NCBI RefSeq assembly: GCF_020564625.1
Contig: NZ_JAJBZT010000004.1
Span: 186,001-250,000 of the forward strand
Length of the DNA stretch: 64,000 bases
Reading direction: 5' to 3'
DNA from: Leeia speluncae
Lineage (GTDB): Bacteria; Pseudomonadota; Gammaproteobacteria; Burkholderiales; Leeiaceae
Made by a program: the position numbers and the translations under genes. Positions 1-64,000 of the stretch are shown here, one piece after another. Each line of letters starts with the position of its first letter. Position 1 is the first letter of the stretch. The notes under the pieces are model-generated. The model searched no databases and was not told where the DNA came from. It worked only from the letters and a program-made list of their open reading frames with translations.

Positions 1-626
1 AGCAAAGCGTGTTGGCTGGTTTAACAAAGCGCTTGGCAGATGAATCATTTAACTGCATTACCGTAGATGGCGATACCTCAACGAATGATTCCTTTATTGT
101 GATGGCGACAGGTAAAGCTGGCAATGCCCCACTTGTTGCAGGCGAAGACTTAGATGTGCTTTATGCCGCGTTAAAAGAAGTCGCTCAATACTTGGCTAAA
201 GCGATTGTCAGAGATGGTGAGGGCGCTACCAAATTTATGACGATTCAAGTTAATGGCGGTAAAACGCATGACGAATGTAAAGCGGTTGGTTACGCGATTG
301 GTAACTCTCCACTCGTAAAAACCGCTTTCTTTGCCTCAGACCCTAACTTGGGTCGTATTTTGGCTGCCGTTGGATATGCGCCGCGCCAATGTGACTCCCT
401 AAAAGATCTTGATACCAACACAATCCGTGTGTATTTAGGCGATGTATTGGTGGCAGAGCATGGTGGGCGTGCGGCTTCTTATGTAGAAGAAGCTGGCCAG
501 AAAGTGATGAATGAAGCAGAAATTACCATTCGCATTGAATTAGGCCGTGGTGATGTAAATGCAACCGTTTGGGCTTGTGACTTTAGCTACGATTACGTGA
601 AGATTAACGCAGACTATCGGAGCTAA
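1..626 (+). CDS. argJ: ArgJ, glutamate N-acetyltransferase (C-terminal part; 5' end outside window)
   Basis: This is the last ~208 codons of ArgJ, which moves the acetyl group from N-acetylornithine to glutamate in the cyclic arginine pathway. The reading frame is open from the first base, so the gene starts upstream. The family-typical GDTSTND motif lies at about residues 22-28 of the visible part, and the chain ends in the conserved [15 protein letters not shown] tail. The self-cleavage Thr that makes the alpha and beta chains is upstream and cannot be checked. The next gene follows 2 bases after the stop, suggesting one transcript. Confidence 0.95.
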
Positions 627-628
627 GC

Positions 629-1492
629 GTGAACGAGAACCTGATGCAAGATCTACTGACACAGTTAACACGTATTGCCGATGCGTTGGCGCCGGCTTCG
701 CTTCCTGCCACAGACTGGTCGGCGACTGCCTATCGCTGGCGAAAGAAAGCAGGGCAGGGCTATTTAGAGTCAGTTCTGCATCCGCATCAGGTACGTTTAG
801 ATTCACTCAAAAATATTGAGCCGCAAAAAATCCAAGTGCTCGCCAATACGCAGCAGTTTGTATCTGGAAAACCTGCAAACAATGTCTTGCTGACTGGTGG
901 CCGTGGTACAGGCAAAAGCTCGCTGATTAAAGCCATGCTGCACGAGTTTTCAGCGCACCATCTTCGGCTGGTGGAAATAGACCGAACGGACTTAGTCGAT
1001 TTACCCGATGTGATTGAAACGCTATACGGTCGCCCTGAACGCTTTATTGTGTTCTGTGATGATCTATCCTTTGACGAGGGAGATGATAGCTACAAGGCAT
1101 TGAAGAGCGCACTAGATGGCACAATATCCGCCCCGGGTGAGAATGTGGTTATTTATGCGACGAGTAATCGACGTCATCTCTTGCCAGAGTACTTTGAAGA
1201 GAATGCTGCGGGGCGTAAGGTCGGGGAAGAGATTCATCCTGCTGAAGCCGTAGATGACAAAATTGCATTGTCCGAACGTTTTGGTCTTTGGCTGTCTTTC
1301 TATCCGTTTAGCCAGCAAGAATACCTTGCTGCCGTTTCTGGTTGGTTAACTGGTTACGGCATTCTACTTACACCGGAAAATGAGCGCTTGGCTCTACAGT
1401 GGGCGCAAGCACGTGGAGGGCGAAGTGGCCGAATTGCTTGGCAATTTGCCCGAGACCTCGCTGGTAAGCATGCAATGGAAACAAACTCATGA
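629..1492 (+). CDS. DUF815-type AAA ATPase
   Basis: This 287-residue protein belongs to the DUF815 group of P-loop ATPases, whose cellular role is not established. Walker A (GGRGTGKSS) is at residues 90-98 and Walker B (FIVFCDD) at about 139-145. A Ser/Asn-Arg-Arg stretch (ATSNRRHL) fits a sensor region. The start is GTG, 2 bases after argJ, and the end overlaps the next gene by 4 bases (ATGA), so the three genes are probably translationally coupled. It has no signal peptide or membrane segment and should be cytoplasmic. Confidence 0.85.
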   Translation: MNENLMQDLLTQLTRIADALAPASLPATDWSATAYRWRKKAGQGYLESVLHPHQVRLDSLKNIEPQKIQVLANTQQFVSGKPANNVLLTGGRGTGKSSLIKAMLHEFSAHHLRLVEIDRTDLVDLPDVIETLYGRPERFIVFCDDLSFDEGDDSYKALKSALDGTISAPGENVVIYATSNRRHLLPEYFEENAAGRKVGEEIHPAEAVDDKIALSERFGLWLSFYPFSQQEYLAAVSGWLTGYGILLTPENERLALQWAQARGGRSGRIAWQFARDLAGKHAMETNS

Positions 1493-2178
1493 CTAAACGC
1501 TTTGTGCATGTTGCCGCTGGTGTTTTAATTCGTCCAAATGGAGAGTTTCTACTAGCCAGCCGTCCAGAGGGAAAACCCATGGCTGGTTACTGGGAGTTTC
1601 CAGGGGGGAAAATAGAAGCCGGCGAGACGCCAGAGCATGCACTTGTTCGTGAGTTACAAGAAGAACTGGGTATCGAGGTTAAAACCGCTTATCCATGGGT
1701 GGTTCAGTCATTTGATTACACCCATGCCAAGGTTAGACTGCATTTCTTCCGGATCACAGAGTGGGAGGGTGAAGTTGAGTCTAAAGAGTCTCAGCATTTT
1801 GCGTGGCAACACGTAAACGAAGTAACCGTTTCACCTGTCCTCCCTGCCAATCAAGATATTCTTCGTTGGCTCGGTCTTCCTGAACGGATCCAGGTGAAGA
1901 AAGAGGTGTTGATTCCTAATGCTCAGGGCGATCTAATCCACCTAACATCGGTGTTCGCTAAGCTATCTCATGCTTCTAATGTGCAGGCGATCAAAGATAA
2001 AATCCAGCTAGGGGCGGACGCATTGCTCTGGTCTGGTCTAGCACTTCCGGCAGCAACAGGAGAGGATAGCTTATTAGAACAGGGCTTTGTACCCATCTAT
2101 TTGCCTGCTGAATTGGTGGGTGGTAATTTGACACTCGCTATGTCGCTGGGCGCACATGGCATTTATGACGCGGTTTAA
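1489..2178 (+). CDS. MutT-type Nudix hydrolase with shortened ThiE-like tail
   Basis: The N-terminal ~130 residues are a Nudix domain with a perfect Nudix box at residues 40-62 (G-x5-E-x7-REL-x-EE-x-GI), as expected for an 8-oxo-dGTP-cleaving MutT. The remaining ~95 residues resemble the end of the thiamine-phosphate-synthase-like domain that many betaproteobacterial MutT proteins carry. Here it is about half the usual length, with only weak matches (a GADALLWSG strand and a terminal GAHGIYDAV). The tail probably has no thiamine-synthesis activity. The start overlaps the ATPase gene by 4 bases. Confidence 0.88.
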   Translation: MTKRFVHVAAGVLIRPNGEFLLASRPEGKPMAGYWEFPGGKIEAGETPEHALVRELQEELGIEVKTAYPWVVQSFDYTHAKVRLHFFRITEWEGEVESKESQHFAWQHVNEVTVSPVLPANQDILRWLGLPERIQVKKEVLIPNAQGDLIHLTSVFAKLSHASNVQAIKDKIQLGADALLWSGLALPAATGEDSLLEQGFVPIYLPAELVGGNLTLAMSLGAHGIYDAV

Positions 2179-2181
2179 TTG

Positions 2182-2601
2182 ATGCGTTGGTTGGCATATC
2201 TAGGTTGGGCGGGCATTGTTGGTTTAGTTGCTTTTGCTGCCTACTATTACCAAAGCGAACAAAATGCGTTGGCGCATCAAGAGAGCATTTCTTGTGAGCC
2301 AACTAAAGCTTGTCTTTGGTCATATCCAAAGTCAGTAAAGCTGAAGTTTACTAGTCCGCCAAGTGGTGCAACACCCTTCTTGGTCGAAATCATCGCGCCG
2401 ACAAAGCAGGCCATTACTTTGCGTTTTGATATGGAAGGAATGGCAATGGGGCCAGCAGCGTATAAGGTGCAAGAAATGGCGGCAGGCCATTATGTTGCGA
2501 AGGTTATCTTACCTGCATGTATTCAAGGCCGTTCCGATTGGCGTGGGACGATTGCGCTATCAGGCCAGCTTTATGTTTTTAAATTTACAGCAAAAATGTA
2601 G
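2182..2601 (+). CDS. Small membrane-anchored protein, FixH/YtkA-like (unknown)
   Basis: This is a 139-residue protein with one N-terminal membrane segment (residues ~3-22) followed by a periplasmic beta-rich domain. The segment around DMEGMAMGPAAY recalls the FixH/YtkA-like fold, but the match is by eye only. Two Cys (in SCEPTKAC) follow the anchor and a third sits near the end (PACIQG). ATG at 2182 is preferred over TTG at 2179. The gene starts 3 bases after mutT and converges with yacG. Function is unknown. Confidence 0.7.
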   Translation: MRWLAYLGWAGIVGLVAFAAYYYQSEQNALAHQESISCEPTKACLWSYPKSVKLKFTSPPSGATPFLVEIIAPTKQAITLRFDMEGMAMGPAAYKVQEMAAGHYVAKVILPACIQGRSDWRGTIALSGQLYVFKFTAKM

Positions 2602-2614
2602 TTGCTTGTGTGGT

Positions 2615-2797
2615 CTACTGCAACGGCAACTTCAACTCGTCTAAATCATCCATTTCCACTACTGGGACACGGTAAGACTCTTCTGCCCAGTGTCCTAAAT
2701 CAATTAATTTACAGCGGTCAGAACAAAAAGGACGATACGCATTTTCTGGGGACCAGATGGTTTCTTGCTTGCAGGTCGGGCAGGTGACTTTTTTCAT
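2615..2797 (-). CDS. yacG: YacG, DNA gyrase inhibitor, zinc-binding
   Basis: This 60-residue protein has the YacG zinc site: Cys6 and Cys9 (CPTC) with Cys25 and Cys29 (CSDRC). The family motif [13 protein letters not shown] follows. E. coli YacG binds GyrB and inhibits gyrase. It is the last gene of the pilB-pilC-pilD-coaE-zapD-yacG series, 56 bases after zapD. Confidence 0.93.
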
Positions 2798-2853
2798 GGT
2801 GACTAGTATTCAGAATATAAGTAAATCTAGCCTTGAATTTTAATGGGGATTAA

Positions 2854-3609
2854 TTACAGGTTGCAATAGGTTAGGGTAAATGGAATGTCGCTATCTACCG
2901 TTTTAGGGCGACCTTCACCTCCCGGGGTGGTGAACCTGACATTGATTGCATACTTGTTTGCAGACAGTTCGGGAACTGCAGCAATATCAGAAGATAAATC
3001 TACTTTTAGAAGTTGAACAATCTTACCTCCAGACATTTGCTGGAACATGCCGCTACGGGCCACAAACTGGTGAGATTTACCTGAGTCTCTTAATAACCGA
3101 AGTACAATTGCGCTACCGTCTCTAATCGGTAAGAGTGGACGAATCCAGGTTGCTAAATCTTGGCGGCGGCTTTCTGTTTCGTTTTTTAACCAGTAATGGT
3201 AAGACGGGATATCGAACTCACAAACTCCGCCAGGAATAGACATCCGCTGTTTGATGGTCATTAGCCATTCATTTTCACGGATATGCTGACCGAACTTACC
3301 CGTTACTTCTAACAGACGAGAAGACGTGCGTTCTATTTCTTGTAAGACGGTGTCTAGTGCTTCTTCGGAGATTTGAGGGTTATTGCGTAAAGATTCTAGT
3401 GTTAAGCGCTGCCGCTCTAACTCTTGAAGTAGGTCTGATTTTAAGTCTGCTCGAGCCCCTGTTTCAATAATTTCAAACAAGGTTTGCAAGGCAAAATGAT
3501 GTTCAAATGCACCTGTCTGACTAACAAAGTGATCAAAACGCTCGTATAAATCCTCCAGCCTTAAAAGACTGCGAGTTCGTTCGTTTAGCGGGAATTCGTA
3601 TTTGATCAC
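2854..3609 (-). CDS. zapD: ZapD, FtsZ-bundling cell division protein
   Basis: This 251-residue protein (former YacF/DUF1342) stabilises the FtsZ ring at mid-cell. It starts with the typical YEFPLNERTRSLLRLEDL stretch. A helical N-terminal half is followed by a beta domain containing the LPIRDGSAIVLRLLRDSG segment. Length matches the family. It lies 116 bases after coaE and just before yacG, the usual proteobacterial order. Confidence 0.95.
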   Translation of the reverse strand: MIKYEFPLNERTRSLLRLEDLYERFDHFVSQTGAFEHHFALQTLFEIIETGARADLKSDLLQELERQRLTLESLRNNPQISEEALDTVLQEIERTSSRLLEVTGKFGQHIRENEWLMTIKQRMSIPGGVCEFDIPSYHYWLKNETESRRQDLATWIRPLLPIRDGSAIVLRLLRDSGKSHQFVARSGMFQQMSGGKIVQLLKVDLSSDIAAVPELSANKYAINVRFTTPGGEGRPKTVDSDIPFTLTYCNL

Positions 3610-3725
3610 AATATAAAACTGGGCTGTAAGGTTATTACGGTATTCTGCACTATGAATAGCATTTATACAAACATCCTTGGCAGAAAACGGGAAAAATATG
3701 TCAGGGCGATAGCGTATTTCGATGT

Positions 3726-4322
3726 TTACTCGCTAAGCTGCAATAATTGTTCATGAAGCAGTCTAACTTTCTCAATTAACGCTTCTTTCGTTCCGTCATT
3801 CACCAGTATGAAATTAGCTAATGCGTTGCGTTCGCTTCTTGAAAGTTGGTGTTGCATGATGTTTTTTACTGCTTCTCTACTGAGTTGTGATCTAGTCATC
3901 ACTCGTTCAATTTGCATCTCTTCCGAACAATCTAATGCAATTACATAGTTGACCAGTGAGCGATATCGTTGGCTTTCAAATAAAAGAGGGACAACAACAA
4001 GTGCATAGGCGCCTTGGCTTGATTGTATTTGCTGTGCTACTTCATACTCGATTAACGGATGAATGATTTGTTCTAAGGCAAGTTTTGCGTTTGCGTTTGT
4101 AAAGATCAACTCACGCATTTTCTTACGATCTAACTTTCCCTCGCTATCGATATAGTCACTGCCAAAGTGACTACTAATCAAGGAAATGGCTTTACCGTTC
4201 TTTGACGTTAACTCATGCGAAATTAAATCCGTATCAATGACATTGACACCTAATGCATGGAATGCATCGGAAGCCGCTGTCTTGCCGGAACCTATTCCGC
4301 CTGTAAGCCCGATTACCTTCAT
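3726..4322 (-). CDS. coaE: Dephospho-CoA kinase
   Basis: CoaE phosphorylates dephospho-CoA in the last step of coenzyme A synthesis. The 198-residue protein begins with the P-loop GLTGGIGSGKT (residues 5-15), followed by the DTD motif (VIDTDLISHE) and the lid-region HPL motif (IIHPLIEYEV). It sits 12 bases after pilD in the same direction. The other late CoA gene, coaD, is at 17730. Confidence 0.96.
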   Translation of the reverse strand: MKVIGLTGGIGSGKTAASDAFHALGVNVIDTDLISHELTSKNGKAISLISSHFGSDYIDSEGKLDRKKMRELIFTNANAKLALEQIIHPLIEYEVAQQIQSSQGAYALVVVPLLFESQRYRSLVNYVIALDCSEEMQIERVMTRSQLSREAVKNIMQHQLSRSERNALANFILVNDGTKEALIEKVRLLHEQLLQLSE

Positions 4323-4334
4323 CCGTTTTCAACT

Positions 4335-5213
4335 TTACAGAAGTAGATTGCCAGCAAAAACAGAAATAAGCCCACCGATCGCTAAATATGGGCCAAATGG
4401 AATGGCTTGGCCACGCCCTTTTTTCTTAAGCGCAATACTTGCGATGCCGATAGTTGCGCCAGCGATTGAAGAGATTAACACGATTTGCGGAATCATTTGC
4501 CACCCAAGCCATGCCCCCAATGCGGCTAACAGCTTGAAGTCTCCATATCCCATTCCCTCTTTGCCAGTGACTAGTTTGAAGGTCCAAAATACTAGCCAAA
4601 GGATCAGATAACCAACTGCGGCACCAAGGACTGAGTCATGTAGTGAAACAGTGCCTCCGAATGTACAAAATAAAATACCTAGCCACATTAATGGAAGGGT
4701 TAGGCTATCCGGTAGCAGCATGGTGTCAGCATCAATCCAAGCCAGAGCAATTAACGTTGCGGAAAACAAGAAAACAGCAACGGCAACATACCAGCCGAAT
4801 GGGCTGTAAATGTGCCAGCTTAATCCTGCAACAATGGCCGTTAATAACTCTACAGTCGGATAGCGAGGGCTAATCTTGGATTTACAGCCCGTACATTTCC
4901 CTTTTTGTATTGCATAACTCAATAATGGGATGTTTTCGATAGCAGTGATTTCATGGCCGCAATGTGGGCACGATGATGCTGGAACGACCAAATTAAATGG
5001 CGTGCTGCGCTTGAAAATACCAAACACCAACTGGCTTGTGCTAGCCAGTTGGTGTTTCTTTTCTGCATCTGTTTGCTGTTCACTTAATTCATTTAATGCA
5101 TTTCCAACATCGTCTCCCCATTGATGCTCCATTATTTTGGGGAGACGGTAAATCAATACATTTAAAAAACTGCCAATTGCTAAACCTGCGAGCGCGAAAA
5201 AAAATAAGTACAT
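4335..5213 (-). CDS. pilD: PilD, prepilin peptidase and N-methyltransferase
   Basis: This 292-residue polytopic membrane protein cleaves and methylates type IV prepilins. The cytoplasmic loop has the zinc-type Cys pairs C82/C85 (CPHC) and C107/C110 (CTGC). The aspartyl-protease residues lie in AWIDADTMLLPD (near residue 161) and GMGYGDFKLL (near 225). It is the only prepilin peptidase in the window, so it probably also serves the pilin genes at 44898-47553. Codons ~53-64 lie inside a 15-bp perfect inverted repeat. Its ATG overlaps the pilC stop codon by one base. Confidence 0.96.
   Translation of the reverse strand: MYLFFFALAGLAIGSFLNVLIYRLPKIMEHQWGDDVGNALNELSEQQTDAEKKHQLASTSQLVFGIFKRSTPFNLVVPASSCPHCGHEITAIENIPLLSYAIQKGKCTGCKSKISPRYPTVELLTAIVAGLSWHIYSPFGWYVAVAVFLFSATLIALAWIDADTMLLPDSLTLPLMWLGILFCTFGGTVSLHDSVLGAAVGYLILWLVFWTFKLVTGKEGMGYGDFKLLAALGAWLGWQMIPQIVLISSIAGATIGIASIALKKKGRGQAIPFGPYLAIGGLISVFAGNLLL
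5022..5057. repeat. 15-bp perfect inverted repeat inside pilD
   Basis: Arms AAACACCAACTGGCT (5022-5036) and AGCCAGTTGGTGTTT (5043-5057) are exact reverse complements separated by 6 bases. The repeat falls in the part of pilD that encodes the variable cytoplasmic loop before the Cys motifs. In RNA it would form a very stable hairpin inside the coding region. Confidence 0.85.
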
Positions 5214-6451
5214 TATCCGCCAACCACTGAACCCATTTTGAAAATTGGCAGGTACATTGCAATTACTAGACCGCCAATAAGTACACCTAAGATGACCATG
5301 ATCAGTGGTTCCATGAGGCTCGAGAGACTTTCCACTGCGCGGTCGACTTCTTCTTCATAAAAGTCGGCTACTTTACTTAACATCGAGTCCAAAGAGCCGG
5401 ACTCTTCGCCAATAGATGCCATTTGCAACACCATATTTGGAAAAACTTTGCTGTTTTGCATGGCAATAGTAAGTGATGTACCTACGCTTACTTCCGCTTG
5501 AATGCCTTTTGTTGCTTCGACATAAACCTGATTGCCAGATGCGCCGCCCACAGATTCAAGGGCCTCAACTAAGGGGACGCCGGCTGCAAACATGGTTGCT
5601 AAGGTTCTGCTCCAGCGTGCTAAAGTTGCTTTGCGGATTACCTCTCCAAAAATTGGAAGCGCTAACATTACTCTGTCCATTCTGGCTTGTAGTGTTTTAG
5701 AGCGCTTCCATGTATAGAAAAATGCATATAAACCGCCGCCAATAGAGCCAAACAATAGCCACCAATATGTGACAAAAAAGTCGGACATAGCAATGACGAT
5801 CATGGTTGGGGCGGGGAGGTCTGCGCCAAAGTTCGAGAACAAATCTTTAAACGCAGGAATAACGAAAATCATAATCACTGCAGTAATAATGAATGCAGCG
5901 ACAATAATAGAGGTTGGATAGAAAAGCGCAGATTTGATCTTGCCTTTGACTTGTTGGATTTTTTCTTTGTAGGTCGCTAATCGATCAAGCAATGTTTCCA
6001 AAATACCCGCTTGCTCACCCGCTTCTACCAAGTTACAAAATAAGGCATCGAAATAGAGTGGATACTTTTTAAATGCTTGAGACATGCTACTGCCAGTCTC
6101 AATATCAGATTTGATATCCATTAGTAGCTTGGTAACAGAAGGGTTACTGTGACCTTTGGCTACAATATCAAATGACTGAAGTAGAGGAACGCCAGATTTC
6201 ATCATGGTGGATAATTGGCGTGTAAATAGCGTGATATCTTTGTCCGTAATCTTTTTTCCTGCAGATCGTCTAGCCTGCTTGATTACGACAGGCTTCAAGC
6301 CTTGTCTACGAAGTTGAACCGCAACAATTTCTTTGGTTGCGGCTCTAGTTTCGCCTTTTACTGTTTTGCCGCTTTTATCTTTGGCTTCCCAAGCAAAGTT
6401 CAATTCTTTGGGGCCTTGAGATCCGGTGCTTTTTGCTTTTGCAACTGCCAT
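5213..6451 (-). CDS. pilC: PilC, type IV pilus inner-membrane platform protein
   Basis: This 412-residue member of the GspF/PilC family couples the PilB motor to the pilus rod. It has two repeats of the T2SSF domain, each starting with a soluble helical part (for example FTRQLSTMMKSGVPLLQSFD). Three membrane segments are visible, near residues ~180-205, ~230-250 and ~385-405. The N-terminal ~60 residues contain the PilC-specific FAWEAKDKSGKTVKGE stretch. It lies 20 bases after pilB and overlaps pilD by 1 base. The MSHA-like gene at 41335 is its paralogue. Confidence 0.96.
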   Translation of the reverse strand: MAVAKAKSTGSQGPKELNFAWEAKDKSGKTVKGETRAATKEIVAVQLRRQGLKPVVIKQARRSAGKKITDKDITLFTRQLSTMMKSGVPLLQSFDIVAKGHSNPSVTKLLMDIKSDIETGSSMSQAFKKYPLYFDALFCNLVEAGEQAGILETLLDRLATYKEKIQQVKGKIKSALFYPTSIIVAAFIITAVIMIFVIPAFKDLFSNFGADLPAPTMIVIAMSDFFVTYWWLLFGSIGGGLYAFFYTWKRSKTLQARMDRVMLALPIFGEVIRKATLARWSRTLATMFAAGVPLVEALESVGGASGNQVYVEATKGIQAEVSVGTSLTIAMQNSKVFPNMVLQMASIGEESGSLDSMLSKVADFYEEEVDRAVESLSSLMEPLIMVILGVLIGGLVIAMYLPIFKMGSVVGG

Positions 6452-6471
6452 GGCTGCGTACCTTGTTTGTT

Positions 6472-8184
6472 TTATTCGTTAGTTACAGATTCAACCTCTT
6501 CCAAAGAGGTTAGTCCCAGCTTGACTTTGCGAAGACCTGACTGTCTCAGGTCCCTTACGCCTTCTTTTTTAGCCTGGTCTGCAATATCCATTGCGTTACC
6601 ATTTGTCATAATAATACGCTGAATATCTTCAGATATGGGCATCACCTGATAAATACCCACTCGACCCTTATAGCCGGTTCCCTTACAGTGGTCGCAGCCA
6701 ACATGTCGGTAGGGTTGCCAGCTTCCATCCAGATCTGCTGGAGAAAAACCTGCCCGCAAAAGTACTTCATCAGGTAAGGTGGTTGGTTCTTTGCATTGTG
6801 GGCATAAGCGTCGTGCTAAACGCTGCGCTGTAATTAAGATAACTGAACTTGCAATGTTAAATGGAGCAACACCCATGTTCATTAGACGTGTTAATGTCGT
6901 AGGGGCATCGTTCGTATGTAGGGTAGAGAAAACCATGTGCCCAGTTTGCGCTGCTTTAATCGCAATGTCGGCTGTTTCTAAGTCTCGAATCTCACCAACC
7001 ATGATCACATCCGGATCTTGACGCAAGAAAGACTTTAGTGCAGCAGCAAAAGAAAGTCCTGCTGCATCATTGACGTTAACTTGGTTAATCCCTGGCAAGT
7101 TAATTTCAGCAGGATCTTCTGCTGTAGAAATGTTAATCCCGGGTTCATTAAGCAAGTTTAAGCAGGTATAAAGAGAAACCGTTTTACCAGAGCCGGTTGG
7201 GCCAGTCACTAGCACCATTCCATATGGGCGCTTAATGGCGTGCATAATGGATTCGCGCTGGTCCGGGTCATAACCAAGCGCATCAATACCTAGTGTTGCA
7301 CTGCTAGGGTCCAAAATACGCATCACAATTTTTTCGCCATGGAGCGTAGGTAGTGATGAAACCCGAAAATCGATTGCACGCGTTTTCGATAATACCAGTT
7401 TCATCCGACCATCTTGTGGGACGCGCTTTTCGGCAATGTTCATCTTTGAGATAACTTTAATGCGCGAGGCGACCTTTTCTTTAATCGCAAGAGGCGGTTG
7501 TCCTATCTCGGATAAAATGCCATCAATCCGATATCGAATTCGATAAAATTTCTCATAGGGCTCAAAGTGAATATCTGATGCGCCTGCATTAATGGCATCA
7601 AGTAGGACTTTGTGTATATAGCGAACAATCGGTGCATCATCGATATCGTTTGCGGCAGGGTCAGCAGTGTCTGCGGGTGCGTCCGCATCTTCAAACTGCA
7701 GATCAACGTCTTCTAGTGCCATGTTGTTGAAGTTGCTACCACTCGCTTCCGCTTCGGTTGCAATTAGTTTATCTAGTAAATCATCTTCAACAACAACCGG
7801 TTCTACATTCGTCCCTAACTTAAATTTAACTTCATCAAGTGCATCTAAGTTTGTTGGGTCACTTATGGCAACAAAAATTGTGTTCCCACGTTTGTAAAGT
7901 GGGACACAGCGTCGGCTTGCAACTAACTTTTGATCAAGTAAGTTTTTGGGGAGGTAATCCGCGTTAAATGTATTGAGATCTAACAGCGGGATACAAAAGG
8001 TTCGTGCGGCAAACTCAGCAATTTGTTTTGCCGATAGTTTTTTGCTCTGAACTAGTTGCTGAATGAAGTGCCGATTGTTTTGGCCTGCTTGCTCATTCAA
8101 ATTTTTAGCATCAACTTCTAGCAATAAATTGTGCTGAATTAACGCTCTGGCAAGTCCTGTTAGCGGAGAAATATTCGCGGCCAC
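6472..8184 (-). CDS. pilB: PilB, type IV pilus extension ATPase
   Basis: This 570-residue hexameric ATPase drives pilus assembly. An N-terminal GspE-N/MshEN-like domain (residues ~1-150) is followed by the ATPase core, with Walker A GPTGSGKT near residue 330 and the Walker B/Asp box region MVGEIRDLETA. Zinc-type Cys pairs (CPQC and CDHC) lie in the C-terminal part. The start is GTG at 8184, with AGGA about 10 bases upstream. No retraction ATPase (PilT) gene is in this window. Confidence 0.96.
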   Translation of the reverse strand: MAANISPLTGLARALIQHNLLLEVDAKNLNEQAGQNNRHFIQQLVQSKKLSAKQIAEFAARTFCIPLLDLNTFNADYLPKNLLDQKLVASRRCVPLYKRGNTIFVAISDPTNLDALDEVKFKLGTNVEPVVVEDDLLDKLIATEAEASGSNFNNMALEDVDLQFEDADAPADTADPAANDIDDAPIVRYIHKVLLDAINAGASDIHFEPYEKFYRIRYRIDGILSEIGQPPLAIKEKVASRIKVISKMNIAEKRVPQDGRMKLVLSKTRAIDFRVSSLPTLHGEKIVMRILDPSSATLGIDALGYDPDQRESIMHAIKRPYGMVLVTGPTGSGKTVSLYTCLNLLNEPGINISTAEDPAEINLPGINQVNVNDAAGLSFAAALKSFLRQDPDVIMVGEIRDLETADIAIKAAQTGHMVFSTLHTNDAPTTLTRLMNMGVAPFNIASSVILITAQRLARRLCPQCKEPTTLPDEVLLRAGFSPADLDGSWQPYRHVGCDHCKGTGYKGRVGIYQVMPISEDIQRIIMTNGNAMDIADQAKKEGVRDLRQSGLRKVKLGLTSLEEVESVTNE

Positions 8185-8232
8185 TCGTAAAATATCCTAT
8201 AAGGAGATTATTTTTTGTCGTTCGTTGCATGG

Positions 8233-8257
8233 ACGTAGTTCAACGTTGCGTCTACGT
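8233..8257. repeat. Imperfect inverted repeat in the pilB leader
   Basis: ACGTAG (8233-8238) and CTACGT (8252-8257) flank a central AACGTT palindrome (8242-8247), giving a roughly symmetrical 25-base element about 50 bases upstream of the pilB start. It could be an operator or an mRNA hairpin. No regulator can be named from the sequence. Confidence 0.5.
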
Positions 8258-8371
8258 TTGTTTTTGTTCTGTTGCTTAAATACTATACTGAATACTTCAA
8301 TTTATCAGCGTTCAAGTCAAGTGTATGACGATTAAATGTATCTGTATGTAAAAATTTTTGCTTTAATCTGA

Positions 8372-9184
8372 CTAATTCTTGTGCAAAAGTACTTCGATAA
8401 CAAATTTACTACCTACATAACCCAGCAATAGCATTGAAGAGCCCATGATCGTTAACCTTGCTGCCATTCTTCCCCGCCAGCCTTTCAAATAATGTCCTAG
8501 TAGTAGATAACCAAATACTAGCCATGACATCAAGGAGAAGATATTTTTGTGATTTGCCTGGAACCAAGCACCATTAATACGATGGGTAAAATAGGCGCCA
8601 GATAACATTGCTGCTGTGAGTAAGATAAAGCCGCCTGCCATTGTATTAAACAGCAGCTTCTCTAGCGCAAGTAACGGGGGGAGCCCTTGAAGTAATTTAC
8701 TTGATCGAATGTGGTGAAGATTGTAATCCACCATGGCGATAAAAATTGCGAGTAAAGTGGTAATCGAAAGTAAAGAATAGGCTGATAGTGCAACCAGTAG
8801 GTGGAGTCTAAACAGTGGTAACGATGTGTTTAATGGGATGTGGTGGCCAGGTAAAATGACTTGGCAAATTGCGCTTACACCAGAGATCAAAAATAATATT
8901 GGGTAAAGACTGCTGAGTTTTTGCCAAAAATTACTAGCGAATACAAAAAGTGTGATCAACCATGCCAAGAGTGAAAGTGTATTTCCAATCCCAAGGTCTA
9001 AACCGTTAGGGCGAAATAGTGCGCTAACTAAACTCGCTGCATGTAAAGCAATCGCACTTGCAATAATCAAATACTCGCCTTGATGGCTCGGTTGACGATT
9101 GAAAAAAGGCTTGCTCAACCAACGTACTTGATAAAAGTAATAGGCAAGTGCTAAGTAAAAAATGGCCGAGATGAATGAAATCAT
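8372..9184 (-). CDS. CcsA/YpjD-type cytochrome c assembly-like membrane protein
   Basis: This 270-residue protein has about eight hydrophobic segments and resembles the CcsA/ResC/YpjD group. Members of that group either handle heme for cytochrome c assembly or, as YpjD/CorE-like proteins, have less clear roles next to ffh. Divergent position to ffh is common in proteobacteria. The C-terminal half shows the group pattern (GGFILLTAAMLSGAYFTH, then HKNIFSLMSWLVFGYLL). With no other ccm/ccs genes nearby, the YpjD-like reading is favoured. Confidence 0.8.
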   Translation of the reverse strand: MISFISAIFYLALAYYFYQVRWLSKPFFNRQPSHQGEYLIIASAIALHAASLVSALFRPNGLDLGIGNTLSLLAWLITLFVFASNFWQKLSSLYPILFLISGVSAICQVILPGHHIPLNTSLPLFRLHLLVALSAYSLLSITTLLAIFIAMVDYNLHHIRSSKLLQGLPPLLALEKLLFNTMAGGFILLTAAMLSGAYFTHRINGAWFQANHKNIFSLMSWLVFGYLLLGHYLKGWRGRMAARLTIMGSSMLLLGYVGSKFVIEVLLHKN

Positions 9185-9420
9185 GTCAGTGAGGTTGGAC
9201 TCAGGTAAAATAGATTGAAATAATTATGCATTGACGATGTGCTTTACGGCATTGCTCATGCAATTTGCTTAGTCTAGCATTTCTCTTTATACCTGTGGGT
9301 CACGTTTGTGTGTTATTTGACGTGCTATGAAGTTAAGGTAATAGGCTATTAAAAGAGAAGTGGGAAATGAATCTGTAGTGATTGTACTAAACAATCATTA
9401 AACATAAGTGATGGATCATC

Positions 9421-10779
9421 ATGTTAGACAGTCTAACTAGTCGGTTATCGACCGTAATGAAAAACCTCCGTGGCGAAGCTCGTCTGACGGAGACAAATAT
9501 TAGCGATGCTATGCGTGAGGTCCGTATGGCATTGCTAGAGGCTGACGTAGCGTTGCCTGTAGTAAAAAGTTTTATTGCTGAGGTAAAGCAACGTGCGCTT
9601 GGGCAAGAGGTTTTAAATAGTCTAAGTCCTGGGCAGGCTGTTATTGGGATTGTGCACGAAGAGTTGACTCGCCTAATGGGTGAGGCCAATGTTGATATTA
9701 ACTTTGCTTCTCAACCGCCTGCTATTATCTTAATGGCTGGTTTGCAAGGGGCGGGTAAAACAACCACCGTTGGTAAGCTTGCTAAGTACATAAAAGAAAA
9801 GCACAAGAAGAAGGTGTTGGTGGTTAGTTGTGACGTTTATCGCCCTGCTGCGATTGAACAGTTGCGACTATTGGCATCCCAAGTGGAAGTGGAGTGGTTC
9901 CCTTCTAGTGATAAAGACGATCCGATTCAAATTGGTGAGGCAGCGCTGGCACATGCCAAGCGTCACTTGTTTGATGTCTTAATGGTGGATACTGCCGGTC
10001 GTTTGGCAATTGATGAAGTCATGATGGACGAAATTAAACGTCTGCATGCTGCATTAAATCCAATTGAAACCTTGTTTGTTGTGGATGCAATGCAGGGTCA
10101 AGATGCTGTTAATACGGCCAAAGCCTTTAATGAGGCACTGCCTTTAACAGGCGTTGTGCTAACTAAAGTGGATGGCGATTCGCGAGGCGGCGCGGCGCTA
10201 TCTGTTCGCCACGTCACCGGAAAGCCAATCAAGTTTGTTGGTGTGGCTGAAAAAGTAACGGGTCTTGAACCGTTCCATCCAGAGCGTATGGCTTCGCGTG
10301 TACTCGGGATGGGGGACGTACTTTCTCTGATTGAGGAGGCTCAGCGTTCAGTCGATCAAGAAGAGGCAAAGAAAACCATCGCCAAACTGAAGTCTGGCAA
10401 ATCATTTGATTTGGAAGATTTTAAGTCCCAAATCATTCAAATGAAGAAGATGGGGGGCGTTGCTGGCTTAATGGATAAATTGCCTGCGCAACTTACTGGC
10501 CAATTAGGTGGGCAAATGCCGGCAGGTGCGGATGATAAGTCAATCAACCGCATTGAAGGGATTATTAATTCAATGACTGCGCAAGAACGAGCAAAGCCAG
10601 AATTAATTAAAGCATCTCGTAAAAGACGAATTGCCACAGGCGCTGGTGTGACTGTTCAAGAGGTTAACCGGTTGCTGAATCAGTTTGAGCAAATGCAAAA
10701 AGTGATGAAGCAATTTAGCAAAGGTGGTATTGGTAAGATGATGAGAAGCATGAAAGGCATGCTTCCTGGTATGAGGTAA
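9421..10779 (+). CDS. ffh: Ffh, signal recognition particle protein
   Basis: Ffh binds 4.5S RNA and the signal sequences of nascent membrane proteins. The N domain (residues 1-~90) precedes the GTPase domain, with G1 GLQGAGKTT at 107-115 and the DTAGR motif near 190. A Met-rich M domain fills the C-terminus (GMLPGMR end). The 452-residue length is typical. The 4.5S RNA gene is not in the window. Confidence 0.97.
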   Translation: MLDSLTSRLSTVMKNLRGEARLTETNISDAMREVRMALLEADVALPVVKSFIAEVKQRALGQEVLNSLSPGQAVIGIVHEELTRLMGEANVDINFASQPPAIILMAGLQGAGKTTTVGKLAKYIKEKHKKKVLVVSCDVYRPAAIEQLRLLASQVEVEWFPSSDKDDPIQIGEAALAHAKRHLFDVLMVDTAGRLAIDEVMMDEIKRLHAALNPIETLFVVDAMQGQDAVNTAKAFNEALPLTGVVLTKVDGDSRGGAALSVRHVTGKPIKFVGVAEKVTGLEPFHPERMASRVLGMGDVLSLIEEAQRSVDQEEAKKTIAKLKSGKSFDLEDFKSQIIQMKKMGGVAGLMDKLPAQLTGQLGGQMPAGADDKSINRIEGIINSMTAQERAKPELIKASRKRRIATGAGVTVQEVNRLLNQFEQMQKVMKQFSKGGIGKMMRSMKGMLPGMR

Positions 10780-10823
10780 TAGGTGTTATTGCAACTAGAT
10801 TGATGGTGTGATGTAAGTAATGC

Positions 10824-10853
10824 TTGCCAACTGATTTCTCGTTGCCGTAAAAT
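10824..10853 (+). promoter_or_regulatory. Putative sigma-70 promoter of rpsP-rimM-trmD-rplS
   Basis: A -35-like TTGCCA (10824-10829, 5 of 6) and a -10-like TAAAAT (10848-10853, 5 of 6) are 18 bases apart. They lie about 40 bases upstream of the rpsP start. This is read from sequence only. Confidence 0.5.
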
Positions 10854-10894
10854 CTAGAGTTTTCGATACAACCCAATTTTAGGTATAGAAGATT

Positions 10895-11131
10895 ATGGTC
10901 GTTATTCGTTTGTCTCGCGGTGGCTCAAAGAACCGTCCGTTCTACAACGTAGTTGTTGCTGATTCTCGCAATCGTCGTGACGGCCGTTTCGTAGAGCGTA
11001 TCGGTTTCTACAACCCAGTTGCTCCAGAAGGTACAGAAGCATTGCGTATCGACGGTGAGCGCTTGGCTTACTGGCGTGGTGTTGGCGCGCAAGTATCTGA
11101 TACCGTTGCTCGCCTGATCAAGCAGAAGTAA
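10895..11131 (+). CDS. rpsP: 30S ribosomal protein S16
   Basis: This 78-residue S16 has the family opening [20 protein letters not shown] and the [13 protein letters not shown] motif. It binds 16S rRNA early in 30S assembly. It is the first gene of the conserved rpsP-rimM-trmD-rplS operon. Confidence 0.98.
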
Positions 11132-11166
11132 TCTGCAACAGATACGATACGGTGGTTTAGTTAGTG

Positions 11167-11703
11167 ATGAATAGTTCATCCAAAACGTCACCGTCTGCGA
11201 TCGCCCCGACCGACCTTGTGCCAATGGCTAAGGTCGGTTCGCCTTTTGGTGTTCGTGGATGGGTGCATGTATTTGCTGATACAGAAACGCCTGAAAGTCT
11301 ACTTGACTACACGGAAGTGTGGCTAGGTAGTGATGGTGCGTGGCGGCAATATAAAATTGAAGATGCCCAGTTGCATGGCAAAGGTATGGTAGTAAAGTTC
11401 TTGGGATGTAATGACCGGGATCAAGCCTTTGTGATGCGAAACTTAGATATTGCTATTCCTCGGGAAGAACTTCCTGAAGCAGGCGATGATGAGTTTTACT
11501 GGACGGACTTGATCGGCATGCAAGTGCAAAATCTTGCAGGACAATCTCTTGGTGTCGTTGATAACTTGATGGAATCAGGTGCTCACGATATTCTGGTTGT
11601 TAAAGGTGAAAAACAGCGGCTAATCCCGTTTGTGAAAGATATTGTTTTAGAAGTCAAAGAAAGCGATCAGCAAATTATTGTTGATTGGGGTCTTGATTAC
11701 TAA
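11167..11703 (+). CDS. rimM: RimM, 16S rRNA processing / 30S maturation factor
   Basis: This 178-residue protein binds S19 and helps the 30S head mature. The N-terminal beta-barrel has the MAKVGSPFGVRGWV motif, and the C-terminal PRC-barrel has FYWTDLIGMQV and RLIPFVKDIV. ATG at 11167 is preferred over the adjacent GTG at 11164. About 20 Ser/Thr/Pro-rich residues precede the conserved barrel. The stop TAA (11701-11703) abuts the trmD ATG. Confidence 0.96.
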   Translation: MNSSSKTSPSAIAPTDLVPMAKVGSPFGVRGWVHVFADTETPESLLDYTEVWLGSDGAWRQYKIEDAQLHGKGMVVKFLGCNDRDQAFVMRNLDIAIPREELPEAGDDEFYWTDLIGMQVQNLAGQSLGVVDNLMESGAHDILVVKGEKQRLIPFVKDIVLEVKESDQQIIVDWGLDY

Positions 11704-12453
11704 ATGCATTTTGACGCCATTACACTATTTCCAGGAATGTTTGAGTCATTTACTGGGTCTGGTATTGTCAGTCGTGCTTTTAAAAAGCAGCTTTGTCATT
11801 TTCAAGCATGGAATCCAAGGGATTTCGTTGAGGATGTGCATAAGACAGTAGATGATCGCCCTTATGGTGGCGGACCAGGGATGGTGATGCTCTCTGCCCC
11901 GCTTGAAATGGCGGTGATGGCAGCAAAAGAAAAGCAAAGGCAGTCTGGGGTAGAGAAAAGCCATGTGGTGTATATGTCGCCACAAGGTAAAGTGCTCAAC
12001 CAAGACGTTGTCAATGATTTGCTAACCAAGCAAGGCATCATCCTGATCGCAGGGCGATACGAAGGTGTTGATGAGCGATTTATTCAACGTCAGGTAGATG
12101 AAGAAATCTCCATTGGGGATTATGTTCTTTCTGGTGGTGAATTGCCTGCAATGGTATTAATGGATGCGGTGATCAGGCATTTGCCTGGTGTGTTAAATGA
12201 TAAACAATCGGCTGTGGAAGATTCTTTTTTTTCCGGTTTATTGGATTGTCCGCATTACACCCGTCCTGAAGTGTATGAAGGAATGAAGGTGCCAGATGTT
12301 TTGTTATCTGGTAACCACAAAGAGATCAATCGCTGGCGATTGAAACAAGCGCTTGGTAGAACTTGGCTTAGACGGCCAGAGTTGCTTGCCAAGCGTGCTT
12401 TAACTAAAACGGAGTCTGGGCTACTAACCGAGTTTCAAGCAGAAACAAAGTGA
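11704..12453 (+). CDS. trmD: TrmD, tRNA (guanine37-N1)-methyltransferase
   Basis: TrmD makes m1G37 in tRNAs, which prevents +1 frameshifting. The SPOUT-knot motifs are clear: [24 protein letters not shown] (SAM loop) and [15 protein letters not shown]. The 249-residue length is typical. It directly abuts rimM. A hairpin starts at its stop codon before rplS. Confidence 0.97.
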
Positions 12454-12482
12454 ACTACTTTGCCAAATGGCGGAGTAGTTTT
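12453..12482 (+). terminator. Hairpin between trmD and rplS (attenuator or processing site)
   Basis: AACTACT (12453-12459) pairs with AGTAGTT (12474-12480), with an inner GCC/GGC stem, and four T follow. The short T run suggests partial termination or an RNase site rather than a full stop. It is placed where rimM-trmD output could be uncoupled from rplS. Confidence 0.45.
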
Positions 12483-12530
12483 GGATTGTCCATAGTAGGA
12501 ACAAGATTTCTTTATCTGGAATGATAAAAA

Positions 12531-12914
12531 ATGGATCTGATTCAAATTCTTGAACAAGAAGAAATTGCACGTTTGAACAAAACTATCCCTGCATTTGCAC
12601 CTGGTGATACCGTTTTGGTACAGGTAAAAGTGAAAGAGGGTAACCGCGAACGTCTACAGGCTTATGAAGGCGTGGTTATTGCTAAGCGTAACCGTGGTTT
12701 GAATAGCTCATTCATCGTTCGTAAAATTTCTTCTGGTGAAGGCGTTGAGCGTACATTCCAAACTTACTCTCCACTAGTTTCTTCTATCGAAGTTAAACGT
12801 CGTGGCGATGTACGTCGTGCGAAACTGTACTACCTACGTGAGCGTTCAGGTAAGTCTGCACGTATTAAAGAAAAGTTGCCAGCTCGTAAAGTGGCGGTTG
12901 CAGCTGCAGAATAA
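12531..12914 (+). CDS. rplS: 50S ribosomal protein L19
   Basis: This 127-residue L19 sits at the 30S-50S interface. It shows the [20 protein letters not shown] and [15 protein letters not shown] motifs. It closes the rpsP operon and is followed directly by a strong intrinsic terminator. Confidence 0.98.
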
Positions 12915-12932
12915 TTTCTGTCGTTGTAGATT

Positions 12933-12965
12933 AAAAAACGCGAGTCAATACTCGCGTTTTTTTTT
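12933..12965 (+). terminator. Intrinsic terminator after rplS
   Basis: The stem ACGCGAGT / ACTCGCGT, extended by A-T pairs, closes over a CAAT loop and runs into nine T (12957-12965). The A run upstream makes it nearly symmetrical. Confidence 0.92.
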
Positions 12966-13044
12966 GCCTAAAGCGTTGTTGATTTTAGTTAATTTGAGAG
13001 TTGTGTTAGATTTTATTCCATTGTTATTTTGGGTGCGTCTTGTT

Positions 13045-14703
13045 ATGCGATATTTAAAATGGTTATTGATTACTAGTTCTGCTTTAACGATTAATTCGCT
13101 TCATGCCGAAGAGAACGGCTCCGAATATTTGCTAAAGCAAAACTTACCATTCTCTACATTGCAAACACTAAAAGCACCTCTGAATGCATCCGCACCGAAA
13201 AATCAGTCAGCGCTATTATTGGGTGCCTATGTCAAATTGAAGCAGTGGAGCAATGCGCTTGAGGTCGTGAACTCAAGTCCAGGTGTAATTACTGATAACC
13301 CAGATGATTCATTGAAAGTAATCACCTTCTTAATTGATTCTGATGAAATAGCTGCTCAGCGCTATTTGGCACAGGTAATGGCAAATGAAGCAACGCTTAC
13401 AGTTTCCCAGAAACAATCGGCTGCGCAAGCGCAAATACTCTTACTCATCAAGATGGGGCAGCCTGATGAGGCAATTAGAGAGGCTCGGCGGCAAGTCGCG
13501 CTTGGTAACCCAGTCCCTGTAGATTGGATTTTGCCTGCAATGGTCATCGCCGTTCAACATAAGACAGACTTAAATACGCTCACTAGTGTGCTGCAAGAAC
13601 TAAAGGCACCTGCGTTTTATTTGGCTGTTGCCAATTGGCGTCAGGGCTATGTAGGTGATGAAGTACTAAAAAGCGTGTTAACTAAAGAAATTGAATCTAA
13701 TCAACCAGTTATATCTTTGAGAAAGCTGGATTTCTATATTTGGCTGGCGCAAACCCTGCAAGATGATGAGTTGCAGTACAAAGCGCTAGTAATGAAGCTG
13801 AATCTGGCTAACCCTTTAGATGAAGCTTCAAAATTTGCAGCAATACAGGCTTTGCAGCAAATTGGGGAACGACAAGCAAATAAGTTAATGCTGCTGGAAG
13901 GTGATAAAGAAGCTTGGTTGCATGAGCTAAAAGATGGTGCGTCAATTAATGCGGTTTGGATTAAAAATACGTTGCTGAGCAAATTGGTGTTGGATACGAA
14001 GGCCCAAAATGTGCAAGGGGATGAGTTTGCTTTAATCATGCAAGGCTTTGAAGATAAAACCATCTTGCAATGGCGATTGGCTCGCATGGTTGCTCCCAAT
14101 TATTCTGAATGGATCAGCAATTTGTCTGCTGCATCTTTGGTTCGGCTCAGCAAAGGCATTTCAAATACAGAAGCCTCGGCAGCAGAGAAGTTGCTGGTCT
14201 TAACAACGCAAGTCAACGTAATGCCCGTTGAAGATAGAAGTGCATACCTTTCTATTGGAATGGAAGCAAATGTCGGTCAAGGATTAATTACCCAGATTCA
14301 GCGTTGGATAGAGAGTGATGGAGGGATTGGTGAGAAAAATATTGGCTTTCTAAAAAAATCACTTTCAGCCATTCAGAGGACGTCACCCGACTTAATGCCT
14401 AGCTATTGGCGTTTAATTCAGGATAAATCGAGTGAATTACTGAATGATAAAGTCACGCCTAACGTAATTGAAATGGCTGCCATGGTTGATGACTGGCAAA
14501 CTGTAATTGCGATGTCAGGTAAGCTCATGGCAGAGACAGGTGGCCATTTGCCTCCAAACGTAGCTACATTGTACCGTCTTGGTTTAATGCGACTTGGACA
14601 GTCTGAGGAGTTAATTCAGTTTGACTTGCTTCAGCAAAAAATGGTGGTAAACAAGTCAAAGCAAAATAACGTCGCTTCAATCACACCTAAAACAAAGAAA
14701 TAA
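13045..14703 (+). CDS. Secreted helical-repeat protein of unknown function
   Basis: I do not recognise this 552-residue protein. It begins with a clear signal peptide (hydrophobic LLITSSALTI, likely cleavage after SLHA near residue 21). The rest is almost entirely predicted alpha-helix in short repeats of TPR or Sel1-like character, so a periplasmic alpha-solenoid is likely. The end is Lys-rich. ATG at 13045 was chosen because it alone gives the signal peptide; the frame stays open upstream into rplS. It sits after the rplS terminator, 9 bases before xerD, and may share its transcript. Confidence 0.75.
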   Translation: MRYLKWLLITSSALTINSLHAEENGSEYLLKQNLPFSTLQTLKAPLNASAPKNQSALLLGAYVKLKQWSNALEVVNSSPGVITDNPDDSLKVITFLIDSDEIAAQRYLAQVMANEATLTVSQKQSAAQAQILLLIKMGQPDEAIREARRQVALGNPVPVDWILPAMVIAVQHKTDLNTLTSVLQELKAPAFYLAVANWRQGYVGDEVLKSVLTKEIESNQPVISLRKLDFYIWLAQTLQDDELQYKALVMKLNLANPLDEASKFAAIQALQQIGERQANKLMLLEGDKEAWLHELKDGASINAVWIKNTLLSKLVLDTKAQNVQGDEFALIMQGFEDKTILQWRLARMVAPNYSEWISNLSAASLVRLSKGISNTEASAAEKLLVLTTQVNVMPVEDRSAYLSIGMEANVGQGLITQIQRWIESDGGIGEKNIGFLKKSLSAIQRTSPDLMPSYWRLIQDKSSELLNDKVTPNVIEMAAMVDDWQTVIAMSGKLMAETGGHLPPNVATLYRLGLMRLGQSEELIQFDLLQQKMVVNKSKQNNVASITPKTKK

Positions 14704-14712
14704 AGACATTAC

Positions 14713-15621
14713 ATGACGCTAGCTACTGATTTGGCACACAAGTGGATTACTCCCTTTATGCGCTCATTGAGATTAGAGAGTGGACTTAGTGAAAATACTT
14801 TAGAAGCCTATAGACGAGACCTTGTGTTGTTTTTCGAGTTTCTAGAGCAGGGGGCTGCTGATCTTTTGGTCGAAAAAGTAACTGCAAATAATATCGAACA
14901 TTTTATGCAGGAGCGTCTTGGTAAAGTCAAAGCAGCTAGTGTTTCAAGGGAGCTCTCTGCCGTTAGACAGTTTTATATATACCTTCAAAAAGAAGGCTTG
15001 AGAGAAGATAATCCTGCTGCCAAGGTTTCAATACGGGGAATTCCACGGTCAATTCCAGTTTCAATTTCTGAAGAGGAAATGAAACGAATTTTAGACTATC
15101 CAGATACGTCTACCCCGCTAGGCATGCGCGACTCCGCGATGTTCGAACTCATGTATGCAACTGGATTGCGAGTGTCTGAGATTATTGGTTTGACGGTGAA
15201 TCAAGTAAATATAGCGGATGGCATGCTTAGAGTACTTGGAAAAGGAAAGAAAGAGCGGATTGTGCCTCTAGGTGAAATTGCCGCCAAAAAGGTTGCTGCA
15301 TATCTCGAGGATGGGCGTATTAAACTCGTGCAGAACACAGTACAAAAATGTTTGTTTGTTTCAAGCCGTGGAGAACCAATATCACGGCAATATTTTTGGC
15401 AGTTAATTCGCTCTGCGGCGATCGCGGTGGGAATTAATAAAAGCGTCTCCCCACATGATTTGAGGCATGCGTTTGCTACGCATTTGCTAAACCACGGAGC
15501 AGACTTGAGAGTGGTGCAAGTTTTGTTGGGACATGCAGATATTTCAACGACAGAAATTTATACGCATGTCGCGAAAGACCGATTGCAGGCATTGCATGCA
15601 AAGCATCACCCACGTAAATAG
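14713..15621 (+). CDS. xerD: XerD, site-specific tyrosine recombinase
   Basis: XerD works with XerC to resolve chromosome dimers at dif. All catalytic residues are visible: Arg153 (ATGLRVSE), Lys about 177 (LGKGKKER), His248 and Arg251 (HDLRHAF), His274 (LLGHADIS) and Tyr283 (EIYTHV). The N-terminal SAM-like domain covers residues ~1-100. At 302 residues, and without phage or integron genes around, it is the housekeeping recombinase. XerD rather than XerC is inferred from overall similarity. Confidence 0.93.
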   Translation: MTLATDLAHKWITPFMRSLRLESGLSENTLEAYRRDLVLFFEFLEQGAADLLVEKVTANNIEHFMQERLGKVKAASVSRELSAVRQFYIYLQKEGLREDNPAAKVSIRGIPRSIPVSISEEEMKRILDYPDTSTPLGMRDSAMFELMYATGLRVSEIIGLTVNQVNIADGMLRVLGKGKKERIVPLGEIAAKKVAAYLEDGRIKLVQNTVQKCLFVSSRGEPISRQYFWQLIRSAAIAVGINKSVSPHDLRHAFATHLLNHGADLRVVQVLLGHADISTTEIYTHVAKDRLQALHAKHHPRK

Positions 15622-15627
15622 TGAGTG

Positions 15628-15655
15628 TTGGCTGTATCAGACAGCTAGTTATATA
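15628..15655 (+). promoter_or_regulatory. Putative kup promoter
   Basis: TTGGCT (15628-15633) and TATATA (15650-15655) are 16 bases apart, each matching 4 of 6 consensus bases. They lie just after the xerD stop and ~130 bases before kup. The leader between them contains a 27-codon open frame (15691-15774) ending just before the kup ribosome-binding site. Confidence 0.4.
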
Positions 15656-15784
15656 CCTGTTGTCGAATAAGCCTACTAATAAGATCTGAAATGCGCAATC
15701 CTTTTACTTCGAGGTTGGAAGCTGATAGGATTCGTGCACTGCAATATCCCCCCTTCAAGATAATCATTAAATAGGAAACGTTGC

Positions 15785-17671
15785 ATGAGTAGCAATGCAA
15801 ACGGACACCGCACACAAGGTGTTGGAGCTTTGGTTCTTGGCGCAATTGGTGTGGTTTACGGAGACATCGGTACCAGTCCTCTCTATACGCTAAAAGAATG
15901 TTTTGGTGGTAGCCACAAAATCCCATTTTCGCCTGACAGTGTGTACGGCATTTTGTCCCTCATTTTTTGGGCATTAATGATCGTCGTCTCAATTAAGTAC
16001 GTCATCTTTATTATGCGAGCAGACAACAATGGCGAGGGCGGAATTTTAGCGCTGATGGCACTCGCTTTAAGAGGTACCGAAAGAACCAGAACAAGATGGT
16101 TTTTGATGGTGCTGGGTATCTTTGGCGCGTCCATGTTCTTCGGCGATGGCATGATTACGCCCGCTGTGTCCGTGCTATCTGCCGTTGAGGGGTTAACACT
16201 CATTAACCCTGCGCTTGAACATTATGTGCTGCCTGTTGCGATTGCAGTGTTGATCGGTCTTTTTGCGATTCAGCGATTTGGCACTGCCAGTGTGGGTAAG
16301 CTATTTGGCCCAATTATGCTGCTATGGTTTGGTGCGTTAGGTGTATTGGGTCTCACCGAAATTGTCTCCCACCCAATGGTGCTAAAAGCACTTAACCCGT
16401 ATTACGCAATTACCTTTATTGTAGAGCACAAAATTCATGCATTCTTTGTGATGGGATCTGTTGTGCTTGCCATTACTGGTGCAGAAGCTTTATATGCCGA
16501 TATGGGGCACTTTGGAAGTTTCCCAATCCGTGCTGCTTGGTTTGGATTTGTTTTGCCTGCATTGGTCTTAAATTATTTTGGCCAAGGTGCGCTGATTATT
16601 AATGACCCAACCACAGTGGTAAATCCATTTTACCTACTAGTGCCAGAGTCAATTCGTTGGATGATGATTATCTTGGCAACGTTTGCAACGGTAATTGCTT
16701 CTCAAGCGGTTATTTCCGGTGCGTTCTCTGTTGCAAGGCAGGCGGTTCAATTAGGGTATTGCCCAAGACTAGATATTTTGCATACCTCTGAACAAGAAAT
16801 TGGACAAATCTATATTCCATTCATCAACTGGTTGTTGATGCTAATTGTTATCTTGCTGGTCGTTTCGTTTAAGTCTTCAAGCAACTTGGCCGCAGCATAT
16901 GGTATTGCAGTAACAACAGAAATGGTGATGGCAACGATCTTAACGTTCGTAGTGATGCGCCGCATCTGGAAATGGCATATTGGTTTAATTAGTGTTGGTA
17001 TTGCTTTGCTGCTAATTGTTGATTTGACCTTCTTTGCTGCAAACGCAATTAAGATTCCTGAGGGTGGTTGGTTCCCACTTGCTATTGGTGCAGTGACTTT
17101 TACATTGTTAACTACATGGAAACGTGGACGTGAATTACTGTTTCAGCGTTTGTCTGAAGATGCGTTGCCATTAGATATGTTTGTTGAAAGTGTTGGCGCA
17201 CACCCTCCACACCAAGTGGAAGGGACTGCTGTCTTTATGACAGGAAGTCGGACTGGTGTCCCACATGCACTACTACATAATTTAAAGCACAACAAAGTAC
17301 TTCATGAAAGAAATGTGCTACTGACGGTGGCTACTGAAGATGTGCCTTATATTGAAGAGAAGGATCGCTTAAAAGTAGAGTCATTGGGCTATAATTTCTG
17401 GAGAATAGAAGCAACTTATGGCTTTAAAGAAGAGCCAGATATTCACCAGATTTTAGGTCTATGCGAGTCAATGCACGAACTTTCGTTTGATATGATGGAA
17501 ACATCATTCTTCTTGGCGAGAGAGACGCTAATTGCTAGTAAAGTTCCTGGCATGGCGATTTGGCGAGAAAAACTGTTCGTCTGGATGTCAAAGAACGCTA
17601 CGAAAGCAACAGACTTCTTTAAAATTCCAACCAACCGTGTGGTTGAACTTGGTACGCAGGTCGAGTTGTAA
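15785..17671 (+). CDS. kup: Kup, low-affinity potassium/proton symporter
   Basis: This 628-residue KUP/HAK transporter has about 12 membrane segments in the first ~450 residues and a cytoplasmic C-terminal domain. The family opening GAIGVVYGDIGTSPLYTLKE and the motif FFGDGMITPAVSVLSAVEG are present. AGGA lies 7 bases before the ATG. Confidence 0.97.
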   Translation: MSSNANGHRTQGVGALVLGAIGVVYGDIGTSPLYTLKECFGGSHKIPFSPDSVYGILSLIFWALMIVVSIKYVIFIMRADNNGEGGILALMALALRGTERTRTRWFLMVLGIFGASMFFGDGMITPAVSVLSAVEGLTLINPALEHYVLPVAIAVLIGLFAIQRFGTASVGKLFGPIMLLWFGALGVLGLTEIVSHPMVLKALNPYYAITFIVEHKIHAFFVMGSVVLAITGAEALYADMGHFGSFPIRAAWFGFVLPALVLNYFGQGALIINDPTTVVNPFYLLVPESIRWMMIILATFATVIASQAVISGAFSVARQAVQLGYCPRLDILHTSEQEIGQIYIPFINWLLMLIVILLVVSFKSSSNLAAAYGIAVTTEMVMATILTFVVMRRIWKWHIGLISVGIALLLIVDLTFFAANAIKIPEGGWFPLAIGAVTFTLLTTWKRGRELLFQRLSEDALPLDMFVESVGAHPPHQVEGTAVFMTGSRTGVPHALLHNLKHNKVLHERNVLLTVATEDVPYIEEKDRLKVESLGYNFWRIEATYGFKEEPDIHQILGLCESMHELSFDMMETSFFLARETLIASKVPGMAIWREKLFVWMSKNATKATDFFKIPTNRVVELGTQVEL

Positions 17672-17729
17672 ACTGCTGCGATGTGAAGATTGATGATCAT
17701 CTGAAATAGATGTTCTTTCAGGAGTTGTG

Positions 17730-18224
17730 ATGAATAAAGCCGTTTATGCAGGAAGCTTTGATCCGCTCACCAAAGGGCATCTCTGGATGATCGAGCAAGG
17801 TGTGAAGCTATTTGACGAGTTGATTGTCGCTGTTGGTATCAACCCTGATAAGAAATATACCTTTACCCGCAGCGAGCGTTTAGACATGCTCAAGGAGTCC
17901 ACTCAGCATTTGCCAAACCTAAGGGTTGATTCGTTTGATAATCAATTCTTAGTGAATTATGCACGTGCACAGGGTGCTCAGTATATTTTGCGAGGTATCC
18001 GAACAAGTAGTGATTATGAATATGAGCGCAACATGCGTTATATTAATGATGACTTAGTACCCTCTGTAAATACTATTTTTCTTATGCCTCCGAGAGAAAT
18101 TGCAGAGGTAAGTTCAACAATGGTGAAAGGGATGGTTGGTCCTGAAGGATGGGAGTCCATTCTTGGGAAGTATGTGCCTGAAGCTGTTCTTGAATTATTT
18201 AAAGCTAAAAACCTAGATAGATGA
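17730..18224 (+). CDS. coaD: Phosphopantetheine adenylyltransferase
   Basis: CoaD makes dephospho-CoA from 4'-phosphopantetheine and ATP. The nucleotidyltransferase motif [10 protein letters not shown] is at residues 8-17, and the second ATP motif VSSTMVK is near residue 130. ATG at 17730 has AGGAG (17720-17724) 5 bases upstream, which rules out GTG at 17727. The stop overlaps the next start (ATGA). Confidence 0.97.
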
Positions 18225-19210
18225 AACCTTCCATTCAAATTCCTGTGAGCAACGAAGTCGTTGCTGCAATCGATATTTCTCCATTACGTAATCGCTTATT
18301 AAAGAATAGTAAGCACTGGGCAAAATGGGCGAAACGGCAAGATATTAGTTGTTATCGCATTTACGATAAGGATATCCCAGAGTTTCCTGTTGCAATCGAT
18401 CTCTATGAAGATCGTGTGTGTATTCAAGAGTTTGATACCGGTTGGAAACAAACCGAAGAAGAGCATTTGGCATGGGGGGCTGCTGTTAAGCTGGCCGTAA
18501 TAGAGGTGCTTGGGCTTCCTGAGTCAAATGTTTGGTTTAAGTTACGTCAGCGCCAAAAAGGCGAATCTCAATATGAGAAGACCGGGGAAGTTGGTGAGGA
18601 TTTCGTTGTTAATGAAAGTGGATATAAGTTCTGGGTGAACTTAGGCGCTTATTTAGATACGGGATTGTTTTTAGATCATCGACCAACTCGGATGAAGGTA
18701 GGGCAGTTGGCTAAAGGGAAGCGCGTCCTGAATCTTTTTGCTTATACAGGGAGTTTTTCAGTTTACGCAGCCATGGGGGGCGCTATTTCTTCTGAGACGG
18801 TTGACTTGTCGAATACTTACCAAGCGTGGACGGCGAGAAATTTTGAGTTAAATAACATCTCTCCTATCCAACATAAAATGACACGAGCAGATGTGTTTAG
18901 TTGGTTACGTGATGCGGTCGATGAGCGTAAGCAATTTGATATTATCGTCTTAGATCCGCCAAGCTTTTCAAACTCTAAAAAAATGCTAGGCATCTTAGAC
19001 GTACAACGAGACCATCCTTGGATGATTCGCCAATGCCTATCCCTGTTAGCTAGAGATGGCGTTTTATTCTTTTCTAATAACCTTCGATCTTTTGAAATGG
19101 ACGCGGGAGTGGTTGCGATGGCGGATGTGAAAGACGTTACCTCCTCGAGTATTCCTGAAGATTTTCGTAACAAAAAAATACATCAGTGCTTTGAAATTCG
19201 TCATCGATAA
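18221..19210 (+). CDS. RlmK-like class I SAM-dependent RNA methyltransferase
   Basis: This 329-residue protein resembles the RlmK half of RlmKL, which makes m7G2069 in 23S rRNA. A PUA-like/EEHEA-type N-terminal part (residues ~20-150) precedes a Rossmann domain with SAM motif I ([12 protein letters not shown], ~169-180) and DPPSFS at 245-250. Its overlap with coaD implies coupling. The exact target cannot be read from sequence. Confidence 0.85.
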
Positions 19211-19231
19211 AGGCGGCGTTCCGCCTTTATC
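19206..19231. terminator. Perfect hairpin between convergent genes
   Basis: GATAAAGGCGG (19206-19216) and CCGCCTTTATC (19221-19231) pair perfectly over a CGTT loop. The hairpin includes the stop codon of the methyltransferase gene and lies 9 bases from the mneA stop. It lacks a long T run on either side, so a two-way barrier is inferred. Confidence 0.55.
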
Positions 19232-19240
19232 TAGCACCAT

Positions 19241-19813
19241 TTAGAGCCCTATTTTCATACCAAGTAACACCGAAATCCCGATAATCGCAAAAATAACCGC
19301 TGCAATAGCGTGGACGACTTTAGGTGAGAATTTCTTCACCGCAATTTCACCAAATAATACAGCGGGAACGTTTGCAATCATCATGCCAAGCGTAGAGCCA
19401 ACCACAACTGCTACAACCGCATGATACTTAGCGGCAAGTGCGACAGTGGCAATTTGGGTTTTATCTCCCATCTCCGCAATAAAGAAAGCAACGATGGTAG
19501 TTCCGATGATACCTAGGCTCTCTTTAATGGGGGCATCTTCATCAATTTTATCCGGGATTAATAACCACGCAGCCATCGCAATAAAGCCAATGCCTAAAAT
19601 CCATTTCAGTGTGACAGGAGAAATTAAAGCGGTTAACCATTGGCCAACTGCAGCAGCAAATAAGTGATTGACAATAGTGGCTAGAAAAATGCCAAGAATG
19701 ATTGGTGTGGATTTTTTATAACGAGCAGCCAAAAGAATGGCCAGTAACTGGGTTTTATCCCCGACTTCTGCTAGTGCAACAACACCAGTAGAGGTAAGAA
19801 AAGCTTCAAGCAT
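19241..19813 (-). CDS. mneA: MneA-type manganese exporter (UPF0016/GDT1 family)
   Basis: This 190-residue protein has six membrane segments in two homologous halves, each with the family's E-x-G-D-K-T motif (EVGDKTQ near residue 16 and EMGDKTQ near 125). Bacterial members such as Vibrio MneA export Mn2+. The start is ATG at 19813; the frame continues upstream only through the riboswitch RNA, which is not coding. The manganese riboswitch directly upstream strongly supports the substrate. Confidence 0.92.
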   Translation of the reverse strand: MLEAFLTSTGVVALAEVGDKTQLLAILLAARYKKSTPIILGIFLATIVNHLFAAAVGQWLTALISPVTLKWILGIGFIAMAAWLLIPDKIDEDAPIKESLGIIGTTIVAFFIAEMGDKTQIATVALAAKYHAVVAVVVGSTLGMMIANVPAVLFGEIAVKKFSPKVVHAIAAVIFAIIGISVLLGMKIGL

Positions 19814-19816
19814 TTG

Positions 19817-20004
19817 AAAGTCTCCCAGAGCCGCAACGTAACCATTGACCCTGCCGCCGCGGCTCTGAACGAGACGGACATGGGTCAAAGGTCTTGCCAG
19901 TTCTGGTCTGCTGTGCAGATTGAGAATGCTTGTACCATGCCATGTGTGGCAAGTGTGTTGATACAAGCCCCTGTAAAACAGGTCGGCTACTCCCCAAAGA
20001 CTTC
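19817..20004 (-). ncRNA. yybP-ykoY manganese riboswitch upstream of mneA
   Basis: Read on the minus strand, the element opens with the hallmark UUUGGGGAGUAGCC (GGGGAGUAGCC at 19995-19985). P1 forms from GAAGUCU (20004-19998) with AGACUUU (19823-19817). Inner helices are GCUUGUA/UACAAGC and a perfect 9-bp CAGAGCCGC (19867-19859) with GCGGCUCUG (19834-19826). The GGAG ribosome-binding site (19825-19822) lies between that helix and P1, 8 bases before the ATG. The class binds Mn2+ and turns on exporters; here the layout suggests translational control. Confidence 0.9.
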
Positions 20005-20081
20005 TAGATAATAACACTTCTTATTTGGTTATACTAGAGGTTGCTGGTTTGTGTATTGTTAAAATGAATGCTGGGTAGGGA

Positions 20082-21272
20082 ATGAAGAGTCTTAAAAAAG
20101 CGGATGTGGTTGTGATTGGTGCAGGTGCTGCTGGCATGATGTGCGCAGCTGTGGCCGCTGCAAAAGGTAAGCACGTCATCTTAATTGATCATGCGAGTAA
20201 ACTTGCAGAGAAAATTCGTATTTCTGGCGGTGGGCGATGTAACTTCACCAATTTATATGCAAGCCCAGCGAATTATATTTCTGAAAACCCGCGCTTTTGT
20301 CGTTCTGCACTTGCTCGCTATACGCCTCAAGACTTTCTAAAGCTGTTAAGTCAGTATCAAATTCGGTGGCATGAGAAGCATAAAGGTCAACTGTTTTGCG
20401 ATGACAGTAGCCAGCAAATTATTGATATGCTGGCTGATGAATGTGACAAGGCTGGAGTGAAGTGGTCGATGGAAACATCTGTTCTCAATATTGATCAGAG
20501 TGAAGCTGGCTGGTTGGTTGAAACCTCTGCAGGGTCAATATTGGTCAATAGCATCGTCATTGCAACAGGGGGAATGGCTATTCCTAAAATTGGCGCAACA
20601 GATTTTGGCTTAAAGTTAGCGCGACAATATAAAGTAAAAGTGGTTGAACCTAGGCCTGCATTAGTGCCTCTGACATTCGCCCAAGATGTATGGCAGCCCT
20701 TTGTTGAATTGGCTGGTATTTCGTTGGAAGTAAATATTCGTTCCTCCTCCGGTGGCGAGTTTAGAGAGGACTTACTTTTTACTCATAGAGGGTTATCTGG
20801 CCCAGCGGTATTACAAATTTCATCTTACTGGCAGCATGGTGATGCGCTCTTAATCAATCTTCTCCCTGAGGTTGATTTATCTTCATGGTTAATTGAACGT
20901 AAACTTGGCTGTAAACAACAAATTAACACAGTGATGTCCGAGTTATTACCACGTCGTTTACTAGATTTTTGGTTATCCAAGCATGGTTTGATGAATAAAG
21001 TATTAGCTGATATTTCTGATAAATCACTGAGACAATTGGGGCAATCGCTTAATCAATGGGCTGTCATTCCAAATGGGTCTGAGGGGTTTAAGAAGGCGGA
21101 AGTGATGCGGGGTGGAGTGGATACGAAAGAGTTAGACTCTAAAACCATGATGGTCAAGAAGCTAGAAGGCCTTTATTTTATCGGTGAGGCTGTAGATGTG
21201 ACGGGTTGGCTAGGTGGCTATAATTTTCAGTGGGCTTGGGCAAGCGCCCAAGCCGCAGGACAAGCTGTTTAA
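20082..21272 (+). CDS. YhiN/HI0933-family FAD-dependent oxidoreductase
   Basis: This 396-residue flavoprotein has an N-terminal dinucleotide fold (VVIGAGAAGMMCA, ~10-22), the family motif KIRISGGGRCNFTN and the C-terminal FAD motif GLYFIGEAVDVTGWLGGYN. Family members are called BaiN-like or aminoacetone-oxidase-like, but the substrate is not settled. GGGTAGGGA precedes the ATG. The end overlaps the convergent tatC by 4 bases. Confidence 0.9.
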   Translation: MKSLKKADVVVIGAGAAGMMCAAVAAAKGKHVILIDHASKLAEKIRISGGGRCNFTNLYASPANYISENPRFCRSALARYTPQDFLKLLSQYQIRWHEKHKGQLFCDDSSQQIIDMLADECDKAGVKWSMETSVLNIDQSEAGWLVETSAGSILVNSIVIATGGMAIPKIGATDFGLKLARQYKVKVVEPRPALVPLTFAQDVWQPFVELAGISLEVNIRSSSGGEFREDLLFTHRGLSGPAVLQISSYWQHGDALLINLLPEVDLSSWLIERKLGCKQQINTVMSELLPRRLLDFWLSKHGLMNKVLADISDKSLRQLGQSLNQWAVIPNGSEGFKKAEVMRGGVDTKELDSKTMMVKKLEGLYFIGEAVDVTGWLGGYNFQWAWASAQAAGQAV

Positions 21273-21991
21273 TTTGATTTTGGCTTGACCAAAATTTGGG
21301 CCGCCAATACGCCGGCTTCAAATAGTAGCCACAGAGGGATTGCAAGCATTAGTTGAGAGGCAACATCTGGTGGAGTGACAATGGCTGCAATGACGAAGGA
21401 CCCTACAATAATGTAGGGTCTTGCTTCTTTTAATTGCTTAATTTTGACGACGCCGATCTTTGCCATCAGCACTACCGCTACTGGTACTTCAAAAGTCAGT
21501 CCAAACATGAAGAACATATTGAGAATAAATTCAAAGTAGGTGCCTGAGTCTGGCGTCCATCTCATATTCGGCGGGAGAATGCTGGCGATAAATTTAAACA
21601 CCATGCCAAATACAAAAAAGTAGGCAAAGCACATGCCAACTAAAAATAAAATGGTTGCCGAAACGATAAATGGAAGCAGCAGTTTCTTTTCATGTGCGTA
21701 TAGACCTGGAGCGATAAATGCCCAAATCTGAAACAGGGTGTGAGGCAGGGTAACCACAAAGGCTACCAATGCAGCAATTTTCATCAAAACGACAAAAGGA
21801 GAAGTAATACCCGTAGAAATTAATCCACCGGGTAAGAACTTCATCAGTGGCTGTGTCAGGATTTCGTATAAATGCTCGGAGAAATAAATTGCAATGCAAA
21901 AGGCGATAGCAAATACGGCCAGTGTTTTGACTAGTCGATTTCGTAATTCAATTAGGTGGGAAAGCAAGCTTTCTTGTGGCAGGTCGCTCAT
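21269..21991 (-). CDS. tatC: TatC, twin-arginine translocase receptor subunit
   Basis: This 240-residue protein has six membrane segments. It shows the N-terminal SLLSHLIELRNRLVKT motif and the conserved F-x-x-E (FMFGLTFEVPVAV) in a membrane segment. TatC binds the RR signal peptide. The ATG overlaps the tatB stop by 4 bases, and it is the last gene of the long leftward cluster. Confidence 0.97.
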   Translation of the reverse strand: MSDLPQESLLSHLIELRNRLVKTLAVFAIAFCIAIYFSEHLYEILTQPLMKFLPGGLISTGITSPFVVLMKIAALVAFVVTLPHTLFQIWAFIAPGLYAHEKKLLLPFIVSATILFLVGMCFAYFFVFGMVFKFIASILPPNMRWTPDSGTYFEFILNMFFMFGLTFEVPVAVVLMAKIGVVKIKQLKEARPYIIVGSFVIAAIVTPPDVASQLMLAIPLWLLFEAGVLAAQILVKPKSN

Positions 21992-22551
21992 GCTTGTTTT
22001 TCGTTGGCTGTAGGCGTGGCAAATAAGTCTAGTTGACCATCTGCATCTGCGGTTTGAACGGTTGTTTTTGTAGTCGAAATAGCGGCAGGTTGAATATCTT
22101 CTTTTACATCTGACGCTTTGTTCTCTTCTAATACTTCTTGCGCTGGCATAGCATTTGGTTTAATCGCTAATTCAGCAGCAGACAGGTCTTTTTTGTCTTC
22201 TTCGTTTTCGATTTTTGTTTCTGTTTGTACTGTAGATAATGCTGTTGCTTGTGAGATTTCATTTGTATAAGTCTGAGCCGCTTCTGAAAGTTGCTGCTCA
22301 GCTTGGTGTAATGGGGCAATAAGTTGTTGCCCTACCTCTTGTAGATTGCGCGTCGTTTCTTCATGGATTTTTCGCAACTCTGCTAATTCACCCTCTCTGG
22401 CTAACTCTTGCTTGAGGTGAGATGCATGTTGCTGAATTTGACCAACAATTTTACCGATTGTCCGGGCTACTTTGGGTAAGCGTTCAGGGCCAAGAACGAG
22501 CAGCGCCACAACAAATATAATTGCTAGCTCGCCAAAACTAATGTCAAACAT
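21988..22551 (-). CDS. tatB: TatB, twin-arginine translocase subunit
   Basis: The N-terminus (MFDISFGELAIIFVVALLVLGPERLP) is a textbook TatB transmembrane helix and hinge, followed by an amphipathic helix. The C-terminal ~110 residues are a low-complexity acidic and Ala/Gln/Thr-rich tail. At 187 residues it is in the normal range. TatB forms the substrate receptor with TatC. Confidence 0.95.
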   Translation of the reverse strand: MFDISFGELAIIFVVALLVLGPERLPKVARTIGKIVGQIQQHASHLKQELAREGELAELRKIHEETTRNLQEVGQQLIAPLHQAEQQLSEAAQTYTNEISQATALSTVQTETKIENEEDKKDLSAAELAIKPNAMPAQEVLEENKASDVKEDIQPAAISTTKTTVQTADADGQLDLFATPTANEKQA

Positions 22552-22603
22552 TTACCCAACCTCGGCAACAAGTTATTAGAACGAAAAAGGTAATCAAAAA
22601 AGA

Positions 22604-22837
22604 TTAGTCTTTTTTGTTCGCTTCACCTTCGATGGTTTTTCCGGTTTCTTTAGATTTTTCATCATCAGTGCCGTTCATTCCATCTTTAAACCCCTTTACT
22701 GCACCACCAAGGTCTTTACCAATATTTTTTAATTTGCTAGTGCCAAAAATCAGTACAACAATGACTAATACGACTAATAAATGTTGAATGCTTAAAAAGC
22801 CTTGTTGGCGTTTGTAATTTGATAAAGCGGTTTTCAT
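22604..22837 (-). CDS. tatA: TatA with an unusual N-terminal extension
   Basis: Residues 14-77 are a normal TatA: one membrane helix ([15 protein letters not shown]), the amphipathic [20 protein letters not shown] and a charged tail. Before it lie 13 extra residues, [18 protein letters not shown] sits 6 bases upstream of the ATG at 22837, and no ATG, GTG or TTG codon occurs nearer the canonical start. The extension is therefore probably translated. Its KRQQG-F junction resembles a type IV prepilin cleavage site, although +5 is Gln rather than Glu. TatA forms the Tat pore. Confidence 0.92.
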
Positions 22838-22883
22838 AAAAATCCTTAATGACTAGCTAAATTATCAGTCTATGACTGAATGT

Positions 22884-23216
22884 TTAATTTGACGCAGGAC
22901 CGCCACCATAAACATGAACATGAAGGTGGAACACTTCTTGTCCGCCAGCTAAACCCGTATTGATATTGGTTTTAAATCCGTCATTCAAACCAAGTTCCTT
23001 CGCCAAAACAGGTACTTTGGCCATCATTTTGCCAAGCAGTTCCTGATGTGAGTCGTTTACTTCCAATAGGGAGGAAATATGTAACTTAGGAATGATTAAA
23101 ATATGAACTTTTGCAGCGGGGCGAATGTCATGGAAGGCAATCATATCGTTATCTTCGTAGACTTTCTTTGCAGGAATATTTCCGTCTACGATTTTGCAAA
23201 AAATACAATCGCTCAT
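22884..23216 (-). CDS. HIT-family nucleotide-binding protein (HinT-like)
   Basis: This 110-residue protein has the histidine triad HLHVHV (His97, His99, His101) and the N-terminal CIFCKIVDGNIPAKKVYED stretch typical of HinT, a purine nucleoside phosphoramidase. It lies between hisE and tatA, a common betaproteobacterial order. Confidence 0.94.
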   Translation of the reverse strand: MSDCIFCKIVDGNIPAKKVYEDNDMIAFHDIRPAAKVHILIIPKLHISSLLEVNDSHQELLGKMMAKVPVLAKELGLNDGFKTNINTGLAGGQEVFHLHVHVYGGGPASN

Positions 23217-23261
23217 GGGGTTCGCTCTCTATAGGATGAGTGGTCGGTGTACCGTAATCGC

Positions 23262-23594
23262 TTATTCTTTTCTTGCTGCTTTTTCTACTAGGCCAGAAAG
23301 TCCTTCGCGTCTTGCCAATTCTTTGGTGATATCTTCTGGACTTAGATTGTGCTGCGCCAATAGCACCATGGTATGAAACCAAAGATCGGCGACTTCATAG
23401 ACAATGTGCGCTTTGTCTTGGTCTTTTGCTGCTAGAACGACTTCTGTCGCTTCTTCACCGATTTTTTTCAGAACTGCGTCAGGGCCTTTAGAGAATAATT
23501 TGGCAACGTATGAGCTATCTGGTGATGCTTCTTTACGTGACTCAATTGTTTCTGCCACTCTAGATAAAATATCTTGGTTATTTAACGCAGTCAT
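23262..23594 (-). CDS. hisE: HisE, phosphoribosyl-ATP pyrophosphatase
   Basis: HisE removes pyrophosphate from phosphoribosyl-ATP in the second step of histidine synthesis. The 110-residue chain shows the all-alpha NTP-pyrophosphatase pattern: [16 protein letters not shown] and [14 protein letters not shown] carry the metal-binding acidic residues. It is separate from hisI rather than fused as in E. coli. Confidence 0.96.
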
Positions 23595-23613
23595 CTAAAA
23601 ACTCTAGTGAAGT

Positions 23614-24009
23614 TTATGATTTATAAATTTGATCGGGGTTCTTTAAAATCGGATCTACAGCTTCCCATTGGCCGTTTGAATATACGCTATAGAAGCAACT
23701 TTCACGGCCTGTATGGCAGGCAATTCCGCCTTGCTGCGTAATTTGCAGTAAGATCACGTCAGCATCGCAGTCGAGTCTTAACTCTTTAACATCTTGGAAG
23801 TGACCAGACTCTTCACCTTTATGCCAGAGCTTTTTTCTAGAGCGACTGTAATAGTGTGCCGTCCCTAGTTTCGCGGTAAGTGCTAAGGCTTCTTTGTTCA
23901 TCCAAGCAACCATCAGAATCTTGCCGCTGTTGGCATCTTGTGCAATCGCTGGAACAAGGCCATCCGCATTCCAATTTACCTGATCTAGCCAGTCTGTATT
24001 CTGCGTCAT
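23614..24009 (-). CDS. hisI: HisI, phosphoribosyl-AMP cyclohydrolase
   Basis: HisI opens the adenine ring of phosphoribosyl-AMP. The metal and zinc residues are in DCDADVILL and [12 protein letters not shown] at 24009 gives 131 residues, the family length; a TTG ten codons upstream is less likely. It lies 39 bases after hisF. Confidence 0.95.
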
Positions 24010-24048
24010 ATCAAATACTTTATTACAAGGGAGCGTCAATATATTGTT

Positions 24049-24819
24049 TTAGAGGCGTACTTCAATGCCTGCCGCATGCATCGCTTCTTTGGCTTGTTGT
24101 ACCGTATATTCGCCAAAGTGGAAAATGCTTGCCGCTAGTACCGCATCAGCATGGCCTTCCATCACCCCGTCAACTAAGTGTTGAAGGTTACCAACACCAC
24201 CAGAAGCAATGACTGGGATGTTTACAATGTCAGATACCGCTCTGGTTAACGGTAGGTTAAAGCCACTCTTGGTGCCATCTCTATCCATGCTGGTTAATAG
24301 GATTTCCCCAGCCCCAAGCGCTTCCATCTTTAGTGCCCATTCAACGGCGTCTAAACCTGTGTTGTTACGGCCGCCATGGGTGAATACTTCCCACTTTGGA
24401 AACTCTTCACTGCCTGTATTTTTTGCATCAATAGCAACAACAATCGCTTGTGAGCCAAATTTACCAGCGGCATCTGCTACAAGTTGTGGGTTCTTTACAG
24501 CAGAAGAGTTGATGCTGACTTTGTCAGCGCCCGCATTTAAGAGGCGGCGAACATCTGCGACCTCTCTTACACCACCACCAACGGTTAACGGGATAAACAC
24601 TTGGCTAGCAACGTCTTCAATAATGTGAAGAATCAAGTCTCGATCATCTGAGGTAGCGGTAATATCAAGAAAGGTGAGTTCATCGGCACCTTGCTCTTGA
24701 TATCTTCTGGCGATTTCAACTGGGTCTCCTGCATCACGCAACCCGATAAAATTAACGCCTTTTACAACGCGACCATTGGTAACGTCAAGACATGGAATAA
24801 TACGTTTAGCTAAAGCCAT
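24049..24819 (-). CDS. hisF: HisF, imidazole glycerol phosphate synthase cyclase subunit
   Basis: This 256-residue TIM barrel pairs with HisH to make imidazole glycerol phosphate and AICAR. The catalytic Asp of [14 protein letters not shown] (Asp11) and the Asp of VVAIDAKN (~130) are present, with the phosphate-binding GGVGNLQH near the end. It shares the (beta-alpha)8 fold with the neighbouring hisA. Confidence 0.97.
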
Positions 24820-24858
24820 AGTGCATCAGATGGCTGCAAAAGCAGCCCCTAGTAATGA

Positions 24859-25602
24859 TTAATAAGAGTCAGATAGTTCGTCTGCTAGATTTTGCGCTTC
24901 TGCAAAATCAATCGTACCTTCGTAAATTGCACGACCTGTGATTGCACCCATAATGCCTTCGGATTCTACTTCACATAGCTTGCGAACATCATCTAGTCCA
25001 GTTAATCCGCCTGAGGCAATGACTGGGATGGTTAGGTGCTGCGCTAGGCGAACGGTTGCGTCAATATTAACGCCTGTCAACATGCCATCACGGCCGATGT
25101 CAGTGTAAATCACTGCTTCTACGCCATAGTCTTGGAATCGTTTTGCAAGATCTACAACTTCGTGCTTAGTAATTTTGCTCCAGCCATCTGTTGCTACCAT
25201 GCCGTCTTTTGCATCTAGGCCAACAATGATGTGGCCAGGGAATGCATCACACGCTTCATGAAGAAAGCCTGGTGTTTTGACTGCGGCTGTACCAATGATG
25301 ACGTAGCTAATGCCTGCATCTAGATACTTTTCAATGGTATCTAGATCGCGAATGCCACCACCTAGCTGTACAGGCATATCACCCGCCTCAGCTAAGATTT
25401 CTTTAATGGCAGGTAGATTTTTTGGCTTGCCAGCAAAGGCGCCATTTAAATCCACTACATGAAGCCGTTTAGCTCCTTGATCTCTCCAAAGTTTGGCGGT
25501 TTCACCAGGGTTTTCAGAGAAAACGGTAGTGGCGTTCATGTCACCTTGTTTTAAACGGACACAAAGTCCATCTTTCAGGTCAATAGCGGGAATAATCAGC
25601 AT
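24859..25602 (-). CDS. hisA: HisA, ProFAR isomerase
   Basis: HisA is the 247-residue TIM-barrel isomerase that opens the ribose of ProFAR. The catalytic Asp8 (IPAIDLKDG) and the Asp in [10 protein letters not shown] (~130) are visible, with phosphate-binding loops GGGIRDL and ASGGLTG. It lies 23 bases after hisH. Confidence 0.97.
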
Positions 25603-25625
25603 GATCTAATCACGAGAATAGTTAA

Positions 25626-26285
25626 TTAAGAGGACGTTTTACCGTCCCAGTTTACAAAGTTACGATAAAGTTGAAGGCCAGCTTTATCACTTTTTTCTGG
25701 GTGGAACTGAACAGCAACTAATTGTTCGCTGGCAATCGCACCACAAAATGTAAATGGGTAATCTGAAACACCAATGACCAAATCGGTATCAACTGGATGC
25801 ACAAAGTAGCTATGCACATAGTAGAAGCGATCGTTGTTATCGATGCCTTGCCAAATTGGATGCTGTCGTGCATGTTTGACGTTATTCCAGCCCATGTGAG
25901 GCACTTTTAGTTTTTGACCGACTTCATCAATCATTAATGCTGCTGGAAATCTAAGGCTGCGTCCTTTGAATAGACCTAGCCCTTCGGTATTTGCCTCTTC
26001 ACTGTGTTCAAACAACATTTGCATGCCGACACAAACACCTAAGAAGGGTTTTTCTTTGGCCGCTGCTTCAACGACGATGCGTAACCCTGATTCATTCAGG
26101 TTTTTCATGCAGTCACGCATGGCGCCCTGTCCTGGGAAAATAACTTTGTCTGCGGACGCGACGATTTCAGGATCATGTGTGAGCACAACATCATGCTCGT
26201 CTGCGACATGTTTAACTGCTTGATAAACAGAGCGAAGGTTGCCCATGCCGTAATCAACAATAGCAATTCTTTGTTTGGTACTCAT
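25626..26285 (-). CDS. hisH: HisH, glutamine amidotransferase subunit of IGP synthase
   Basis: HisH supplies ammonia to HisF. The class I triad is visible: Cys in [17 protein letters not shown], His and Glu in AVQFHPEKS. The oxyanion-strand motif ([11 protein letters not shown]) is also present. At 219 residues it is normal. The ATG overlaps the hisB stop by 4 bases. Confidence 0.97.
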
Positions 26286-26875
26286 CCGACTAGTGTTCCT
26301 TTGGTTGATGGCGTCATACCTGCCATGCGCTCATCAAAGGATACGGCCATACGTAACGCACGACCAAATGCCTTGAAAACTGTTTCTGCTTGATGGTGAC
26401 TATTAATGCCGCGCAAATTATCGATATGCAAGGTGACGGCTGCATGATTGATAAAGCCACGGAAGAATTCTAAGAATAGATCGACATCAAAATTGGCAAT
26501 GGTCGCTCTGGTAAATGGAATGTGATATTCCAATCCTGGGCGTCCAGACAGATCAATCACTACACGAGAAAGCGCCTCATCCAAAGGCACATAACTGTGC
26601 CCGTAGCGAGTAATCCCTTTTTTATCACCAAGAGCTTTTGCAAAAGCTTGCCCAAGCGTGATACCGACGTCTTCTACCGTGTGATGCGCATCGATGTGTA
26701 AGTCACCAGTCGCTTTGATCTCTAGATCAATCAATCCATGACGTGCAATTTGATCAAGCATGTGGTCAAAAAATGGAACGCCAGTATCTAACTTAGAAAT
26801 ACCTGTTCCATCTAAATTGATAGAGATCGTAATTTGTGTTTCGAGAGTGTTTCTCGTCACGGTAGCCTGGCGCAT
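26282..26875 (-). CDS. hisB: HisB, imidazoleglycerol-phosphate dehydratase
   Basis: This is the single-domain dehydratase (197 residues), without the histidinol-phosphatase domain found in E. coli HisB. Metal-binding histidine motifs are present: [21 protein letters not shown] and [17 protein letters not shown]. The phosphatase must be encoded elsewhere. Confidence 0.97.
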
Positions 26876-26880
26876 GATCT

Positions 26881-27960
26881 TCAGCTCTGCTTCTTAAAAA
26901 ATTCGGAAATGGCGCATAATAATGCAGCATTCTCTTCAGCAGTGCCGGTAGAGATGCGAATGCAATTATTTAGTAATGGATGCCAATTGTAAGCTTGTCT
27001 TACTAATATTTTCTTCTCGTTTAGCCACGAATGAAGGTCTCTGACTTTTTCATAGCGAACAACAAACATATTTGCTTCAGAAGGGTAGACGGTCAGTTCT
27101 GCAAATTCGCGTAATGCAGAAATGAGACTATCTCTAGCCGCAATGACAGTTTTTACTTGCTGGTTAATAACTTCTGCATGATCTAGCAAAAACTCAGCAG
27201 CGACCTGAGTGAGGCTGTTGATATTGTACGGCATGCGAATTTTATCTAATTCAATTAGCCATTTCTGTTGGCCAATTAAGTAGCCTAGACGTAAACCTGC
27301 CCCACCAATCTTTGAGAAAGTACGCATAATCAGTAGATTGTCATGCTTATCTAGCAGTGAGATTAAGCGCTGACGAGAGAATGCTTCGTAGGCTTCATCA
27401 ATAATAACTAGGCCAGGCGTAGCTTCAATTAATTTGCTTGCATCTTCCGCTGATAAAATATTGCCTGTAGGGTTGTTTGGCGGTGTTAGGAACAGAAGTT
27501 TGGGCTGATGTTCTTTAATCGCGGCAAGTGTTCTTTCCACATTAACTGAAAAATCTTCATTTAATGTCACGCCAACATAGTTAAGCTGAAAGTTCTTTGC
27601 TGCTAAACCATAAACAACAAATGTTGGCTCTAGCGCCATTACTTTGGCTTGTCCATCTGAAATGGCTTGCATCAGTAAGCCAATGCACTCATCAGAACCA
27701 TTGCCAAACAGTAAATCGTACTTATTCGATAAACCTAATTGGTTTAGTAGTTTTTCTTTCAAATGTCTAGCGGCGCCGTCTGGGTAGCGATTTAAATCTA
27801 GATTCGCTAGACGCTCTGCAAGTGCTTGCTTTAAATGTGCGGGAAGAGGATGCGGGCTCTCATTTGCATCCATCTTGATGAAGCCATCGCTGTCGTGCAC
27901 TTGGTACGCTTTTTGTGCAATCACGTCTGCGCGAAAGACGGATGCTGGAGAGATAGACAT
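26881..27960 (-). CDS. hisC: HisC, histidinol-phosphate aminotransferase
   Basis: This 359-residue fold-type I PLP enzyme converts imidazole acetol phosphate to histidinol phosphate. The PLP lysine is in [15 protein letters not shown], the substrate Asn in [10 protein letters not shown] and the cofactor Asp in [10 protein letters not shown]. It lies 5 bases before hisB. Confidence 0.95.
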
Positions 27961-28065
27961 ATGATTAATTCTACTGTCAGTATCAAAAATATATTACTGT
28001 TGTCATGATTGTAACAGATCGGGCCAAATGCGGCAGTGATTGATTCGACCCGTTAGTGCCTGAAT

Positions 28066-29370
28066 TTATTCTGTTCTTACACGAAGCCTTGCTGCTAATG
28101 CGTGGGCAGGTAAACCTTCACCGGTTGCCAAAATATCGGCTACTTGACCTAGCGCATGTGCACCATCTGGTGAAACACAGATTAGGCTACTTCTTTTTTG
28201 GAAGTCATACACGCCTAGTGGTGAGGAGAAGCGCGCGCTGCGAGCGGTTGGCAACACATGGTTTGGACCCGCACAGTAATCACCTAGTGATTCAGATGTG
28301 AAGGCTCCCATAAAAATTGCACCTGCATGGCGAATTTTTGCTGCGAGTAAGGTTGGTTCTTCAACGGATAACTCTAGGTGTTCTGGTGCAATGCGGTTTG
28401 CAATTGCACAGGCATCATCTAAGTCTGCAACTTTAATTAACGCCCCTCTATTTTTTAATGAGGTGCGGATAATCTCAGCGCGAGGCATTTCAGGCAGTAG
28501 TTTTTCGATGCTTTGCTCAACCGCTGTGATGTATGCCTCATCTGGGCAAAGTAAAATAGCCTGCGCCACTTCATCGTGCTCAGCTTGACTAAATAGATCA
28601 ATTGCAACCCAGTCTGGGTTAGTTTTTCCATCGCAAATGACCAAAATCTCTGAAGGGCCTGCGACCATATCAATGCCCACTTGGCCAAATACTTGTCGTT
28701 TGGCTGCTGCAACATAAGCGTTGCCTGGGCCTGTGATTTTATCCACTGCAGGAATCGTTTCTGTACCAAAGGCGAGTGCGGCAACCGCTTGTGCGCCACC
28801 AATGGTAAAGATGCGAGTAACGCCTGCAAGCCAAGCAGCACCCATTACACGATCTTGTTCTGCCCCGCCGCGAAGCGGTGAAACCATAATGATTTCTGGC
28901 ACCCCTGCCACATGAGCAGGAATAGCATTCATTAATACAGAAGATGGATATGCTGCTGTTCCACCTGGTACATAAATACCTACTCGATCAAGCGGAGTAA
29001 TTTGCTGTCCGAGCAGCGTGCCATCTTCATCGGTATATTGCCAAGATGCTTGCTTTTGATGTTGATGGTATTTTCTTACTCGTTCACACGCCGTTTGAAG
29101 CGCTTGCTGTTCGTGCGAAGGCAAGCGGTCAAATGCCGCTTTTAACTCTTCTTGAGAAACTTCTAATTCGCCAATCTCTTTCACCTCTCTGCGATCAAAA
29201 CGATTGGTGTACTCAATAACCGCCGCATCCCCGCGAGATTTGATGTCGGCCAAAATGGCTGCTACACGGCTCTCGATCTCTGGAGATAAAGTGGCGTCAA
29301 AAGACAGTAACTCATCAAGAGATGAGTAGAAGTTGCTATCAGAAGAGTTTAATTTGCGAATGAAGGCCAT
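28066..29370 (-). CDS. hisD: HisD, histidinol dehydrogenase
   Basis: HisD carries out the last two oxidations to histidine. The 434-residue enzyme shows the family signature around [13 protein letters not shown] and the Zn/catalytic segment [15 protein letters not shown], with further His residues in RIAPEHLEL. It follows hisG by 28 bases and precedes hisC by 105 bases. Confidence 0.97.
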
Positions 29371-29398
29371 CTTTTGCTCAATCGGGTGAACGTCAAAA

Positions 29399-30040
29399 TC
29401 AATCTTTACTTACTGCGCCGGCAAAGGCGTCGAGTATCGGCTGTAAGCGATCTCTTTTTAATTTTAATGAAGCTTGGTTTGCAATTAGGCGTGAACTCAC
29501 ATCATAAATGTGCTCAACTGCTTCAAGATTATTTGCTTTAAGCGTACCGCCAGTGCTAACTAAGTCGACAATCGCGTCTGCTAATCCGACTAATGGTGCG
29601 AGTTCCATTGAGCCATATAGCTTGATTAAATCGACATGAACGCCCTTGTTGGCAAAGTGTTCTCTAGCTGAGTCTGTATATTTAGTTGCAACACGTAACC
29701 GTGAGCCACGTTTGGTTGCGGCTTCATAATCAAACCCTTTACGAACGGCCACCATTAGTTTGCACTTTGCGATGTTTAGGTCTAGTGGCATATAAAGACC
29801 ATTGCCACCATGCTCATGCAATACATCTTTACCTGCAATTCCAATATCTGCTGCGCCATATTCAACGTAAGTAGGTACATCTGATGCGCGGACAATAATC
29901 AGGCGGACATCTTCTCTATTTGTACCAATAATCAGTTTTCTGGATTGCTCTGGGGCTTCTAGCGGAACAATGCCTGCTGCTGCTAGCAGTGGTACTGTTT
30001 CTTCAAAAATTCTGCCTTTGGATAGTGCAAGTGTAATCAT
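29399..30040 (-). CDS. hisG: HisG, ATP phosphoribosyltransferase, short form
   Basis: HisG catalyses the first step of histidine synthesis. ATG at 30040 gives 213 residues, opening [14 protein letters not shown], with the PRPP loop in [15 protein letters not shown]. The C-terminal regulatory domain of long-form HisG is absent. Short forms need the HisZ subunit for activity and feedback inhibition; no hisZ is in this window, so it should be elsewhere. Confidence 0.96.
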
Positions 30041-30048
30041 CTCTAATA

Positions 30049-31856
<1,808 letters not shown>

Positions 31857-31857
<1 letters not shown>

Positions 31858-32102
31858 TATTTTGCTTGCTGAGCAGCCCACTCTGTGGGGCTAAAAGTCT
31901 TCATTGATAGCGCATGAATTTCTTCACGCATTCTTTCACCTAGTGCTTGATAAACGCGCTGATGTTGCTTGACACGATTCAATCCAGAAAATGCCTCACT
32001 AACGATAATGGCTTCAAAATGATGGCCGTCACCACTCACTTCTAAGATGTCGCAGGTCAAACCGGCGGCAATGTAGGCTTTAACTTGTTCTGGTGTAACC
32101 AT
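31857..32102 (-). CDS. ibaG: IbaG/BolA-family protein
   Basis: This 81-residue BolA-like protein has the GDGHHFEAIIVSEAFSGLNRVKQHQRVYQAL core. The VSGDGHHFEAII segment fits the loop that holds cluster ligands with monothiol glutaredoxins. Placement next to murA and the mla genes matches E. coli ibaG (yrbA), rather than bolA itself. Confidence 0.93.
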
Positions 32103-32139
32103 GTTGATTATTTCCTATGCGCAGCAAAATTGTTCTTGT

Positions 32140-32895
32140 TTAGTGGCGGATTTTATAGCCAGTTTTTAGTAATTGTAATGCAATCGCAGATAAGATCGCT
32201 GTACAAATTACAATGATTGATAGGCTTTTCTCGATAGGTACATCGGATGCACCAATAAAACCATATCTGAATCCATCAATCATATAAAAGAATGGGTTTA
32301 AGTGCGAGAATTGCTGCCAAATTTCTGGGAGTGAATGGATTGAGTAAAATACTCCGGCAAGAAATGTAAGCGGCATGATAATAAAGTTTTGAAAGCCTGC
32401 TAGCTGATCGAACTTCTCTGCCCAAATCCCTGCAATTAAGCCCAGTATACCCAGCATGATACAACCTAGTAATCCAAAAACGATTGACCAAATCGGATGA
32501 GGGAGACTGACAGGGATAAACCAAATCGCAACGATAAACACACCAGCACCAACCACTAAACCACGAACGACAGCAGCCAATGTGTAAGCGAGAAAGAATT
32601 CAAAATGTGATAGTGGTGGTAATAAAATGAAAACGAGATTACCGGTTATTTTTGACTGAATCAAACTGCTAGAGGTGTTGGCAAAAGCGTTTTGAAGCAT
32701 GGCCATCATCACAAGTCCAGGAACTAAAAAACCATTGTAGGAAATGTTTTCGTAGACTTTTACATGAGAACCAATCGCATGGCCGAAGATGGTTAGGTAT
32801 AGCAGTGCCGTAATAACAGGCGCTAATACGGTTTGGAGGCTTACCTTCCAAAAACGTAGGATTTCTTTGCGAAAGAGGGTGCTAAATCCGGTCAT
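32140..32895 (-). CDS. ABC-2 type exporter permease (YadH-like)
   Basis: This 251-residue permease has six hydrophobic segments and an N-terminal amphipathic part (LFRKEILRFWKVSLQTVLAPV) typical of the ABC-2/YadH family. The NPFFYMIDGFRYGFIG segment before the last helix is also characteristic. It overlaps the ATPase gene by 4 bases. The substrate is unknown. Confidence 0.9.
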   Translation of the reverse strand: MTGFSTLFRKEILRFWKVSLQTVLAPVITALLYLTIFGHAIGSHVKVYENISYNGFLVPGLVMMAMLQNAFANTSSSLIQSKITGNLVFILLPPLSHFEFFLAYTLAAVVRGLVVGAGVFIVAIWFIPVSLPHPIWSIVFGLLGCIMLGILGLIAGIWAEKFDQLAGFQNFIIMPLTFLAGVFYSIHSLPEIWQQFSHLNPFFYMIDGFRYGFIGASDVPIEKSLSIIVICTAILSAIALQLLKTGYKIRH

Positions 32896-33794
32896 ACTTG
32901 ATCCCCGTGCATCATGGCTACAAATGCATCTTCTAGCGAAGTTTCAGGCAAAGATAGATCCTTTACTTTTAAATTGGCCACTCTTATCGCGGCTAGAATG
33001 TCTTCTAGTTCAGCTAACGAACTTAGCTTTAATAGGTAGCTATCGGTTTCCTTGGAAACTAGCTTGGGAAGTAAAGCATCCGGTAGTTGTCCATTTAATT
33101 TTAGGCTAACGGTCTTTTGCTCTGGTTTTTTCAAAAAGCGGGATGTGTCATCTAATGCTAGGATTTTTCCTAGTTTCATCATTGCAACTTTGTTGCACAA
33201 CTCTTCAGCTTCTTCTAAATAATGTGTAGTAAGGACAATGGTGTGTCCTTCTTTATTTAGTCGTTGAATAAAATCCCATAACGACTGGCGAAGTTCTACA
33301 TCAACCCCTGCAGTAGGTTCATCTAAAACAATGACTGGTGGTTTGTGTACAAGGGCTTGCGCAACTAATACTCGACGTTTCATGCCGCCAGAAAGGTTTC
33401 GCATGTTCACATTGGCTTTATTGGCTAAGCCAAGACTATCTAGTAGTTCATCAATCCATGCGTCGTTATTTTTCAATCCAAAATAGCCTGATTGAAAAAC
33501 AAGTGTTTCACGAACGGTAAAAAATGGGTCAAAAACTAATTCTTGTGGGACGATGCCAATTGATCTTCTTGCTTGTCTGTAGTTTGTGACGACATCATGC
33601 CCCATTACTTTAATGAAGCCACTATCCGCTCTGGTTAATCCTGCCAAAATAGAGATGAGCGTTGTCTTGCCTGCGCCATTTGGTCCTAGTAGGGCAAAGA
33701 ACTCTCCCTGGCCTACAGAGAAAGACACATTGTCTAGCGCTTTTAGGTCGCCAAATTGTTTGTTGATACCACTGATTTCTATTGCGGGAAGCAT
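32892..33794 (-). CDS. ABC exporter ATP-binding protein (YadG-like)
   Basis: This 300-residue ATPase has Walker [10 protein letters not shown] (37-45), the signature LSGGMKRRVLVAQAL and Walker B VIVLDEPTAGVD, followed by the switch His (LTTHYLEEAEE). The C-terminal ~70 residues form the extra domain common in YadG-like proteins. It follows mlaA after a strong inverted repeat. Confidence 0.92.
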   Translation of the reverse strand: MLPAIEISGINKQFGDLKALDNVSFSVGQGEFFALLGPNGAGKTTLISILAGLTRADSGFIKVMGHDVVTNYRQARRSIGIVPQELVFDPFFTVRETLVFQSGYFGLKNNDAWIDELLDSLGLANKANVNMRNLSGGMKRRVLVAQALVHKPPVIVLDEPTAGVDVELRQSLWDFIQRLNKEGHTIVLTTHYLEEAEELCNKVAMMKLGKILALDDTSRFLKKPEQKTVSLKLNGQLPDALLPKLVSKETDSYLLKLSSLAELEDILAAIRVANLKVKDLSLPETSLEDAFVAMMHGDQV

Positions 33795-33829
33795 ATAGGG
33801 ATTGCTTGCAGGGTTAAACGATTATTGTA

Positions 33830-33874
33830 CCCTACTTAACTTGTTTTCATTGAAAATTTCAAAGTTAAGTAGGG
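33830..33874. repeat. 13-bp inverted repeat after mlaA
   Basis: CCCTACTTAACTT (33830-33842) and AAGTTAAGTAGGG (33862-33874) pair perfectly around a loop that can itself fold (TTTTCA/TGAAAA). It starts 6 bases past the mlaA stop codon in the direction of transcription. No U run follows, so it may protect or process the mRNA rather than end it. Confidence 0.7.
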
Positions 33875-33879
33875 AGATC

Positions 33880-34611
33880 TTACTGGGGACTAGAGGCGGT
33901 GGTTTCTGGGGTTGGGCCAGGATCAAATTCATCGCTTGCTGAGGGGGTGACCCCTGTGATTTTTGATTCACGTCCTTGCAAATAGACGCTGCGAGTGAAA
34001 GCGTACTCATCTGAGCCGCCTGCATCGACAAAACTTTCGACGCCTAAAAGTTGTGCCCGTACGTCTAGCACTTTAAAGGGGAGCAGTTTGTCTCTGGTTG
34101 ACGCTTCTTTTGATATGTTGTTGTAAAGAGCAACGTCCGCAACAATATTGCTCGTATCTCGTAATGTTGTGCTACCAAAGAATGGAAGTACCAGATATGC
34201 CCCGCTTCCCACTCCCCACTTACCTAGCGTTTGCCCCAGATCTGCATCGTGCTTTTCTAGCCCCATTTTGCTAGCAACATCAATTAGACCGACCACACCA
34301 ATGGTTGTGTTTACAACAATACGAGCAACGTCAGAAAATCCATTCTTTGCATTGCCTTGAAGGAAGTTATTTCCGCCGACTAATACATCATCAATATTGC
34401 TAAAGAAGTTATGAATGCCTGTCTTAATTGGGGATGGGGTGATTTTTGCATATCCGGATGCTAAAGGTCGAAGCACCAAAGCATCTACGCCGCTATTAAA
34501 CCGATAAACCTGACGGTTAATTGGTTCTAACGGATCGCCTTGATTTTCTTTTGTTGCGCAACTAGTTAAGGTAACAATACTGGTTGCGACTACTGCAATT
34601 TTGCGCCACAT
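33880..34611 (-). CDS. mlaA: MlaA (VacJ), outer-membrane lipid-asymmetry lipoprotein
   Basis: MlaA removes misplaced phospholipids from the outer leaflet of the outer membrane. The 243-residue chain has a lipoprotein signal with lipobox LTSC (Cys18), then the family motif DPLEPINRQVYRFN and the amphipathic NFFSNIDDVLVGGNNFLQG. A Pro/Thr/Ser-rich tail ends the protein. It completes the pathway begun by mlaFEDCB. Confidence 0.95.
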   Translation of the reverse strand: MWRKIAVVATSIVTLTSCATKENQGDPLEPINRQVYRFNSGVDALVLRPLASGYAKITPSPIKTGIHNFFSNIDDVLVGGNNFLQGNAKNGFSDVARIVVNTTIGVVGLIDVASKMGLEKHDADLGQTLGKWGVGSGAYLVLPFFGSTTLRDTSNIVADVALYNNISKEASTRDKLLPFKVLDVRAQLLGVESFVDAGGSDEYAFTRSVYLQGRESKITGVTPSASDEFDPGPTPETTASSPQ

Positions 34612-34708
34612 GATTAGACTATTCGTATTACAAGAAGGTGGGTGTAAGAAATGGTATGTTTATATTAAGAAGCTTAGCATCTTAATCAATAAATGGCGAT
34701 GGTGGCGC

Positions 34709-34990
34709 TTATTTTGTGATGTCTAATATCTCATTTACGCCATATAGAGAGGCTAGCTTGCTTATATTGCTGGGCATATCTAGGAAATGAATGTTGTTTG
34801 CATTCATTCTTTTGAGCGAGAGTAAAAGGCTAATTGCGCTGGAATCAATTTCAGACAAGTATTTGCCGCTAATCAATTCGATTTGATTGTTTCGATAATG
34901 ATTAGATATTTCGGCCACCAGTGTAGAAATGTCCGCTAAGGTACATTTCGCAGGTAGATACAAGGTTTTACTGGTGGCGTCATATTGCAT
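34709..34990 (-). CDS. mlaB: MlaB, STAS-domain subunit of the Mla ABC transporter
   Basis: This 93-residue protein has a STAS fold: beta strands, then SEIDSSAISLLLSLKRM, which carries the conserved Asp-Ser-Ser site. MlaB binds the MlaF ATPase and is needed for its stability. It lies 7 bases after mlaC. Confidence 0.88.
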   Translation of the reverse strand: MQYDATSKTLYLPAKCTLADISTLVAEISNHYRNNQIELISGKYLSEIDSSAISLLLSLKRMNANNIHFLDMPSNISKLASLYGVNEILDITK

Positions 34991-34997
34991 GATAAGT

Positions 34998-35606
34998 TTA
35001 CTTCTGATTTTGTTGGTTTTTGGTGCTAATTTCTTTAATTAAACCATCGATGCCACTCTGAGATACTGTCTGGGCATAGCTACTTCTTTGCGCGGTGACA
35101 ATTGAACGGCCTTCGGCGATAACATCATAAACTTTCCATGTGCTTCCATTCGTTGCCATGTGGTAATCCACTGGAATTGGTTCTGCACCTGGGCGATTGA
35201 CAACCGTTTTTACCATCACGTCGGTTGCCTTGTTGTCATCAACAACGGGTTTAACTGTGATGCTATCAACTTTATTGTTCGTTAATACATTTGAGTAGGT
35301 TTGAATAAGCAGTGTTCTGAATTCTTTTGTCAGAGCGGCTTGTTGTGTTGGGGTTGCTTGTCGCCAGTTTTTGCCCACAACTAACGCTGTCATACGCGTA
35401 AAGTCAAAATAAGGAAGTAATTTGGCAGTGACTTGTTCTTTGACTGCTTTTTCATTACCTGGTTTGTTTTCTTTTTTCAGAATACTGACCACATCTTGTG
35501 TGGTGCTTTTTACCAAGTCTTCAGCTGGATGAGCGAATACAGACGTTGCAACGCTAAATAGTAATCCGCACGTTAATGTTTTAATGGTTTTATTCATCGT
35601 TTTCAT
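34998..35606 (-). CDS. mlaC: MlaC, periplasmic phospholipid carrier
   Basis: This 202-residue protein has a signal peptide (cleavage after SVFA, near residue 25) and the MlaC fold, with LPYFDFTRMTALVVGKNWRQ and TWKVYDVIAEGRSIVTAQRSSYAQ. It carries phospholipid between the MlaA and MlaFEDB complexes. Confidence 0.96.
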   Translation of the reverse strand: MKTMNKTIKTLTCGLLFSVATSVFAHPAEDLVKSTTQDVVSILKKENKPGNEKAVKEQVTAKLLPYFDFTRMTALVVGKNWRQATPTQQAALTKEFRTLLIQTYSNVLTNNKVDSITVKPVVDDNKATDVMVKTVVNRPGAEPIPVDYHMATNGSTWKVYDVIAEGRSIVTAQRSSYAQTVSQSGIDGLIKEISTKNQQNQK

Positions 35607-35634
35607 ATACTAAATCCTATTTCCGTACTATGAG

Positions 35635-36117
35635 TTAGTTTGACGGTGATTCTGCGGTTTTGTTCTCACCGGCTTTGTCTAGCATGAACTTACTGATCAG
35701 TTGTTCTAGTACTAAAGCGGAAGAGGTGATCGTGATATTGTCGCCATTCTTTAGATTTTGCTCGTCGCTGCCAGTTTCAAGGCCGATATACTGTTCCCCT
35801 AGAAGACCTGCTGTCAGAATGTCTGCGGAGCTGTCTTTGCTAAATGGGATGCTTTTGTCTACTTTCAAGGTCACTGCCGCTTGATAGCGCTTAGGGTCAA
35901 AGACGATATTTGCAACTCGTCCAACGACAACGCCTGCACTTTTGACTGGGGCATTCAGTTTTAATCCGCCAATATTGTCAAAGCGAGCGGTGAGTGCAAT
36001 CGTTTCATCGTCGCTAATTTTATTTGGGCTACTAACTTTTAGTGCCAAAAAAATTAATCCGGCTAGTCCTGCTGCAACAAATAAGCCAACCCAAATATCA
36101 ATGGTTGATCGTTTCAT
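35635..36117 (-). CDS. mlaD: MlaD, MCE-domain substrate-binding subunit
   Basis: This 160-residue protein has an N-terminal membrane anchor (VGLFVAAGLAGLIFLAL) and one MCE domain (residues ~40-115, including GLKLNAPVKSAGVVVGRV and TAGLLGEQYIGLETG). MlaD forms a hexameric ring that binds lipids. It lies 2 bases after mlaE. Confidence 0.96.
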   Translation of the reverse strand: MKRSTIDIWVGLFVAAGLAGLIFLALKVSSPNKISDDETIALTARFDNIGGLKLNAPVKSAGVVVGRVANIVFDPKRYQAAVTLKVDKSIPFSKDSSADILTAGLLGEQYIGLETGSDEQNLKNGDNITITSSALVLEQLISKFMLDKAGENKTAESPSN

Positions 36118-36119
36118 AA

Positions 36120-36899
36120 TTAATTTCCTTGAAACATCAAAGCGGTTAACACAAAATCCAACATCAAAATCACCACAGAAGAAGTGACGACGGTTCTTGT
36201 TGTGGCTGCAGAAACACCTTCTGCCGTAGGGTGTGCGTCGTACCCTTCAAAAACAGCAATCAGTGTTACGGCTGTTCCAAATACGATGCTTTTAATCAGT
36301 CCGTTCACCAGGTCGTGTTGAAAATCAACATTAGCCTGCATCTGCCCCCAGAAAGTCCCAGTATCAATGCCAATCAATGGGACGGCAATTAAATAGCCGC
36401 CAAATATACCGACCACGTTAAAAATGGCGGCTAATAGCGGCATGGACAGAAAACCAGCCCAAAACCTAGGTGCAACCACGCGAGCAACCGGTTCGACGGC
36501 CATCATTTCCATCGCTGCTAGTTGTTCGGTTGCCTTCATCAGGCCGATTTCTGCCGTAATGGCGGAGCCTGCGCGGCTAGCAAATAACAACGCTGCTAGT
36601 ACAGGCCCTAGTTCTCTTAGTAGGGAAAGCGCGACAACCGTGCCTACGCCATCACCCGAGCCAAAGCGCTTGAGTACTTCATACATTTGCAGGCCAAGTA
36701 CCATGCCGACAAACAATGCTGACACACTAATAATGACTAAAGACTGAACGCCGGTGAAATACATCTGGCGAATAGTCAGGCTTGGGCGCTTGAGACAAGT
36801 GACCGATTGAAATAAAACGAATATCAAAAAACGGGTGGCGTAGCCCAAGCGAGTTAGGCTTTGACGGGTGGTTTTCCCTAGCCATTCAAAGAAGCTCAC
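36120..36899 (-). CDS. mlaE: MlaE, permease of the Mla lipid transporter
   Basis: This 259-residue MlaE-family permease has five to six hydrophobic segments. It shows the GSAITAEIGLMKATEQLAAM coupling region and the GYDAHPTAEGVSAATTRTVV end. The start is GTG at 36899, overlapping mlaF by 4 bases. Confidence 0.96.
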   Translation of the reverse strand: MSFFEWLGKTTRQSLTRLGYATRFLIFVLFQSVTCLKRPSLTIRQMYFTGVQSLVIISVSALFVGMVLGLQMYEVLKRFGSGDGVGTVVALSLLRELGPVLAALLFASRAGSAITAEIGLMKATEQLAAMEMMAVEPVARVVAPRFWAGFLSMPLLAAIFNVVGIFGGYLIAVPLIGIDTGTFWGQMQANVDFQHDLVNGLIKSIVFGTAVTLIAVFEGYDAHPTAEGVSAATTRTVVTSSVVILMLDFVLTALMFQGN

Positions 36900-37708
36900 G
36901 GCTGCTCTCCAAGTCCAAGGTCAGCGGTGTAGCTGGGTGCTGGTTTGTGAAAGGCAACAGGGCCATCTGGCTCTGCGTGGATAAACTGATGTACGTAAGG
37001 ATCGGTCGAGTTTAGGATTTCATCTGGCGTACCTTGGCCGACGATCTTGCCACTCGACATAAAATAAACTTTATCCACGATTTTTAATGATTCGGGGATA
37101 TTGTGTGTCACTAAGATGGAGCCAGTGCCAAGCGCATCATTTAGCTCTTTGATGAGGTCTGCAATGATGCTAAGTGAAATAGGATCTAATCCTGTAAACG
37201 GTTCATCGTAGAGCATCACTAATGGATCTAGCGCGATGGCTCTCGCTAAAGCAACCCGCCTTGCCATGCCCCCTGACAACTCATGGGGCATTAAGTTGGC
37301 GGCTCCTCTAAGACCTACTGCGTGTAACTTCATTAATACTAGATCACGTATGGTCTGCTCTGAGAGTTGAAAATGCTCTCGCAATGGGAATGCAATGTTT
37401 TCAAACACTGAAAGATCAGTAAAAAGCGCCCCAAACTGAAAGAGCATCCCCATTTGCTTACGCATGGCGAGTCTTTGTTTATGGGTTTGGGAGGTGACTT
37501 CTTCGCCTTGAAACTTGATGCTTCCCGATTGTTGGGAAAGTTGTCCTGAAATTAACTTCAGTAAAGTTGTCTTGCCGCTCCCGCTTCCCCCCATTAAGGC
37601 GACGATTTCACCACGAGAAACGCTCATGGAAATGCTATCTAAAAGCGGTGTTTCTCCATAGGAGAAGTGCACATTCGCTAATTCGATTAGAGGGGTGCTT
37701 GTGGACAA
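36896..37708 (-). CDS. mlaF: MlaF, ATPase of the Mla lipid transporter
   Basis: This 270-residue ABC ATPase has Walker A GGSGSGKTT (40-48), signature LSGGMARRVALARAI and Walker B MLYDEPFTGLD. The start is TTG at 37708, supported by GGAG 6 bases upstream and the lack of a nearby ATG. It is the first gene of the leftward cluster and is divergent from the MSHA-like locus. Confidence 0.95.
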   Translation of the reverse strand: MSTSTPLIELANVHFSYGETPLLDSISMSVSRGEIVALMGGSGSGKTTLLKLISGQLSQQSGSIKFQGEEVTSQTHKQRLAMRKQMGMLFQFGALFTDLSVFENIAFPLREHFQLSEQTIRDLVLMKLHAVGLRGAANLMPHELSGGMARRVALARAIALDPLVMLYDEPFTGLDPISLSIIADLIKELNDALGTGSILVTHNIPESLKIVDKVYFMSSGKIVGQGTPDEILNSTDPYVHQFIHAEPDGPVAFHKPAPSYTADLGLGEQP

Positions 37709-37863
37709 GAAATGCTCCGAAATTGATTAACTAATCGATATTTTACTGCCTAACTACCCTTTGTGTCATGAGATGTCTCTGTAAATAAATAGAATTTTCA
37801 CATCAAGGTAAAGCAAATTTGGTAAAGAAGAGATGTAAGTTTATGTGAAGAATATGTAAATTT

Positions 37864-37897
37864 CATATTGACATCAATATGCAAATTGCATTATCTT
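37864..37897 (+). promoter_or_regulatory. Promoter of the MSHA-like locus with two overlapping palindromes
   Basis: A perfect -35 TTGACA (37868-37873) is followed after 18 bases by TATCTT (37892-37897). CATATTGA-CA-TCAATATG (37864-37881) is an 8-bp perfect inverted repeat covering the -35. ATGCAA-A-TTGCAT (37879-37891) is a second perfect palindrome in the spacer. Both are good operator candidates. The first gene starts ~35 bases downstream at 37931. Confidence 0.6.
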
Positions 37898-37930
37898 TCG
37901 CGCCTTCTTGTTGTTTGGTATGAAATTGTC

Positions 37931-39703
37931 ATGTTGGTTGGGGCTTCACGGCGTCTTTTCTTAATTGTTCTCTCCGCTTACTTGTGCGGATGTGCATTGA
38001 AACCTCTGAAAGTGAATGAAGAGTCACATTTGTTCTTTCCAAGTAATGGGAAGCCGGATAGTGAACGTTCAGTTGTCGCTTCTCAAGTAATCCAAGCGTT
38101 AAAAGAAAGAGACGGTGTTCTGTCTCTTTCATCCAAAAAGATGACCGTGACAGTAAATAAAGTACCAGTTGCGGACTTGCTTTATCAAATCGCGAAAGAT
38201 GCCAGATTAAATATTGAAATTGCAGAAGATGTCAGTGGTGAAATTACGCTCAATTTAAATAATCAGACGATTGGTACTGTGTTTGGGGCGATCGCAGATA
38301 GTGCTGGCTTACGTTATGAACAGCGTAATAACTTGATTAAGGTAGAGAAAGATACGCCGTATTTGCTGGATTATGCCATTGATTATTTGAATATCTCACG
38401 AACCACTAAGGCTGAGGTGAATATATCCACTAGTCTTGGCAACGGTCTTGCGACAGATGCGTTGCAAGGCAATCGCTCCAATACGATCTTAACCAATGCG
38501 ACAGAAAGTCATTTCTGGCAATCATTGACCGACAATATCAATGCCATTCTGAAGGAAAAGGAAAAACTGATTGTTGTTGGAAAATCTGTCAGTACTAAAG
38601 ATGCTGGCGAAGCTAACACTAATTCGAATTCTGTGACGAAGGTGAGCATTGAAGGCGCCCAAAATGCGATACCAAGCAATCAAGAAGTGGCAATTAATGA
38701 GCGAGAAGTAAATGTCATCAGTAACCCTGATGGAGGCGTCATTTCTGTTCGCGCGACTGCAAAACAACACCAAAAAATCGCTCGGTTTTTAGACCGAGTG
38801 CTTAATCATGCGGGTAGACAAGTCCTAATCGAGGCAACGATCGCAGAGGTGATGCTATCAGACGAGTTTCAAAGCGGGGTGGATTGGAGTCGAATGATTT
38901 CCAATCGAGATGGATTCAGTGTTGGTCAGCAGCTTACAGGCAATCGGCTTGGGACTTCTCCCGTCACGGCGATCACTTATCAAAATCAAGATTCCGCATT
39001 ATTTTCAGGAACATTTTCGGCTACGTTGAAAATGTTAGAGTCCTTTGGAAAAACCAAGGTGCTCTCTAGTCCTAAAATTATGGCAATGAATAGTCAGACT
39101 GCATTGCTAAAAGTAGTGGATGAAAAAGTCTATTTTACCGTGACCTTGGATGAGTCTAAGAACGAAAAAGGAGATGTCACTGATCGTAAATATACCAGTG
39201 CCTTGCATACCGTGCCGGTTGGCGTGGTGATGAGTGTGCTGCCTCAAATTTCAAATGATGATCAAGTAATGTTGAACATTCGTCCAACCATCTCCCGCAT
39301 CACTGGCTATAAGCAAGATCCGGTTCCGCAGTTAATGAATGCAAGTTTTCAAAATCTTGTGCCAGAAATCCAAGTGAGAGAATTAGAGTCCATTTTAAAA
39401 GTCCCCGATGGGCAAGTGGTGGTTCTTGGTGGATTGATGCAAGATGAAATACAAAAAACTAGGGATGGGGTGCCAATTCTCAATCGGATTCCATTGGTTG
39501 GTGATTTGTTTGCTTATCAAGATCAAAAAGTGGTGAAGTCTGAATTAGTCATTTTTCTTCGCCCTGTGATTATTAAGAATAATCGCTTTCAGCAGATCAC
39601 CAATGCGCATCATGCGGTATTACCAACCGCAGAGTTTCTAACTAGTGCACTGATTGATGAGCCTCAAGTCGTGCTGTCTACCCATTCGCAACATTTTGAG
39701 TGA
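37931..39703 (+). CDS. mshL: MshL-like secretin lipoprotein
   Basis: This 590-residue secretin would form the outer-membrane gate of an MSHA-type pilus. The start at ATG 37931 gives a lipoprotein signal with lipobox LCGC (Cys21). An STN-like domain (VADLLYQIAKDARLNIEIAEDVSGEI) and N1-type repeat precede the secretin core, which has the signature VPDGQVVVLGGLMQDE and a C-terminal VIFLRPVII. The frame is open upstream, but that part lies inside the promoter. Family choice of MshL over PilQ rests on gene order. Confidence 0.88.
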   Translation: MLVGASRRLFLIVLSAYLCGCALKPLKVNEESHLFFPSNGKPDSERSVVASQVIQALKERDGVLSLSSKKMTVTVNKVPVADLLYQIAKDARLNIEIAEDVSGEITLNLNNQTIGTVFGAIADSAGLRYEQRNNLIKVEKDTPYLLDYAIDYLNISRTTKAEVNISTSLGNGLATDALQGNRSNTILTNATESHFWQSLTDNINAILKEKEKLIVVGKSVSTKDAGEANTNSNSVTKVSIEGAQNAIPSNQEVAINEREVNVISNPDGGVISVRATAKQHQKIARFLDRVLNHAGRQVLIEATIAEVMLSDEFQSGVDWSRMISNRDGFSVGQQLTGNRLGTSPVTAITYQNQDSALFSGTFSATLKMLESFGKTKVLSSPKIMAMNSQTALLKVVDEKVYFTVTLDESKNEKGDVTDRKYTSALHTVPVGVVMSVLPQISNDDQVMLNIRPTISRITGYKQDPVPQLMNASFQNLVPEIQVRELESILKVPDGQVVVLGGLMQDEIQKTRDGVPILNRIPLVGDLFAYQDQKVVKSELVIFLRPVIIKNNRFQQITNAHHAVLPTAEFLTSALIDEPQVVLSTHSQHFE

Positions 39704-39712
39704 TGTCTACTG

Positions 39713-41338
39713 ATGTTATTAGGTGAATATTTGCTACAAAAAAAGCTGATTCGGGTAGATCAGTTAACTGTGGCGCTGATTGAGCAAAAGTCGACGCTGC
39801 AGCCGATAGGGCAGTTAATTATTGCGGCCGGGTTTACAAGCAGAGAGGCGGTGAGTATTGCATTATGTGCACTCTTGGAAAGGCGTGTTTGTGTTGATAT
39901 CCAAGATATACAGCCTTGCCAACGTGCAATTAGCTATCTCTCTGCTAGTCAAGCAAAACAACTGACCGTTTGCCCGATGCGGTTTGACATCGCAGCAAAT
40001 GAATTACACATCGCTTGTTTGGATAGTGAAGATCTTTTAGTGAAAGATCAATTGCGAAAATTTACGCCGGCGAATGTGACAATAAAGCTTTTTCAAGCAT
40101 TAGCTGTAGACCTAAATCCTGCTATTGAGCAAATATATCGCAGCACTTTAAATGGATCGTCTGTTGGCAATGTGCTTAAGTTTGGTGCTGAGTTAGATGC
40201 ACCTTCATTAAATGAGCTATTTGCACTCGCCATCGCTCAGAATGCTTCTGATATGCACTTTGTGCCTGAAAAAACATATTTTTCAGTGAAGTTCAGAATT
40301 GATGGCGTGTTACTTGAGCGTGGCTGTTGGCATCTTAGTTTATGGCCATCCCTATCAATCCAAATCAAAGTATTGGCGGGATTAGATATTGCCGAGAGTA
40401 GAGGGATACAAGAAGGCCGTTTTAGTTATCAGTCAATGTTACGAATGGTTGAATGCCGGGTATCTATTCTGCCAATTGATTATGGCGAAAGTGTAGTCAT
40501 TCGCTTTCTAAAAGGTGCCGATTGGACGCATGGATTAGATGCGCTTCAGCTTACCTCCAATGCTCGCAATCGACTGTCAAAACTTTTGTTGAAGCGAGAT
40601 GGGTTAATTCTATTTTGTGGCCCAACCGGAAGTGGAAAAACAACTTCGCTATATGCACTGCTATCCGAGTTAAATCGGTCTGAACTGAATATTATTAGCC
40701 TTGAAGATCCTGTTGAATATCGATTGCAGGGTGTTCGTCAGGCCTCAATTGGTGAGTATTTAAAGCTAAATTTTGCTTCTGGGATGAAGGCTTCGCTTAG
40801 ACAAGATCCAGATATTCTGTTTATTGGTGAAATTAGAGATACCGAAACCGCGAAAATCGCGATGACCTCTGCGCTGTCTGGTCACTTGGTTTTTGCCACT
40901 GTCCATGCGCACTCCATCGTTTCTGCTTGGAATCGTCTACTAGACTTCGGTATCAGCCAGCAAATGCTAACCGCGAATATATCAGCAATCATTACTCAGC
41001 GATTAATTCGCAGACTGTGTCCTTGCTGTAAAGCTGCCGCTCAATCAAACCATCGTGTCACCCAACTCTGTGAACAACATCAGCTGAAGTTGCCTCAATC
41101 TTTGTTTCAGGCCATGGGCTGTGATGATTGTTTTGGTATTGGTTACAAGGGCCGTTTACCTGTTATGGAAGTGGATTTTCCGCAGAGTATGGGGGCTATC
41201 TCTTCCGTTTTTCGTGGGGCGGAATCAAATATTACTGAATATTCGCTTTTAGAGGATGCATGGCAAAGAGTGATCGAAGGACTAACTACACCGGCCGAAC
41301 TTTCTCGTCTTTTTAGCTTGGAAGAGTCGTTGGCATGA
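39713..41338 (+). CDS. mshE: MshE-like pilus assembly ATPase
   Basis: This 541-residue GspE/PilB-family ATPase has an N-terminal MshEN-like domain (residues ~1-130; in MshE and some relatives this binds c-di-GMP), Walker A GPTGSGKTTS near 304-312, Walker B region FIGEIRDTETAKIA and Cys pairs CPCC and CDDC. It is a paralogue of PilB at 6472. It starts 9 bases after the secretin gene. Confidence 0.92.
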   Translation: MLLGEYLLQKKLIRVDQLTVALIEQKSTLQPIGQLIIAAGFTSREAVSIALCALLERRVCVDIQDIQPCQRAISYLSASQAKQLTVCPMRFDIAANELHIACLDSEDLLVKDQLRKFTPANVTIKLFQALAVDLNPAIEQIYRSTLNGSSVGNVLKFGAELDAPSLNELFALAIAQNASDMHFVPEKTYFSVKFRIDGVLLERGCWHLSLWPSLSIQIKVLAGLDIAESRGIQEGRFSYQSMLRMVECRVSILPIDYGESVVIRFLKGADWTHGLDALQLTSNARNRLSKLLLKRDGLILFCGPTGSGKTTSLYALLSELNRSELNIISLEDPVEYRLQGVRQASIGEYLKLNFASGMKASLRQDPDILFIGEIRDTETAKIAMTSALSGHLVFATVHAHSIVSAWNRLLDFGISQQMLTANISAIITQRLIRRLCPCCKAAAQSNHRVTQLCEQHQLKLPQSLFQAMGCDDCFGIGYKGRLPVMEVDFPQSMGAISSVFRGAESNITEYSLLEDAWQRVIEGLTTPAELSRLFSLEESLA

Positions 41339-42543
41339 GTAGTGAGTTATATCGCTTTCGCGCAATGGATGAGCATGGGCGAATTTGTAAAGGCTCCCTC
41401 TTCGCAATTGATACGAACGACTTAACCAATCAATTAGCAATCAAAGGGCTTGATTTACTTTCGTATCGCAAGAGGTTGCGAACCGCTAGGACACCGCTGA
41501 ACAGATTGTTTGAGAAAGTCTCTATTAATGACTTTTTCTTTCATCTCCATAGTCTACTTGTCTCTGGTTATCCCATAATTGAGGCGTTAGCTTTGTTGGG
41601 GGAGCAATTCGAGACGCAAGTGGCTCTACGCAAGAAGGTCTTTTTATTAAAGGCGGGGGTTGAGTCTGGACTCGCATTCTCCGCTGCCTTTGAAAAATCA
41701 TTTGGTTTAGGTTCGCCATCCATTAACTGTCTGCTGAAAATTGGGGAGTTAAGTGGGCGTTTGCCGGAAGTGTTGGCGCAGTGCATTGCACTAGAAAATC
41801 ATCGAAAGAATCAGCGTCAGCGTGTGCTTTCGGTTTTATTTTATCCTTTGCTGACATCCCTCATTTTGTTGGTTGCGATTGGCATCATTATTTCTAACGT
41901 CGTCCCGCAATTAACTACATTGCTGATAATGGAAAATCAGTCTGTTCCATCAGATTTATTGCTGTTATTAACATTCAGTGATTTTGTAAAAGCACATTTA
42001 GTCGCCGTGCTCACTGCATCTATAAGCCTGTTTATCCTTCTTGCTATGGGTGTTCTTTCTCCAAAGGGAAGGCGGATTCTTCATGGCTTAGCGTTAAATT
42101 TACCTTTGCTCAAAGGCTATCTCTACCATAAGCAATGGTTGCAATCTTGTTATACCTTGCACCTGCTCTATATCTCCGGAGTGCCTATATTTGATGCGCT
42201 AGAAGCAATCTCAGAAAGTGCAGAGCTTGATGGTGTTCGGGAGCAACTTCTGCAGGCTAAGCAAGAAATTGCCAGTGGTGGTCGTTTTTCTCGTTGTTTT
42301 GCTAGTGCATTAAGCCTCCCAAGTGTTTACGAACGATATTTGTCGATAGGAGAGTCGTCAGGCACTTTAGACCTTAGTCTTCAGCAGATTATTGCCCTGC
42401 AAGAAAATCAAATTAAAAAGACCGAGACGCGTTGGCTCGCATGGCTTCAGCCACTTATTTTTATGGCGCTAGCCCTTGTAATGATTTGGATTTGTTTTTC
42501 TGTTTTTGGCGTGTTGTATATGCAAGTGGATCCGTCGCGATGA
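41335..42543 (+). CDS. mshG: MshG-like pilus platform protein
   Basis: This 402-residue GspF-family protein has two T2SSF repeats, each preceded by a cytoplasmic helical bundle (FFFHLHSLLVSGYPIIEAL and QSCYTLHLLYISGVPIFDAL), with three membrane segments. It is divergent from PilC. It overlaps the ATPase gene and the next gene by 4 bases each. Confidence 0.92.
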   Translation: MSSELYRFRAMDEHGRICKGSLFAIDTNDLTNQLAIKGLDLLSYRKRLRTARTPLNRLFEKVSINDFFFHLHSLLVSGYPIIEALALLGEQFETQVALRKKVFLLKAGVESGLAFSAAFEKSFGLGSPSINCLLKIGELSGRLPEVLAQCIALENHRKNQRQRVLSVLFYPLLTSLILLVAIGIIISNVVPQLTTLLIMENQSVPSDLLLLLTFSDFVKAHLVAVLTASISLFILLAMGVLSPKGRRILHGLALNLPLLKGYLYHKQWLQSCYTLHLLYISGVPIFDALEAISESAELDGVREQLLQAKQEIASGGRFSRCFASALSLPSVYERYLSIGESSGTLDLSLQQIIALQENQIKKTETRWLAWLQPLIFMALALVMIWICFSVFGVLYMQVDPSR

Positions 42544-43946
42544 AGAGAGGGAAAACGGGCATTTTAATTTGGACAGCCGAAAAGGTTAGTGCCTTCTTGT
42601 GGGAAGAAAGGCTAACTGCTTGTGAGTGGTTTGATAAGCAAACCGATGCTTGGTTAGCAGATTTTCAACGTTTTTTAACTGTTTGCCCAAATGTGACATG
42701 GCATGTGTTATTTACGCCTGAAAATGAACGATGGTTGTATGAAGAGATTCCGCCAGTTAGACAAGCAGAGGCACTCAAACTTCTTTCTTCTAGAATGGAG
42801 AAGGTCGATGCAAAATCGCTTTGTAGTTTTCAGAAGCTACAGAATCGCTTGCCAGATGGGCGACGGGATTGGGTTGCTTGGGTTGGTCAGACAGATAGTC
42901 AAACTAGTTTTGAAATAGAGGCTGCATTTCAATATCAACCGTTATCTCTTATCTCCATTCATACGGCAGGCAGTCTACTGCTAAGCCTCTCATATACATT
43001 TGAAACCACCCTTCAGGTAAATGTTGCCGTTCTTCAAATAGAGGATGTCGTTCATGTGGTTCTCTGTCTTGCAGGAAGTATCGTATTTAAACGGGAGCTC
43101 CCCGTCTCAAAGACATTTTCCACCGAGGTACTCGTAGAAGATGTATTGGAAAGCGTTAGTTATTGGCAGCAACAGGTCAATGAGTGTCGGGCAAACATGG
43201 AGGTGGCGTACCATTTTTTTCTTCCTAATTTGACTCATGAGAACAAGAGCGCGTTAATCGAACGAAATTGGAAACCGATATTTGATGGCGCAGAAAGTCT
43301 GTTAACTGTTTATTTGCAGCAATATGCTAGGCGAAACGATGCTTCGGGCTTTCTTTCTCATCGCTTCCAATTTCCTAGGTTACTGAGTAGATGGCGCCAA
43401 CGTGCCTGCACTTTCTTTATCTTTTGCGTACTGTGTGCTGCTGGTGCAGGGTATTTCTTTTGGTTAAAAAGCCAGTCGATTCAACTGCAAATTGACCAGT
43501 TAAAAAGACAGTCATTATTGTCTCTTCCAAGTTCGCCAGATCAGATAGCAGATGAAGCTACTTGGCAAGTTAGACAAAAAATTATTTCCGTTAAAGGCCA
43601 GCTTCAGAAAAGCCCCAGTCTGATTGATGACTGGTGGCAATTGAGTAAGGTAATAGAAGAGGTTGGCGACATACGTCTCACGAGGTTGGATTGGAGTGAA
43701 GACCCTGTCACAAAGAGAAAGGCAAAAGTCCAGCTAGATGCACAGCTAATTTGTGATGCCCAATTACCCGCATGCAGGGAAAAGCTCGCGCTTTTTCAAC
43801 GACAGTTAACAGCGTCTTTCAATACATGGCAAATTAATCTGCTGGGTAACTCACTTACTACGAGTAGATCACAAGAAGTGAATAGTGAAGATCGGGCATC
43901 CTCCGCGCATGAAGCAAACTTTACTGTGGAGTTGCAGAAACGATGA
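42540..43946 (+). CDS. MshI-like assembly protein (GspL/PilM-PilN type)
   Basis: This 468-residue protein has a large N-terminal cytoplasmic part (~1-285) with an actin-like/PilM feel, one membrane helix (FFIFCVLCAAGAGYFFWL, ~290-308) and a C-terminal ~155-residue periplasmic domain of PilN/GspL type. That layout matches MshI, which links the motor to the alignment complex. ATG at 42540 overlaps mshG (ATGA). The assignment is by layout and position. Confidence 0.72.
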   Translation: MKRGKTGILIWTAEKVSAFLWEERLTACEWFDKQTDAWLADFQRFLTVCPNVTWHVLFTPENERWLYEEIPPVRQAEALKLLSSRMEKVDAKSLCSFQKLQNRLPDGRRDWVAWVGQTDSQTSFEIEAAFQYQPLSLISIHTAGSLLLSLSYTFETTLQVNVAVLQIEDVVHVVLCLAGSIVFKRELPVSKTFSTEVLVEDVLESVSYWQQQVNECRANMEVAYHFFLPNLTHENKSALIERNWKPIFDGAESLLTVYLQQYARRNDASGFLSHRFQFPRLLSRWRQRACTFFIFCVLCAAGAGYFFWLKSQSIQLQIDQLKRQSLLSLPSSPDQIADEATWQVRQKIISVKGQLQKSPSLIDDWWQLSKVIEEVGDIRLTRLDWSEDPVTKRKAKVQLDAQLICDAQLPACREKLALFQRQLTASFNTWQINLLGNSLTTSRSQEVNSEDRASSAHEANFTVELQKR

Positions 43947-44551
43947 TCTCTTTAAATCGAGTTCTCGATGACACAGGCACACTCCGCTTATTTATTGTGC
44001 CAATTTCTATTGCGAGTGCTGGCGCTACGCTATTGCTTGCAAGTATCGTTGGTGGAGTGTGGAGTTTACATGCTCAGCACAAAACAGTGCAGCAATTAAC
44101 GTTAGATCACCAGCATCAAGTGATGCAAACCCAACGCATTGCCAATACGCGAAAAATTGCAATCAAGTTAAGCCCTGGTTGGGATCAATTTATCAAAGAG
44201 GGTTGGCTAACAGACCGTCGTACGGATTTAGTGAAGCAGCTAGATGATCTGGTTTCTACGCACAAAATGCTTTCTTTGAACTATCACCTCTCATCTGCAT
44301 ATGTGAAGTTGCCAACACTAACATCAGATTGGCAGCTTTTATCATCACGCGTCACAGTAAGCGCGAAGGTGAACGATGAATTGGTCGGGTTTGATTTGAT
44401 CCAGAAGGTTTTGCAGTTACCAACCCGACTTAGCTTAAGCAATTGTGAACTGTCAAAACTCCCTCCGCCTGACTCGCAGCCACTAATGTTGAACTGTGCA
44501 TTTGAGCAGTATTTTTTTGAGCCAATTCAAAAGAAGGGGCGTTCGGGGTGA
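43943..44551 (+). CDS. MshJ-like (PilO/GspM-type) alignment protein
   Basis: This 202-residue protein has one N-terminal membrane helix (FIVPISIASAGATLLLASIVGGVW, ~16-39), a coiled-coil stretch and a small periplasmic domain. This is the PilO/GspM layout. It overlaps both neighbours by 4 bases and lies where mshJ sits in MSHA loci. Confidence 0.65.
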   Translation: MISLNRVLDDTGTLRLFIVPISIASAGATLLLASIVGGVWSLHAQHKTVQQLTLDHQHQVMQTQRIANTRKIAIKLSPGWDQFIKEGWLTDRRTDLVKQLDDLVSTHKMLSLNYHLSSAYVKLPTLTSDWQLLSSRVTVSAKVNDELVGFDLIQKVLQLPTRLSLSNCELSKLPPPDSQPLMLNCAFEQYFFEPIQKKGRSG

Positions 44552-44901
44552 AGGTAGGTGCATTTCTTATATTCATGATGCTCATCATTATCACGCCAAC
44601 ATTAGCGGCTAAAGAGCTCGGGACCTTATTTTTCTCTCCAGAGGAACGGACTTCAAATCATTCACAGGTACCAATACTGATAGGGTGCGTTATCACTGGT
44701 GCATCATACGTGGATAACCACTGGACAGTGTGGCTTGGAGATCTGCCCATACATATTGGGGAGCGCTATTCAAATTGGACACTCATCTCTGCCAATGCCC
44801 GTCAATCTATATGGATGAATGCTGCAGGAAAATCCATTTCGCTGAAGATCGGACAACTCTTTCCATCGGAGTCCATTGATCGTGATGGAGTGGGGCGGTG
44901 A
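44548..44901 (+). CDS. MshK-like (PilP/GspC-type) small periplasmic protein
   Basis: This 117-residue protein starts at GTG 44548 and has a signal peptide (FLIFMMLIIITPTLAA). The remainder is a small beta-rich domain (VPILIGCVITGASYVDNHWTVWLG...) of the type that links inner-membrane proteins to secretins. MshK is the positional match; similarity is weak. Confidence 0.6.
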   Translation: MKVGAFLIFMMLIIITPTLAAKELGTLFFSPEERTSNHSQVPILIGCVITGASYVDNHWTVWLGDLPIHIGERYSNWTLISANARQSIWMNAAGKSISLKIGQLFPSESIDRDGVGR

Positions 44902-46061
44902 GTCGACTTTTTACTAGAAATAGACAAGCAGGGTATGTCGCTTTATCGGTGTTACTTACCGTATGTCTGGGTATGTTCTTAATCACTATTCACGTGAACA
45001 AAGCGCGGTCTCAAGTATTAGAGGAGCGGGCTCGCCGATTATATAAACTAGTGGAAATCAAACGGGTTTTATTGTCTCAATTGAGCGCCGATAGCTTTCG
45101 GTCGGTACTCGGAACGATGCATGCACCAGACGCAATATTTACAGGAACATCCGCAGGCATTGCAGACAATGGGCAATGTTTAAATGCGGATACTGAAACT
45201 GGTCTGCCATATATCCGCTACGGCAACATAGCCACTCTAAAACATAGTTTATTTTGTATTGGCTTGTTGCCAACTAAGGATATGAAGTTATCGATAGGGC
45301 AATTTGAAAATGCCGAAGCGATTACCTCCTATTGGTATGCTGTATCGCCAAATGTGTTGGATGTTGCCTCCAATCCACTGCTGCCGGGAGGGGCATGTAT
45401 CGCTCCATTAAATAGTAAAGTCATGCGGGAGCAAAAGGCAGGAAATGATTGTAGAAATGGAAGTCTTCCTTATGAGTGGTGGACAATCAAAGAGAATGGC
45501 AATCAGGTAATCGCGAATCAGGCGGTTGCGATTGTATTTGATGCGGGTACGGAGCAACCTGGAAAGTGGCAATCCACGAATGTAGTAACCAAAAACATGG
45601 TTGCATCTTATTTAGAAAGTATTGATGGCGCTTTTGATGCCAAGAGCGTCAGCAGATATCAGGTTTCAATTCCATCGGCTGAAGTGCAATTTTCCAGTCA
45701 CCCAAACTATTCAGATGATGTGCTTGTTTGGATCAGTGTGGCGGACTGGATAAATGCAGTGGTGCCTCATGTTGTTCATGTTTTCGCAAATGATTTCTCT
45801 TATCCGCTACCAGATAGTCGGCCGGCGATTGATTTAAAGCATCCCAATAGCGGTAGCATCCTTAATCGATGGCAAAGACTAGAGCGCCATTGGGGAGACA
45901 TTATTCATTACGATAAAGAGTCTGAAAGCGTTGCAAAGATTTGGTTAGATGGTTGCGATGCCACGTTTACGATTCAAATGCAGCAATCATTTGGTCAATA
46001 TCGTCCTGTGATTTCACAATCAGGCTTGTGCGCACTAGATGAGGTGGCAAATGCGCCCTAA
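44898..46061 (+). CDS. Prepilin-like minor pilin with Ser at +5
   Basis: This 387-residue protein starts with NRQAG then YVALSVLLTVCLGMFLITIHV, a prepilin-like helix. Ser occupies the usual +5 Glu position, as in GspK/PilX-type tip pilins that cap the filament. The long C-terminal domain has a NQAVAIVFDAG segment and SDDVLVWIS, both matched in the next pilin. The start is GTG at 44898. Confidence 0.7.
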   Translation: MSRLFTRNRQAGYVALSVLLTVCLGMFLITIHVNKARSQVLEERARRLYKLVEIKRVLLSQLSADSFRSVLGTMHAPDAIFTGTSAGIADNGQCLNADTETGLPYIRYGNIATLKHSLFCIGLLPTKDMKLSIGQFENAEAITSYWYAVSPNVLDVASNPLLPGGACIAPLNSKVMREQKAGNDCRNGSLPYEWWTIKENGNQVIANQAVAIVFDAGTEQPGKWQSTNVVTKNMVASYLESIDGAFDAKSVSRYQVSIPSAEVQFSSHPNYSDDVLVWISVADWINAVVPHVVHVFANDFSYPLPDSRPAIDLKHPNSGSILNRWQRLERHWGDIIHYDKESESVAKIWLDGCDATFTIQMQQSFGQYRPVISQSGLCALDEVANAP

Positions 46062-46842
46062 TTTAAATCAAAAGCAAATAGGATTTAGCCTGTTTGAGTT
46101 ATCCATCGTTCTTTTGGTTTTGTCTATTCTGCTGTCTGCTTATTTGCGTTATGAGTCTGTTGCAAATAAGGACAGGTATCTGCGCCAAACTGAACGTATT
46201 TTGCAAAATGCAAAAAGTAGCTTGTTAGATTATGTTGCATTAAATGGGGCATTGCCTTGTCCTGCATCGGCTACAAGTCACGGGCAACCAGCGGTAACTG
46301 CAGATGGTAAATGCTTGCAACCATACGATGGCTATTTTCCAGCTGCCTTTTTAGGGGTTAGTGGAGTAGATGAAGAGGGTTATTTGCCAGATGCGCTAGA
46401 TAGTGTTCATCACCGTATTCGTTATGCCGTATCGATAAATGGTTTTTCAACCATATCTTCTTGCTCGTCGTCGCCTTCGACACAAAAGTCTGGGCTGTGG
46501 ACATCTCCTATTTCAGCCCCTGATAACTTACGAACAAATTTTTATCTTTCGAACCCCATTACGCCTGAATTATGTGTCTGCAGTACAGCGAGTTGTTCTC
46601 CATCATCGACTTGGTTGGCAAATGGGGTGGTGGCCATCGTTTATTCCTTAGGGAGGAATGTAAATGAACATCCGATTGGAGTTGATGAGCTACAAAATGC
46701 GAAGAAAGATAAAGGGGCAAGGAACCGGATATTTGTGATGCATGGGCCTTCTGAAACAAGTGATCAATTTTTCGATGATTCGCTCATCTGGATTTCTGCT
46801 CCTGAGATATATGGACAAATGTTAAAAGCCAACAAAATTTAA
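46051..46842 (+). CDS. Type IV prepilin-like protein (minor pilin)
   Basis: This ~263-residue pilin has a canonical leader and helix (NQKQIG, then FSLFELSIVLLVLSILLSAY) with Glu at +5. ATG at 46051 gives an 11-residue leader; ATG at 46039 is possible. The head domain opens with GALPCPAS and has NGVVAIVYSLG and FDDSLIWIS, matching the preceding gene. The start overlaps that gene by 11 bases. Confidence 0.82.
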   Translation: MRPNLNQKQIGFSLFELSIVLLVLSILLSAYLRYESVANKDRYLRQTERILQNAKSSLLDYVALNGALPCPASATSHGQPAVTADGKCLQPYDGYFPAAFLGVSGVDEEGYLPDALDSVHHRIRYAVSINGFSTISSCSSSPSTQKSGLWTSPISAPDNLRTNFYLSNPITPELCVCSTASCSPSSTWLANGVVAIVYSLGRNVNEHPIGVDELQNAKKDKGARNRIFVMHGPSETSDQFFDDSLIWISAPEIYGQMLKANKI

Positions 46843-46848
46843 ATAGTC

Positions 46849-47553
46849 ATGAAAGTGATAAGAATGAAGTTACGAAATAGCGCCGTTAATCTTGGGTTTA
46901 CACTTGTTGAGATGGCCATTGTATTGCTCATTATCAGTGTCTTGGTTGGCGGGATTTTGAAGGGGCAGGCGATGATTAATACTGCACGTGTTCATGCTTT
47001 TGTCTCTGATTTAAAGTCGATTCAATTGGCGTATCAAACGTTTGTGTCGAAATATCACCATATCCCAGGAGATTGGAGCGAAGCATCTTCTGCAATCCCC
47101 GGTGCGGTCAACTGTGAGGTAGATTGCAATATGGGCCAGATAGATTCCGCAAGAAAGTCAATCATCGCATTTAATCAGATGAGTGCAGCAGGCCTGCTGA
47201 GTGGTTCGTATAATGGAATAGGTGATGTAGGGTCTTCGGAAAATAGTCCAACCAACCCTTGGGGTGGGATCATGCAGATTGGTGTGGATAATCAATTTCT
47301 GAATTCATCCTCGGCTTCACGAATGAACTTGAAGACGGGAGGTTTAATTCCTGCGGTAATACTAAAAGACATAGACCAAACGCTAGATGATGGTAGTGCG
47401 AAAAGCGGAGGGTTCCGCTTTTCCTCATGGCAGAATAATCTTCAGAAAACGGCCGTAGAAGGTTGTGTGGAGACTGTACAAGGCCATTTGCAGTGGAGCG
47501 TTAATCCAGACACCACATCTAGTAATTGCAGTGGTGCCTATCTATTTGATTAG
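46849..47553 (+). CDS. Type IV prepilin-like protein (possible major pilin)
   Basis: This 234-residue pilin has the textbook motif NLG then FTLVEMAIVLLIISVLVGGI, with Glu at +5. The alpha1 helix continues into QLAYQTFVSKYHHIPGDWSEA. Several Cys and a DDG turn lie in the head. It is the last gene of the locus and has the most standard prepilin, so it may be the main subunit, though it is larger than typical MshA. It ends one base before the convergent antiporter gene. Confidence 0.82.
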   Translation: MKVIRMKLRNSAVNLGFTLVEMAIVLLIISVLVGGILKGQAMINTARVHAFVSDLKSIQLAYQTFVSKYHHIPGDWSEASSAIPGAVNCEVDCNMGQIDSARKSIIAFNQMSAAGLLSGSYNGIGDVGSSENSPTNPWGGIMQIGVDNQFLNSSSASRMNLKTGGLIPAVILKDIDQTLDDGSAKSGGFRFSSWQNNLQKTAVEGCVETVQGHLQWSVNPDTTSSNCSGAYLFD

Positions 47554-49542
47554 TTAACTGCCCTGTAGTAAGCGTTTTTCAGCGCTTTTTAGAGACTCCG
47601 GTGTGCCTAAGATAACCAGCGTATCATCTACTTGAATTACCAATTCTGGTGCTGGGGTAATGGTGCGTGTATTGCGTCTTCTAATCGCGCGAATTTCAAC
47701 ACCGCATTCACTTTCAAGGCAAACTTCAGATAGTGTTTTATCTGCCGCATATGCGCTTTCGGCAATATGAATGGTGTGCAAGCGTGGGTGAGAAGCATCT
47801 CCCGCGCTTTCTTGCAAATCGGTCTCCCCAACGAAGAAGCCTTTAAATAACGCGTATTGCTCTTCTCTGGTTTGTCGTATGCGACGAATGACCCTAGAGA
47901 ATGGAATGCCAAGCAGCATGAGTGTATGACTAGCGAGCATTAAGCTACCTTCTTGCAACTCTGCAACGACCTCTGCTGCCCCCGCATCTTTTAGTTTTTC
48001 GATGTCGGTGCCATCAAGCGTGCGAACAATAATCGGTAGTTCGGGGCGAATATCTTGCACATGACTAATAATTTTTTGGGCAAGGTGGGTGTCAGAAAAG
48101 GCAATTACGACGGCACTTGCCCGTTTTAGTCCAGCAGCGATGAGCGCCTCTTTCTTGCCCGCATCACCAAATACTACTTGCTCACCTGCAGCTCTCGCTT
48201 CTGCAATTCTCTCAGGATCTAAATCAAGCGCCATAAATGGAATATTTTCGACCGACAACGTTCGTGCAAGATATTGGCCGCTTCGACCATATCCACATAT
48301 CAGTACATGGGATTCGGCATCCATACTTGCCATCGCAATTCGAGTGAGCTGTAGGGATTGGCTCATCCACTCCGATTTGACGAATTTCAGCACAATTTTA
48401 TCGCTGCGCTGGATTAGCAGTGGGGCGACAAACATGGCAATTACCATTGCACTTAATAAGCTTTGTTGCAGGTAGTTGGATAGTAGCGCCTCGCCACTTT
48501 GTGTCGCGAGTGCAAGTAAGACAAAGCCAAATTCGCCTGCTTGTGCTAAGTAAATACCCGTTCTGAGTGAGACACCTGGCGGGTATTTAAAGATTTTGCA
48601 GAGCCCCGCAATCATGATCATTTTGCCTGGAATGAGCAGCACTAAAAAGACTGCAATCCCTAATGCATATTGCCATAAGTGCAATATGTCTAACTTCATA
48701 CCAATAGTCACGAAGAAGAGACCCAATAGAATGTCTCTAAATGGGCGGATGTTGTCTTCAACCTCAAATCGATATTCGGTTTCGGAAATCAGCATGCCAG
48801 CCACAAATGCACCAAGCGCCATCGATAGTTTGGCCTGGGAGGTTAGCCAAGCGATGCCAAGGGTAATAAGGAGTACATTTAAGATGAAAAGCTCAGAGGA
48901 TTTCTGGCTGGCAACAAGATGAAACCATTTACGCAGTAACTTATCGCCAAGATAGAAAACTGCTAGCAGCACTAAGACAGCTTGAAGCCCTGCAATGCCC
49001 AATTCAATAAACAGATCTTTGCCGCTTGGATTGGTTGCTAGTGCTGGGATAAGAATCAGTAGGGGAACCACTGATAAATCTTGAAACAACAAGATACCAA
49101 AAATTTGCCTGCCATGTGCAGACTCTAACTCAATGCGTTCTGTGAGGATTTTGCTGACAATAGCAGTAGAGGACATGGCTAACATGCCGCCTAACGCTAA
49201 ACCTGTTTGCCATGAAAGACCGATTTGACTAGTCACAAGTGGAAAAACAATCAAACTAATGACCACTTGTGCCATGCCTAACCCAAAGACGCTATGGCGC
49301 ATGGCTTTTAGTTTGGCGAGACTAAATTCAAGCCCGATCGAGAACATCAGAAAGACAACACCAATCTCTCCTAACGTTTCTGTGCTATCGTTTTCGGTAA
49401 TTAAACTGAAGGCGTGTGGTCCGATGAGCATGCCAACAAGTAAATAACCCAAAATGGCTGGCTGCTTGAGCATACGGCAACCCACCACAGCAATAACTGC
49501 AGCAAATAGAAGTAAAAGAACAGGTTCTAAAGTGTTGTGCAT
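47554..49542 (-). CDS. Kef/YbaL-type cation:proton antiporter (CPA2)
   Basis: This 662-residue protein has about 12 membrane segments (residues 1-~390), then a RCK/TrkA-N domain with the nucleotide fold CGYGRSGQYLARTL (~413-426), and a TrkA-C domain at the end (~575-660). This is the KefB/KefC/YbaL layout. No KefF/KefG partner gene is adjacent. Closest by overall look is YbaL; substrate K+ or Na+ is not decided by sequence. Confidence 0.9.
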   Translation of the reverse strand: MHNTLEPVLLLLFAAVIAVVGCRMLKQPAILGYLLVGMLIGPHAFSLITENDSTETLGEIGVVFLMFSIGLEFSLAKLKAMRHSVFGLGMAQVVISLIVFPLVTSQIGLSWQTGLALGGMLAMSSTAIVSKILTERIELESAHGRQIFGILLFQDLSVVPLLILIPALATNPSGKDLFIELGIAGLQAVLVLLAVFYLGDKLLRKWFHLVASQKSSELFILNVLLITLGIAWLTSQAKLSMALGAFVAGMLISETEYRFEVEDNIRPFRDILLGLFFVTIGMKLDILHLWQYALGIAVFLVLLIPGKMIMIAGLCKIFKYPPGVSLRTGIYLAQAGEFGFVLLALATQSGEALLSNYLQQSLLSAMVIAMFVAPLLIQRSDKIVLKFVKSEWMSQSLQLTRIAMASMDAESHVLICGYGRSGQYLARTLSVENIPFMALDLDPERIAEARAAGEQVVFGDAGKKEALIAAGLKRASAVVIAFSDTHLAQKIISHVQDIRPELPIIVRTLDGTDIEKLKDAGAAEVVAELQEGSLMLASHTLMLLGIPFSRVIRRIRQTREEQYALFKGFFVGETDLQESAGDASHPRLHTIHIAESAYAADKTLSEVCLESECGVEIRAIRRRNTRTITPAPELVIQVDDTLVILGTPESLKSAEKRLLQGS

Positions 49543-49739
49543 TCAATATCCGATTAAACCAACATCTACATTGCGTTGTAGCGGCATGGGATGCCGTACA
49601 AGGTGATCTTTCTTGTATTAAGCCTATCATATAAATGCCCAAATTCAGGGGCTAAGCATGGAAAACTTTACGATACATTGTCATATCAAGCTAAAATCAT
49701 GCCACCTCGATCTTTTTCGTCATGAATTTCTTCTCCTCC

Positions 49740-49755
49740 TGCTATACTACGCGCC
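49740..49755 (+). promoter_or_regulatory. Extended -10 promoter directly before kdsD
   Basis: TG at 49740-49741, one base, then TATACT (49743-49748) forms an extended -10 motif. Its expected transcription start falls at 49754-49756, at or one base before the kdsD ATG. There is no ribosome-binding sequence between. A leaderless kdsD mRNA is inferred. Confidence 0.5.
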
Positions 49756-50754
49756 ATGAAAAGTGAAATTACCCAATACACCTTTGATGCAAATACCGTC
49801 CTTGCGATTGCAAGAGATGTGATGCAGACCGAAGTAGCGGCGGTAGAAGCCGTTCGCGCAAGGTTAGATGATGCGTTTCTTGAGGCAATTCAATTAATCT
49901 TGAATTGTGAAGGACGTGTTGTGGTTTCGGGAATGGGAAAATCAGGTCATATTGGTAATAAAATTGCTGCAACGATGGCCAGCACGGGTACCCCTGCTTT
50001 CTTTATGCATCCAGGTGAAGCGTGTCATGGTGATTTGGGCATGCTACGACCGAATGATGTGTTGCTCACGCTCTCCCAATCTGGTGAAAGTGACGAAGTG
50101 CTCGCTTTATTGCCTTATGTAAAGCACCATCAAATTGCCATGATTGCGTTAACGGGTAATCCTCAATCCACATTAGCAAAAGCATCTACCGTTCATTTGA
50201 ATGTCAGCGTGCCTAAAGAAGCTTGTCCACTAGGATTAGCGCCAACCTCTAGTACCACAGCAGCCCTAGTCATGGGGGATGCATTAGCCGTTGCGCTATT
50301 AGATATTAAAGGATTTGGTCCCGCAGATTTTGCGCTAACACATCCAAGCGGTCGTTTAGGTCGACGGTTGCTGATGAAGGTCAGTGATGTCATGCATGCC
50401 GGTGAACAATTGCCAATCGTTCGGGTCACTGATTCTATTCCTGACGCACTAAATGTCGTGACTAGCAAGCGATTGGGCTTTGCTGCCGTGTTGACAGAAG
50501 ATGATCGCCTCTGCGGGGTGTTTACCGATGGTGATTTAAGACGCGCTTTTAGTAAGTTTGGCGATCTCAGGGCGGTACGCATTGGTGAGACAATGACGCC
50601 TTCTCCAAAAACAATTCAAGAAAATTGTTTATTGGTTGATGCCTTTAGCCTCATGGAGAGTGTAAAGATTACTAGCCTTTTAGTTGTGAATGATAAAGAC
50701 CAACTAGTTGGCGCTCTGCATATGCATGACATCTTGCAAGCAGGAATTATTTAG
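49756..50754 (+). CDS. kdsD: KdsD, arabinose-5-phosphate isomerase
   Basis: KdsD makes D-arabinose 5-phosphate, the first Kdo precursor. The SIS domain (~30-190) has GMGKSGHIGNKIAATMASTGTP and HGDLGM, followed by two CBS domains (~215-332). The 332-residue length is typical. kdsC follows, as usual. Confidence 0.96.
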   Translation: MKSEITQYTFDANTVLAIARDVMQTEVAAVEAVRARLDDAFLEAIQLILNCEGRVVVSGMGKSGHIGNKIAATMASTGTPAFFMHPGEACHGDLGMLRPNDVLLTLSQSGESDEVLALLPYVKHHQIAMIALTGNPQSTLAKASTVHLNVSVPKEACPLGLAPTSSTTAALVMGDALAVALLDIKGFGPADFALTHPSGRLGRRLLMKVSDVMHAGEQLPIVRVTDSIPDALNVVTSKRLGFAAVLTEDDRLCGVFTDGDLRRAFSKFGDLRAVRIGETMTPSPKTIQENCLLVDAFSLMESVKITSLLVVNDKDQLVGALHMHDILQAGII

Positions 50755-50808
50755 TTCGCATTAGTGACAAAAGCGTTTCAAAGTCAGATTAATTTACGAG
50801 TATTTCAT

Positions 50809-51342
50809 ATGTCAGAGAATCTTAGCCTTGAAGGTCGACTAAAAAAAATCAAACTGATGGTTTTTGATGTAGATGGTGTATTGACGGATGGACGCTTGTA
50901 TTTAAATGACCGTGGCGAAGAGATGAAGGCATTTAATACCCTAGATGGTCATGGGCTAAAAATGCTTCAGTCTTCAGGGGTTGAGGTCGCCATTATTACT
51001 GGTCGCCGATCAGAAACAGTTGCCTTGCGCGCAAAAAATTTAGGTGTGAATCATCTCTATCAGGGTGTAGAAAATAAAAAAGAAGCCTTTTTGGACTTAA
51101 TCCAAACATTGAATTTATCAACAGATGTTGTCGGCTTTATGGGCGATGATTGGATAGATCTACCTGCAATGAAACTTAGTGGACTGGCCGTCACTGTGCC
51201 TGCTGCAACTGAGGAGGTTCAGCAAAGAGCGCATTTGGTGACGCTTCGCGCAGGTGGTGAGGGGGCGGTAAGAGAACTGTGCGAGCGAATCATGAAGGCT
51301 CAAGGTACTTTTGATCGACACTTGGCACAATACTTGGATTAA
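50809..51342 (+). CDS. kdsC: KdsC, Kdo-8-phosphate phosphatase
   Basis: This HAD-family phosphatase has the DxD motif FDVDGVLTDG (Asp20, Asp22) and the GDDWIDLPAM motif that holds Mg2+. ATG at 50809 gives 177 residues; GTG at 50764 would add 15. It lacks a large cap and works as a tetramer. Confidence 0.95.
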   Translation: MSENLSLEGRLKKIKLMVFDVDGVLTDGRLYLNDRGEEMKAFNTLDGHGLKMLQSSGVEVAIITGRRSETVALRAKNLGVNHLYQGVENKKEAFLDLIQTLNLSTDVVGFMGDDWIDLPAMKLSGLAVTVPAATEEVQQRAHLVTLRAGGEGAVRELCERIMKAQGTFDRHLAQYLD

Positions 51343-51344
51343 TC

Positions 51345-51929
51345 GTGCGATTTACTTTGTTTAAACACGTGCCATGGTTTCCGCTAGCAGTATTGTTGCT
51401 GCTAGCCGGTCTATCTTTTTGGCTTCGGCAGATTGTTCAGCCTACAAAGTTAAAGTTAGATGGTAGCGATCGACATGATCCTGACTACGTGATTGAAAAA
51501 TTTGTTGCGACAAGGATGGGCGCAAATGGCGTACCTACCCATCTACTGACGGCGGATAAACTAGTTCATTACCCGGATACGGATACGAGCGAATTATTTT
51601 CCTCTCATCTGATTCAATATCAGCCAGGGTTGCCAGATGAACACATCGTTTCAAAAGTTGCTATTAGAGATAAGACCGGGAACAAACTTTATTTTGATAA
51701 AGGCGTGACAATGTCACGCGCCGGATATGCTAAAAAACCTGCCTTACACATTTACACAACCAATATGACGGTGTGGCCGGAAGAAAAAAGAATGGAAACT
51801 GATGCGGTGGTTGTTCTTACAGAAGGAACCACAAAAATTACCGCTCAAGGTCTAACTTACAATCAGTTAACCAAACAAGTGGTCTTTAAGCACAAAGTAC
51901 GTGTCGTTTTACTGAATAGAAAGTCTTAA
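51345..51929 (+). CDS. lptC: LptC, inner-membrane LPS transport subunit
   Basis: This 194-residue protein has one N-terminal membrane helix (FPLAVLLLLAGLSFWL, ~12-27) and a periplasmic beta-jellyroll of the LptC family. It passes LPS from LptB2FG to LptA. The start is GTG at 51345, 2 bases after kdsC. Confidence 0.93.
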   Translation: MRFTLFKHVPWFPLAVLLLLAGLSFWLRQIVQPTKLKLDGSDRHDPDYVIEKFVATRMGANGVPTHLLTADKLVHYPDTDTSELFSSHLIQYQPGLPDEHIVSKVAIRDKTGNKLYFDKGVTMSRAGYAKKPALHIYTTNMTVWPEEKRMETDAVVVLTEGTTKITAQGLTYNQLTKQVVFKHKVRVVLLNRKS

Positions 51930-51933
51930 TGTG

Positions 51934-52494
51934 ATGAAACAGAGTTCTGTATTAGCTGTCTTGCGCCCGTTAAGCGTATTGGCTGTATTGATAATGTCTT
52001 GCAATGCGTATGCTGAGCAAGCAGATAGAGATAAGCCAATCAATATTGAAGCAGATCAAGGCATGTCGGACATGGCCAATAGCACTAGTCGCTATGAAGG
52101 GAATGTCATTATCACTCAGGGAACACTACGACTTCGCGCGGATCGCATAGATGTACAAAGCGATAAGGCGGGCAAAATGTTGGCGCAAGCCTATGGTAAG
52201 CCAGTGACCTTTCGCCAAAAGCAAGATCAAGTAGATGAATATATTGAGGCGCAAGCGTCTAGAATTGATTACGACAGTGGCAAAAATCAATTAAAACTGA
52301 CCGGCGATGCGCGTGTAAAACGTGGTGGCGATGAACTTCGCGGTGCGGTTATTTTTTATGATGCGGTCAGTCAGCAATACTCTGTGCAAGGAAGCCCTGC
52401 AACCGGCGGTAAATCTGGCGGGCGTGTGCATGCCGTTATCCAGCCGAAAACTGCAACCACTAACGATGCAGCAAAACCTAGTACGACACCTTAA
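51934..52494 (+). CDS. lptA: LptA, periplasmic LPS bridge protein
   Basis: This ~186-residue protein has a signal peptide (cleavage after AYA, ~28) and an OstA-type jellyroll with NIEADQGMSDMANSTSRYEGNVIITQG and LTGDARVKRGGDELRG. ATG at 51934 is preferred over GTG at 51931. A Thr/Pro-rich tail ends the chain. Confidence 0.95.
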   Translation: MKQSSVLAVLRPLSVLAVLIMSCNAYAEQADRDKPINIEADQGMSDMANSTSRYEGNVIITQGTLRLRADRIDVQSDKAGKMLAQAYGKPVTFRQKQDQVDEYIEAQASRIDYDSGKNQLKLTGDARVKRGGDELRGAVIFYDAVSQQYSVQGSPATGGKSGGRVHAVIQPKTATTNDAAKPSTTP

Positions 52495-52500
52495 GTTGGA

Positions 52501-53232
52501 ATGAGCGAAATGAGTCATTTGCGTGCTGAACAATTACAAAAAAGATATCGCTCCAGAACGGTTGTTCAGGATGTGTCGCTAGAAGTGGCGAGTGGTGAAG
52601 TGGTGGGGCTACTCGGGCCGAATGGCGCGGGTAAAACCACTAGTTTCTACATGATTGTAGGTTTGGTCCCCGCAAATGGTGGCGATGTCTATTTAGATGG
52701 GAAAAGTATTGGGCGTTGGCCAATCCATAAGCGCGCAAGAGCTGGGCTTGGTTATTTACCCCAGGAAGCTTCTATTTTTCGTCGAATGACTGTGGCTGAA
52801 AATGTGCTTGCAGTGCTTGAATTGCATATTAAAGATCGTGAAGCGCGTCAAAAAAGACTGACAGAATTATTGGAAGAACTGCATGTAGATCACCTACGTG
52901 ATCAGCCCGCAATTAGCTTGTCTGGTGGTGAGAGAAGACGAGTGGAGATTGCGCGCGCCTTAGCGAGCGAGCCAAAGTTTATCTTATTAGACGAGCCATT
53001 TGCTGGTGTCGACCCGATTGCTGTGATTGATATTCAACGAATTATCAATTTCTTAAAAGAAAAAGGAATTGGCGTATTGATTACGGACCACAATGTGCGC
53101 GAAACACTTGGTATTTGCGATCGTGCCTACATCATTGCAGATGGTAAGGTATTAGCCACCGGTGCTCCATCCGATATTGTGGATAATGAAGCGGTAAGAC
53201 GTGTGTATCTTGGCGAACAGTTCCGGTTATAA
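52501..53232 (+). CDS. lptB: LptB, ATPase of the LPS exporter
   Basis: This 243-residue ABC ATPase has Walker [11 protein letters not shown], the Q-loop in [13 protein letters not shown], signature [15 protein letters not shown] and Walker [14 protein letters not shown]. It powers LPS extraction with LptF and LptG, which are not in the window. ATG at 52501 is used; a second ATG is three codons in. Confidence 0.97.
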
Positions 53233-53235
53233 CAC

Positions 53236-54660
53236 ATGAAACCAGGCTTACAGCTCAAACTCTCTCAGCAACTCACGCTGACCCCTCAGCTGCAGCAATC
53301 TATTCGATTGTTGCAGTTATCTACACAAGATCTGCAACAAGAGTTAGAGCAGTTTATGGAGTTAAATCCACTACTTGAAAGGGTTGATGGATTTGAGTCT
53401 GGCAATGGAGATGAATCTAGCTACGCTGAGGCTGGCGAGAGTAGTGCGACTGACTCAACAAATACAGAAGAGTGGCAGGCTGCTGGAGAGGCGCTAGATG
53501 AGCTTAGCTGGCAGCAATCCTCTGGCAGCAGTGATGATGACGAAGAGATTCCGGCGGGCGATCAGGTAGAGATACATCCTTCCTTACGTGAACACCTCAT
53601 TGCGCAATTAGGTGAGATGCATCTATCGGATAGAGATAAACTCCTCGCCTTTTTAGTGATTGAATCCTTAGATGATGATGGTTTCTTCGCTTCTGAGTGG
53701 GAAGAGCTTGCTGCCATGTGTCCAGAAGACTGGGAGGAGGCGGTTGAAGAGGAGGAGTGGCGAATTGCCCTTCATCATGTTCAACATTTTGATCCCGCAG
53801 GTGTCGGTGCGAGAAATCTGAGCGAATGTCTCGATTTGCAATTGCTACGTATGCCGGATTCACCAATGGTAAAACTAGCCCGAACAATTGTTACACAACA
53901 TTTGGACTTGTTAGGCGCAAGGGATTACACTAAATTAAAAAAGAGGCTAACCACAAACGATGATCAACTCAGAGAGGCGCAATCACTCATTTCTGGATTA
54001 GATCCTAGACCAGGACGGGCATTTTCAGAAGAAAAAGCAGCCTATATCGTCCCAGATGTGATCGTCGTCAAAGAAAAAGGTCAGTGGGTAGCGCATCTTA
54101 ATAGTGACGCTGTACCAAAAATCCGTGTTAATCAAATGTATGCCAATATATTAGGGCGACAGCGCGGTGGAGATGGAAAAGGGCTTCAAGAACAGTTGCA
54201 AGAAGCCCGCTGGATGATTAAGAATATCCAACAACGGTTTACAACCATATTGCGTGTTACTCGGGCAATTGTTGCTCGACAAGCAAAATTTTTTGAATAT
54301 GGCGAAGTTGGCATGTCTCCGCTAGTATTAAGAGAGATAGCTGATGAATTAGATTTGCATGAATCGACGGTTTCTCGGGTTACTAATCAAAAATATATGA
54401 TGACCCCTAGAGGAATTTTTGAACTAAAGTACTTTTTTGGTAGTCGATTAGATACAGACACTGGTGGTGCTTGTTCTGCAACAGCAATACGGGCACTGAT
54501 TAAGCAGTTGATTCAAGCGGAGGATTCAAACAAACCACTAAGTGATAGTCAGTTATCTGACATGCTTGCCAATCAAGGGGTTATTGTTGCGCGAAGAACC
54601 GTAGCTAAGTATCGCGAAGCAATGCAAATCCCTCCAGTAAACTTACGCAAAGCGTTGTAA
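53236..54660 (+). CDS. rpoN: RpoN, sigma-54 factor
   Basis: This 474-residue sigma-54 has the Gln/Leu-rich region I (LQLKLSQQLTLTPQLQQSIRLLQLS, with no run over 20 conserved), an acidic region II (~60-115), the core-binding region and DNA-binding region III with the RpoN box (ARRTVAKYREAM) near the end. It often controls pilus and nitrogen genes. lptB-rpoN-hpf order is standard. Confidence 0.97.
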   Translation: MKPGLQLKLSQQLTLTPQLQQSIRLLQLSTQDLQQELEQFMELNPLLERVDGFESGNGDESSYAEAGESSATDSTNTEEWQAAGEALDELSWQQSSGSSDDDEEIPAGDQVEIHPSLREHLIAQLGEMHLSDRDKLLAFLVIESLDDDGFFASEWEELAAMCPEDWEEAVEEEEWRIALHHVQHFDPAGVGARNLSECLDLQLLRMPDSPMVKLARTIVTQHLDLLGARDYTKLKKRLTTNDDQLREAQSLISGLDPRPGRAFSEEKAAYIVPDVIVVKEKGQWVAHLNSDAVPKIRVNQMYANILGRQRGGDGKGLQEQLQEARWMIKNIQQRFTTILRVTRAIVARQAKFFEYGEVGMSPLVLREIADELDLHESTVSRVTNQKYMMTPRGIFELKYFFGSRLDTDTGGACSATAIRALIKQLIQAEDSNKPLSDSQLSDMLANQGVIVARRTVAKYREAMQIPPVNLRKAL

Positions 54661-54707
54661 CGAAATAACCAAAATAGCGGTATTCGTGTTAATACAGGAG
54701 AAACACC

Positions 54708-55043
54708 ATGAATCTGACCATGAGCGGCCATCATCTGGAAATTACCCCAGCTATCCGTGAATACATGACAACAAAGCTCGCCAAGGTCACTCGTCATTTT
54801 GACAATGTTATTGATATCAATGTCATCATGACTGTAGAGAAACTGGTGCAGAAAGTAGAAGCAACTTTGCATGTGCGTGGAAATGACATTTTTGCAGAAT
54901 CAACTCATGCTGATTTGTATGCTGCTATTGATGCATTGATTGATAAGTTAGACCGTTTGGTTCTTAAACATAAGGAAAAACGTTCAGAAAAGCGTCATGA
55001 AGGTGGTCACCGTCATTTGAATGAACAACTGGCCGAAGAATAA
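54708..55043 (+). CDS. hpf: Hpf, ribosome hibernation promoting factor (short form)
   Basis: This 111-residue protein has the HPF/YfiA fold (MNLTMSGHHLEITPAIREYM, then VEATLHVRGNDIFAESTHADLYAAIDAL). It stabilises inactive ribosomes in stationary phase. A good ribosome-binding site (AGGAG) lies 7 bases before the ATG. An intrinsic terminator follows 63 bases after the stop. Confidence 0.95.
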   Translation: MNLTMSGHHLEITPAIREYMTTKLAKVTRHFDNVIDINVIMTVEKLVQKVEATLHVRGNDIFAESTHADLYAAIDALIDKLDRLVLKHKEKRSEKRHEGGHRHLNEQLAEE

Positions 55044-55106
55044 AGTTTCAACGGTAAAATGCGATGGTTAATTTGTTTTCGCATGAGAATGAATCATCTA
55101 TTGCGT

Positions 55107-55140
55107 AAAAACAGCGAGACTCTGATGTCTCGCTGTTTTT
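55107..55140 (+). terminator. Intrinsic terminator after hpf
   Basis: ACAGCGAGAC (55111-55120) pairs with GTCTCGCTGT (55127-55136) over a TCTGAT loop, flanked by an A run and five T. It separates the kdsD-to-hpf operon from ptsN. Confidence 0.9.
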
Positions 55141-55263
55141 CTATGTATAATCTGTTTCCGCTAAGGTCTATACTGTAGTTAAGGTATAGCTGAATATTGA
55201 CAGAATTATCGATGCCGCAGTCGTAGGAAATAAAAAACAGAATACGCCTGCAGGATGAAAAGT

Positions 55264-55716
55264 ATGAGTTTTATTCGCAAAATTCTCACTGTGGATCATG
55301 TTTTTCTTGATCTAGATGTTAGCAGTAAGAAACGCATTTTTGAGCAAGTTGGGCTAGTTGCTGAAAATGATTTTCAAATTGCTAGAAGCAAAGTCTACGA
55401 TGCTTTATTTGATCGGGAAAAATTAGGGTCTACAGGATTAGGCCAAGGTGTTGCCATTCCGCATGGACGCATCAAGGGACTGAAAGAGGCGGCTGGTTTC
55501 TTTGTCCGATTAAAAGAGCCTATTCCGTATGATGCCCCAGATGGCAAACCTGTTCGTTTGTTATTTGTCTTGCTAGTTCCTGATCATGCGAGTGAATTGC
55601 ATTTACAAATTCTTGGTGAATTGGCTGAATTATTTTGTAGCCGTACGCTAAGAGAGCAATTGTTAATTGAGACTGATCCTGCAAAACTTTTTGAATTACT
55701 AGGTGGACAAGTATAA
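55264..55716 (+). CDS. ptsN: PtsN, EIIA-Ntr of the nitrogen phosphotransferase system
   Basis: This 150-residue EIIA-type protein has the phospho-accepting His in [11 protein letters not shown] (near residue 67). ATG at 55264 is preferred because AGGA (55252-55255) is 8 bases upstream, while ATG at 55255 would overlap it. EIIA-Ntr regulates K+ uptake and other processes. The PTS phosphoryl donors are not in the window. Confidence 0.95.
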
Positions 55717-55718
55717 CT

Positions 55719-56669
55719 ATGCCCCAGATAAGTGTTCAGCAGTTATTTGATGATAATAGAGATAAACTTGCCATCGTTTGGGTTGCTGGCCTTGGTGCTG
55801 CAGAAAAAGTAATCTCTAACGATGATGAAGCAGATAGATCTTCGCTAGCACTAGTTGGACATTTAAACTTTATCCACCCAAACCGAATACAAGTCTTAGG
55901 TATTGCCGAAATGGAATACCTAAGAAGTCTGAATTTCCCTTCCTTACACGCATCAATCACCCGATTGTTCGCGAGCCCGATGGCCGCGATGATAGTCGCC
56001 AATGGTGAGCAAGTACCGCCTATTCTGGCGGAGTTTTGTGAAAAGCATCACGTGCCTCTTTTTTCTTCTCCTGAACACAGTCCATACTTGATGGATGTGT
56101 TGCGCGGATATTTGGCAAAGGCCTTAGCGGTATCAACTGCTTTGCATGGTGTATTTCTAGATGTATTGGAAGTTGGTGTGTTAATTACGGGCGAGTCTGC
56201 GATGGGTAAGAGCGAATTAGCGCTCGACCTGATTAGTCGTGGACATGGCTTGGTTGCCGATGACGTTGTTGAGTTTTATCGTGTTGCTCCGGAGTTACTA
56301 GAAGGTCGTTGCCCTCAATTATTACGAGATTTTCTCGAGGTACGCGGTCTTGGTATCTTAAACATTCGGACTGTGTTTGGTGAAACGGCTGTTCGTCCAA
56401 GAAAAACGCTCAAGTTAATTATTCATTTGCAGAAGGCAAGTGGTGAAAACTTGGCCGCGTTAGACCGCTTGGAAATGGATGCTCAAACACAAGATATTTT
56501 GGGTGTACCTGTTCGTAAAGTGATGTTGCCTGTTGCCGCAGGTCGAAACTTGGCTGTATTGGTGGAAACCGCTGTGCGCGCCTATATTCTCCAGTTACGT
56601 GGCATTGATAGCACACGTGAGTTTATTGAGCGACAACAAAAGATGTTGGAAGAGCAAAGTGACCTCTAA
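55719..56669 (+). CDS. hprK: HprK, HPr kinase/phosphorylase
   Basis: This 316-residue protein has the P-loop [15 protein letters not shown] and the signature [15 protein letters not shown], with the conserved Asp pair in [10 protein letters not shown]. It has Ala where most HprK have Gly in the P-loop (GESGxGKS), but still fits the GxxxxGKS pattern. It acts on HPr-type PTS proteins. It starts 2 bases after ptsN. Confidence 0.94.
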
Positions 56670-57576
56670 TCTGACGGCAAGACCGCCACTTAACCTGAAT
56701 CAATCTAACGAACCGTTTCAATTAGTGCTAATAACTGGCATTTCTGGTTCAGGGAAGAGTGTGGCGCTAGCTGTATTAGAAGACTCCGGTTATTACTGCG
56801 TAGATAACTTACCCGCGCATTTCCTCCCTCAAATTGCAGAGTTTTTATCCGTACAAGGTTATCGCAAAGCTGCGATTAGTATTGATGCACGCAGTGGGCA
56901 AAGCGTGTCTTCTTTGCCTGAGTATCTGCAAGCATTTTTAGTCGCCGGTGTCGATGTGCGCCTATTGTTTTTAGAGGCCCGTTCTGAAATTTTGGTAAAG
57001 CGATTTTCAGAAACAAGACGCAAGCACCCACTCTCCCATGGGGAGCTAACGGTTGCTGAATGTATTGAACTAGAACGTGAGCAGTTAGCCGATGTGGTGT
57101 CTGGTGCGCATCGTATCGATACAAGTGATATGAAAGCGAACCAGCTTCGAACTTGGGTAAAGCTGGTGGTTGGTGTTGAAAAAAGCCAATTAACGCTAAT
57201 TTTCCAATCATTTGGGTTCAAACATGGCTTACCGTTAGACGCGGATTTGGTTTTTGATGCGAGAGCATTGCCTAATCCTCACTACGATCCATTATTAAGG
57301 CCGCTGACAGGCAAAGATAAGCCGGTGGCAGACTTCTTAAGTAATACACCATCCGTCATTGCCTTTAAAGCCGATATCCAAGCATTTGTAGAGAAATGGT
57401 TGCCTTCATTTGTTGAAGAAAATCGGAGTTACCTCACCGTTGCAATCGGCTGTACTGGTGGGCAGCACCGTTCGGTGTTTCTGGTGGAAGAGTTGGCAGC
57501 CTATTTTTCTGGAGCGAATAAAGTGTTAATTCGCCATCGGGAACAACAAGATTATCGTTCCTTGCCGACTAAATAG
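56659..57576 (+). CDS. rapZ: RapZ, RNase adaptor / nucleotide-binding protein
   Basis: This ~305-residue protein has Walker [19 protein letters not shown], the YCVDNLP motif and the C-terminal [17 protein letters not shown]. In E. coli RapZ controls GlmZ sRNA and amino-sugar synthesis. GTG at 56659, inside the hprK end, gives the most family-like N-terminus (a ~25-residue leader before the P-loop domain). The frame is open further upstream only through hprK sequence. Confidence 0.93.
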
Positions 57577-57578
57577 AC

Positions 57579-58193
57579 ATGATGAAATTGTCTAAATGGT
57601 TTGGCGTACTCTTCATACTGGCGTGTAATGCCAAGGCTGCAAACTGGCTATCCGTCGGCACATTAGGAGATGCCAACCAACATGCTTATGATGCTAGCAA
57701 GCTGTCATTTGAAGCAGAAGAAGTGACTTACTGGCGAAGAATTATGTTTTCAATCCCTATTGCTAGGGCGCAAGGAAATGTAACGCTAGGTTTATACAGA
57801 GAAAGAATTAATTGCCGAAAGCACACTCTGCAACTGTTAGATTGGTTGCTATATGATGCACAAAATAGGGTGGTAGAGCGAGCAAATGGATTAGATGGTG
57901 AAATGCTTCCAATCGTACCGGATACGATAGGCGATGCATTTTCCACTAAGCTTTGTCCGATGGTTCCGCCCGTCACAATTCCGCAAGCTCAGGAAAATAT
58001 TGCGTCTGCTCCTGTAATCAGTAACAAGGCCAAAAGCAAAGCACCGCAAGCAAAGCAACCAACGGTTCCGGTTGTGCCTAAACCACCTGCGATTCAAAAA
58101 GAGCAGGCGGCTTCTTCACAGGGGCTTCCTGTATTATTGGGTGATGACATGATTATGATTCCTGGTAATGGAGAGAAACGTGTTACCCAATAG
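57579..58193 (+). CDS. Secreted protein of unknown function (surface-adhesin E-like N-terminus)
   Basis: This ~204-residue protein has a signal peptide (FGVLFILACNAKA). The next ~100 residues (NWLSVGTLGD... VTYWRRIMFS... LYRERINCRK) loosely resemble the surface-adhesin E / unknown Neisseriales secreted family. The C-terminus is a Pro/Ala/Lys-rich linker and tail. Either of two adjacent ATG codons (57579 or 57582) may be the start. Function is unknown. Confidence 0.6.
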   Translation: MMKLSKWFGVLFILACNAKAANWLSVGTLGDANQHAYDASKLSFEAEEVTYWRRIMFSIPIARAQGNVTLGLYRERINCRKHTLQLLDWLLYDAQNRVVERANGLDGEMLPIVPDTIGDAFSTKLCPMVPPVTIPQAQENIASAPVISNKAKSKAPQAKQPTVPVVPKPPAIQKEQAASSQGLPVLLGDDMIMIPGNGEKRVTQ

Positions 58194-58812
58194 TCGTACA
58201 TCTTCCATTTTCACGGTTTGTGTCGCGTTGACGGGTGCTTCGGGAATGCCTTATGCGCTGAGACTCATTGAGTGCTTGATCTCCGCTGGTGCAAGAGTGT
58301 ATGTGCTGACTTCACAAGCGGCACAAGTGGTGATTCGTCAAGAACTACCAGATTTAGCAATCCCAGCTAAAACAGATCAGTTAGCTGAATGGCTAATCCA
58401 GCAATACCATGGTAAATCAGATCAAGTGAAAGTCTTTGGCAGGGAAGAGTGGTTTTCACCGGTTGCAAGTGGTTCAAATCCTGCTGATGCCATGGTCGTG
58501 TGTCCATGCAGCATGGGTACCTTAGCTGCGATTGCCCATGGCATGAGCGATAATTTAATCGAGCGAGCGGCAGATGTGATGTTGAAAGAGCAACGCCCTC
58601 TCATTATTGTGCCAAGGGAAATGCCTTTTTCGGTGATTCACTTAGAAAATATGCTAACGCTGGCCAAGCAACGTGTTGTTATCATGCCGCCATCGCCAGG
58701 TTTTTATCATCATCCTACAACGATTGAGGAGATGGTGGATTTTGTGGTTGCAAGAATATTAGATCACTTGTCTGTGCCGCATGAGATTATTCAGCGATGG
58801 GGTGAGCGTTAA
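58180..58812 (+). CDS. ubiX: UbiX, flavin prenyltransferase
   Basis: UbiX makes prenyl-FMN for the UbiD decarboxylase of ubiquinone synthesis. The flavoprotein motif ALTGASGMPYALRLIE, CPCSMGTLAAIAHGMSDNLIERAADVMLKE, and VPREMPFSVIHLENM are clear. GTG at 58180 is favoured because GGAGAG lies 6-7 bases before it; ATG at 58168 would add four residues. It overlaps the preceding gene and converges with the stator gene. Confidence 0.95.
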   Translation: MLPNSRTSSIFTVCVALTGASGMPYALRLIECLISAGARVYVLTSQAAQVVIRQELPDLAIPAKTDQLAEWLIQQYHGKSDQVKVFGREEWFSPVASGSNPADAMVVCPCSMGTLAAIAHGMSDNLIERAADVMLKEQRPLIIVPREMPFSVIHLENMLTLAKQRVVIMPPSPGFYHHPTTIEEMVDFVVARILDHLSVPHEIIQRWGER

Positions 58813-58820
58813 CTTTAGGC

Positions 58821-59570
58821 TTAGGCTTCAAAGTAACCTTTCATCTTCGCTTCAATGATGCGCGGATTTTCACCGTTTGCTATTGCCGTCAATCCTTCAA
58901 TAAACATCTCGCGCAACATAATGTCTTCTTGAATAATGCTTTTTAATTTGTTGGCAGCGGGAAGAAAGAATAAGTTCGCAGAACCAACTCCATAGATGGT
59001 TGCGACAAAAGCAACTGCGATGCCTGCTCCCAGTTTTGATGGGTCTGACAAGTTTTCCATTACGTGGATTAGACCTAGTACCGCCCCTAAAATGCCAATG
59101 GTTGGCGAGTAGCCGCCAGCAGACTCCCAAACCTTTGCTGCTTTCTTTAGCTTTTCTTCGTATACATTGACATCAATCCATAGCGCTGAACGAAGAACTG
59201 GAGGCTCTACACCATCTACTAGCATTTGCAGTCCTTTGCGAATAAAAGGATCTTGCTGTTCCTCCATTGCAGACTCCAGGGCTAACAGGCCGCCACGTCT
59301 AGCTAGTTGGCTCCATGCTACCAAATCATGTGCCATTTGCTCAAAGTTATGAATAGGTGTTTTAAATACCCATTTGAGCATTTTACAGCCACGAACAAAC
59401 ACTGAAAGTGAGCTCTGTAGCATAACGGCACCAAGCGTGCCGCCGATAACAATCATGAATGCAGTCAGTTGAAGTAATGAACCGAGATGTCCACCTTCTA
59501 AGAATTGTCCGCCTAAAATGGCAAGTAGGGCGAGAGAGAGGCCCCCAATGCTAATTAAATCAAATTTCAT
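58821..59570 (-). CDS. MotA/MotC-type flagellar stator protein
   Basis: This 249-residue MotA/TolQ/PomA-family protein has four membrane segments: two near the N-terminus (ISIGGLSLALLAILGGQF and TAFMIVIGGTLGAVM) and two later. The later segments carry the YSPTIGILGAVLGLIHVMENL and GIAVAFVATIYGVGSANL motifs. ATG at 59570 follows fliA by 5 bases. No MotB/MotD gene follows; ubiX converges 8 bases away. A MotC-type name fits the fliA linkage. Confidence 0.88.
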   Translation of the reverse strand: MKFDLISIGGLSLALLAILGGQFLEGGHLGSLLQLTAFMIVIGGTLGAVMLQSSLSVFVRGCKMLKWVFKTPIHNFEQMAHDLVAWSQLARRGGLLALESAMEEQQDPFIRKGLQMLVDGVEPPVLRSALWIDVNVYEEKLKKAAKVWESAGGYSPTIGILGAVLGLIHVMENLSDPSKLGAGIAVAFVATIYGVGSANLFFLPAANKLKSIIQEDIMLREMFIEGLTAIANGENPRIIEAKMKGYFEA

Positions 59571-59575
59571 GCGGC

Positions 59576-60310
59576 TTAATGTCCTGTTCGGGATGGCGTT
59601 AGCCATTCTGTAAGGTTGCTGCGAATCCGGCTAATGGCCTGTGTATGTAGTTGACTAATTCTAGATTCGCTAACGCCTAGCACTTCTCCAATTTCTTTTA
59701 AATTGAGTTCTTGCTCATAGTAGAGTGCCATTAGCAATTTTTCTCGTTCTGGTAAATTGGTAATAGCATTGACAAGGGCTTTTCGGAAGTTGTCTTTTTC
59801 AATAATGCGATCAGGATCTGCTTCATGATCTGGCATTAGAATGTCGAGTAAGCCATGATCATCGCCGTCAGCAAAGTCTTCTAAATACACTAATTGATGA
59901 CCTTTACCATCATCTATTGTTTTTTGAAGTTCTTCAAGAGGAAGGCCCATATGACAAGCAATTTCTTTTTCACTGGCAGATCTGCCTAGTTGGTGCTCTA
60001 ACTGGTGCATTGCTTGTTCGACTTCTTTTAATTGGCGTCGAACTTGTCTAGGTAGCCAATCTTGCCCTCGCAACTCGTCTAGCATTGCGCCTCGAATTCG
60101 CTGGCTCGCAAACGTTTCAAACTGAACGCCTTGGCTGGCATCAAAATGGTGTGCCGCCTCCATTAATCCCATCATGCCAACTTGAATAAGGTCATCTAAT
60201 TCAACGCTAGGTGGCAATCTCATGATCAGATGATGTGCAATTTTCTTGACTAGCCCAGCGTGCTGATCAATTCGATTGAGTAATTGCTGTTTCTGATCCT
60301 GCTTATACAT
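59576..60310 (-). CDS. fliA: FliA, flagellar sigma-28 factor
   Basis: This 244-residue sigma factor has region 2 (VELDDLIQVGMMGLMEAAHHFD, with the core-binding stretch) and region 4 (LNLKEIGEVLGVSESRISQLHTQAI). It directs late flagellar genes. It follows flhG in the usual flhA-flhF-flhG-fliA order. Confidence 0.96.
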   Translation of the reverse strand: MYKQDQKQQLLNRIDQHAGLVKKIAHHLIMRLPPSVELDDLIQVGMMGLMEAAHHFDASQGVQFETFASQRIRGAMLDELRGQDWLPRQVRRQLKEVEQAMHQLEHQLGRSASEKEIACHMGLPLEELQKTIDDGKGHQLVYLEDFADGDDHGLLDILMPDHEADPDRIIEKDNFRKALVNAITNLPEREKLLMALYYEQELNLKEIGEVLGVSESRISQLHTQAISRIRSNLTEWLTPSRTGH

Positions 60311-60337
60311 GAAAGTCCTGATATGCCAGAAGTTAAT

Positions 60338-61225
60338 TCATTGTAATACAGAAGGTAAAAATGCCCGATAGCTAGCGATCAATCTCTGCATAAAACTGCC
60401 TGCTATTTGCGTTTGATCAGGTTCCAGGCGAATCAAGGCTTCTGCAAGTTGTAAACAGGCCTGACTTGCATCGGCATCTGGGAACGCAGGGAGAATTGGA
60501 TGAAGCATATGGTTTGCTCTATGCAACCATTCGTCTTCAGGTACAAAGCCAAGCATCCGTAATTCCGCCTTAGTAAAGCGACTGGCAACTTGTGCCACTC
60601 TTGCAAATAATTTTCTCGCCGCATCTAAGTCTTGGACTCGACTCATTAGCAATAGAAAATCATGTTTTGCAAAGTGACTTGATAATAGTTTGATAAATGT
60701 ATAACCATCAGTGATGGCTTCTGCACGATCTGCCAGCACAATGACACGTTCATTGGTAGCGAGTGCCATACTTGGCTGATTTGGTGATGAAAGTGGTCTA
60801 GCATCAACTAGCAGAAAATCAATATCTTGAACAATCTGTTCAAACTCATTAATTAGCTTTTTTTCCTGTTCGAAGGGAAGCTGTGCAATATCTCTTGTCG
60901 TGAGTGGCAAGGACAATAAGTATAAATTTTCTTGGATAGGGGAGATCAGTTGCCCAATCGATTGTCTGCCATAAAAAGCATCTGCCACTTCAAATTGATC
61001 ATTTCCACCTGTCCGATGATTAATATTGCCATTGCCGGTAAATTCATCAATCAGCAAGACCCTTTTCCCTTGGGCAGCAAGTGCTGCGCCAATATTAATC
61101 ACAATACTGGTTTTGCCTATACGCCCTCTGCCACCGATAAAGCTAATACTACGAGGTTGCTGTGAATGAAATAAGCGACGCAGACCACTGGCTTGATCTT
61201 GTTGTTGAAAATAGGACGAATCCAT
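60338..61225 (-). CDS. flhG: FlhG/FleN-like MinD-type ATPase
   Basis: This 295-residue protein by position and fold is FlhG, the flagellar-number regulator. The P-loop is GGRGRIGKTS, so Arg replaces the signature Lys of the deviant Walker A (usually KGGxGKT). The switch-I region reads LLIDEFTGNGNINH rather than DADLG. It may have altered ATPase or dimerisation. It starts after flhF by 11 bases. Confidence 0.85.
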   Translation of the reverse strand: MDSSYFQQQDQASGLRRLFHSQQPRSISFIGGRGRIGKTSIVINIGAALAAQGKRVLLIDEFTGNGNINHRTGGNDQFEVADAFYGRQSIGQLISPIQENLYLLSLPLTTRDIAQLPFEQEKKLINEFEQIVQDIDFLLVDARPLSSPNQPSMALATNERVIVLADRAEAITDGYTFIKLLSSHFAKHDFLLLMSRVQDLDAARKLFARVAQVASRFTKAELRMLGFVPEDEWLHRANHMLHPILPAFPDADASQACLQLAEALIRLEPDQTQIAGSFMQRLIASYRAFLPSVLQ

Positions 61226-61236
61226 TGAAGGCTCGC

Positions 61237-62949
61237 TTATTTTCGATTGGAGCGTAAGACGCTAGCGCTGATGAGTGGCTCTCGCGGATTGCGGCGAACA
61301 CTCGGCGAGACAGACTCGGGTTGTTGGCTGCTTGGTTGTGCTGCCATAAATAGCGGATACTCATCACCCTTTAGCTGGAAGGTATCGCCATCGGCTAGAC
61401 TCTTGAATGCTCTATCTAGCAGGTAGAGTGGATTGCCAAGGTGTAAATCTTCGGGAACACGCTGTCCATTGGTAACATAACACAGTGTTAAACGATGTCG
61501 GAGCATGGCATCTAGAGAAGCGCCTAGGCTAGTCGCCTCATCAATCTTGGTTAAAATGCAATGCGTCAATGACTGGCGCTGTTCACCAATGTATCGACGA
61601 ACTACATCATCTAGTGTTGCGGCATGCGTATTGGCTGCTAATAACAAAATTCTGGAGATGGGTAAACCACGACCCGCCAGCATATTGGTTTGTTCAATTA
61701 CACGCTGGTCACGCTGACTCATCCCAACTGTATCAATCAGGATAAGGCGCTTAGAGGCTAAGTCCGCAAGCGTTAGTTGAAGGTCATCTTCATCTTTTAC
61801 TGATACAACCGGGACATTTAGAATCTTGCCGTAAATTCTTAATTGATCATGCGCCCCAATACGGTAACTATCCGTTGAAATTAAGGCCACCTCATCAGGC
61901 CCGTATCTCAGTGTAAAACGAGCCGCGAGCTTGGCTACGGTCGTTGTTTTCCCGACACCAGTTGGCCCAACTAAGGCAAAAATCCCACCTCGGTCGATAA
62001 TCTCATTATCTGGTGTTGTAGACTTTAGATTATGAAAGAGGGCATTTTTAATCCACTTTGCAGCAGTATCTGGCGTTTGATTGTCCGGTAGTCTATCTAA
62101 TAACTCCCTAGATAGGCGAGGACTAAAGCCTGCGGCAAGCAGACGTCTGAGCATCTCCAGTTTTTCTGGATGATGCTGTGTCAGGTCTCCCCAAGCAAAG
62201 CCTGCTAACTGGCTTTCCACTAAGGCGCGTAGCATTTTTACTTCTTGTAAAATAGCTTCTGTCGCTAAGTTTGGTGTTTCTGTATTGCTTTCTTGCGTAC
62301 TCTGGCGATTGGGTTGTCTTTGCTGTGGTTCTTCGAATAGCTCTGGTGCGACATAACGTGTGCCATTATTTCTCGGCGCAACGGGCTCTTCATAATTGTT
62401 TTGCTCAAAACTAGGTTCAGCTGAGCGGTAGTTTTGCTGTGGGTAGTTCTGGCGTGCGTCTGTAAACGGATGACTGTTTGGATGGCTCGGTGCCGGTTCA
62501 AGTGGACGAGACTCCCTGCTTCCTCCATTTCTGGTATGAGAAATTAGGAACGGCTCGTCTTCATAGGATGTTTGAGGTGCACGACCACGCGGCCGAGTAA
62601 CTTGTGGCCAGTCGGGGCGTGCGTATTCATTATTCTGTTGGTTAGTCTCTGGATAGCCATTTTGGCGTTGTCCATTTGTCCTTACCGGTGTTGGTGTGGC
62701 GTTGTAATTGCCGTTGCTGGAGTAGTTATCAGGAAGATGAACATTCCCTTGGTGAGTGTGTCCGTTAACCACAGGTGATGCAGGCGTGTTGGTTAATACA
62801 GCAACATCTGTATCCGCAACTGCCATAATTTCAATGCCGCCACCAGGCATTTGACGGTTTGATAGGATGAGCGCATCCGGGCCAAGTGCATCACGCACCT
62901 GACGAAGGGCTTCTCTCGTATTATTTCCGTAAAATTTTCTAACCACCAT
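61237..62949 (-). CDS. flhF: FlhF, SRP-family GTPase for flagellar placement
   Basis: This 570-residue protein starts with the FlhF B domain (REALRQVRDALGPDALILSNR). A long, low-complexity Asn/Gln/Pro/Arg-rich linker (~60-215) follows, then the NG domain with G1 GPTGVGKTTTVAK (~327-339), ISTDSYRIGAHDQL and LIDTVGM. The linker is longer than usual. FlhF sets the polar flagellar site with FlhG. Confidence 0.94.
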   Translation of the reverse strand: MVVRKFYGNNTREALRQVRDALGPDALILSNRQMPGGGIEIMAVADTDVAVLTNTPASPVVNGHTHQGNVHLPDNYSSNGNYNATPTPVRTNGQRQNGYPETNQQNNEYARPDWPQVTRPRGRAPQTSYEDEPFLISHTRNGGSRESRPLEPAPSHPNSHPFTDARQNYPQQNYRSAEPSFEQNNYEEPVAPRNNGTRYVAPELFEEPQQRQPNRQSTQESNTETPNLATEAILQEVKMLRALVESQLAGFAWGDLTQHHPEKLEMLRRLLAAGFSPRLSRELLDRLPDNQTPDTAAKWIKNALFHNLKSTTPDNEIIDRGGIFALVGPTGVGKTTTVAKLAARFTLRYGPDEVALISTDSYRIGAHDQLRIYGKILNVPVVSVKDEDDLQLTLADLASKRLILIDTVGMSQRDQRVIEQTNMLAGRGLPISRILLLAANTHAATLDDVVRRYIGEQRQSLTHCILTKIDEATSLGASLDAMLRHRLTLCYVTNGQRVPEDLHLGNPLYLLDRAFKSLADGDTFQLKGDEYPLFMAAQPSSQQPESVSPSVRRNPREPLISASVLRSNRK

Positions 62950-63030
62950 ATTCCTAACTGTAACGGATCGGGAGGCTTACCGGAAGAGGCCAACCCTGAT
63001 TGAATATGGAAATGTCACGAAAATTGATCA

Positions 63031-64000
63031 TCAGCCTCGCCCCCCAATGATCGCTACGACCTGAATGGAGCGTGTGTCAGGCACTTCTGAGTGCGAGAGT
63101 ATCTTTAGCGAAGGGATTGCACGACGTAAAAATCGAGAGAGAATTCCTCGTAATGGGCCTGGGACCATTAGTACAGACGGCTGACCAGATTGCTCTCTTT
63201 GCTGCACAATTTTGACTGTCTGCTGGAGTAGGTTGTCAGCCAGACTAGGCTCAAATCCTGCGCCTTCAGCCCCTTTAGTTTGAGTGGCTTGCAATAAAAT
63301 ATTCTCTAAATTAGGGTCGAGCGCCAGCACCGGCAGAGCGTCAGTATCTTTAATACCAAAGCCACTATAGGCTTGCTGAACAATTGCTCTACCAAGTGCT
63401 ACACGTACGTGCCCAATTAATTCTTCTGGATTTTGTTGCTTGGGAATCCATTCGGCCAGTGTTTCTAGGATGGTACGCATATCTCGGATGTGTACCTCTT
63501 CTAATAGTAACCCTTGTAGTACGCGGTGAAGAATACCAAGTGGAATGACTTTGGGGATGAGGTCTTCAATTAGTTTTGGATGCTGTTTGCCAACATGGTC
63601 TAGCAACTGTTGCACTTCTTCGCGCCCTAGCAACTCTGCCGCATGGCTTTGAATGACGTTCGATAAATGCGTGCCAATCACGGTACTCGTATCTACAACG
63701 GTATAGCCGAGCATTTGCGCTTCTTCACGTTTATTGGCATCGATCCATACCGCAGGTAGGCCAAAAGCTGGGTCTTTAGTCTGCGTGCCTGTGAGTTGTC
63801 CGTGAACGCGTCCAGGGTTAATAGCAAGCAGCATACCGGTGAATGCTTCACCCTCAGCTACTTCCACCCCTTTTAAGGCGAGGCGATAGGTGTTTGGTTT
63901 TAGTTCTAGATTATCCCGAATGTGAACCGCCGGGACTAAGAAACCCAGGTCTTGAGCAATTTTCTTTCGAATGCCTCTAATTTTTCTGAGCAACTCTCCA
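63031..64000 (-). CDS. flhA: FlhA, flagellar type III export protein (C-terminal part; start outside window)
   Basis: These ~323 codons are the cytoplasmic domain of FlhA, the export gate that binds chaperones and the FliH-FliI ATPase. Recognisable stretches are FLVPAVHIRDNLELKPNTYRL, DPAFGLPAVWI and EEVHIRDMRTILETLAEWIP. The membrane part lies beyond base 64000, and the frame is open to the edge. It is 81 bases upstream of flhF. Confidence 0.96.
   Translation of the reverse strand, partial: GELLRKIRGIRKKIAQDLGFLVPAVHIRDNLELKPNTYRLALKGVEVAEGEAFTGMLLAINPGRVHGQLTGTQTKDPAFGLPAVWIDANKREEAQMLGYTVVDTSTVIGTHLSNVIQSHAAELLGREEVQQLLDHVGKQHPKLIEDLIPKVIPLGILHRVLQGLLLEEVHIRDMRTILETLAEWIPKQQNPEELIGHVRVALGRAIVQQAYSGFGIKDTDALPVLALDPNLENILLQATQTKGAEGAGFEPSLADNLLQQTVKIVQQREQSGQPSVLMVPGPLRGILSRFLRRAIPSLKILSHSEVPDTRSIQVVAIIGGRG

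Follow-up and report, generated by a model that had tools for sequence, protein, structure and literature searches.

A compact mla-linked MSHA-like locus in Leeia speluncae, probably a reduced but still working pilus machine

Gene content and setting of the locus

Positions 37931-47553 of the window, by which we mean the whole analysed stretch of 64,000 nucleotides of Leeia speluncae DNA, contain nine uninterrupted, mostly overlapping reading frames on the (+) strand, which together span 9.6 kb. They encode a secretin lipoprotein, an extension ATPase, a platform protein, the proteins I, J and K and three prepilin-like proteins in the order mshL, mshE, mshG, I, J, K, p7, p8, p9. Each neighbouring pair from mshE to p7 overlaps by 4 bp, and p7 and p8 overlap by 23 bp. 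The features are given below, with the evidence for each assignment in brackets.

4335..5213, (-) strand: PilD prepilin peptidase, presumed to be shared (A24_N_bact and Peptidase_A24)
36896..37708, (-) strand: mlaF, bordering the conserved junction on the left (flank is mlaFED)
37868..37897, (+) strand: operon promoter-like site TTGACA-18-TATCTT (10/12 consensus matches; consensus match only)
37931..39703, (+) strand: mshL-type secretin lipoprotein, 590 aa, lipobox Cys21 (TIGR02519, Cys21, tree)
39713..41338, (+) strand: mshE-type extension ATPase, 541 aa (T2SSE and MshEN; tree)
41335..42543, (+) strand: mshG-type inner-membrane platform protein, 402 aa (T2SSF twice)
42540..43946, (+) strand: putative mshI-type protein, 468 aa (AlphaFold model and structure alignment)
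43943..44551, (+) strand: putative mshJ-type protein in PilO/GspM position, 202 aa (profile from relatives, conserved position)
44548..44901, (+) strand: putative mshK-type protein in PilP/GspC position, 117 aa (profile from relatives, conserved position)
44898..46061, (+) strand: p7, large prepilin-like protein, 387 aa, RQAG/YVALS, lacking Glu5, GspK-like tip candidate (sequence)
46039..46842, (+) strand: p8, minor prepilin, 267 aa, IG/FSLFE (TIGR02532; conserved in relatives)
46849..47553, (+) strand: p9, candidate major prepilin, 234 aa, LG/FTLVE (TIGR02532; type IVb-like fold)
47554..49542, (-) strand: Kef-type CPA2 antiporter, bordering the conserved junction on the right (family assignment and synteny)

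Frames, order, strand, families and flanks thus agree with the nine-gene MSHA-like locus between mla and a Kef antiporter that an earlier note on this DNA had described. A listed TTG start at 37868 falls on the promoter match at 37868-37897, which makes 37931 the likelier start of mshL; the promoter scan overall gave fewer sites than were found in shuffled sequences. No gene for a prepilin peptidase lies within the locus, and PilD is the sole one in the genome (one match), in keeping with the presumed reliance on PilD. However, the missing peptidase is not a notable trait, since MSH loci in general contain none (PMC6668835). The absence of mshM and mshN holds for the whole genome, in which no match to the mla-type MshM or MshN was found at E <= 1e-3. 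The only secretins of the genome are PilQ and the MshL-type protein of the locus, and therefore it contains no T2SS.

Family assignment of the encoded proteins

Profile searches against MSHA, T2SS and T4P families, as the earlier note had suggested, place the secretin above the cut-off of NCBIfam TIGR02519, the MshL equivalog (265.4 bits vs 250.2), and below those of GspD (152/351 bits) and PilQ (121/284 bits). Its lipobox Cys21 is invariant in 13 relatives, and in the secretin tree it falls in a clade with the MSHA secretins (support 100/98), in which the two Leeia copies are sister to each other (100/100). The ATPase retains Walker A (GPTGSGKTT), GEIRD and the four zinc Cys, carries a deletion of ~16 residues ahead of N2D and misses the equivalog cut-offs of both GspE (346/630 bits) and PilB (331/676 bits). 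With both Leeia rows included, the ATPase tree places it in the mla-linked MSHA-like clade (100/100), and the AU test rejects its union with classical MSHA/MshE (2.5e-5), with GspE (3.4e-6) and with PilB (1.7e-4), so that membership in T2SS or T4aP is rejected. The first ATPase and platform trees had long-branch trouble and were rebuilt with better references; since both L. speluncae proteins form long branches, the support values overstate the certainty of their exact placement. The platform tree of the relatives recovers the mla-linked clade with 100/100, and in a quick platform tree the long-branched Leeia pair lies outside this clade. The MshL equivalog match and the ATPase clade bear out the view that this is a second MSHA-like filament machine distinct from the T4aP genes; the outcomes named as refuting it were looked for, but the ATPase is neither GspE nor PilB, the secretin groups with MSHA and none of the missing msh genes is found elsewhere.

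Whether the ATPase could bind c-di-GMP was judged by two copies of the relaxed 24-residue MshEN motif (Wang et al., 2016; PMC5013675). The motif is unmatched in either half of the protein (R9->L, G18->K, Q61->L), although Pfam MshEN nonetheless matches. Key sites are occupied by Pro or Asn in much of the clade, and 16 of 125 loci, L. speluncae and 15 others, fail the motif in both halves, which weakens the idea that L. speluncae is special in having lost c-di-GMP binding; the failure of these other loci also means that the motif falls short of establishing lost c-di-GMP control.

The identities of I, J, K and p7 are putative, as they rest on position, on self-including profiles or on a predicted fold. 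Curated families gave no match for any of the four, nor did Pfam scans of their counterparts in relatives, and the profiles for J and K were built from relatives including the L. speluncae proteins themselves. A sequence search of I against solved structures returned nothing relevant, but its AlphaFold model (pLDDT 77) predicts an actin-like PilM/EpsL cytoplasmic domain, a TM helix and a GspL-like periplasmic domain in one chain, and VIA-align matches it to PilM (2ych, Z 14.5), EpsL (1yf5, Z 14.1) and the periplasmic domain of PulL/XcpY (Z 10-11). The position of p7 is conserved across relatives, and p8 and p9 both have the prepilin motif GFxxxE. The best structural match of the p9 model (pLDDT 71) is TcpA (8uhf, Z 9.0, rmsd 4.5 over 161 residues), with a further match to PulG (Z 4.5); comparison of p9 with viral contigs gave no matches.

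A shared chromosomal site with loci of different size

The arrangement kef-[locus]-mlaF occurs with constant orientation in 12 genomes of 11 families, whereas five genomes of four families, among them a third member of the genus Leeia (G001), have an empty junction of 82-117 bp. A further junction (G034) holds ~16 kb of unrelated genes and no diverged locus. The common order in the relatives is L-(N)-E-G-I-J-K-p7-p8-p9, with M preceding L and a regulator often preceding M; L. speluncae has the subfamily order L-E-G-I-J-K-p7-p8 adjoining mlaF. Among 125 complete loci, N is found in 118, so that it is missing in seven, M in 95 and the regulator in 63. Fuller loci at the kef/mlaF junction often carry the sigma-54 regulator alongside mshM and mshN, all three of which are absent from the L. 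speluncae locus. As the same junction carries mostly fuller loci in 11 families, and as loci without mshN recur, the small size points to secondary reduction, and the direction of change in the Leeia lineage would be loss. That the place or the small size is special, as had been thought before the synteny of the mlaF-kef junction was checked, is therefore unsupported.

Leeia oryzae DSM 17879 has a close counterpart, a compact locus with the identical junction, the same nine genes and the sister secretin, in which, unlike in L. speluncae, an additional, unassigned ORF of 222 aa separates mshL from mshE and the first MshEN motif of the ATPase is intact. The mla-linked MSHA-like loci of Sulfuricella, Gallionellaceae, Chitinimonas and Iodobacter share the gene order, the mla neighbour, the secretin and ATPase clades and the fused I, but in most mla-linked relatives the motor is conserved and mshM, mshN and often the sigma-54 regulator are present. 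For Sideroxydans and Gallionella, rearranged MSH clusters have been described (PMC3770913). The classical MSHA of Vibrio, Aeromonas and Legionella likewise has a related secretin, an MshEN-type ATPase, a platform protein and no peptidase in its locus, but differs in its separate PilM- and PilN-like proteins, its order I-J-K-L-M-N-E-G-pilins, its ATPase and platform clades and the presence of mshM and mshN. The locus is thus not a classical MSHA. The MacSyFinder model for MSH asks for at least three of mshA, mshE, mshG, mshL and mshM and four genes in all (PMC6668835), of which L. speluncae has L, E and G by homology. The GspL-like fused I, the GspE/GspF homologues and p7 without Glu5, as in GspK, recall a T2SS, but the cut-offs of GspD, GspE and GspF are unreached, as are those of PilB and PilQ for a type IVa pilus.

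Divergence of the motor

Between L. speluncae and L. oryzae, identity is 37% for the ATPase, 32% for the platform and 55% for the secretin, compared with 75-86% for the flanks (mlaE 86). In 88 other pairs with mlaE identities of 80-95%, the medians are 77 for E, 66 for G and 59 for L, and the minima are 64 for E and 53 for G. Because the L. speluncae ATPase is a profile seed, its divergence was measured by identity to an outside panel and not by profile bits: when the identity of the secretin to ten full loci is subtracted from that of the ATPase, the difference is -4, below that of every other locus among 125 (median 15.6, sd 4.7). The usual pattern is thus reversed in Leeia, with the motor outpacing the secretin in evolution. 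Differences at codon positions 1/2/3 between the two Leeia species are 0.54/0.36/0.69 for E and 0.60/0.41/0.72 for G, from which it follows that both proteins are still constrained. As a group, loci lacking mshN have lower values of ATPase minus secretin (p 0.0007, kinship uncorrected). However, two loci without detectable mshN (L168 and L202) have near-normal motors, with values of 13 and 14, and loss of mshN is therefore not a general cause of fast motor change.

Weighing the explanations

Insertion of a minimal pilus cassette between two housekeeping operons in recent times would fit a discrete operon on the opposite strand and the empty junction of G001, but can hardly be reconciled with the identical junction and orientation in 11 families, the GC content of the locus genes (0.42-0.46), which differs little from the values for mla and kef (0.44-0.48) in the same genome, and the grouping of the two Leeia secretins; synteny contradicts it. 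Drift of a nonfunctional locus after loss of mshM and mshN is very unlikely. The patchy retention within the genus, a truncated ATPase in the compact locus of G005 and an ATPase more diverged relative to its own secretin than in any other of the 125 loci would agree with decay, yet the frames are intact and overlapping and the same nine recur in a second species, catalytic motifs are retained, second codon positions change about half as often as third ones, and the motors of L168 and L202 have stayed near normal.

It is also rather unlikely that the locus was converted into a secretion system, in which a short p9 pseudopilus would push exoproteins through MshL and so replace the T2SS missing from the genome. 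The lack of a T2SS, the fused GspL-like I, p7 without Glu5 and the fast divergence of platform and ATPase but not of the secretin speak for it, whereas p9 is large and TcpA-like and not a GspG-sized pseudopilin, despite its PulG match, the fused I occurs throughout the mla-linked clade, including genomes that also have a T2SS, and no cargo gene is linked. We regard it as similarly doubtful that loss of MshM, MshN and the regulator freed the motor, and that E, G, I, J and K were rebuilt around the conserved secretin and pilins to give a minimal machine that is independent of c-di-GMP and serves a new task, e.g., T2SS-like secretion in a species without a T2SS.

Judged from sequence, the locus quite likely belongs, in secondarily reduced form, to a betaproteobacterial mla-linked subfamily of MSHA-like type IV filament machines and builds a pilus, and this MSHA-like pilus, although reduced, is probably still working. 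It is most likely a variant of a known pilus machine that is common at the same site in related bacteria and not a new machine.

Proposed mechanism and significance

In such a pilus, the prepilins would be trimmed by PilD, as in relatives, and a hexameric ATPase E would dock on the cytoplasmic domain of I and on the platform G and push p9 subunits into a thin pilus, which a p7/p8 tip probably initiates and which would leave the cell through MshL, while J and K would connect the inner and outer membranes. Retraction, if any, could use PilT/PilU of the T4aP, and attachment is the likely use of the pilus. Loss of mshM, mshN and the sigma-54 regulator would have taken place in the Leeia lineage, in which the motor (E, G) and the coupling proteins (I, J, K) have diverged unusually fast, with secretin and pilins changing at normal pace.

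MshM and MshN are little-studied parts. The one junction offers a natural reduction series that begins with regulator-M-L-N-E-G-..., passes through loci lacking M and loci lacking both M and N, and ends with the empty gap of 82-117 bp. The series reveals the parts that can be absent from an MSHA-like machine, and its loci make the need for MshM and MshN directly testable.

Organization and components of the msh locus

A compact MSHA-like locus of nine genes (mshL, mshE, mshG, I, J, K, p7, p8, and p9) had been described in the earlier note, and all nine were confirmed to be intact and uninterrupted. The contig belongs to a 3.78 Mb genome of the genus of Leeia oryzae. The features concerned are:

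4335-5213, PilD, sole prepilin peptidase of the genome
37868-37897, promoter-like site TTGACA-18-TATCTT, a good sigma-70-like match just upstream of the mshL start at 37931
37931-47553, + strand, the nine msh-locus genes
47548-47556, p9 stop codon TAG and kef stop codon TAA, opposite strands, zero spacer

Six of the eight adjacent gene pairs overlap (mshE to p8), an arrangement that points to a single coupled operon; its genes are directed away from mlaFED. The gene of the Kef-type antiporter lies on the opposite strand, and its stop directly adjoins the last stop codon of the operon; therefore, the transcripts must overlap or terminate within coding sequence.

In profile searches MshL is the only equivalog cut-off that the secretin passes, and the ATPase, which consists of a T2SSE core and a MshEN domain, stays below both the GspE and the PilB cut-offs. 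The ATPase retains Walker A, the GEIRD box and all four zinc cysteines; it is short by ~16 residues in the linker, the part with the conserved PVVRLIDALL stretch. The I protein matched no family in the family profile search. Its predicted structure has an actin-like domain (PilM, Z 14.5; EpsL, Z 14.1) as well as a GspL-type periplasmic domain (Z 10-11), and as modeled the protein is a GspL-like PilM-PilN fusion. The class III signal sequences of p8 and p9 have the standard form, and that of p7 lacks Glu5, as in GspK of the T2SS. The structure nearest to the p9 model, which is of moderate confidence, is the type IVb pilin TcpA (Z 9.0, rmsd 4.5, 161 residues). Since PilD is the sole prepilin peptidase and PilQ the sole secretin of the genome besides the MshL-type one, the species has a T4aP and the msh-locus machine, but no T2SS. 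The machine presumably depends on PilD, as expected.

By homology to T4aP, MSHA and T2SS, p7, p8, and p9 would be matured by PilD, and assembly is probably primed by a p7/p8 complex. Held by the cytoplasmic portion of I, the E hexamer would then act on the platform G so that p9 subunits are added, while J and K probably connect to the MshL secretin, the likely exit route of the pilus. In V. cholerae a shared PilT serves MSHA pili (PMC9815625). The window genome encodes PilT/PilU-like ATPases. Judged by the same homology, the product is most likely an attachment pilus. Two lone ATPases were also seen in genome G000. One (L044:7496-9283, contig C9) adjoins an rpsT-like gene and scores 901 bits against a cut-off of 850 for TfpB, the accessory extension ATPase of T4P; the other (L045:8222-10603, contig C15) is PilB-like, with 793 aa and ~200 additional N-terminal residues.

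Relationship to other MSHA loci

Relatives were gathered from whole genomes and named GTDB contigs, and a profile census yielded 125 loci with complete neighborhood. Their usual layout is [sigma-54 regulator]-mshM-mshL-mshN-mshE-mshG-I-J-K-p7-p8(-p9), and they are frequently oriented away from mlaF. In careful trees the mla-linked ATPases form a single clade (100/100) apart from PilB, GspE and classical MSHA, and so do the platforms (100/100) apart from PilC, GspF and classical MSHA, whereas the secretins of mla-linked and classical MSHA loci form one group (100/98). The ATPases of the window and of L. oryzae fall inside the mla-linked clade (100/100); their union with PilB, GspE or the classical MSHA group was rejected in each case, so that the ATPase belongs neither to T2SS nor to T4aP, a placement that would have spoken against the earlier note. 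The window platform is a long branch without firm placement. Classical loci also differ in their genes: in Aeromonas caviae two separate frames (291 aa and 197 aa) stand in for the one fused I of the mla-linked loci, and the gene order is different; in the annotated locus of Legionella adelaidensis the PilM-like and PilN proteins are likewise separate. Because of these differences and the clade placements, the window locus is MSHA-like, but of its own subfamily. In Gallionella and Sideroxydans, clusters of the mla-linked type have been described as rearranged MSH clusters (PMC3770913). A classical-type MSHA locus (E-G-pilins...L-M-N; L147, L149, L154, L155, L159, and neighbors L225-L229) is present in several genomes of the order, either alongside an mla-linked locus or in its place.

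An old junction and recurrent reduction

The locus had been taken for a second, minimal machine placed as a cassette between two housekeeping operons. The MSHA-like second machine beside the T4aP held up, the cassette did not: among 60 genomes compared, 12 from 11 families have the locus between kef and mlaF, with the same orientation and a kef-mlaF distance of 8-22 kb. This makes the junction an old one, with the compact locus in the place of fuller ones. Five genomes, from four families, have a kef-mlaF gap of 82-117 bp without locus, including a third Leeia-genus member (G001). As the locus is present across many families, loss in G001 seems likelier than an independent acquisition by the other two members of the genus. 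The same genome contains a different filament or secretion locus (L152:2661-11187; pilin, GspF-like, GspE-like, PilQ/GspD-like secretin, pilins), whose ATPase and secretin are below every equivalog cut-off. In genome G034 (L251, C25:20000-39000) the junction is filled by ~16 kb of unrelated genes and thus accepts other content, too.

The small size of the locus is likewise recurrent and secondary, since mshM is absent from 30 and mshN from seven of the 125 complete loci. The ATPase comes almost directly after the secretin in the window, L168, L184, and L193, and in L061 (genome G005), L. oryzae, and L202 the two are separated by a short piece of unrelated or diverged sequence. A whole-genome search found no mshM or mshN homolog elsewhere in the window genome, with no sign there of the fuller locus that would have counted against the earlier note. 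In L. oryzae the mshN place is taken by an ORF of 222 aa (L042:6209-6877), which has a TM-like segment and no family match. The compact locus of G005, also at the kef-mlaF junction, encodes a 331-aa ATPase without MshEN domain and C-terminal part (L061:8636-9631) and a barely recognizable platform protein.

Divergence of the motor

Flank identity between the two Leeia species is 75-86%, against 55% for the secretins, 37% for the ATPases, 32% for the platforms, and 20-24% for I, J, and K. In none of 703 pairs of other genomes is the ATPase less conserved than the secretin, and in 88 pairs with 80-95% mlaE identity the ATPases share at least 64% and the platforms at least 53%. Measured against ten full loci, the ATPase-minus-secretin identity of the window is -4, the lowest of 125 loci (median 15.6, sd 4.7); L. 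oryzae has the fourth lowest value. Loss of mshN alone is insufficient as explanation, because L168 and L202 have near-normal motors. The motor remains under constraint: in the Leeia pair, second codon positions show about half the changes of third positions. Degradation of the MshEN motifs at the equivalents of Arg9, Gly18, and Gln61 suggests that c-di-GMP control of the window ATPase may be weaker. The locus matters for the reduction series it belongs to and for a motor evolving faster than its secretin.
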